Positions 1 to 33,103 of a stretch of 33,103 nucleotides of DNA are shown here, piece after piece; position 1 is the stretch's first letter, and each line of letters begins with the position of its first letter. The stretch covers positions 1 to 33,103 of the forward strand of contig JAJFVK010000011.1 of NCBI GenBank assembly GCA_021371795.1, in the 5' to 3' direction. A program made the translations under genes and the position numbers. The notes under the pieces are model-generated. The model ran no database searches. It saw only the letters and a program-made list of their open reading frames with translations, and was not told where the DNA came from. The DNA comes from Planctomycetaceae bacterium. GTDB taxonomy: Bacteria > Planctomycetota > Phycisphaerae > Sedimentisphaerales > UBA12454.

Positions 1-101
1 AGATATTTTATAATCGTCGGCGTCGTCATGCTTCGCTTGGGTATGTCAGCCCAGCGGAATATGAGGAAATAAGCGAAAAAGAACGGAAACAGGTAGCATA
101 A
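1..101 (+). CDS. IS3-family transposase OrfB, C-terminal fragment
   Basis: Only the last 32 codons are in the window, read from base 3 and ending at the TAA at 99-101. The peptide contains YNRRRRHASLGYVSPAEYE, which matches the closing motif of IS3-family OrfB integrase-core transposases (the usual form is YNxRRRHSxLGYxSPxxFE). The family moves DNA by a DDE mechanism, but the catalytic residues lie upstream of the window. Whether the element is complete cannot be judged. A candidate right inverted repeat follows within 40 bp, which suggests that this is the true end of the element. Confidence 0.85.
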   Translation, partial: IFYNRRRRHASLGYVSPAEYEEISEKERKQVA

Positions 102-113
102 ATTCAATCACCG

Positions 114-140
114 AGTGTCCGTCATTCGTTTAGCACCTCA
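114..140 (+). mobile_element. Candidate right terminal inverted repeat of the IS3-type element
   Basis: Thirteen bases after the transposase stop codon lies GTGTCCGTCATTCG, continuing to a terminal ...GCACCTCA. IS3 elements usually end a few tens of bases past OrfB with 5'-TG...CA-3' termini, and this segment ends in CA. The left end is outside the window, so the match between the two ends and the target duplication cannot be tested. Confidence 0.45.
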
Positions 141-408
141 CAGGTTTTTGAGACACCGATTTTCAATTTTTATGATTTTTTACGATTTTACTGTCATTTA
201 CTGTTGTTTTGGTGCATTTCAGTGCATGGGGCTTTGGAGGCATTTTCACGTTGAAATTCGCGCAAGTTGGGTGTTTTTGCGTGTAAATACGCGCAATTCG
301 AGGTTTTTTGAGTAAAATAGCGCGCAAGTTAAGTGCAAAAACACACAGGTTTGCAAAGTTTGCGCACGGCAATAGTTGCGCAAATTTTAAATATTTTTAC
401 GCACTTAC
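141..408. other. Gene-free, A/T-rich region upstream of the Rrf2 operon
   Basis: This stretch lies between the IS3 end and the operon promoter. I see no credible gene in it: the short open frames lack Shine-Dalgarno sites and resemble no family. Its notable content is a set of CGCGCAA boxes at a regular spacing, listed separately. Confidence 0.6.
259..350. repeat. CGCGCAA boxes spaced exactly 31 bp apart
   Basis: CGCGCAA begins at 259, 290 and 321, that is three copies at an exact 31-bp period. The first two 31-bp units also agree over much of the rest of their length, including a run of T residues. Further related boxes follow at 361 (TGCGCAC) and 376-383 (TTGCGCAA, a perfect palindrome). 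A 31-bp period is close to three helical turns, so the boxes would lie on the same face of the DNA. They sit 60-150 bp upstream of the operon promoter. Cooperative protein binding is an inference. Confidence 0.5.
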
Positions 409-437
409 TTGACAGCGACACGTAAAATATATATAAA
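409..437 (+). promoter_or_regulatory. Sigma70-type promoter of the Rrf2-cys-nif operon
   Basis: A perfect -35 TTGACA lies at 409-414 and TATAAA at 432-437, with the optimal 17-bp spacer. The first gene starts at 470, leaving a leader of roughly 25-30 bases that contains an AGGTG ribosome site at 461-465. Confidence 0.8.
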
Positions 438-459
438 TACTACTAAAACCATAGGAATA
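438..459 (+). promoter_or_regulatory. Candidate Rrf2/IscR-type operator
   Basis: An imperfect palindrome TACTACTA-N6-TAGGAATA (6 of 8 arm positions complementary) begins immediately after the -10 hexamer and covers the expected transcription start. IscR-type sites are AT-rich imperfect dyads of about this length. Placement across the start site suggests repression, probably autoregulation by the first gene product. The match to any exact consensus is only approximate. Confidence 0.5.
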
Positions 460-469
460 CAGGTGTAAT

Positions 470-907
470 ATGAAACTTTCGACAAGAACACGATACGGGA
501 TGCGGGCACTGCTGGAATTGGCATTGGCTCATAATGCCGGGCCTTTGCAGATAAAGGTAATTGCCGAGCGTCAAAATATTTCGAATAAATATTTGGAGCA
601 GTTGGTAGCTATGCTGAAAACAGCAGGTCTGGTGCGGAGTATTCGCGGGCCGCACGGCGGGTATGTTCTGGCGAAGCCGCCGGATGAAATCAAGCTGCTG
701 GATGTTTTCAAAACTCTTGAAGGCTCAACACTTACAGTCGAGTGTGTTGACCAGGAGCATATTTGTGATAATCAGTCAGACTGTATAACAAGGAAGTTGT
801 GGATGGAAATTAATCAGGCGATAATTACTGTGCTTGAAAGCAAAACGCTTGGCGACCTGGTGAAGATGAGCGAAATAAGCGGCGGAAAAATGAGTTATCA
901 AATTTAA
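470..907 (+). CDS. Rrf2-family transcriptional regulator, IscR-like
   Basis: This 145-residue protein begins [17 protein letters not shown], the standard start of Rrf2 winged-helix regulators. The recognition region [29 protein letters not shown] lies at about residues 36-65. Three cysteines occur in the linker (C92, C99, C105), near the spacing of the [2Fe-2S]-binding cysteines of IscR and absent from cluster-free relatives such as CymR. It therefore probably senses Fe-S cluster supply. It is first in an operon with cysteine synthesis and Fe-S assembly genes and has a candidate operator over its own promoter. The start has an AGGTG site five bases upstream. The family call is firm; the cluster and the target set are inferred. 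Confidence 0.9.
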
Positions 908-918
908 GGGAGTGCCAA

Positions 919-1839
919 ATGGCGAAGATATATAACAGCTTAATCGATACCATCGGCAATACGCCTCTTGTGCGTATAAACGCTTTAAACACGACCGAAG
1001 CACAGGTTTTAGCGAAAATTGAATATTTCAATCCGTGCAGTTCGATAAAGGACCGGATTGGTCTTGCGATGGTTGAAGCCGCTGAAAAGCAGGGCAAAAT
1101 CAACAAGCAAACTACTATAGTTGAGCCGACCAGTGGAAACACTGGAATCGGTTTGGCGTTTGTTTGTGCGGTAAAGGGATATAAGCTGAAATTGGTGATG
1201 CCGGAATCGATGAGTATTGAACGGCGAAAACTGTTCAAAATCTTCGGAGCGGAAGTTGTTTTGACTCCTGCGGCTGAAGGTATGAAAGGCGCGGTTGCCG
1301 AGGCTCAAAGGCTTGTAGATAATACGGATAACACGATTATACTTCAGCAGTTTGAGAATCCTGCGAATCCTGAAATCCATCGCAAAACGACGGCGGAAGA
1401 AATTTGGCGGGATACTGACGGAACGGTCGATATATTTGTTGCCGGAGTCGGTACAGGTGGTACAATTACCGGCGTTGGTCAGGTGCTGAAGAAGTACAAA
1501 CCTGCGGTGAAGATTGTAGCGGTTGAGCCGGACAGTTCACCGGTGCTTTCCGGCGGAAAGGCCGGCCTGCACAAGATTCAGGGCATTGGTGCCGGTTTTG
1601 TACCAAAGGTACTGGATAGGTCGATTTTGGATGAAGTAATCTGCGTCAAAAACGAGGATGCTCTGGGAACCGCCAAACAGCTTGCTCTTAAAGAGGGGAT
1701 GCTCTGCGGTATAAGTTCCGGCGCAAATGTTTTCGCGGCTTTGCAGATTGCGGCCAGACCTGAAAATAAAGGAAAAGTTATTGTTACGATAATTTGCGAT
1801 ACTGGCGAAAGATATATTTCTACGGAATTGTTTCAATAG
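919..1839 (+). CDS. cysK: Cysteine synthase (O-acetylserine sulfhydrylase A)
   Basis: This is a 306-residue fold-type II PLP enzyme that makes L-cysteine from O-acetylserine and sulfide in the cytoplasm. The PLP lysine is K44 in SSIKDR, the substrate loop is TSGNTG at 71-76, and the phosphate-binding glycine loop is GTGGT near 176. Its length and collinearity are normal for CysK, and there is no cystathionine beta-synthase extension. It lies 11 bp after the Rrf2 gene, with an AGGGAG ribosome site, and 9 bp before the serine acetyltransferase that supplies its substrate. CysK also usually binds the C-terminal tail of CysE. Confidence 0.95.
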
Positions 1840-1848
1840 GATAAATTA

Positions 1849-2745
1849 ATGGAAAATGATATTCAGAAATTTGTAAAGGCAATCGTAGATACTTACAAAG
1901 ACGAGTCCGGCATAAATTTCATCGATACGACGAATTTACCGCTGCGTGACAGGATTCTTGAAGTGCTTGGCTTGCTGATGGAAGTAATTTTTCCCGGCTA
2001 CACAGGCGCTAGGGATGTTACGAGTTCGAACGTGGATTTTGTTGTCGGCGATATTCTTTACAAGGTTCAAAGCGTTCTCGAAGAACAGATTCAGCGTGCG
2101 CTTCTTCATCAGTGCAGATTGAAGAAAAGCGACTGTACAAGCTGCAAGGAAATGGCCAAAGAAGTAACGCAGCATCTTTTGGGGCAATTGCCTAACATAC
2201 GCAAACTGCTTAAAACCGATATTCAGGCTGCTTTTGAGGGCGACCCTGCGGCAGCCAGTTACGAAGAAATTGTGTTGAGTTATCCGGGCTTGAAAGCTAT
2301 TACGATTCATAGAATTGCGCACGAGTTGTATTTGAAGAACGTGCCTCTTATTCCACGTATAATGACCGAACACGCTCATCACGAAACCGGAATCGATATA
2401 AATCCCGGCGCGACGATTGGCGAAAGATTTTTCATCGACCACGGCACGGGAATCGTAATTGGCGAAACTGCTGTGATTGGAAATAATGTAAAAATTTATC
2501 AGGGCGTTACGCTCGGTGCGCTTGCTCCGGCAAAAGGGCAGAGCCTTCGAGGTGTGAAACGTCATCCGACGATTGAAGACGATGTAACGATTTACGCTGC
2601 GGCGACAATTCTTGGCGATATTGTAATCGGCAAAGGCGCGACGATAGGCGGTAACGTATGGATTAAAGATTCTGTGCCGGCAGGTGTTATGGTTACAATG
2701 GCAAGACCGGAACCGGTTTATATTCAGAAGAAAAATAAACACTGA
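1849..2745 (+). CDS. cysE: Serine O-acetyltransferase (CysE/EpsC type)
   Basis: This 298-residue enzyme transfers acetyl from acetyl-CoA to serine, the first committed step of cysteine synthesis. A long helical N-terminal part (about 1-175) precedes a left-handed beta-helix of hexapeptide repeats, seen as HETGIDINPGATIGERFFID and further I-G-x-x-x turns to about residue 285. The active-site histidines fit H177 and H178 in HAHHETG and the DHGTG histidine. Its length matches the long EpsC/NifP-like type rather than compact E. coli CysE. It does not end in isoleucine, the residue usually inserted into CysK, but in QKKNKH, so classical complex formation with CysK is uncertain. Confidence 0.92.
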   Translation: MENDIQKFVKAIVDTYKDESGINFIDTTNLPLRDRILEVLGLLMEVIFPGYTGARDVTSSNVDFVVGDILYKVQSVLEEQIQRALLHQCRLKKSDCTSCKEMAKEVTQHLLGQLPNIRKLLKTDIQAAFEGDPAAASYEEIVLSYPGLKAITIHRIAHELYLKNVPLIPRIMTEHAHHETGIDINPGATIGERFFIDHGTGIVIGETAVIGNNVKIYQGVTLGALAPAKGQSLRGVKRHPTIEDDVTIYAAATILGDIVIGKGATIGGNVWIKDSVPAGVMVTMARPEPVYIQKKNKH

Positions 2746-2777
2746 CTTACACAGACGAAAACACTGACTGACACAGG
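2740..2777. repeat. Short-period CAC-type repeat between cysE and nadA
   Basis: CACTGACTTACACAGACG is followed by a near copy AACACTGACTGACACAGG. The block spans the cysE stop codon and most of the gap to nadA. It belongs to the same CACTGA/ACACAG style of repeat seen at 19140 and 22378. Confidence 0.55.
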
Positions 2778-2795
2778 CCTGAAAAATAGGAACGT

Positions 2796-5008
<2,213 letters not shown>

Positions 5009-5012
5009 AACT

Positions 5013-5861
5013 ATGTGGGATTATAATCCAAAAGTTATGGAATATTTTTTGAATCCGAAAAATGTCGGCGAAATAGAAAATCCGGACGGTGTCGGCGAGG
5101 AAGGTTCGCTGGCGTGCGGCGATATGCTGAAACTGACTTTCAAACTTGACAAAGACGGAAGAATCGCCGATGTGAAGTTTAAAACGTTCGGCTGCGCAAG
5201 CGCAATCGCATCGTCCTCTGTAATGACCGAAATGATAAAAGGTCTTACGCTGGAAGAAGCATCGAAAGTAACCAACAAAGACATTGTCGATAAACTCGGC
5301 GGGCTGCCTGAACAAAAAATGCACTGCTCGGTTATGGGTATGGAAGCGTTGCAGGCGGCGATAGCAAGTTATCACAGCGGTAAAGGCAAAACGCAGAAAA
5401 AAATCGACGGCAAAATAGTATGCACCTGCTTCGGCGTTACCGATAAGGAAATCGAAAAAGTCGTGCTTGAAAATAACCTTGATACTGTCGAACAGGTTAC
5501 GAATTACTGCAAAGCGGGCGGCGGATGCGGCTCGTGCCGAGGCGAAATCCAGATGATAATCGATAAAGTCCGCGGCAAAAAAGAAGCCGGCATTACAACT
5601 GTGCGTGAAACCAAGAAGTTGACAAATATTCAAAAGATACAGTTAATTCAAAAGACTATAAACGAACAGATTCGGCCTTTGCTGAAAGCTCACGGCGGCG
5701 ATATCGATTTAATAGACGTTGACGGCAACAAGGTAATCGTAGCTTTTCGCGGGATGTGTTCGCAGTGTCCGACGGCGGAGTTCACGATGAAAGATGTTGT
5801 CGAGGGCAGGCTGCATGAGTTTGTAAGTAATGATTTAATTGTCGTGGAACATCGCGATTAA
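5013..5861 (+). CDS. nifU: Three-domain NifU Fe-S cluster scaffold
   Basis: This 282-residue protein has the full NifU layout. An IscU-like domain (about 1-125) has assembly cysteines C35, C61 and C105. A Bfd-like domain has [2Fe-2S] ligands C137, C139, C172 and C175, the same positions as in Azotobacter NifU. A C-terminal NifU domain has the CSQC pair at C249 and C252. It receives sulfur from NifS and assembles clusters for transfer to apoproteins. It starts 4 bp after metY with an AGGAA site and lies 12 bp before nifS. No nitrogenase gene is visible, so the likely role is general Fe-S assembly in place of ISC or SUF. Confidence 0.95.
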   Translation: MWDYNPKVMEYFLNPKNVGEIENPDGVGEEGSLACGDMLKLTFKLDKDGRIADVKFKTFGCASAIASSSVMTEMIKGLTLEEASKVTNKDIVDKLGGLPEQKMHCSVMGMEALQAAIASYHSGKGKTQKKIDGKIVCTCFGVTDKEIEKVVLENNLDTVEQVTNYCKAGGGCGSCRGEIQMIIDKVRGKKEAGITTVRETKKLTNIQKIQLIQKTINEQIRPLLKAHGGDIDLIDVDGNKVIVAFRGMCSQCPTAEFTMKDVVEGRLHEFVSNDLIVVEHRD

Positions 5862-5873
5862 TGGAGTGAATAG

Positions 5874-7031
5874 ATGTCAAAAGTAATATATTTCGATAAT
5901 AATGCGACGACGCAGGTTGCGCCGGAAGTGTTCGAGGCGATGAAGCCTTTTTTAACCGAATTTTACGGCAACCCATCGAGTATGCACACATTCGGCGGAC
6001 AGGTTGAAAAATATATCAGGCACAGCAGGGATGCTATCGCTAATCTTCTCGGCTGCGACAGTTCTGAAATTATCTTCACAAGCTGCGGAACCGAAAGCGA
6101 TAATGCAGCGATAAAAGGCGTTCTGGCGTCTTATTCTGAAAAGAAAAAAATTATTACCACCCGCGTCGAGCATCCGGCTGTTCTGGCGGTTTGCAGAGAA
6201 TTGCAGGGGATGGGATATAAACTTGTCGAACTTGGTGTTGACAAAGAAGGGCAAATCAATCTCGATGAACTTGCGGCAGAAGTCGATGACGATACGGCTA
6301 TCGTAACGATAATGTATGCAAACAATGAAACAGGCGTGATTTTCCCGATAGATAAAATCGCGGAGATTGTTAAATCCAAAGGCAGCGTTTTTCACACTGA
6401 TGCTGTTCAGGCGGTCGGCAAGATTCCGCTGAACCTCAATAAAAGCAACATCGATTTGTTGAGCTTGAGTGGACATAAACTGCATGCGCCGAAAGGCGTC
6501 GGCGTTCTGTATGTTCGCAAAGGTACAAGGATTTCGCCATTTATGGTCGGCGGGCATCAGGAAAAAAGCAGGCGAGCAGGTACTGAAAATGTCGCGGGCA
6601 TTGTTGCGCTCGGCAGGGCGGCGGAACTGGCGATGGTAAATATGGAAACTGAAAACACGTTCGTCAAAAAGCTTCGCGACAAACTTGAAAAAGCGATTCT
6701 TAAGACATGTAAAGACGCAAAACTTAACGGCGATAAAATCAATCGTCTGCCGAATACGACGAACATTAGTTTTGAATTTATCGAAGGCGAAGCGATTTTG
6801 CTTTTGCTTGACCAGTTCGGAATTTGCGCAAGCAGCGGAAGCGCGTGTACGAGCGGCGCTCTGGAGCCAAGTCATGTTATGCGGGCGATGGGCGTTCCGT
6901 TTACCGCTGCTCACGGCTCCACGAGATTCAGTTTGAGCAGATATAATACAGAAGAAGAAGTTGATTTCCTAATAGAGAAAATGCCGATGATTGTCAATCG
7001 TCTGCGAGAGCTTAGTCCGTTTGTGAAATAA
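5874..7031 (+). CDS. nifS: Cysteine desulfurase, NifS type
   Basis: This 385-residue PLP enzyme releases sulfur from cysteine as an enzyme-bound persulfide. The PLP lysine is K202 in SGHKLHAPKG and the persulfide cysteine is C325 in SSGSACTSG, the same numbering as Azotobacter NifS. The short lobe around C325 is the class I form. Its other landmarks are FDNNATT near the N-terminus and HTDAVQA near residue 174. It lies directly after nifU and probably forms the donor-scaffold pair with it. It also consumes the cysteine made by the operon's own CysE and CysK. Confidence 0.96.
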   Translation: MSKVIYFDNNATTQVAPEVFEAMKPFLTEFYGNPSSMHTFGGQVEKYIRHSRDAIANLLGCDSSEIIFTSCGTESDNAAIKGVLASYSEKKKIITTRVEHPAVLAVCRELQGMGYKLVELGVDKEGQINLDELAAEVDDDTAIVTIMYANNETGVIFPIDKIAEIVKSKGSVFHTDAVQAVGKIPLNLNKSNIDLLSLSGHKLHAPKGVGVLYVRKGTRISPFMVGGHQEKSRRAGTENVAGIVALGRAAELAMVNMETENTFVKKLRDKLEKAILKTCKDAKLNGDKINRLPNTTNISFEFIEGEAILLLLDQFGICASSGSACTSGALEPSHVMRAMGVPFTAAHGSTRFSLSRYNTEEEVDFLIEKMPMIVNRLRELSPFVK

Positions 7032-7070
7032 CAGTTCAAATTATAAAATGACCGTTCAAAGGGATTTCGA

Positions 7071-8426
7071 ATGAATTTTTTCCTAAAAATTTTCGCGGCA
7101 GTGGTTTTGTTTGTAAATTTTGCACATGCTGCCGATGCAAATGAAAACATTGTATCGCATACGCTTGATAACGGATTGCAGGTTTTAATCCTTGAAAAAC
7201 ATTCAATGCCGGTGGCTGCTGTTCAGGTGTGGTATAACGTCGGCAGTGTTGATGAGCCAAACGGATTGAAAGGTATTGCACATCTGTTCGAGCATATGAT
7301 GTTTCGCGGGTCGAAAAATTTCGGGCCGCAGGAGCATTTTAAATTGATTCAGGAGGCGGGCGGTCGGTGCAATGCTTATACGTCTGATGAAAAAACAGTT
7401 TATCACGAAAGGCTGCCGGCGGATAAGCTCGACCTTGCGCTGCGGCTTGAAGCGGATAGGATGGCAAATCTGATATTAGACCAGAATGTACTCGATACCG
7501 AACGACAGGTTGTGCTGGAAGAATATCGAATGCGAATCGAAAATGATCCTATCGGCTCGATAGAAAAAGATGTTCGTGAATTTTTGTTCCCATCAAATCC
7601 TTATCAATACGGACCAATCGGAAAAGTTGATGATATTAAAAAGTTTACAGTCAAAGATTGTCAGGGGTTTTATAAAAAATATTACGCGCCAAACAATGCA
7701 ACGCTGACTATCGTCGGCGATGTCAAAGCGAAAAAAGTTATAAAAATGGTTGAAGCAAGGTTCGGCGATATAAAGCCAAGCCAACTTCTCGGCAGGCCTA
7801 AATTTGTATTTGTATCTAATCAGGTGAAGGCTTTGAATAAAGCCAAGACGGAACTGCCTGTGCCTGTTACGATTCTTTCATTTTATACTGCGGGGGCACG
7901 CGATAAAGACAGGGCGGCGCTTGAGGTTTTGCTGAATTGTCTGAATAACGGCAAAAGCTCGCGGCTGTGGAAGTCGCTTGTGAATAATAAAAAAGTCGCG
8001 GAATATTATACCGGCGAATATATCGAAGGCGCTGAAAAGGGACTTGTGATTCTGGCGGCAGCGCATTTTCAGGGACTTGCCGGAAAAGTTGAAAAGGGAA
8101 TATGGCGGCAGCTTGATGAAATGAAGACCAAAGGGCCGGATGCTAATGAGTTCGCCAAAGTGCAAAATCAAATTCGTGCTGGAAACACTTTTAAGAAATA
8201 TTATGCGGAAAATCTTGCGAGCAGCATAGGATTCGAGCAGGTTATTCGCGGCGATTATAAACATTTTTATATGCTTGATGAGGAAATTGAAGGCGTAACG
8301 CGGGAAGATGTGATTCGTGTCGCAAACAGATATTTTACCAAAGAAAATATGAAAAAGATTTATTTTGAGCCTCGACAGCCGATGTTTCTGGCACAATTAG
8401 CGGGACTTATTAAGTCTATCTTTTAG
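7071..8426 (+). CDS. M16 zinc metallopeptidase, exported, catalytic subunit
   Basis: This 451-residue pitrilysin-family protein has a signal peptide at its N-terminus (hydrophobic stretch 4-18, then AHAADA). The inverted zinc motif HLFEH gives ligands H71 and H75 and the base E74. The third ligand falls in the VVLEEYR segment, most likely E151, 76 residues later. Two homologous M16 lobes fill the rest. It is probably periplasmic and degrades peptides in a clam-shell chamber. It begins 39 bp after nifS in the same direction with no obvious terminator between, so it may be co-transcribed. The next gene encodes its inactive-type partner. Confidence 0.92.
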   Translation: MNFFLKIFAAVVLFVNFAHAADANENIVSHTLDNGLQVLILEKHSMPVAAVQVWYNVGSVDEPNGLKGIAHLFEHMMFRGSKNFGPQEHFKLIQEAGGRCNAYTSDEKTVYHERLPADKLDLALRLEADRMANLILDQNVLDTERQVVLEEYRMRIENDPIGSIEKDVREFLFPSNPYQYGPIGKVDDIKKFTVKDCQGFYKKYYAPNNATLTIVGDVKAKKVIKMVEARFGDIKPSQLLGRPKFVFVSNQVKALNKAKTELPVPVTILSFYTAGARDKDRAALEVLLNCLNNGKSSRLWKSLVNNKKVAEYYTGEYIEGAEKGLVILAAAHFQGLAGKVEKGIWRQLDEMKTKGPDANEFAKVQNQIRAGNTFKKYYAENLASSIGFEQVIRGDYKHFYMLDEEIEGVTREDVIRVANRYFTKENMKKIYFEPRQPMFLAQLAGLIKSIF

Positions 8427-8439
8427 GCAGGAGCAAATC

Positions 8440-9831
8440 GTGAAAAAAATCATACTTGTTTTAATTGTGTGTTTGGCTGGTGTTTATAGTGTTTATGCGG
8501 GTGCCGCTGAAAAATTAGTTTATCCTTCTATGCAGGATGAAAATTTGCCGAATGGGCTGCGCGTCATTCTAATCGAACATCACGAGCAGAAAACAATTTC
8601 TTATCGAATGCTTGTTAAGGCGGGCAAGGCGGATGAACCGATTGGCAAGGAGGGCGTCGCGGGTTTCACTTCACGAGTTTTACAGGAAGGGACGCTTATG
8701 AAAAATGCCGACCGGATTGCCGATGAAATCGCGGGTATCGGCAGCTCATTTAGTATTTCTTCGCAGACAGATTATGTTATCTTCGGTATGGATGTGCTTG
8801 ATCAATATTCACAGCAAGGGCTGGACTTATTCTCTGATGTGATTTTAACCCCTTCTTTTTCCGCTGAAGGTGTTAAACGTGTCAAAAAAGAAATGCTAAA
8901 CAGCGTCTATTTCAACCAAACAGATAACGCCACGATTGCGTTTAATCACGGCAGGGCATTGCTTTTTGGATGTAGTAATCCGCTGGGACGGTCGAACTCC
9001 AAAAAAAGCGTTCAATCCATTTCGGCAAAAGATATCCGTAAGTTTTACGAAAGTCATTATTCGCCGGGCAATTCAATATTGCTGGTTATCGGCGATTTTT
9101 CAAATGATGAAATGATGCGAAAGTTAAATGGGAAATTTGCAGGATGGAAGTCGTCGAAAGTCGCTGAAAAAATGCAGACTAAGCCTGACTATGGTAAAGC
9201 AGGGCGGATACTGGTTGTTGATAAGCCGAGAATGACGCAGGCGGTGATTTATATGAATCAGTGGGCTCTGGTCAGCGACGATGAAAATTATTATGATTAT
9301 ATTCTCGCGAATTATGTTTTGGGCGGCGGCGGTTTTTCATCGAGGCTTATGAACGCAGTGCGAGCCAACGGAGGGATGGCTTATCATATCAGCAGCAGAA
9401 GCGATATTCACAGCAATTACGGGGTTTTAAGTATTTTTACTGCGACACGTAATGAGAAACTATATGACGCATACGAAATGACAAAATCTGAAATCGAGAA
9501 ACTAAACGATAAAGGCGTAAGCGAAGAAGAACTGCAAAAAGCCAAAGATTATGTTACAGGCTCGATTCCGCTGCAATTGGAATCGCCGGGGCAAATCGCA
9601 AATAAAATTCTTAACGCGATTATGCAGGGGTTTACGGTTGAGGATTTGTCGAATGAGGTTATTAACTATAATAATGTTACGGCAGAAAACGTCGATAACG
9701 TTATTAAAAAATATATGCAGACTCAAAAACTTAATGTTGTTATAGTTTGCGATGTCAAGAAAGTTAAAGAACAACTAAAACAAATTGGAGAATATGAACA
9801 AACTGGTTATAACGATATTCCCTGTAAGTAA
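8440..9831 (+). CDS. M16-family protein without the zinc motif, partner subunit
   Basis: This 463-residue exported protein has a signal peptide (hydrophobic residues 4-16, then VYAGAAE). It shares the M16 lobes with its neighbour, but the region that should carry HxxEH reads GVAGFTSRVLQEGT, so the zinc site is absent. Bacterial M16B enzymes often work as heterodimers of a catalytic subunit and such a non-catalytic subunit, which holds part of the substrate-binding surface. The start is GTG with an AGGAG site at 8429-8433, placed over the end of the first M16 gene. The gene ends directly against the convergent glycosyltransferase gene with no spacer. Confidence 0.9.
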   Translation: MKKIILVLIVCLAGVYSVYAGAAEKLVYPSMQDENLPNGLRVILIEHHEQKTISYRMLVKAGKADEPIGKEGVAGFTSRVLQEGTLMKNADRIADEIAGIGSSFSISSQTDYVIFGMDVLDQYSQQGLDLFSDVILTPSFSAEGVKRVKKEMLNSVYFNQTDNATIAFNHGRALLFGCSNPLGRSNSKKSVQSISAKDIRKFYESHYSPGNSILLVIGDFSNDEMMRKLNGKFAGWKSSKVAEKMQTKPDYGKAGRILVVDKPRMTQAVIYMNQWALVSDDENYYDYILANYVLGGGGFSSRLMNAVRANGGMAYHISSRSDIHSNYGVLSIFTATRNEKLYDAYEMTKSEIEKLNDKGVSEEELQKAKDYVTGSIPLQLESPGQIANKILNAIMQGFTVEDLSNEVINYNNVTAENVDNVIKKYMQTQKLNVVIVCDVKKVKEQLKQIGEYEQTGYNDIPCK

Positions 9832-11427
9832 TTATTGAGAATCTTTTGGGTATAAAGCAATAACATAGCCATCGTTAAGCTGTGCTACTAAACGCATATT
9901 GCAGAATTGCTGAAGCTGATGTGGTTCGTAAAGATATGTTCGACAATGCCTGGCAAACCATATTAAATAGGTTTGTTTTCCAGATATAAGCCTTGATTTG
10001 AATTTATCCATTTCATCCTGTCTTATCTTAGCGCTATTTTGGGGTAGATTTTCCAGTTTTGCGGGCGATAGGCAAGAACTAATGTCAGCGAAAAGATAAA
10101 GCGCATTAGTGTCGTTTGTATATATGTTGCCATCCAATTTAGTATATTTCAGCCAGGCAATTGTTTGGGAGTTTTTCCATGCTGCGTTTCCAAAGCCAAA
10201 ACCATAATAATATAAATGTTGAGTCGTAAAATAAGTTCGAGCGAAACCTGTGTATAGCCAGATACAGGTACTTAGCGCAAGCACAAGCACAACAGCATAT
10301 CTCATATATTTTCTGGTCAAGGCGTAAAGTTTTATAGAGGAAAAAGCAAATAACATTACCATTGGAATGTATATGGGAGATAAATATCTGCCTTCAAAAG
10401 ATCCAAGCAGGCTATTCATGGCAGAATAAATGATTGCACACATATATACTATGATAAATAACGAAATTGAAATTACCGGCCAATTTGTTGTTTTAGTTTT
10501 TAAGAGTTTATAAGTATAAATAGCGGTGATCGACAGGACAAAGATGGAAAAAAGTGTAAAGAAAATCCAGCCAGGAATTTTATCAATACCATTAAAAAAT
10601 ATGAGCCAAGATTTTATATGGTTACCAATAATATTAATGTTTTTTATAAAAGGAGAATATTGGGGCAGGCGGATTCCCATAAAAGTTTCAGTGAGCAGAT
10701 AGTTTCTTAGACTCCATATCCCCAAAGGAAAAGCTGAAACGATTCCCCAAATGGAAGTAAGAATAAACTTTTTCCTCCAATCCTTAATACCAAAAAACAA
10801 TACAAATGCACCGACAGGGAATAGTACTATTCCAATGTAGCGAGTCAGGCAGGCACATGCGGTTATAACGGCTAACAATAGAGTTAACTTATATTTGGGA
10901 TTAGTTGGGATTTTCGGTAAAAGAAAGAAAAAGGCTCCGACAAAAAATAAAAATAATGGTTCACTCCATGCCCAAACACAATCGGAGACGATAGCTTCTG
11001 AAAAAATTAGCAATGAGCTTATTATCGAAAAGAATAGAGAACGCAAATATTTTAAAACCCATAACCCTGTAAAAAAAACAGTTAATCCGAAAAATATTGC
11101 GCTAATAAGTCTGGCTGTGAAAAAATCATCTATGCCCAAAACTTTAAAGCAAGCGATAAAAATCGAATAAAACGGGGGTAATATTATAAGAAATGTTCCA
11201 TCCGGTCTTGTGAAAGAGTGATTTTCAAGAAGAGTTCTTGCCCACATGAGATATTGAACGGAATCACCTGAAATTCCAATGCCATTACGGCTTGATGAAT
11301 GGAAAATCAAGACAAAGCCAGCGAAACCAATGAGCAGAGGGATGAGAAATAAATATTTGTTTTGTTTTTTAGTCAGTGAAGATAACGTTGATTCGTTATG
11401 ATTTGTTTTTGATTTAGTTTTTTTCAT
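9832..11427 (-). CDS. GT-C fold membrane glycosyltransferase (PMT/ArnT-like)
   Basis: This 531-residue integral membrane protein has about ten hydrophobic segments. The first external loop contains SGDSVQYLMWARTLLENHSF, with D55 in the place of the catalytic acidic residue of GT39/GT83-type enzymes that use polyprenyl-phosphate sugars. The downstream RPDGT...PPFYS segment fits the same superfamily. The soluble C-terminal part (about 425-531) has no recognised motif. The acceptor (lipid, glycan or protein) cannot be told. There is no clear Shine-Dalgarno site. A possible promoter (TTGACA at 11484-11479, CATAAT at 11463-11458 on the minus strand) lies upstream. The gene stands alone. Confidence 0.75.
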   Translation of the reverse strand: MKKTKSKTNHNESTLSSLTKKQNKYLFLIPLLIGFAGFVLIFHSSSRNGIGISGDSVQYLMWARTLLENHSFTRPDGTFLIILPPFYSIFIACFKVLGIDDFFTARLISAIFFGLTVFFTGLWVLKYLRSLFFSIISSLLIFSEAIVSDCVWAWSEPLFLFFVGAFFFLLPKIPTNPKYKLTLLLAVITACACLTRYIGIVLFPVGAFVLFFGIKDWRKKFILTSIWGIVSAFPLGIWSLRNYLLTETFMGIRLPQYSPFIKNINIIGNHIKSWLIFFNGIDKIPGWIFFTLFSIFVLSITAIYTYKLLKTKTTNWPVISISLFIIVYMCAIIYSAMNSLLGSFEGRYLSPIYIPMVMLFAFSSIKLYALTRKYMRYAVVLVLALSTCIWLYTGFARTYFTTQHLYYYGFGFGNAAWKNSQTIAWLKYTKLDGNIYTNDTNALYLFADISSCLSPAKLENLPQNSAKIRQDEMDKFKSRLISGKQTYLIWFARHCRTYLYEPHQLQQFCNMRLVAQLNDGYVIALYPKDSQ

Positions 11428-11608
11428 AAATTTTGAAAATCAGTCAATTCTGTGCGGATTATGCCGAAAGGATGGCTTTGTCAATGCCCACGATAATCGC
11501 TTTCAATGACATTATTAGAGTTTCACTTTATCATTTAAAAGAACTAAACATTTAGCAAAACAGATGGAGTTTGTCAAGTAAATATAACGCCAGCCTAATG
11601 TGAGAAAA

Positions 11609-12550
11609 CTAAAATATTTTTCGGTAAATGTGGCAGTAGGGGGTTTTGCCGGTCTTTTGATAGTAATTCTGATGGTATTGTTCGGCAGGCCAGAATGTTT
11701 GGGCGGTTTTAATCTCTGTTTTTACATCATATCCTTTTTCCTTTAGAATCTGCACTAACTTTTCCGCAGTTTTCTTCTGCTCGTTATTGAAATAATAAAT
11801 GCCGCTTCTGTATTGGCGACCAATGTCAGGGCCTTGTTTGTTTAATTGTGTGAAATCATGTATCTCAAAAAATAACTTCGCGAGGGTTTCATAATTAGTT
11901 TTATTCGGGTCGAAAACTACTTCCACCGCTTCGGCGTGGCCTGTCTTACTGCTGCAAACTTGTTCATACGTTGGTCTTTCGGTTTTGCCGTCAGTGTAGC
12001 CAGATGTTACGGAGATTACGCCGGGGACATTCTTGAAATAATACTCAACGCCCCAGAAACATCCGCCGGCAAAGACGGCTCTTTGGCCGTTGGGAACGAA
12101 ATCCATTGAAATTGAATTTACACAGAATCTGACGTTCTTTTGAGTTAATCCTTCTCCTTTGAAGATGTGGCCGAGGTGTGCGCCGCAGTTTGCGCAGAGG
12201 TTTTCTGTTCTGGCACCATCCGCATCGGTCTGCGAAATTACTGCGCCGGGAATTTGTTCATCGAAACTCGGCCAGCCACATTCAGATTTGAATTTTGAAG
12301 TTGATTCGAAAAGCGGGAAGCCGCAACGTTTGCAGGTGTAAAGACCCTGTTCAAAAAAATCGTTGTATTTGCCGGTAAAATGCTTTTCTGTGCCTTTTTG
12401 GACGATAACGCGTTCTTCTTCGGGGGTGAGCTTTTTATACATATTGCTATCCTCTACTTTCGGATTGGTTTGTTTTGAAATCGCGAACCTTATCAAAACA
12501 ATTGAGAAAGTAATGACTATCAAAACGAGCAAAATATGCACGCACTTCAT
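11609..12550 (-). CDS. Membrane-anchored MsrB-MsrA methionine sulfoxide reductase fusion
   Basis: This 313-residue protein begins at the ATG at 12550, which has AAGGG six bases upstream; a TTG two codons earlier is less likely. Residues 3-22 form a hydrophobic anchor or uncleaved signal. MsrB follows (about 38-152), with zinc pairs C73/C76 and C119/C122 and the catalytic C143 in RFCVNS. MsrA occupies about 157-313, with catalytic C164 in GGCFWG and a possible resolving C306 near the C-terminus. Together the halves reduce both R- and S-methionine sulfoxide, here probably on the outer face of the inner membrane. The B-A order is the reverse of the PilB-type A-B fusion. Confidence 0.93.
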   Translation of the reverse strand: MKCVHILLVLIVITFSIVLIRFAISKQTNPKVEDSNMYKKLTPEEERVIVQKGTEKHFTGKYNDFFEQGLYTCKRCGFPLFESTSKFKSECGWPSFDEQIPGAVISQTDADGARTENLCANCGAHLGHIFKGEGLTQKNVRFCVNSISMDFVPNGQRAVFAGGCFWGVEYYFKNVPGVISVTSGYTDGKTERPTYEQVCSSKTGHAEAVEVVFDPNKTNYETLAKLFFEIHDFTQLNKQGPDIGRQYRSGIYYFNNEQKKTAEKLVQILKEKGYDVKTEIKTAQTFWPAEQYHQNYYQKTGKTPYCHIYRKIF

Positions 12551-12584
12551 AACCAACCCTTATTAAGGTATTTAAGTACTTGTG

Positions 12585-12605
12585 AGTATCTCTAAAAATT
12601 GACAA
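12585..12605. repeat. Possible solo end of the right-edge IS element
   Basis: GTATCTCTAAAAATT at 12586-12600 is identical over 15 bases to the candidate terminal repeat at 32970-32984, and the following five bases match at four positions (GACAA versus AACAA). No transposase gene or second end is present here, so this would be a solitary remnant or a chance match. Confidence 0.35.
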
Positions 12606-12636
12606 TCAAACATAACAAACGCTGTTTTTGACCGGT

Positions 12637-12654
12637 CGCTGACGCTCGCGGCTC
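12637..12654. repeat. CGCTGACGCTCGCGGCTC motif
   Basis: This GC-rich segment lies in otherwise AT-rich DNA just past the 3' end of the HAD gene. From memory, closely similar GAGCCGCGAGCGTCAGCG words recur between genes in some planctomycete genomes. Only one copy is in the window, so its repeat nature is not shown here. It is not a clear terminator hairpin. Confidence 0.3.
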
Positions 12655-12676
12655 TGACTCTTATCTTTTAAAGGCA

Positions 12677-13336
12677 TCAAACAATCCAATTGGTAGCATT
12701 GTTTGGTACGTTTGCCAAATCTGGAGCGTAAAAATCTGCGCCTGGTAACTGCGCCGGAGTAAAACTTGAGGTAATGGCAAGGCATTTGCAACCTGCGGCT
12801 TTTGCGGCTTTGATTCCGCTAATCGCATCTTCGACGACAAGGCAATCCTTCGGATTTATGCCGATTCGTTCGGCGGCGAGCAGGAAAATTTCCGGGTCTG
12901 GTTTTGTGTTCTTAACGTCGCTACCGGTAACAACAGAGTCGAAAGTTTCGGCAGGTATTTTGATTTCATCAAGGTTGCCTTTTACCTTGCGATAATCTGC
13001 ACTGGAAGCGACAGCAATCTTTTTGCCTGTTTTTTTGCATTGGGCGATAAATTCTTTTACGCCGTTGAGAGGGTTCAGGACGCCTTTGATTATTTCAAGA
13101 TAAATGTCATAGGTACGTATTTTAGCAGTCGGCAAATCGAGTGGGAAATTGTATTTTTCGGCGACACCGCCAATAAATCTGTTTTCGCCTCTGCCGGTAA
13201 ACGGGTGAAAATCCTGCGGCTGAACTTTTAAACCTTGTTCGGCAAACATCTGCGAGGCTGCTTTGATAATAAAAGGTTCGGAGTCGAGCAGGACGCCATC
13301 CATATCGAAGATCACGCCATGTGGTAGTTGAATCAT
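12677..13336 (-). CDS. HAD-superfamily phosphatase (beta-phosphoglucomutase-like)
   Basis: This 219-residue protein has all four HAD motifs: DMDGVLLDSE with nucleophile D11 and acid/base D13, SS at 111-112, K145 in NTKPDPEIF, and VVEDA with E169 and D170. A four-helix cap occupies about 18-85. It belongs to the PGMB/phosphonatase-like group that hydrolyses small phosphorylated sugars or related metabolites, or less often isomerises them. The actual substrate cannot be read from the sequence. Its ATG overlaps the rlmN stop as ATGA, so translation is probably coupled to rlmN. Confidence 0.9.
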   Translation of the reverse strand: MIQLPHGVIFDMDGVLLDSEPFIIKAASQMFAEQGLKVQPQDFHPFTGRGENRFIGGVAEKYNFPLDLPTAKIRTYDIYLEIIKGVLNPLNGVKEFIAQCKKTGKKIAVASSADYRKVKGNLDEIKIPAETFDSVVTGSDVKNTKPDPEIFLLAAERIGINPKDCLVVEDAISGIKAAKAAGCKCLAITSSFTPAQLPGADFYAPDLANVPNNATNWIV

Positions 13337-14376
13337 TGTGTTTCTTTCTTAGTGAGTCTGTCAGCGCCGAGCTGGCCGCAGGCGGCTTTAATGCTCTGGC
13401 CGCGGCGGAACCTGATAATCGCCTCGAAGCCTGCATGCATCAGCATATCCTTAAACTCTTTTATCTGCTCACGATTGGACGGCTGGAAATCCGAGCCGGG
13501 GTGAGGATTGTACTCAATAAGATTTACGCCAACCTTCAAAGGTCTGATGTACTGGATAAGTTTTCTTGCCAAGTCGAAACTGTCATTAACGCCGTCAATC
13601 ATGCAATATTCAATTGTGATTCTTCGGCCTGTCTTTTCATTGTAATATTTCATCGCTGATAACAGTTCTTTCAGTGAATATTTATTTGCGGCAGGTACGA
13701 TTTCTTTTCTTACGCCATCATCGGCGGAGTGGAGCGAAACGGCAAGGCGGGGAAAAATGTTTTCATCGGCGAGTTTTCTTATTTCTTCAGGAAGGCCGAC
13801 AGTTGAGATTGTCTGCCTGCGGAATCCGATTTGTTTGCCGATGTCCGAAGCGAAAATTCTGACCGCTCTTAAAACATTGTCATAGTTTTCCATCGGTTCG
13901 CCCATACCCATATAGACGACATTGTTTACCTTGCATCCGCTATCGACGCAAATGGCGGAGACTTCGTCGATAATTTCGCCTGCGGTGAGGTTGCGCTGGA
14001 AGCCCAATGCTCCTGTGGCACAGAACTTACAGCCGAGGCGGCAGCCGACCTGTGAGGAGATACAAATCGTCTTTCTGCCGTTTTCATCGAGCAGGACAGA
14101 TTCGATTTTATTGCCGTCCGGCGTTTCAAACAGATATTTTACCGTGCCATCGGGGTCTGTGAGCTTTTCTTCGATTTTAAGCTGGGTGATATAGTAGCCA
14201 TCGTCGAGTAGTCTTTTCCGCATATCCTTGGACAGCGTGGTCATAAGGTTGATATCATTGATATTGTGCTGATGTAAATAGGTGAATATATATTTGGCAA
14301 CGTAAGCTTTACCGCCATATTCAGCAACTATCTTTGTCAGTTCTTCCGGCGTTTTAATTTTTAAGTCTTTATCCAT
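13333..14376 (-). CDS. rlmN: 23S rRNA (adenine-2503-C2) methyltransferase
   Basis: This 347-residue radical SAM enzyme methylates A2503 of 23S rRNA, and in the family also A37 of some tRNAs. The cluster motif CRLGCKFC gives C112, C116 and C119. The methyl-carrying cysteine is C333 in AACGQLG. GMGEPMENYDNV and SLHSADDGVRKEIVP are diagnostic of RlmN; the residues that would mark the resistance enzyme Cfr are not seen. There is no Shine-Dalgarno site before the ATG. A promoter lies so close that the mRNA may be leaderless. The HAD gene follows with a 4-bp overlap. Confidence 0.96.
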   Translation of the reverse strand: MDKDLKIKTPEELTKIVAEYGGKAYVAKYIFTYLHQHNINDINLMTTLSKDMRKRLLDDGYYITQLKIEEKLTDPDGTVKYLFETPDGNKIESVLLDENGRKTICISSQVGCRLGCKFCATGALGFQRNLTAGEIIDEVSAICVDSGCKVNNVVYMGMGEPMENYDNVLRAVRIFASDIGKQIGFRRQTISTVGLPEEIRKLADENIFPRLAVSLHSADDGVRKEIVPAANKYSLKELLSAMKYYNEKTGRRITIEYCMIDGVNDSFDLARKLIQYIRPLKVGVNLIEYNPHPGSDFQPSNREQIKEFKDMLMHAGFEAIIRFRRGQSIKAACGQLGADRLTKKETQ

Positions 14377-14382
14377 AAGGGT

Positions 14383-14411
14383 AATATAACGGCTAATGGC
14401 GTTGGGTTCAA
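14383..14411 (-). promoter_or_regulatory. rlmN promoter placed for a leaderless mRNA
   Basis: On the minus strand, TTGAAC (14411-14406) and TATATT (14388-14383) are separated by 17 bp, and only six bases lie between the -10 box and the rlmN ATG at 14376. Transcription would then start at or beside the A of the start codon. The absence of a ribosome-binding site agrees with this. Confidence 0.5.
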
Positions 14412-14483
14412 ACGAAAAAGTAATAAACTAAAGCCCACCCTACAAACTTTCTGCGCCATTAAATACGATATAAAAAATAGCAT

Positions 14484-14511
14484 TTGACTATATGGTAAGG
14501 ATAAGTACAAT
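14484..14511 (+). promoter_or_regulatory. Promoter of the phosphohexomutase gene
   Basis: TTGACT (14484-14489) and TACAAT (14506-14511) lie 16 bp apart. They overlap an upstream in-frame ATG at 14492, so that ATG cannot be the start of a transcript made from here. The start at 14549 is preferred. Confidence 0.6.
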
Positions 14512-14548
14512 TTTCAGGGTTATTTTATTTTTTATGGAGTATAGTTTG

Positions 14549-15925
14549 ATGGATCCCAAAATATTTAAAGCGTATGACATAAGAGGACTTTATCCTGAAC
14601 AATTAGATGAAGATGCGGCATGGAAAATAGGCAACGCGGCGGCGACATTTTTGCGGTCTTTGCTCCGCGGTTACGACAGGGGACTTGCCAACAAGCAGAG
14701 TCTTTGTGTCGGATACGATATGCGATCGCACAGCAAAGGTCTTGCCGAAGCACTTATCAAAGGTATGAACGCGGCCGGCGCTAATGTAATTGATATCGGT
14801 ATGATTGATACACCTCAAATATACTTCGCTATAAATCATCTTGGCACCTGCGGCGGAGTACAGGTTACCGCTTCACATAACCCTGCTCAATACAACGGCT
14901 TTAAAATTTCCGGACTGGAAGCCAAACCAATCGGGGAAGATACGGGCTTGAAAGAGATTAAACATATCGCTACCGCACTTCTTCATACAATGGGCGCAGG
15001 AGAATGCAAGGCGGAGAAAAACGACCTGACAAAGGCTTACAAAGAACATGTTTTGAAATTCGTCGAGCCAAAAGTGAAACCGTTGAAAGTTGTAATTGAC
15101 GCTTCAAATGGTATGGCCGGCAAAATGGTGCCGTTGATTTTTGAGGACTTGGGACTCGATATTATCAAGATAAACTTCGAGCATAAAGGCGTGTTCAAAC
15201 ATGACCCCAACCCGCTGGTAGAGAAAAATCTCGACCAACTTAAGAGCACAGTTCTGAAACGTAAAGCAAATGTTGGCATTTGCTTTGACGGTGATGCCGA
15301 CAGGTTAATAATGGTCGATGAAAAAGGCCAGACTATCAGCTGCGATATTTTAACCGCGCTTATGGTTCCGTACTTTTTGAAGAAGGCGCCGGGGGCGGCG
15401 ATTGTTTACGACCTGCGGAGCAGTTGGGTTGTGCGTGAAGAAATCCTGAAATATGGCGGCGTGCCCAGACGTGAAAGAGTGGGGCACTCGTTTATGAAAA
15501 AGACGCTGCGAACTGCAAGGGCGATTTTCGGCGGCGAGCTTAGCGGTCATTTCTATTATCGCGACAATTTCTTCGCGGATTCAGGAATGATTACTTTCGC
15601 ACATATGATAAACATTTTGAGCGAATCAGATGTTCCTGTAAGTAAATTAGTTGCGCCATTGAGAAGGTATCATTCAAGCGGCGAGATGAATTTCTCGGTG
15701 GAAGATAAAGAAGCGATGACGACTGAACTTAAACGCAAATTCAGTCAGGGCGACACCGACGACCTCGATGGTATTACCGTACAGTTTAAAGACTGGTGGT
15801 TCAATTGCAGAGCGAGCAATACCGAGCCGTTGCTGCGTTTGAACGTCGAAGCTAAAACGAAAGAACTGCTTGATAAACAAGTTGCTGAAATGCAAAGCAT
15901 ATTAGGAAAACCGGTAGAACATTAA
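14549..15925 (+). CDS. Phosphomannomutase/phosphoglucomutase
   Basis: This 458-residue alpha-D-phosphohexomutase begins MDPKIFKAYDIRG, with GGAGT at 14536-14540. The phosphoserine is S109 in TASHNP. The Mg2+ loop DGDADR gives D247, D249 and D251. The sugar-binding loop GELSGHFYYRD lies near residue 330. The phosphate loop RASNTEPLLR is near the C-terminus. The family interconverts hexose 6- and 1-phosphates to supply nucleotide sugars for surface glycans. The GELSGH loop fits the bifunctional PMM/PGM (AlgC/ManB) group, but mannose versus glucose preference is not decided by sequence alone. The gene stands alone behind its own promoter. Confidence 0.92.
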   Translation: MDPKIFKAYDIRGLYPEQLDEDAAWKIGNAAATFLRSLLRGYDRGLANKQSLCVGYDMRSHSKGLAEALIKGMNAAGANVIDIGMIDTPQIYFAINHLGTCGGVQVTASHNPAQYNGFKISGLEAKPIGEDTGLKEIKHIATALLHTMGAGECKAEKNDLTKAYKEHVLKFVEPKVKPLKVVIDASNGMAGKMVPLIFEDLGLDIIKINFEHKGVFKHDPNPLVEKNLDQLKSTVLKRKANVGICFDGDADRLIMVDEKGQTISCDILTALMVPYFLKKAPGAAIVYDLRSSWVVREEILKYGGVPRRERVGHSFMKKTLRTARAIFGGELSGHFYYRDNFFADSGMITFAHMINILSESDVPVSKLVAPLRRYHSSGEMNFSVEDKEAMTTELKRKFSQGDTDDLDGITVQFKDWWFNCRASNTEPLLRLNVEAKTKELLDKQVAEMQSILGKPVEH

Positions 15926-15927
15926 CG

Positions 15928-15960
15928 ATTTAAAATTTAAAATTGAAAATTTAAGATTTG
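15928..15960. repeat. AAATTTAAAATT-type low-complexity repeat
   Basis: Three TTTAAAATT/TGAAAATTT units in series follow the mutase stop codon. The block resembles the AAAATCAAA-type repeats at 19253, 20798 and 30984 but is not identical to them. Confidence 0.4.
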
Positions 15961-15995
15961 ATATAGACGGTTCTCTTTCAAGATTATGGTGAGAT

Positions 15996-16796
15996 ATGAA
16001 TAGAAAAATATTATTTTTGATTGTTGCGGTTTGTTTATTGACGATGTTTCAGGCGGGATGTCAGGTTAATCCTGTAACTGGCGAGAAGCAATTTTCGCTT
16101 GTCAGTCCCGAAGAGGCGAAGACAATGGGGTTGAACTACTCCAAGCAAATTGAAAAAGAAATGGGCGAAAGCATCAAAGATGAACAACTGCAAAATTATA
16201 TTAATTCCGTTGGGCAGAAAATAGCGGCTGTAAGTCATAATCCCACATATGGGTTTACTTACAAAGCAATCGACCATAATTCCGTTAACGCCTTTGCGCT
16301 GCCGGGCGGGTATATTTATATTACGACAGGTCTGCTTAAAGAATTGAACAGCGAGGCACAACTGGCAGGTGTGTTGGGGCATGAAACGGCACACGTTACA
16401 GCAAGGCATATAGAAAGCCAAATTACGAATAGCTCTCTTATGAGTATGGGCGTGAGTGTTTTGGGTTCGGCGAATTCGGCGGCGGGGTCGATGGGCGAGA
16501 TAGTGGCGAATTTACAGAGTATGTCGTTTTCACGTGCTGACGAAAAACAGGCGGATGCTATCGGGCTTGGTTATATGGTTAAGGCAGGGTATACGCCTAA
16601 TGGTATGATTGAGACAATGGAAATTCTGCAAAAACAAAGCGGTTCGCGGACAATAGAATTTTTCTCTACGCACCCAAGTCCGGAAAATCGCATCGGCTTA
16701 TTGAAGGAAGAAATATTTAACAATCGTTATCCGACTAACGGCAAAATCGGCAAAGAAGAATATTTCCTGAATGTTACCGCAAGATTAAAGAAGTAA
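15996..16796 (+). CDS. M48-family metalloprotease lipoprotein
   Basis: This 266-residue protein has a lipoprotein signal ending FQAGC, with C22 as the lipidated residue. The zinc motif HETAH gives H129, E130 and H133, and E183 in SRADEKQAD is the third ligand. The NAFALPGGYIYITTGLL segment before the motif is typical of the M48B/C group (BepA, LoiP, YcaL). Such proteases act in the periplasm on misfolded outer-membrane or envelope proteins. No TPR domain follows, so it is closer to LoiP/YcaL than to BepA. GGTGAG lies just before the start. Its 3' end overlaps the convergent menA-like gene by 12 bp. Confidence 0.92.
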   Translation: MNRKILFLIVAVCLLTMFQAGCQVNPVTGEKQFSLVSPEEAKTMGLNYSKQIEKEMGESIKDEQLQNYINSVGQKIAAVSHNPTYGFTYKAIDHNSVNAFALPGGYIYITTGLLKELNSEAQLAGVLGHETAHVTARHIESQITNSSLMSMGVSVLGSANSAAGSMGEIVANLQSMSFSRADEKQADAIGLGYMVKAGYTPNGMIETMEILQKQSGSRTIEFFSTHPSPENRIGLLKEEIFNNRYPTNGKIGKEEYFLNVTARLKK

Positions 16797-17708
16797 TATT
16801 GCAATCGTGAGAGCAAGGCCGCCGATAGTGTGCAGAATAATGGTGTATTTACTTAGTGTAAAATATCCTGTCTGTGATAGTTTTTCAGGGATGCAGACTT
16901 TAAAACAAATTATACATAAAATGCCTGTTGATAGATAAAATACAAAACCGGCAATATTGGTTTTTGTTACAAACAGTGCCAAAATGACAACCAACATCAA
17001 AGCGGTCTGATATAAAGAGGCCGCTTTTTTTATGCCCATTGTTACTACGAGAGTTTTCTTATTCACTGCTTTATCGGCTTGGTAATCAGGGAATTCATTT
17101 GCGAAGATTATAAGAAAAACCAAAATGGCCATAAAAACGGAAGGCAAAAGAGGTATCCAGTCAATCAAACCAGTTTGAATATAATATGCTCCATAAACTG
17201 GCAGAATGCCAAAGAGAAAGCCGATTGTGATTTCGCCTGCGGTGCGGTAGCCGAGTTTCACAGGCGGGGCAGTATAGAAAAATCCGCCGAGCAAACCTAT
17301 TAAGCCAAGCAAAAGCACGAAAATACTTTTTGTAATTGCAACGATAATTAAACCTGCGGCAGCGGCTAATGCGAAACAGATTATCGATATAGTGAAAACT
17401 TCTCTGGGGGACAATAAGTTTTTCTGGATTAGCTGGCTTCCGCCGGAGAATGGGGATGCGTTTTTGTTCAGCCAGTCGTTTTTGGACTTGCTGTCGAAAT
17501 AATCATTCGAAACGTTTGCGCCCATTTGAAAAAGAACGATGGAAAAACAGGCCAGCAGGAAAAGCGGCAAATTAAATTGATGATGGTGCGAATACGCAAG
17601 AGCGGTGCCGACAAAAATAGGGATAACACTTGCCGTGCAGAATTGGACTCGCAATTCCTTAAGCCACAGAGAATACTTTTTTTTAGCCACAGAGTTCACA
17701 GAGACCAC
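16785..17708 (-). CDS. menA: UbiA-family prenyltransferase, probably MenA
   Basis: This 307-residue membrane protein has about eight hydrophobic helices. The first aspartate-rich motif NVSNDYFDSKSKND (N65 to D78) and the second NEFPDYQADKAVNKKT fit 1,4-dihydroxy-2-naphthoate prenyltransferases, which attach a polyprenyl tail in menaquinone synthesis. LRVQFCTASVIPIFVGTALA near the N-terminus is the usual MenA opening. The start is unclear: there is no Shine-Dalgarno site, and the first 16 or so codons are read through a CACAGAG repeat that supplies three in-frame GTG codons (17708, 17699 and 17690). No other men gene is nearby, so a different aromatic acceptor is possible. Confidence 0.82.
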   Translation of the reverse strand: MVSVNSVAKKKYSLWLKELRVQFCTASVIPIFVGTALAYSHHHQFNLPLFLLACFSIVLFQMGANVSNDYFDSKSKNDWLNKNASPFSGGSQLIQKNLLSPREVFTISIICFALAAAAGLIIVAITKSIFVLLLGLIGLLGGFFYTAPPVKLGYRTAGEITIGFLFGILPVYGAYYIQTGLIDWIPLLPSVFMAILVFLIIFANEFPDYQADKAVNKKTLVVTMGIKKAASLYQTALMLVVILALFVTKTNIAGFVFYLSTGILCIICFKVCIPEKLSQTGYFTLSKYTIILHTIGGLALTIAILLL

Positions 17709-17740
17709 AGAGATATTATTTTAGCCACAGAGAATATTAT
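17662..17740. repeat. CCACAGAG repeat block at the 5' end of menA
   Basis: Three TTTAGCCACAGAG(A)-type units and two more CACAGAG words (TTCACAGAG, ACCACAGAG) occur within 79 bp. The block covers the first codons of the menA-like frame and its upstream region. The same word makes the repeat at 28199-28246 inside the capsid module. Confidence 0.8.
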
Positions 17741-17788
17741 AATCTGCCAAAGCCAATCCTACAAAACTTTCTTATTTAATTTTGAAAA

Positions 17789-18115
17789 TCAGTATGAACC
17801 GCCAATTATACTATGAAATCCCATCATTAGAAATATAAAGGCCATTAGCCACCAAAATCCGCCAAGCGAAAAACCTAATAAGATATTTATTGATTTTTTT
17901 TTGAATAATTTAAGTTTGTATAAAGTGATTATAAAAATAGATGATGCAAGCCAGAAAGTAATGCCCATAGAATAACAATGAATATCGAATACAAGTCCAT
18001 TCCGGTTAATTATCCTTACGCCAATAATATCGATAGCAGCAATAATAAGCAGGAGTGTGAATCCTATTGCCCCAATGATTAATACAGCATATTTTGTTTT
18101 AACTTCTTCTGTCAT
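17789..18115 (-). CDS. Small membrane protein of unknown function
   Basis: This 108-residue protein has three hydrophobic helices: about 8-31, 46-65 and 78-100. A short charged N-terminus (MTEEVKTKY) precedes the first, and a basic KLKLFKKK loop lies between the second and third, suggesting that this loop faces the cytoplasm. I recognise no family. It lies 16 bp after the cupin gene in the same direction and may belong to the rubrerythrin-cupin transcript. Confidence 0.6.
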   Translation of the reverse strand: MTEEVKTKYAVLIIGAIGFTLLLIIAAIDIIGVRIINRNGLVFDIHCYSMGITFWLASSIFIITLYKLKLFKKKSINILLGFSLGGFWWLMAFIFLMMGFHSIIGGSY

Positions 18116-18131
18116 TTTGTGTTCTCATTGG

Positions 18132-18623
18132 TTATAGATATAATTCAATCTGCTTTTTCAGATTTGGAAATTGCTTTATAAGTACATCTCTATCGGCTGA
18201 GATATAGTCTGCGAATTCAAAGCCGGGGGCAACGGTGCAGCCGAGAAGGGCGAATTTGCCGCCTTTTACGAGTTTTGTTCCCTGCCAGGTGTCTTTGTAA
18301 ACAACGGCCTGCGGCTTTTGGCCTTTTAAGCAGTCTGTGCCGAGGATTTGAGTTTCTGTTTTGCCGGTTTCATTGATTTGCAGCATTTCGACAGGGTCGC
18401 CAAGGTGGAAATGGAAGACCTCATCGCTTTTTACTTTGTGCAATTTGGAAAAACTCGTCGGCGTTATCAAATAAAGAATCGCAGTCGAAAAAGTTCTGCG
18501 GCCTTCGTATCTGGCGGGCAGGTTATTGATTTTTTCGGATGCGCGATATGTTTCCACGTAAAAGCCGCCTTCGTCGGGAAGGGGAATCATATTGAACATT
18601 TTGATTATATCTTTGGCGGTCAT
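18132..18623 (-). CDS. DUF985 cupin protein
   Basis: This 163-residue protein has the features of DUF985 cupins: LPDEGGFYVETYRA near the N-terminus, LITPTSFSKLHKVKSDEVFHFHLGDPVEML in the middle and LLGCTVAPGFEFADY near the end. H73 and the FHFH pair form the usual cupin metal site region. No enzymatic role is established for the family to my knowledge; a sugar epimerase or isomerase-like pocket has been considered. The gene starts 12 bp after the rubrerythrin-like gene with no Shine-Dalgarno site, which suggests co-transcription. Confidence 0.88.
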   Translation of the reverse strand: MTAKDIIKMFNMIPLPDEGGFYVETYRASEKINNLPARYEGRRTFSTAILYLITPTSFSKLHKVKSDEVFHFHLGDPVEMLQINETGKTETQILGTDCLKGQKPQAVVYKDTWQGTKLVKGGKFALLGCTVAPGFEFADYISADRDVLIKQFPNLKKQIELYL

Positions 18624-18635
18624 TGTATGAAACGG

Positions 18636-19094
18636 TTAATCTTCTTTTAGAACCACGTTGTCATATTCAAGCTCAAAGCGGAGTTTGTGTTTTGCCTCCT
18701 GCTGGGCGAGGGCGGTAAAAAGCTCTTTGGCTTCGGGTGAATCGACGCTATCAGCAAGGTCGGTATATAACATAAACGCGGCCTTTTCCTTTTTCATCGC
18801 AAGAGTAAGAATATCCTGATATTTCATATTTTCCGTCGGCTGGATATCAACAGCGTAACCGGCGATTTTCAAATCCGGGATTTTATCGCCGCCAAGTGAA
18901 ACTTTTTTGCCTTTTTTGAAATCTTTGAGGAGTTTCCAATGTTCCTTTTCTTCGGCGGCAAAATCGAGAAGCACATTTTTCATTTCAGGATTACTTGCTT
19001 TTGCGGCAATGTCGGTATAAAAATGGTACGCCTCAATTTCGTTATCAATCGCGAAGGCTATAATTTCCTCAAGAATGTCGTCGTTTTCGGCCAT
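18636..19094 (-). CDS. Rubrerythrin-like ferritin-fold diiron protein
   Basis: This 152-residue four-helix protein has the paired diiron motifs: E19 (NEIEAYHFY), E49 with H52 (AAEEKEHWK), E103 (KKEKAAFMLY) and E133 with H136 (QQEAKHKLR). No rubredoxin domain (CxxC pairs) follows, so it is the short form. Such proteins remove peroxide or handle oxygen and iron in anaerobes, with an outside electron donor. AAAGGA lies eight bases before the start. It leads a three-gene minus-strand group with the cupin and the small membrane protein. Confidence 0.9.
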   Translation of the reverse strand: MAENDDILEEIIAFAIDNEIEAYHFYTDIAAKASNPEMKNVLLDFAAEEKEHWKLLKDFKKGKKVSLGGDKIPDLKIAGYAVDIQPTENMKYQDILTLAMKKEKAAFMLYTDLADSVDSPEAKELFTALAQQEAKHKLRFELEYDNVVLKED

Positions 19095-19139
19095 AATTAT
19101 AATCCTTTAAAAAGTTTAAGAGGCTCTATCGCAATGGAA

Positions 19140-19168
19140 AAGACACAGATTTACACGGATTAACACTG
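19140..19168. repeat. ACACGGATT-type repeat upstream of the rubrerythrin gene
   Basis: GACACAGATTT, ACACGGATTA and ACACTG follow one another with a period of about 11 bp. The word matches the repeat at 22378-22430 between the portal and scaffold genes. The block lies about 45 bp upstream of the rubrerythrin-like start. Confidence 0.7.
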
Positions 19169-19252
19169 TTATTATTAACTTCTAATAAAAAAAGTTTTGG
19201 TAATTATATAGGATTTCGATTGGTACAACAAGTAAAAAAGGCCGGATATAAT

Positions 19253-19283
19253 AAATCAAAAATCAAATATTAAAAATCAAAAT
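19253..19283. repeat. AAAATCAAA-type repeat
   Basis: AAATCAAAAATCAAATATT and AAAAATCAAAAT are tandem variants of a TCAAA/TTAAA unit. The right half is nearly the same as the repeats at 20798 and 30984. Confidence 0.65.
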
Positions 19284-19295
19284 GATATATCAGAA

Positions 19296-19349
19296 ATAAA
19301 AAATCCTCTGTGATGGCCGTTCTGGATAATGACGACAACCACAGAGGAT
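19296..19349 (-). terminator. Intrinsic terminator of the PEP-CTERM gene
   Basis: ATCCTCTGTG (19303-19312) pairs with CACAGAGGAT (19340-19349), a perfect 10-bp stem with a 27-base loop. On the minus strand it is followed by a run of T residues (AAAAAA at 19297-19302 on the plus strand). It begins nine bases past the stop codon of the PEP-CTERM gene. The stem word CACAGAG is also the core of a dispersed repeat family, so the terminator may have arisen from that repeat. Confidence 0.75.
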
Positions 19350-19357
19350 ATATGTTT

Positions 19358-20272
19358 TTACTTTTTTCTTAAAATCAATCCGCCGAGAGCCAGCAGGGTG
19401 ATGGTTGTCGGTTCGGGGATGAAAACTTGTATCCGGTTATTGCCATGATCTGCAACATAGACATATCCTGAAGCGTTAACTTCAAGTCCAATAGGATTAG
19501 TGAACTCTCCTTCACCAATACCACTTGCCCCCCACTGTTCTATAAAGCTACCACTACTTGTAAACTTCTTAATCAAGTTGTCATTATAAGCGGTTACATA
19601 TATGTTATCTGAAGAATCTATGGCTACGCCTTCTGGGTGATCGCATCCATACCATGTGTCTATAAAAGTACCATTTTCGCTAAATTTTTGTATTCGGTTA
19701 TTTCCATAGTCTGCAACATATACGTAGTTTAAAGAATCAACTGCAATAAAAGTAGGTGTGTCAAATTGACTGTTACCACTTCCTGTTTCACCCCAAATTA
19801 TTTCAACAATCCCGTTGTTAGTAAATTTTTTGATGGTATTAGTAGTTTCTTCTGTGATGAATATATATCCTGTAGGACTTACTGTTATGCCTATCGGATG
19901 ATTTGCATACCATGAATCCATTTCAGTATAACTGATTCCGTTGTTAGTTGAAAATTTATGAATGAGGTTTCCGCCTGCATCTGCAACATAAATATTTCCT
20001 GATTGATCTGCTGCGATACCCAAGGGATCGTTGCAATGCCATTGTGTTATATAAATTCCAGTACTGTCAAACTTTTGAATTCGATGGTTGTCATTGTCAG
20101 ATACATAAGCATTACCCGAAGAATCAAAAGCGATATCACGTGGTGAAATAAATTGTCCATTACCAGTTCCTTGGCTCCCCCATCCATTAATATATGAGTA
20201 AGCTCCAAAAACATAGGAGGTTGTTGCAAATAAAAATAACATCACCAATATTAAAGTTAACAACTTTTTCAT
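19358..20272 (-). CDS. NHL-repeat beta-propeller protein with PEP-CTERM sorting tail
   Basis: This 304-residue protein starts at the ATG at 20272, with AGGAG seven bases upstream and a clear signal peptide (MKKLLTLILVMLFLFATT, then YVFGAYS). The frame extends 48 codons further upstream, but that part is translated repeat DNA. The body holds about six NHL repeats of the form D-x-x-G-N-x-Y-V-x-D-x-x-N-x-R-I-x-K-F, enough for a six-bladed propeller. It ends IPEPTTITLLALGGLILRKK, a PEP-CTERM signal recognised by exosortase for surface placement. Its role is probably binding or display outside the cell. No exosortase gene is in view. It has its own terminator. Confidence 0.9.
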   Translation of the reverse strand: MKKLLTLILVMLFLFATTSYVFGAYSYINGWGSQGTGNGQFISPRDIAFDSSGNAYVSDNDNHRIQKFDSTGIYITQWHCNDPLGIAADQSGNIYVADAGGNLIHKFSTNNGISYTEMDSWYANHPIGITVSPTGYIFITEETTNTIKKFTNNGIVEIIWGETGSGNSQFDTPTFIAVDSLNYVYVADYGNNRIQKFSENGTFIDTWYGCDHPEGVAIDSSDNIYVTAYNDNLIKKFTSSGSFIEQWGASGIGEGEFTNPIGLEVNASGYVYVADHGNNRIQVFIPEPTTITLLALGGLILRKK

Positions 20273-20382
20273 GTTCTTCTCCTTTTCAAAAAAATATTTA
20301 ACGTGGATTCCCCCACAGGGGTTGTAACCGATCAGGTCGGGAATGACAGTTGACCGCGGACTTTCATCCTGCGGTACTGAAA

Positions 20383-20474
20383 CCCTGCCATAGTTTCCTT
20401 TGATTTTGTTTTTCAAGGTTTCCGCTGTGCCTCAACAAAATCCAGAAAATTCGGGATTTAAAATGCTGGCAGGG
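20383..20474 (+). repeat. Structured repeat element, copy A
   Basis: This 92-bp element runs from CCCTGCCA to TGGCAGGG (a perfect outer 8-bp stem). It has an inner GATTTTGTT/AACAAAATC stem of 9 bp and a middle stem TTTCC/GGGAT that forms partly. It is followed by CTAACCA. It aligns along its whole length with copy B at 22970, differing by substitutions and a 13-base insertion in the apical loop. It lies on the same strand as the capsid genes and divergent from the PEP-CTERM gene. Confidence 0.8.
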
Positions 20475-20797
20475 CTAACCACGAACTAAATACAACAAAA
20501 TGGTTATAAAATCTCTATGATGAATTGATGGAATGTCCCATTTTCTCTACCTCCTAAAAAATATTAACTTCTCTCATGTTCCCAACGTTATAAAAAACAT
20601 CCTACATTCTTAGTTTGCAATGTCAATAGGAATTATCCCTGAAATTTATCAGTCAATTATGCGCAAGCGAAAAAATGCGAGTTTTTAAATTTTTAAAATT
20701 TTTAAGCCATATTTGGCGGGTATTTGCGGCAATTTGTATTTTTTTTACGTCAGTCATTTCAAAAATGCGCACGCTTATATAAAGGGTAGAAGAATAA

Positions 20798-20828
20798 ATT
20801 AAATATCAAAAATTAAAAATCAAAATTG
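20798..20828 (+). repeat. AAAATCAAA-type repeat before the portal gene
   Basis: The 28 bases at 20801-20828 are identical to 30989-31016, near the far end of the capsid module. The block ends 17 bases before the GGAG of the portal gene. Confidence 0.8.
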
Positions 20829-20854
20829 TGGAAGATGTTTTTATTGGAGTAAAT

Positions 20855-22378
20855 ATGGCATTCGATTTTTCAAAATTAGAAGCAGAAAATATTAATCCGG
20901 CATTTATCAACTGGCTCGTCGATGAGCAATGGGTTGATATGCAATCGCATTTCGGCAAGCTGTGGGATTATTATCAGAATCCAATGTACTCGCCAATCGG
21001 TCTATCTGCCGCTGATTCAAAACTCAATGAATCAGCCAAGACCTACATTCAGGCACAGGAAATGGGACTGCCGGTGCGGATTACTGGTATCAAACGCACG
21101 CAGGCAAGCGGTATCACTGGCGGAAAAGCTGTCGCGGATGTCGAACGCAAAGAAGTTGTTATCGAAAACGATATCGGCTGGCGTGTGAATGCAATGGTTG
21201 ATTTTCTATTCGGCAAAGGTGTTGATATTGTCAGCAGGGCGGAAGACAAAAACAGACGCACAGAAATTGATAAAATCATCAAACAGGTATTCAATTCCAA
21301 CGGAGGAGTGAGATTCTTTCAGGATATGGCAGTGCTCGGAGCGGTTTATGGGTTCGTGGACTGCATTGTTCGGCCGGGACAGAAAATCGCGGAATTTTTA
21401 CGAACCCCCGGCATAAAGCCGGAGGCTAACGAGGTGATGGAACTGGTCAGCGATTGCAGTCTGGAATTAATAGAAGCCCAAAGAGCACTGCCTATTCTCG
21501 ATGAAAGAGATTATCGCAAAATTAATTTCTATGTTCAGCATTTCATTGAGCAGAAAAATGACATTTCATCCGAAGGAAATTTTCTGCGAAGACTCTTATC
21601 GCCTCAAAACAGCAACGCATCCAGAAGAACAACCGCTGTCACGGAAGTTTTATCGGCTGACTGGTGGCAGAGATATGAGGACAAACAGCTTGTTTCCGAA
21701 GGGGCAAATCTTCTTGGGATTCTTCCGGTTGTACACATTCAAAATATCGCGCAGCCATTGTATTATGAGGGTATCAGCGATGTCGAAGCACTTATTCCTC
21801 TGCAAGACGAACTAAACACAAGATTGAGCGACAGGGCGAGCAGGATAACTTTCCAGGCGTTCAAAATGTATCTGGCAAAGGGTATCGAGGGTGTTGAAAA
21901 TCGAGCGGTATCGCCGGGCAGAATGTGGTGCACGGATAATCCTGACGCGAGTATTCAGCAGTTCGGCGGAGACAGCAGTTCGCCGAGCGAAGATGTACAT
22001 ATTCAGGAAATACGCGAAGCATTAGACAAAACCAGCGGAGTTACGCCTGTGGCGGCGGGTGTGCTTAAAGACAAAATCGGAAATCTTACAAGCGCAATCG
22101 CATTGAAGATGACGCTGATGGGAATGCTGGCGAAGACTGAACGCAAACACTACGCTTACGGTCAGGGACTTAAAGAAATCGCGGCAATGGTAATGCATCT
22201 GCTTGATGTTACGAAGATTTATCCAAATGCAAAAGACGAAAGAGTCTTTGATGTTATCTTCCCAAGTCCGCTGCCGGAGAATACTTCCGAAAAACTCGAT
22301 GAAGCGAAAATGAAATTAGAAATCGGAGTATCGAAAGAACAAGTGCTGCGGGAGCTGGGATATGAAATGAAAATATAG
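20855..22378 (+). CDS. Phage portal protein (SPP1 Gp6-like)
   Basis: This 507-residue protein begins MAFDFSKLEAEN at 20855, with GGAG six bases upstream; a GTG nine codons earlier is weaker. The N-terminal part (INWLVDEQWVDMQSHFGKLWDYYQ) and the central EGISDVEALIPLQDELNTRLSDRA helix region fit SPP1-type portals. So does the KTSGVTPVAAGVLKDKIGNLTSAIALKM segment, which corresponds to the stem/crown region. Portals form the dodecameric ring at one capsid vertex through which the terminase pumps DNA. It is followed by a scaffold candidate and the major capsid gene, the usual order. Its sequence is intact throughout. Confidence 0.85.
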   Translation: MAFDFSKLEAENINPAFINWLVDEQWVDMQSHFGKLWDYYQNPMYSPIGLSAADSKLNESAKTYIQAQEMGLPVRITGIKRTQASGITGGKAVADVERKEVVIENDIGWRVNAMVDFLFGKGVDIVSRAEDKNRRTEIDKIIKQVFNSNGGVRFFQDMAVLGAVYGFVDCIVRPGQKIAEFLRTPGIKPEANEVMELVSDCSLELIEAQRALPILDERDYRKINFYVQHFIEQKNDISSEGNFLRRLLSPQNSNASRRTTAVTEVLSADWWQRYEDKQLVSEGANLLGILPVVHIQNIAQPLYYEGISDVEALIPLQDELNTRLSDRASRITFQAFKMYLAKGIEGVENRAVSPGRMWCTDNPDASIQQFGGDSSSPSEDVHIQEIREALDKTSGVTPVAAGVLKDKIGNLTSAIALKMTLMGMLAKTERKHYAYGQGLKEIAAMVMHLLDVTKIYPNAKDERVFDVIFPSPLPENTSEKLDEAKMKLEIGVSKEQVLRELGYEMKI

Positions 22379-22430
22379 ACACGGATTTACACTGTATTTT
22401 AGACACTGATTAACACGGATTTACACTGTA
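22378..22430. repeat. ACACGGATT-type repeat between portal and scaffold genes
   Basis: GACACGGATTTACACTGTA occurs twice (the second as AACACGGATTTACACTGTA), separated by TTTTAGACACTGATT. The block fills nearly the whole intergenic gap and ends before the AAAGGG site of the next gene. It is the same word type as 19140-19168. Confidence 0.8.
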
Positions 22431-22445
22431 TAGAAAGGGTTTTGA

Positions 22446-22958
22446 ATGAGTCAGAATGACACAGAAATTCAGGGTTCAGATGAACAAGAGCAGCGGGGCG
22501 AAAAACTCGTGGATGTGAGCGAGGCGATTCGGTACCGCAAAAGGGCACAGATGGCCGAGCAGAAGAAAACGCTTTTAGAGCAGGCGCTTATCGAGCACAA
22601 AAGTGAAATTGAAAAATTAAACAGAAATATTTCACAAATGTCTATCGAACGCCAGTTAATCGATAAGTTTGTTTCGGCAGGTGTGAAGGATTTGGAAGCG
22701 GCGGTAATTATCGGCAGAAGCAGGCTTGAAAAAGATTCTCAAGTCTCGGCTGACGATGTTGTTGAACAAATGCGGAAAGAAAAAAGTTATCTTTTCAGCG
22801 AATCGCCTGCTCCAACGGTAATCGCAAAGACAAGTGGAGTCAAAAACAAGTTGTCGCAGACAACAGGCGTTCTTGAACGTGCGGCGAAAAAAGCAAGCCA
22901 AACCAGTTCAAGAGCGGATTTGCAGGAGTACCTGCGAACAAGACGGAATTTATTGTAG
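22446..22958 (+). CDS. Candidate capsid scaffolding protein
   Basis: This 170-residue protein is highly charged and mostly helical. A coiled coil covers about residues 30-70 (AEQKKTLLEQALIEHKSEIEKLN...), and the C-terminus is basic (DLQEYLRTRRNLL). It lies between portal and major capsid genes, where scaffolding proteins are normally encoded, and has the size and composition of that class. No protease motif is visible. The call rests on position and composition rather than on a recognised family. Confidence 0.6.
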   Translation: MSQNDTEIQGSDEQEQRGEKLVDVSEAIRYRKRAQMAEQKKTLLEQALIEHKSEIEKLNRNISQMSIERQLIDKFVSAGVKDLEAAVIIGRSRLEKDSQVSADDVVEQMRKEKSYLFSESPAPTVIAKTSGVKNKLSQTTGVLERAAKKASQTSSRADLQEYLRTRRNLL

Positions 22959-22969
22959 TGAAATGACAA

Positions 22970-23048
22970 CCCTGCCAAGGTCTCCTCTGATTTTGTTTTT
23001 CAAGGAAAACAAAATCCTGAAGAATCGGAGATTGTAATGTTGGCAGGG
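22970..23048 (+). repeat. Structured repeat element, copy B, in the capsid gene leader
   Basis: This 79-bp element has CCCTGCCA/TGGCAGGG as outer stem, TCTCC/GGAGA as middle stem and an 11-bp GATTTTGTTTT/AAAACAAAATC apical stem. CTAACCA follows. It fills the gap between the scaffold stop (22958) and the capsid ribosome site (AAAGGAA, 23063-23069), so it would form the 5' leader or spacer of the capsid message. Confidence 0.85.
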
Positions 23049-23076
23049 CTAACCAACTATTGAAAGGAAATAAATT

Positions 23077-24231
23077 ATGGCATTTACAGGTAAATCAACA
23101 TATTCAGCAGGCGTAACACTGCCTGAAATAGCGGAAGACGTTTCTGACATTGTCGGAATCATATCGCCGGTGGAAACTTTTTTGCTCGATGCACTGGGCG
23201 ACCCGCTTCGTGAGGCAAGGAGCACATATCATGAATGGCTGGAAGATTCTCTGATTCCTAACAAAGACACTATCAGCGACAGTTCTATCAGTGTTCCTGA
23301 CACCGAAACCAGTTTCGATGTTATCAATGGCAGCAGATTTAGAACTGGTGACCAGATTCAGGCTGAAGGCAGCGAAGAGCTGATGCTTGTTACCGGTGTT
23401 TCCAGTAATACGCTGACTGTAGTGCGAGGTTATGCGGGTACAACGGCTGAAAATATAGCCGATGCACAAGTTGTTTATATTCTCGGCAACGCGGCGCTCG
23501 AAGGTGATGATAAGCCTGCGGCGAGATTTACCAATCGTGTTCGCTGCGGAAACTACACGCAGATTTTTACAGCAGGCGTTGAAGTAAGCGGTACCAATAT
23601 TGCCGCCAGTCATCTGGGTATTTCTGACGAGATGGATTATCAGAAATCGGAAAGACTGCGTGAACTTATCCGCGACCTTGAGAACACAATAATCAACGGC
23701 GGACAGCCAGCGGCCAATCCGCAAGGCTCGGCATCTGTTCGCAGGAGTATGAAAGGTATCGTGCAAAGCATTGATACAAATATATTCCGTACAGGTGATT
23801 CCGGTTTGCCGTCAGGTACGGAACTTGACGAGGCGAAAATCAATTACGTTCTTCGCAAGATTTGGGAAAACAGCTGCGGCACAGTAGATTTGATTGTTGT
23901 CGGCGGTTATCAGAAACGAAAAATCAACTCGTTCCTGACAGCAAGCAGAAGTTTCGGACCTGCTGATAAGGCCTACACCGATATGGTGAGCGTTTATGAA
24001 AGCGATTTCGGTGTTTGCAGGATTATCACCAGCAGGTGGGTTCCGCAGGATGCCGTTCTGTTCCTCGATTCTTCACGTGTCAGTGTACTTCCGCTTGCGG
24101 GCAGAAGCTTCCACTTCAAACCGCTGGCAAGCAGCGGCGATTATGAGTGCGGCCAGCTCATCGGCGAATACACACTCGAATTCAAGAATGAAGCTGCGCA
24201 CGGGGTCATCAGAGATTTGGCAACAGCGTAA
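23077..24231 (+). CDS. Major capsid protein, HK97 fold (DUF5309/SU10-like)
   Basis: This 384-residue protein opens with a family-typical stretch: EIAEDVSDIVGIISPVETFLLDALG followed by STYHEWLEDSL. The N-arm and E-loop region then contains an inserted beta domain (about 70-130, ending VVRGYAGTTAENIADAQVVYI). The central helix region holds RELIRDLENTIINGG, and the C-terminal A-domain contains DLIVVGGYQKRKINSF and the RWVPQDAVLFLDSSRVSVLPL strand. These match HK97-fold capsids of the DUF5309/SU10 group. AAAGGAA lies before the ATG. The gene is flanked by stable hairpins on both sides. There is no sign of decay. Confidence 0.85.
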   Translation: MAFTGKSTYSAGVTLPEIAEDVSDIVGIISPVETFLLDALGDPLREARSTYHEWLEDSLIPNKDTISDSSISVPDTETSFDVINGSRFRTGDQIQAEGSEELMLVTGVSSNTLTVVRGYAGTTAENIADAQVVYILGNAALEGDDKPAARFTNRVRCGNYTQIFTAGVEVSGTNIAASHLGISDEMDYQKSERLRELIRDLENTIINGGQPAANPQGSASVRRSMKGIVQSIDTNIFRTGDSGLPSGTELDEAKINYVLRKIWENSCGTVDLIVVGGYQKRKINSFLTASRSFGPADKAYTDMVSVYESDFGVCRIITSRWVPQDAVLFLDSSRVSVLPLAGRSFHFKPLASSGDYECGQLIGEYTLEFKNEAAHGVIRDLATA

Positions 24232-24253
24232 TTAAAAGAGGTTATATTTTTTC

Positions 24254-24313
24254 GGCTGGGTGCGTTTATCTACAGAACGATACATACTTAAAGGTTAGAT
24301 ATACCACCCGGCC
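24254..24313 (+). other. Two-tier hairpin downstream of the capsid gene
   Basis: GGCTGGGTG (24254-24262) pairs with CACCCGGCC (24305-24313) over nine positions, one of them G-U. Inside it, TATCTA (24267-24272) pairs with TAGATA (24296-24301). It starts 22 bases after the capsid stop codon. It resembles the A/B elements in design but not in sequence, and there is no T run directly after it. Confidence 0.65.
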
Positions 24314-24335
24314 AAAATTAACTAAAAACTTTGGA

Positions 24336-24360
24336 ATGGCTTCGCTATGTTTTTTATTTT
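24336..24360 (+). terminator. Weak terminator or attenuator after the capsid gene
   Basis: ATGGC-TTC-GCTAT forms a short five-pair stem (one G-U) directly before GTTTTTTATTTT. The stem is weak for full termination but could lower transcription into the tail genes, as is common after capsid genes. The T-rich tract runs up to the next ribosome site. Confidence 0.35.
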
Positions 24361-24371
24361 AAGAGGTAACA

Positions 24372-25034
24372 ATGAACAGTTTTTCAAATGATGTTGATAT
24401 TCTGAAATATGAGCCGATTTTGTTCGGCGATTTGCATTTCGCAGGTCAGGTGTTGGCAGGCGGAAGCGGCGCAACAATCAGCAACTCGATATTAAACGCT
24501 GCGGGTGGGAATTTTACAAACGCGCAAATCACGGCGGGAATGGTTGTTTATGTACATAACGAAGACAGAACCGTTGACTGCGTTTATGAGATTGTATCTG
24601 TAAATTCAGACACACAGCTTGCGATTTCAGTTCTGCGAGCGGATAACCAGACTAACGCTATTCCTGTACAAGACAGTGATGCGGTAAATTACAGAATCTG
24701 CACATATCAGGCGCAAAGCAATGAATTGCTTTTACAGCTTGCGCAGTATTTCGGATTACGGCCTGGGGTTGCGGATGGGCAATATAGCGTTGATGATATT
24801 CTCGATGCTTCTGTGCTCAAACAAGTTTCTGTTTATGGGGTTCTGTCGATTGTTTATGCGACGCTTGCGAGCAAGGCTGACAGCGATAAAGAAAATTTCT
24901 GGAAGAAGAGCGGCTATTACAGGCAGCTTTATGAAAAAGCGTTTCAACGATGCAAGATAAGCATTGATTTGGGCAATGATGAGATTGCTGATTTCGGATT
25001 TAACGGCTCAAGCGTCAGATTGATGAGGGACTAA
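24372..25034 (+). CDS. Unknown virion protein, head-completion candidate
   Basis: This 220-residue protein has two parts. Residues about 25-115 are beta-rich (DRTVDCVYEIVSVNSDTQLAISVLR) and resemble in pattern the inserted beta domain of the capsid protein. Residues about 118-220 are helical and include YSVDDILDASVLKQVSVYGVLSIVYATL and a KKSGYYRQLYEKAF segment. The helical pattern and the position right after the capsid gene fit an adaptor or connector protein, but I recognise no family. It is followed after one base by the next gene. GAGGTAA precedes the start. Confidence 0.5.
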   Translation: MNSFSNDVDILKYEPILFGDLHFAGQVLAGGSGATISNSILNAAGGNFTNAQITAGMVVYVHNEDRTVDCVYEIVSVNSDTQLAISVLRADNQTNAIPVQDSDAVNYRICTYQAQSNELLLQLAQYFGLRPGVADGQYSVDDILDASVLKQVSVYGVLSIVYATLASKADSDKENFWKKSGYYRQLYEKAFQRCKISIDLGNDEIADFGFNGSSVRLMRD

Positions 25035-25035
25035 T

Positions 25036-25401
25036 ATGCGGCCTGCGTTAGATAATATATTTTTTGATGATGAAACTTTTGAAATCGAAGTCAAAACGCT
25101 CAATAGAGGCGTTGTTCAGCGGTCTGCGGCGGGGCTTGACGGTCAATTAACCATCGATATGGGGCTTCGTGAGAGAAAACTTGCGCAAACAGGGCAACTG
25201 CGGGCTAAGAATGAAGCCGAGCTTCAGCGGCAAATCGATGCAATCAACGAATTGATTGACGGGCAACTGCATATTTTAAGAAGTTCGGACGGCAGGGTGT
25301 TTGATAATCTTCTTGTTGAGACGTTTGAGACTGAATCAGTTATCAAAAGCGGAGCGTACATGAGCTGTTCATATCATATCACATATATCAAACAGGCATA
25401 A
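25036..25401 (+). CDS. Small virion protein of unknown role, tail or connector candidate
   Basis: This 121-residue protein has beta strands at both ends (TFEIEVKTLNRG; SVIKSGAYMSCSYHITYIK) around a helix rich in Q, E and R (about 50-78, AKNEAELQRQIDAINELID). The size and strand-helix-strand layout resemble small head-tail joining proteins, but I cannot name a family. It is tightly packed between its neighbours (1 bp on each side), which suggests that they act in the same assembly step. GAGGGA lies before the start. Confidence 0.5.
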   Translation: MRPALDNIFFDDETFEIEVKTLNRGVVQRSAAGLDGQLTIDMGLRERKLAQTGQLRAKNEAELQRQIDAINELIDGQLHILRSSDGRVFDNLLVETFETESVIKSGAYMSCSYHITYIKQA

Positions 25402-25402
25402 T

Positions 25403-26119
25403 ATGATTTTAAGCGATGGAATAAGTAACGTTCGTGTGTTTTCGCTGCCAGTAGGTGTAAGCGGAGACGGAAAGTCAAATCAGCTTACAGGATTTGTTCT
25501 TGTCAAATGGCAATCCACCTACAATCTGCCGCATCAGGTTTATGTCAACGGCAAATTCGGCGGAGCAACAACAGACACTTCGCAAAGACAAATGATTATA
25601 TCTGTGCCGATGTCGCAACAGGCCGCTGTCAGGATAGAAGTCTATGCGGTAGATTCGCAAAACGCTGATACCGATTTTTCAGAGCTAACCGAGTCGGGAC
25701 GTAATTTATCCCGCGTCAAAATAGAGTTTCCAAAAATGACAGGCGGCTACATTGATATTTATCGTGAGGATGAGAAACTTACCAATGAGGCAATAAGAAT
25801 TTCTGAACTTATCGGGTTTGGGCTTGGCAGTTTCGGCCAAAGCGATTTCGGGTTTGACGGCGGAGCGGCAAGCGGATTCGGCAAAGGAGTATTTGGTTGC
25901 GGGCGATTTGGTTTCGACGCTGATATGTTCTGCTGGCAAAGTCGGCAACTTGGTACCGGAGTGCATAGCTTCAAACTGAAAATCACAGATTGCAATGGTA
26001 ATCAAACAGAAAGTGCGACCGAGACAGTAACCATCATTCAACAGGCGAAACCTGCTGGAAAAGTAACAATAGATTCTTTTGACAAACAAACCAACAAAAT
26101 AACTTTAAGCACATTATAG
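25403..26119 (+). CDS. Tail/fibre protein with a Gly-Phe-rich segment
   Basis: This 238-residue protein has beta-sandwich-like sequence at residues about 25-80 and 185-220. Between them lies a Gly-Phe-Asp-rich stretch (about 137-175) in which GFG/DFGF words repeat: FGLGSFGQSDFGFDGG and later FGCGRFGFDADMF. Similar FGxGxFGxxxFG stretches occur in phage tail and fibre proteins. The flanks look like fibronectin type III or Ig-like domains. The exact virion role is unknown. It starts 1 bp after the previous gene. Confidence 0.5.
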   Translation: MILSDGISNVRVFSLPVGVSGDGKSNQLTGFVLVKWQSTYNLPHQVYVNGKFGGATTDTSQRQMIISVPMSQQAAVRIEVYAVDSQNADTDFSELTESGRNLSRVKIEFPKMTGGYIDIYREDEKLTNEAIRISELIGFGLGSFGQSDFGFDGGAASGFGKGVFGCGRFGFDADMFCWQSRQLGTGVHSFKLKITDCNGNQTESATETVTIIQQAKPAGKVTIDSFDKQTNKITLSTL

Positions 26120-26130
26120 GAGATTTTCAA

Positions 26131-26577
26131 ATGAGTGAAGTTTATCCATCAGACAGCGAACTGCTGAATATTTTGAACGACAGTGAGACCGGTGTTGAGT
26201 ACATCTCGACTGGTAAATCGCCTTATTATCTTGAATTTCGCAAACTGCTTTACCGGCTGATTCTGGCAACTAAAAGAGCGAATGACTTGCGTGTCTTTGA
26301 TGAGGGTGGTTTGAATATCGGCGTTAAAAGCGGCAAGTTTTGGGTCGGCACAACGCTTGTTGAATACGCAGGGACAAGCGGAAATACCCTGGCCGACGAC
26401 AAAAGCAATATCTATGTTTATATCGACTCGTCAGGCACTCTGGTTATCAACGAGTATTCGCAATTTCCAACGATGTCGACAACTCCGCATTTGAGGCTGG
26501 CAATCATCACCACAAGCGGCGGAGATATCACATCGGTTACCGACGCAAGATGTAATTACTACGTACCGGGAGTATAA
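26131..26577 (+). CDS. Tail-fibre-like protein of unknown family
   Basis: This 148-residue protein has a helical N-terminus (PSDSELLNILNDSETGVEYISTG...FRKLLYRLILATKRAND) followed by beta-rich sequence (GLNIGVKSGKFWVGTTLVEYAG, NIYVYIDSSGTLVINEY). The HLRLAIITTSGGDITSVTDAR ending is a pattern common in fibre and collar proteins of phages that carry host-recognition modules. It lies two bases before the beta-helix gene and probably forms the base of the same appendage. TAGGAG precedes the start. Confidence 0.5.
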   Translation: MSEVYPSDSELLNILNDSETGVEYISTGKSPYYLEFRKLLYRLILATKRANDLRVFDEGGLNIGVKSGKFWVGTTLVEYAGTSGNTLADDKSNIYVYIDSSGTLVINEYSQFPTMSTTPHLRLAIITTSGGDITSVTDARCNYYVPGV

Positions 26578-26579
26578 TC

Positions 26580-27710
26580 ATGGCGGATAAATTCATATCA
26601 TCGGCCGGGCCTTTGGGAACTGGCGACGGCAACAGCGAAGCAAATGCCTGGAGTTTGGCAAACGCATTGGCAGGTGCGACAGCGGGTGATTATGTCTGGA
26701 TTAAAAACGACGGCGTATATTACGGAATATTTACGGTAGGGTGCACAGGGTCTTATGCTGACAATACGCACATCTACTTTATTGGCTACAACAACATTGC
26801 TAACTGCGATTTGGTAAATCATATCAGCGATATGGATATGGGGCAGACATTCTGGGGCGGGCCAATGAATCCCACAGCTTCCAATTGCTGGGTCGATATA
26901 GACGGGCAGGGCGCAACCAATCACGTGGTCTATCAATATCAGAAAAATAATGTTCACTGGCGGAATATTCATTTTCACAACAATAGCAAAACAGCCAATT
27001 ACAGCGCGTTTTACGTCAAGTATTGCAGCGGCGTTACTTTTAGCAAGTGCAAGTTTACGGATGGTTATATAAATCTGTGGGTCGATACGAACAGCACAAG
27101 CTGTATGATTAAATATTGCTACTTCAGCGATTATGGCGCGACGAATCTCGATATCGGCGGCGGAAGCTATCTGAACATTTACTCGCATTGCGTTTTCAAC
27201 GGCGGACATGCAAAGATGTACAGGTCGGTCGGATGCAACAGTATATTCATCGGCGGAAATTACGGTATCGGAGCGTACTATTATCAGAATATTGTTTTTA
27301 ATAATACAATGTACGGCCAAACATCGTATTGTCTCTGTTATGGACACAATTCTTATGCCGGCGGTTTAATCGAATACAATAACATCTTCATTCCCGCTGC
27401 GAAAAATATTCCGGCCATTTATCGAAATGGAAGCGGGTCACTGGCGTATTCAGGTTGTGGCTGTGCTTACAGTGTTGCAGATGATTCTGTTTTGGATACG
27501 CCTTATAGCGGCGAAGACGGACTTAACGTCAATCCGCAATTTGTCAACGCGGCAGCCAACGATTTTCGGGTACTCAATCCACTGCTTTTGCGAGGAGGTA
27601 TGCCGGATTTCACAGGCAGGCAAACACAAATCGGCGCAGTGCTTCAGCAATATCAGTTCACAAAACGTTCGGCAGCAGGTAATCCTGCGAGGATGTCAAT
27701 TTTTAAATGA
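26580..27710 (+). CDS. Right-handed beta-helix protein, tailspike candidate
   Basis: This 376-residue protein opens ADKFISSAGPLGTGDGNSEANAWSLANALAG, the start seen in many pectate-lyase-like beta-helix proteins. It continues with irregular coils of about 22 residues rich in N, G, Y and C (for example NVHWRNIHFHNNS, VTFSKCKFTDGYINLWV, MIKYCYFSDYGATNLDI). Such folds serve as receptor-binding or polysaccharide-degrading tailspikes. No catalytic triad can be assigned. There is no signal peptide, which argues for a virion part rather than a secreted enzyme. GGGAG overlaps the end of the previous gene. Confidence 0.65.
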   Translation: MADKFISSAGPLGTGDGNSEANAWSLANALAGATAGDYVWIKNDGVYYGIFTVGCTGSYADNTHIYFIGYNNIANCDLVNHISDMDMGQTFWGGPMNPTASNCWVDIDGQGATNHVVYQYQKNNVHWRNIHFHNNSKTANYSAFYVKYCSGVTFSKCKFTDGYINLWVDTNSTSCMIKYCYFSDYGATNLDIGGGSYLNIYSHCVFNGGHAKMYRSVGCNSIFIGGNYGIGAYYYQNIVFNNTMYGQTSYCLCYGHNSYAGGLIEYNNIFIPAAKNIPAIYRNGSGSLAYSGCGCAYSVADDSVLDTPYSGEDGLNVNPQFVNAAANDFRVLNPLLLRGGMPDFTGRQTQIGAVLQQYQFTKRSAAGNPARMSIFK

Positions 27711-27738
27711 TGCCACTAAGGCACGAAGAAAAGGCAAC
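27711..27738. repeat. CACTAAGGCACGAAG-type repeat
   Basis: GCCACTAAGGCACGAAGAAAAGGCAAC holds three GGCAC/GCCAC words at about 10-bp spacing in the gap after the beta-helix gene. It is a variant of the CACGAA family at 30615. Confidence 0.55.
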
Positions 27739-27759
27739 TTAAAAAATAGGAGTTTTTTA

Positions 27760-28197
27760 ATGGCAAATACAGCAATCAATATACCTTTTTATGTCGCTAA
27801 AGACGGTCAGCCTTTGGCTGGCGCGGCAAGTGAAATGAATTTTGAAACTTTAATCACAACCGACGGCACAAATAAAGTCAGCTCCGCGCCGGTCATCAGT
27901 GAAATCGGCGGAGGATGGTACAAGTTCGGCGTTGCTTACGGCACATCTCCATTTGACGCGGGCGATTTGGTCGGCGTTATCGATGCCGACAAAGACGGTG
28001 TGAACTCTTTGGCAAACGCGGAAAGATATATTCCAGTTGAAGTCAGGCTCGATTTTTACAGTCTGCTGCGGAATGTTTATCCGATGTCGCAAAACAAACT
28101 TTCCGGCGATATGGAAATTAAAAATTCAAACGGCGATACAATATTGACGCTGGATATAGCGGATAATACAAGCGAGGTTGAAAGAGCACCTCAATAG
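27760..28197 (+). CDS. Virion-associated protein of unknown family
   Basis: This 145-residue protein starts at the ATG at 27760, with TAGGAG eight bases upstream; the open frame reaches much further upstream but overlaps the beta-helix gene. It begins MANTAINIPFYVAKDGQPLAG and is beta-rich, with GGGWYKFGVAYGTSPFDAGDLVGVIDADKDG and a C-terminal SGDMEIKNSNGDTILTLDIAD. This pattern is seen in phage accessory fibre or baseplate proteins that precede longer tail genes. No enzymatic motif is visible. Confidence 0.55.
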   Translation: MANTAINIPFYVAKDGQPLAGAASEMNFETLITTDGTNKVSSAPVISEIGGGWYKFGVAYGTSPFDAGDLVGVIDADKDGVNSLANAERYIPVEVRLDFYSLLRNVYPMSQNKLSGDMEIKNSNGDTILTLDIADNTSEVERAPQ

Positions 28198-28198
28198 C

Positions 28199-28246
28199 TA
28201 CAGAGTTTTTTTTGTTTTGCCACAGAGAACACAGAGCTCACAGAGA
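28199..28246. repeat. CACAGAG repeat before a tail gene
   Basis: Four CAGAG words are present, the last three as CACAGAG at 9-bp spacing (28221, 28230 and 28239). It is the same word as the menA block at 17662-17740. It fills the gap, and its last unit lies seven bases before the next start codon, which has no other ribosome site. Confidence 0.8.
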
Positions 28247-28252
28247 AATAAA

Positions 28253-28915
28253 ATGGAAACTAAATTTTTTGATAGTTTACACAACGGCGACTCGGCCAAC
28301 GGAGTCAAACTTTGTATGGGAATTACTGACGGCGATTTCTGGAGCCGTTCGGCTGGCGGACAGGTTTTGTACAAAGGACAAGCCATCGGCGAAGTTGATT
28401 TTGAAACGATTGAAGACGCTACCAATGTCGACGAAAAATTCCAAATCACAGGCGGCGGAGCTTCGAGCAGGACTTATTACATCGTGCGAAGAGTCAACTG
28501 CTGCGGCGATGAAGAAAAGACCATTAACGCTGTTATACGCGTGGAATTCGACAGTTTGGGCAACCTCATAGAACAAGGCTGTAACAAAATTATCAATGTG
28601 TCAGCGGAACAAGTTGATGGCGATAAAATAAAGCTAAGATGGTTTTATCATGTTATCAATCAGGCTCAAAAAATCGAAAAATTCAATATCTATAGCGATA
28701 ACGGAATAGGCACAATCGATTATCAAACGCCAATCGGCAGTGTTGAATATACGGGGCGTAAGTTTTATCAGTTTATCACGACTGCTCTTGCCGAAAGTCA
28801 TTATCGCTTTTGCATAAGAGTTGTTACGAATAATAATCTTAATGGCGAAGTTAGAGTCTGGCTCAACAGGCAATCTCCCGAAGGAATTGGAGTAATAATA
28901 TGTCAAACAATATAG
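28253..28915 (+). CDS. Tail protein with Fn3-like C-terminal domain
   Basis: This 220-residue protein starts at the ATG at 28253 (METKFFDSLHNGD); the longer frame would translate the CACAGAG repeat. The N-terminal half is beta-rich with TYYIVRRVNCCGDEE. The C-terminal half (about 118-215) has the pattern of a fibronectin type III domain: KLRWFYHVINQAQKIEKFNIYSDNG...YRFCIRVVTNN. The role is probably structural, in the tail or fibre. There is no standard Shine-Dalgarno site; the repeat-derived CAGAG is the only purine-rich sequence nearby. It overlaps the next gene by 16 bp. Confidence 0.5.
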   Translation: METKFFDSLHNGDSANGVKLCMGITDGDFWSRSAGGQVLYKGQAIGEVDFETIEDATNVDEKFQITGGGASSRTYYIVRRVNCCGDEEKTINAVIRVEFDSLGNLIEQGCNKIINVSAEQVDGDKIKLRWFYHVINQAQKIEKFNIYSDNGIGTIDYQTPIGSVEYTGRKFYQFITTALAESHYRFCIRVVTNNNLNGEVRVWLNRQSPEGIGVIICQTI

Positions 28916-30612
28916 AATTTTATCAGCCGCAGAATAATAACCTTGCTGTTGGCGCTGTCAGTGCGAGCATTTATCTCGATGGGCAATTTTGCGATTGTCT
29001 GACTGTCGAAAGTATCACGCTGGCGGGTGTGCCGGAGTTTAATCAGGCGGTGTTGTCCTTTCTTCCCCTACACGATGATGTCAGGTGTGGGCAAAAGATT
29101 GATATTAAAACTGTTTATGACGCTGGGATTGGTACAACTTGTCCAGATGAATTGATTATTTTCTCCGGATTCATCGAGCAAATCGAAATAGCCCAAACCA
29201 CAACAATCATCGCGAAAGATTATTCGGCCAAGCTCAAACGCAAAACAGTTTACGGTCAAAACATCCGCAACGATAATGGGCAAGCGGTATTCATCAAATC
29301 CGCGGACACGGTCTTTAATCCTGCCGGTCAGCCTAATATGGCCCAAGGCGAAATTCTGTTCGCTGCCGAGGAGAATGACGCAATTACGTTCACTTGCGCA
29401 GATGCGATTTATTATCTTTTACATACTTACATCGCACCAGGGGAGCTGATTTATCCGATTTTGGAACAGCTTCAAACGCTGGCCAATAATTGCGCAATTC
29501 GCGATGTCGATGTTACGGGCCTTAGTCTCATTGATGCTCTTTCGCGATGCTGCAAACAGGCGGGACTGCGATTCAAGTTTTCTGTCGATTCGCGGGTTAT
29601 CGTATTTTACAGGCCGGGGATTGGCAGGGCGGTTGAGCTGAATTGTCAGTGGCAGGGCGAAACGCTCAATGTTTCCAAAACTAATATCGCACAAGTTACT
29701 CGCAAACAAAATCCTGTGATTACCAATCGGTACATCGTGCAGGGTGATTACAAAATTTTCGAGGCGACTTTCAATCTTGTCAAAGGCTGGAATCCGGCGA
29801 TTGAGACGACAACTTATGATTTGTATTCGCCGACCACGAACGAGAATTTCAATAATGTGCGAGATGTTTACCGCAAATGGGTGCTAAACGAATCTGGCGA
29901 CTACACAGCAAGTCCGTACAATCAGGGCAGCGCATTTGATTTTTCTAAAATTTTTCAGACGGACAAATATATTCGCAAAGCACGGCGATTTTATCCTTCG
30001 CTTGCCTGCGGAGACGACGGCGGGTCTATCGGATATTATCTTGAGATGTCATACACCAACGGCAGTAAGTGGTGGCATTATATGAGTTCGTTCAAGGTTC
30101 TGCTCGACCAGTGCGGAATCTGGCTTTCCGTTGAGCAGTTCGATTCGGATATGTGGTTCGCGATTCTTAAAGGCGTGCTGAAAATCAGGATTACAGCGTC
30201 GGTTCTTTCCGATGAGAGAATTAATTATACCGCTTGCGATGGTGCGGTTGGCTCAATTATACCGGTGGTTGACAAAATCGTTACGCTGCCCAAGAGATTC
30301 AAATATCAGAAAGTTTCATCGCAGAGTGCGTTCGTCGGCTCAACAGCAAACGAAATCGACGACACCGCATCCATCGTCGCTTATGCAAATAATCTTTGCA
30401 GCGTCGGACTATCTGCCGGTGAGAATTTGCAAATCAAAACAATGACAGCGATGCCTTATTTTTCGCCGGGCGACAGAATTATTACAAGCCCAGACAGCAG
30501 AGACATTCTCGGCGTTCTGTACGATACAAGAAATGTCTGCTGCGTCGAAAAGGCGCACGTGGATTTCGTAAATCAGCAGACAATTTTAACGGCAGCTAAA
30601 AAACGAAAATGA
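28900..30612 (+). CDS. Large tail hub/baseplate-like protein
   Basis: This 570-residue protein is the longest in the capsid module. Its N-terminal 100 residues form a beta domain of the kind seen at the start of tail-hub proteins (ASIYLDGQFCDCLTVESITLAG...FSGFIEQIEI). The segment DVTGLSLIDALSRCCKQAGLRFKFSVDSRVIVF (about 205-238) resembles hub and secretin-type N-domains. The C-terminal part (ENLQIKTMTAMPYFSPGDRII) is again like hub proteins. It has a high cysteine content for a virion protein. No peptidoglycan hydrolase motif is visible. The function is inferred from position and weak pattern only. GGAG precedes the start. Confidence 0.55.
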   Translation: MSNNIEFYQPQNNNLAVGAVSASIYLDGQFCDCLTVESITLAGVPEFNQAVLSFLPLHDDVRCGQKIDIKTVYDAGIGTTCPDELIIFSGFIEQIEIAQTTTIIAKDYSAKLKRKTVYGQNIRNDNGQAVFIKSADTVFNPAGQPNMAQGEILFAAEENDAITFTCADAIYYLLHTYIAPGELIYPILEQLQTLANNCAIRDVDVTGLSLIDALSRCCKQAGLRFKFSVDSRVIVFYRPGIGRAVELNCQWQGETLNVSKTNIAQVTRKQNPVITNRYIVQGDYKIFEATFNLVKGWNPAIETTTYDLYSPTTNENFNNVRDVYRKWVLNESGDYTASPYNQGSAFDFSKIFQTDKYIRKARRFYPSLACGDDGGSIGYYLEMSYTNGSKWWHYMSSFKVLLDQCGIWLSVEQFDSDMWFAILKGVLKIRITASVLSDERINYTACDGAVGSIIPVVDKIVTLPKRFKYQKVSSQSAFVGSTANEIDDTASIVAYANNLCSVGLSAGENLQIKTMTAMPYFSPGDRIITSPDSRDILGVLYDTRNVCCVEKAHVDFVNQQTILTAAKKRK

Positions 30613-30614
30613 AA

Positions 30615-30643
30615 CCACGAACGAACACGAATTGACACGAAGG
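30615..30643. repeat. CACGAA repeat
   Basis: CACGAACGAA, CACGAATTGA and CACGAAGG follow one another at a 10-bp period right after the hub gene. The last unit merges into the AAGGAAA ribosome site of the next gene. Confidence 0.75.
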
Positions 30644-30650
30644 AAAAATA

Positions 30651-30983
30651 ATGTCAGACGAATTAACACAAAATGAGCAGCAGCAGTTAATCAGTCGATT
30701 AATGCGGAACAGCGACGGCCCGAACGAGAACGCGTTCGTAACATCAGCGGGCGGCAAAATAGCCGGCTTTGTCGCGAAAGTCGTAAGCAAATATAACTAC
30801 AACCACTACAACGTCAGAGCGGTCGAACTCAATCCCTGCGGGGTTCCGCCAATGGTTGTCGGCAGCAGCGTTATCGCGGTCAATGTCGCAGAAGATTTTT
30901 CCGAGCAGGGCAATCTGGCGGCAGGGACATACGTGGTAATGTTCAGGATAGGGGAATACTATTGTTTTTATGCGATACCATAA
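30651..30983 (+). CDS. Small protein of unknown function in the capsid module
   Basis: This 110-residue protein has a polar helical N-terminus (LTQNEQQQLISRLMRNSDG) and a beta-rich body (KIAGFVAKVVSKYNYNHYNVRAVEL, SSVIAVNVAEDF, GTYVVMFRIGEYYCFYAI). The body looks like a small barrel such as the OB-like domains of tail needle, spike or fibre-cap proteins. No family is recognised. It has a good AAGGAAA ribosome site that lies partly in the CACGAA repeat. Confidence 0.5.
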   Translation: MSDELTQNEQQQLISRLMRNSDGPNENAFVTSAGGKIAGFVAKVVSKYNYNHYNVRAVELNPCGVPPMVVGSSVIAVNVAEDFSEQGNLAAGTYVVMFRIGEYYCFYAIP

Positions 30984-31016
30984 AAATCAAATATCAAAAA
31001 TTAAAAATCAAAATTG
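30984..31016 (+). repeat. AAAATCAAA-type repeat, copy identical to 20801-20828
   Basis: Bases 30989-31016 are identical to 20801-20828 over 28 positions, in the same orientation. They lie between two capsid-module genes. A small ATCCC-TTC-GGGAT hairpin follows at 31021-31033. Confidence 0.8.
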
Positions 31017-31042
31017 AGGAATCCCTTCGGGATGGATTTGTT

Positions 31043-31333
31043 ATGACTCCGGTACAAGAAAATAAACGATGGAACTTTAATAAGCAGATAGACCTTTCCG
31101 TTATGATTGAACTGATTTTTCTTGCAGCGCTGATTGTCGGAACGTGGGTTAATCTGCAAAAACAGCTTTCACTGCTTCAGCATGATTTAACAAGTCTTTT
31201 AGAAACGCAAAAGCAGTTTCAGCAGCGAATCGAAGAATTGAGCCGAACAAGCATAACTTATGAATACCGTCTGCGTTCAATCGAAAAATCTTTACCACAA
31301 GCCGATATTGGAAACGAAAGAAAGATGCAATAG
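31043..31333 (+). CDS. Membrane-anchored coiled-coil protein, lysis candidate
   Basis: This 96-residue protein starts at the ATG at 31043 (MTPVQENKRWNFNKQ), with GGATGGA nearby. One hydrophobic helix (about 16-36, IDLSVMIELIFLAALIVGTWV) is followed by a coiled coil (about 37-80, LQKQLSLLQHDLTSLLETQKQFQQRIEEL). Holin-associated and spanin-like lysis proteins have this layout and often follow the tail genes, but so do unrelated anchors. No endolysin is found beside it. The open frame extends 27 codons upstream through the repeat, which is unlikely to be translated. Confidence 0.55.
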   Translation: MTPVQENKRWNFNKQIDLSVMIELIFLAALIVGTWVNLQKQLSLLQHDLTSLLETQKQFQQRIEELSRTSITYEYRLRSIEKSLPQADIGNERKMQ

Positions 31334-31361
31334 TTCATTTTAACAGTGTTTGGTATAATAA

Positions 31362-32438
31362 TTATGCGATACAATTACAAATCTGTGGTTTGAAATTTAA
31401 GTGTTGATATATCTCATTGTCTTCGCGGCAAATCGCAAGTGAAGTTTTGTTGTAGCTGCTAATATTTTCTATCATAAATTTGTAGAATTCGATGCGTTTT
31501 TCAGTGCTGTATCGCAATTTGCCGTCTTCGGCCGTTTCACATAATGATGCAAATAAATCAGAGTTGATATTGTATGCTTTTTGGGAGAGTTTGGTGTGGC
31601 CTTTGAAAAGCCTTAAAGTTCCAATGGTTATATTTTCCGGTTCTGTGTTCCTGAATATTTTTTCTATCAGCGAGGCGTATTCCCGCTTCCAGTTGTCGCA
31701 AAGAATGCCGGGGTCTATTCGGAATCTTATTCTGTAGCCGTGCTGCTGGCACTGTTTTGCGGCATTTATTCTTTCTTCAAGGTCGGCGGTTCCGAGTTCA
31801 TAGTTATCTATAATCGTTTGAGGGTTTAAGCTCCATGATACGACAACCTGATTGTTGGGTTTTAATTTTAATAAATTATCAATATTGCAACTTTTTGTGA
31901 GCATCATCAGGTAACTGTTTTTCAAATTGCCAAAGAATGGAATAAGCAGTGATGATATGTTTGTGATATGGTCGAACGCAAGACTGTCGAGCATTTCGCC
32001 GAGATTAAAACAGATTTTATTTTGACTTTGTAATGAGAGTTTTTGTATTTGCTCGAGCATTTTAGAATAATTGATATTGATTTTTATGAAAGCGCCGTAT
32101 CTTCTGTAAACATACGCAAGATAGCAATAGACGCAATGATATGGACAGCCGTTTGAAAGCGGAACAAGTTTATAATACGGGAAGCACCTCATATTGTTCC
32201 CTATGTTTCCGTCAAAGTGATTGATAAACGATGATGTGCTTCCAATCATAAGGACTTTTTTGCTCTTCAGTAAAACTTCGGCGGAGGACAAGGCGTCTGA
32301 ATGGGTCAGTTTTTGATTTTTAATTATTTTTACTTCAGTGTTTTTGAATAATGATATGATTCTCCGTGCCTCAAAATTATCGCTAATTCTGTTCCAGAGA
32401 TAAATCACATCAGGTTTAAAATTTTTCGCAGCATCCAT
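31362..32438 (-). CDS. Spore photoproduct lyase-like radical SAM protein
   Basis: The 358-residue form starts at the ATG at 32438; a TTG ten codons earlier is possible, and neither has a Shine-Dalgarno site. The radical SAM motif CPYHCVYC gives C98, C102 and C105. YKLVPLSNGC before it and VVVSWSLNPQTIIDNYELGTADLEERI after it match the SPL family, as does the YRIRFRIDPGI strand. SPL uses a hydrogen-donating cysteine (C141 in Bacillus). By my alignment the equivalent place, in GEMLDSLAFDHIT, is E148, so thymine-dimer repair is doubtful. It is AT-rich and lies opposite to the capsid genes, like a phage accessory gene. Confidence 0.85.
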   Translation of the reverse strand: MDAAKNFKPDVIYLWNRISDNFEARRIISLFKNTEVKIIKNQKLTHSDALSSAEVLLKSKKVLMIGSTSSFINHFDGNIGNNMRCFPYYKLVPLSNGCPYHCVYCYLAYVYRRYGAFIKININYSKMLEQIQKLSLQSQNKICFNLGEMLDSLAFDHITNISSLLIPFFGNLKNSYLMMLTKSCNIDNLLKLKPNNQVVVSWSLNPQTIIDNYELGTADLEERINAAKQCQQHGYRIRFRIDPGILCDNWKREYASLIEKIFRNTEPENITIGTLRLFKGHTKLSQKAYNINSDLFASLCETAEDGKLRYSTEKRIEFYKFMIENISSYNKTSLAICREDNEIYQHLNFKPQICNCIA

Positions 32439-32495
32439 AAGTATTGTTATTTTAATTTTTTGGCACAAATTTAAAAGAGAAATTTTAAAAAAACA

Positions 32496-32906
32496 ATGGA
32501 ATCTGAAATGTCATTAACGCAAACACAGAATGATGCACTCGATGAACTTTACACCAACGGCGGAGATGAACTCGCGGTTCAGCAGAAATTTAATATCAAA
32601 CGCCACGTATGGCAGAAATGGCTCGAGGATTATTACTTCACGGTGGAAATGAACCGACGGCATGACTCGCTGCAAAGACAGGCCGACACAATGCTGGCCA
32701 AGTTCAAGCCGATGGCACTGGCGGTGCTGATGAGTTTGTGCCAGAGCCAAAATGAGGAAATCAGCAGAAAGGCGTGTGTCGAACTGCTGTATCTGAAATC
32801 GCAGGGCGAACAAAAAACGCCCTTACCGCAGGAACAGCACGAAGACATATCGGATGAAACGGCATCGAAAATACTGGCAGTTTTGGCGGAAGAAAAAAGA
32901 GAATAA
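32496..32906 (+). CDS. Candidate small terminase subunit
   Basis: This 136-residue protein has a helix-turn-helix-like N-terminus (TQTQNDALDELYTNGGDELAVQQKFNIKRHVWQKWLED). A helical middle follows (about 58-103, LQRQADTMLAKFKPMALAVLMSLCQSQNEEISRKACVELL), then an acidic tail. This layout is that of small terminases, which recognise viral DNA and present it to the motor. An in-frame ATG at 32508, with GGA seven bases upstream, may be the real start. The large subunit would normally come next, but an IS-like end begins 61 bp downstream. Another HTH packaging or regulatory protein remains possible. Confidence 0.55.
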   Translation: MESEMSLTQTQNDALDELYTNGGDELAVQQKFNIKRHVWQKWLEDYYFTVEMNRRHDSLQRQADTMLAKFKPMALAVLMSLCQSQNEEISRKACVELLYLKSQGEQKTPLPQEQHEDISDETASKILAVLAEEKRE

Positions 32907-32967
32907 AATCAACACAAGCGGAGCTGTTTTACAAGTTAATAGAATAAGTGAAAAGTAGAATTCTTAA

Positions 32968-33103
32968 GGGTATCTCTAAAAATTAACAAAATTTCGTGCA
33001 GTTCGCCGCACATTTGATATAGTTAGCTCATTGACAAGTAAATTACGGTTTTTCATATCATTGGCAAAGGATTTCTTATGATGCTCTCCGGACTTTTCGA
33101 CTG
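32968..33103 (+). mobile_element. Left end of a probable IS5/IS4-type insertion sequence (cut by window)
   Basis: GGGTATCTCTAAAAATT at 32968-32984 has the look of a terminal inverted repeat and is followed by about 90 bp of leader and a transposase-like start codon region. The right end is outside the window. It lies 61 bp past the small-terminase candidate, so it may separate that gene from the large terminase gene or interrupt the element. Confidence 0.5.
33078..33103 (+). CDS. Transposase N-terminus (partial)
   Basis: Eight full codons are in the window: MMLSGLFD. An AAAGGA site lies at 33066-33071. From memory, DDE transposases of the IS5/IS4 group often begin with a short SLFD or LFDW-type motif. 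With so few residues the call depends mainly on the IS-like end upstream. Confidence 0.45.

Follow-up and report, generated by a model that had tools for sequence, protein, structure and literature searches.

The window analysed here, a stretch of 33,103 nt (contig JAJFVK010000011.1 of the Planctomycetaceae bacterium assembly GCA_021371795.1), carries a portal-scaffold-capsid gene cluster (20846-32468) and two copies of a hairpin element, of which copy A lies upstream of the portal gene and copy B in the spacer between the scaffold and capsid genes (Table 1). Judged from sequence comparison, the cluster has the look of a domesticated, gene-transfer-agent-like locus passed on vertically, and not of a recent prophage. 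Of 98 genomes from the order, 69 have the capsid gene, in nearly every case as a single copy, and its identity (84-90% within the genus, 60-80% across the order) drops with kinship. The genomes G001, G003 and G004, and partly G009, share the gene order from the portal gene onwards as well as the host genes alongside (ManB, M48, MenA, cupin and ferritin). At the right end of the cluster lies a radical-SAM-like gene (31362-32468), which also adjoins the cluster in relatives (54-70% identity; L360, L361 and L363). Positions 19358-20278, in the interval from the ferritin to the portal gene, encode an NHL-repeat protein whose end is PEP-CTERM-like; its best match, below the cut-off, is of the ScyF type, and no homologue was found in seven capsid-gene regions of relatives.

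A preliminary description had placed copy A at 20383-20474 and copy B at 22970-23048, each followed directly by CTAACCA, and had taken them for diverged copies of one three-stem hairpin with a compensatory change. Re-reading and alignment bear out both the coordinates and the fold. The stems CCCTGCCA/TGGCAGGG and GATTTTGTT/AACAAAATC do not differ between the copies, and the changes reported for the middle stem are correct: a C-G pair in B corresponds to T-A in A, the next T-A pair to T-G, and a further pair is T-T in A. The genome holds four long copies (A, B, C19:47534 and C19:373627) that can be aligned across all three stems, with 99% of the cells paired and both-side changes at four pairs, compared with a mean of 1.3 after shuffling. 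Relative to shuffled sequences, folding reaches a z-score of -5.4 for B and -1.7 for A, the weaker fold of A being due to 13-14 additional bp in its apical loop. The element was also said to match no named RNA family, in agreement with an Rfam scan of the window, which gave no match above the gathering score.

Table 1. Positions of copies A and B, their parts and the downstream capsid gene in the window.
Feature	Position	Strand	Basis
Copy A, long nested REP-type hairpin, 92 bp	20383..20474		covariance model, 99.3 bits
Foot of A: CTAA on +, TTAG 5' of the hairpin on -	20475..20478	-	conserved in all family members read
Palindromic module in the loop of A, between TAG and TGC	20394..20463	+	module cut-out
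Middle stem of A	20392-20398 with 20453-20459	+	four-copy alignment; one mismatch
Inner stem of A	GATTTTGTT 20402-20410 with AACAAAATC 20434-20442	+	four-copy alignment
Copy B, long nested REP-type hairpin, 79 bp, scaffold-capsid spacer	22970..23048		110.8 bits
Foot of B: CTAA on +, TTAG 5' of the hairpin on -	23049..23052	-	as for A
Palindromic module in the loop of B	22981..23037	+	AGGTGT, known as a short loop, remains after cut-out
Middle stem of B	22979-22985 with 23027-23033	+	four-copy alignment
Inner stem of B	GATTTTGTT 22989-22997 with AACAAAATC 23008-23016	+	four-copy alignment
Capsid gene downstream of B (context only)	23077..24231	+	phage major head protein phrog_1328, E 6e-73

A and B belong to a set of roughly 60 or more related elements in this genome, which fall into several size classes and have many different stem sequences. 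Searched with covariance models, the genome has at least 62 matches to the long form and at least 42 to the middle form, and eight relatives of the same family have from at least 4 to at least 51 matches each; these are lower bounds, since the best 150 candidates were scored per genome. In five genomes from other families of the order, one weak match was found among the best 150 candidates per genome. The 15-mer TGGCAGGGCTAACCA, allowing up to two mismatches, occurs at 22 places in the 2.85-Mb genome compared with 3 for the reversed control, and single relatives carry up to 18 exact copies. When about 85,000 species were scanned for the short and middle forms, 108 stretches were returned, and 79 of 80 among the stretches listed belong to Planctomycetota, many of them labelled Phycisphaerae or Sedimentisphaerales. 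The elements are mostly extragenic, as 4 of 44 entries (a set in which a few places were found twice) fall inside a long open reading frame, compared with 77% of random points. As in REP elements, we are thus dealing with a short palindrome that has many dispersed extragenic copies. The covariance-model search of the genome and its relatives that had been proposed at the outset yielded many copies, and their settings are unrelated intergenic places.

Short (22 bp), middle (40-43 bp) and long (78-92 bp) copies share the same arms and tail. The basic unit is a 22-bp hairpin, with a core stem of 8-9 bp and a loop of about 6 nt, followed by CTAA; because CTAA stands 3' of the hairpin, the opposite strand reads as a TTAG-hairpin, which resembles the GTAG-hairpin of REPs. 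The fold is conserved while the stem sequence is free, with variants such as CCCTGCC, CCCCGCC, CCCAGCC, CCCGGCC, CCCCGTC and CCCCATC each found with a matching partner. Among 53 distinct short variants, for which ACCC and GGGCTAA were the sole selection criteria, 97.5% of the cells are paired and six of the nine pairs are altered on both sides. The 70 both-side changes compare with 19 in shuffles, none of 500 shuffles being as high, and the covariation score, 0.41, is higher than in any of the 500 shuffles (mean 0.13) or any slid control. The preliminary description, which had argued in favour of selection on the folded form and against plain duplication, was therefore right, and these variants make the case even stronger. 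However, covariation of this strength is equally compatible with a single-stranded DNA substrate and with an RNA, and by itself it is no proof of RNA function, because a DNA hairpin substrate yields the same signal.

The Y1 transposase family PF01797 is present in 52 of 59 genomes. Several hairpin-CTAA elements stand on each side of genes of about 185 amino acids that resemble REP-associated tyrosine transposases (RAYTs), including the gene that the own genome carries on contig C19; by contrast, none was found beside ordinary IS200-type genes, nor around L063-L067, five further Y1 genes of this genome. A scan of the transposase flanks that requires GGCAGGG-like tails misses the sister hairpins, which a scan with free stems recovers. 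In this clade of about 185 amino acids (FTTYGTWLPNDPRGS; L068, L073, L075, L076, L079 and L080) the genes are flanked by GTTTAG-hairpins, which thus have a TTAG foot too and stems such as CCGTCGCCGG.

A second RAYT clade (clade 2, P0001, about 150 amino acids) carries CCC-type hairpins, the same class as A and B. Across 28 clade-2 loci, 32 of 55 flanks (58%) have a hairpin within 200 bp, compared with 0-6% in further 200-bp bins; hairpins lie on both sides at 12 loci and on one side at 8, and the flank scan found no such hairpin at the other 8. With no tail required, hairpins occur at 4.4 per kb within 250 bp of RAYT genes compared with 0.19 per kb beyond 500 bp, and the commonest neighbour of those near RAYT genes is CTAA. 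For example, the RAYT gene of G003, a genome of the same genus, is preceded by CCCCACCAAGGTGTTGGTGGGG-ctaaccacga and CCCCATCATGGTGATGATGGGG-ctaaccacga and followed by CCCTGCCGAAGTGTCGGCAGGG-ctaacc, and these flanks show the loop, tail and flank of the A/B family.

In the RAYT protein, H85 and H87 (the HxH motif) and Y143 are invariant in 13 sequences, as in a Y1 HuH enzyme. The NCBIfam model REP_Tyr_transpos scores 44.2 and 32.5 bits on the RAYTs (E 1.7e-11 and 6.7e-8), below its curated cut-off of 80. A single-sequence search of solved structures gave nothing; profile and fold searches did match, and the predicted structure (pLDDT 76) resembles the IS200, IS608 and ISDra2 transposases and the REP-bound RAYT 4er8. 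On such profile and fold similarities, the RAYT beside the hairpins is a divergent relative of the REP_Tyr_transpos family. The association characteristic of REPs, that they flank a RAYT gene, is therefore seen for the A/B subtype in relatives, the same genus included, but not in the own genome. No clade-2 member was found there, so that the pairing of this subtype with a RAYT is drawn from relatives, and the own-genome copies look orphaned or may depend on the C19 RAYT, which is flanked by sister hairpins bearing the same foot.

Taken together, A and B are very probably long members of a REP-type repeat family, a TTAG-foot hairpin spread by a Y1 (HuH) RAYT, with B as one of its insertions. 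We call the family REP-type rather than canonical REP, because all its members that were read have TTAG instead of GT[AG]G 5' of the stem. By analogy with known systems (PMC2817692, PMC6006769), the RAYT would recognise the folded single strand, cut it and spread copies to intergenic sites, and the stem pairs would covary because only foldable copies serve as substrates.

In the middle and long classes, a module sits between the two halves of a short loop. Cutting out this module restores an observed short loop in 30 of 56 middle or long copies; other cuts restore 3 to 27 of 56, a neighbouring cut being nearly as good. Removal from B leaves the known loop AGGTGT, and two other long copies likewise return to a known loop; from A it leaves TAGTGC, which is not in the observed set and is one base away from common loops. 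The modules are TCC...GGATTNAAA palindromes, some of which hold a GATTTTGTT/AACAAAATC hairpin. We also observed a further palindromic repeat, CTTCGACTnnGCTCAGGACAGG, in short-hairpin loops at L153, L187, L206 and L235.

Since short and long forms share their arms and tail, no single pair of copies shows the direction of change, and the same REP family could in principle have had a long nested ancestor from which short hairpins arose by deletion. This reverse direction is unlikely. Several unrelated module sequences share one loop position, and modules are also found in other settings: the GATTTTGTT-type module occurs alone at many places and in REPs with a different outer stem, and a TCCCC..GGGGATTG module lies within the loop of a GATTTTGTT-type module in two species (L111 and L325). 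Moreover, the copies that flank RAYT genes are mostly of the short form. We therefore infer that the long form arose by insertion into the loop rather than by deletion. The hairpin loop may act as a hot spot in which palindromic modules settle through a single-strand event, giving rise to the nested forms. For the TCCCCGCAAGGGGATTGTAA module, a stand-alone search returned just two places, both of them nested copies, so that its independent mobility is argued from nested contexts only. A broader hypothesis, possible though doubtful, is that the REP loops of these bacteria are single-stranded docking sites: several unrelated palindromes, themselves lacking a transposase, would enter them at a precise position, leave no target duplication and build up nested elements stepwise, with the TTAG-foot RAYTs as the engine. 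Which palindromes go into which loops can be read from the nested copies.

The position of B raises a different question, that is, whether it acts as a structured RNA of the capsid mRNA leader (a stability element, processing site or attenuator), with A as its partner upstream of the head operon. B had been described as the immediate leader of the capsid gene, and the position stands: the element ends 28 bp before the ATG, and the 118-bp scaffold-capsid spacer consists mostly of B plus its foot. B also folds well, its pairs covary, and in other bacteria transcribed REPs can influence how stable an mRNA is (PMC3733652). The implied regulatory RNA, however, is not supported. None of 29 orthologous capsid leaders in relatives, six of them from the same genus and with capsid identities from 90% to 72%, has the element, their spacers being mostly 30-99 bp; it is also absent from this place in viral relatives, and a viral scan for the hairpin gave five matches, none of which makes a phage family that carries it. 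Likewise, copy A is absent from the ferritin-portal spacers of G003 and G004. Dozens of copies stand elsewhere. On the + strand the hairpin is not followed by a T-run, and it does not include the likely ribosome-binding site, GAAAGGAA; a terminator or a simple translation block is therefore unlikely. A leader RNA is therefore very improbable, and B is best read as one insertion of the REP-type family that this lineage has fixed at a permissive place ahead of the capsid gene, although it may have a secondary, local effect. Other common repeats (GATTCCCGC..GCGGGAATGACA and GCCACAGAGGCACAAAG) were seen in the capsid leaders of L330, L335, L336, L337 and L350, that is, in the same pre-capsid spacer, which points to a tolerant insertion spot.

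The least probable reading, which we give hardly any weight, is that of a classical MITE, in other words a DDE-type transposon that is non-autonomous and has terminal inverted repeats and target duplications: the elements are indeed short, dispersed, palindromic and intergenic, but Y1 transposase genes are where the hairpins cluster, neither B nor the nested copies show an evident target duplication, and a free stem sequence with pairing kept is unlike the fixed terminal repeats read by a DDE enzyme. According to the preliminary description, many copies in unrelated settings with transposon-like terminal duplications would indicate a MITE-type repeat; the former were found, and none of the latter was evident at B or at nested copies, which points to a REP-type single-strand element. 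On inspection, integron attC sites (core RYYYAAC/GTTRRRY) were rejected because GGCTAAC does not fit RYYYAAC, and phage att sites were rejected because A and B stand on either side of two genes within the cluster, those for portal and scaffold, and because the copies are dispersed.

The TTAG-foot family is closest to the REPs with their RAYT or TnpA-REP proteins (PMC2817692, PMC3116915, PMC6006769). In both, a short, dispersed, extragenic hairpin has a conserved, unpaired tetranucleotide at its foot and flanks a Y1 HuH transposase gene, and the stem drifts while its pairing is kept. However, known REPs have GT[AG]G at the stem foot (PMC6006769), whereas here the foot is TTAG, the RAYT clades are divergent, palindromes are nested in the loops and the own genome is without a RAYT of the cognate clade. 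The class 3 TnpA-Y1 proteins, which occur mainly in Planctomycetes and have atypical flanking structures, are similar in coming from a related phylum, in their NHVH and W[TA] motifs and in the many copies of their REP-like structures; they differ in their foot, reported as CnGA, and in a Y-motif ending in EQ (PMC6006769), compared with TTAG and mostly YVxxH in the present clade. The GTAG and CGTC superfamilies of REPs, which are reported from Planctomycetes as well, are likewise tagged palindromes, some of which lie within other palindromes (PMC3733652), but a TTAG tag is absent from the main texts of both PMC6006769 and PMC3733652. Finally, REPs are known as targets of insertion sequences (PMC1525189; ISPpu9, PMC8450116), so that there too a palindromic repeat is the insertion site of another element, although the inserts described here are short non-coding palindromes that sit in mid-loop and in up to three layers. 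REP/RAYT systems would thus include a divergent type without the GTAG foot, common in a Planctomycetota order known mainly from metagenomes, and its many natural RAYT-hairpin pairs could show how the foot tetranucleotide is read.
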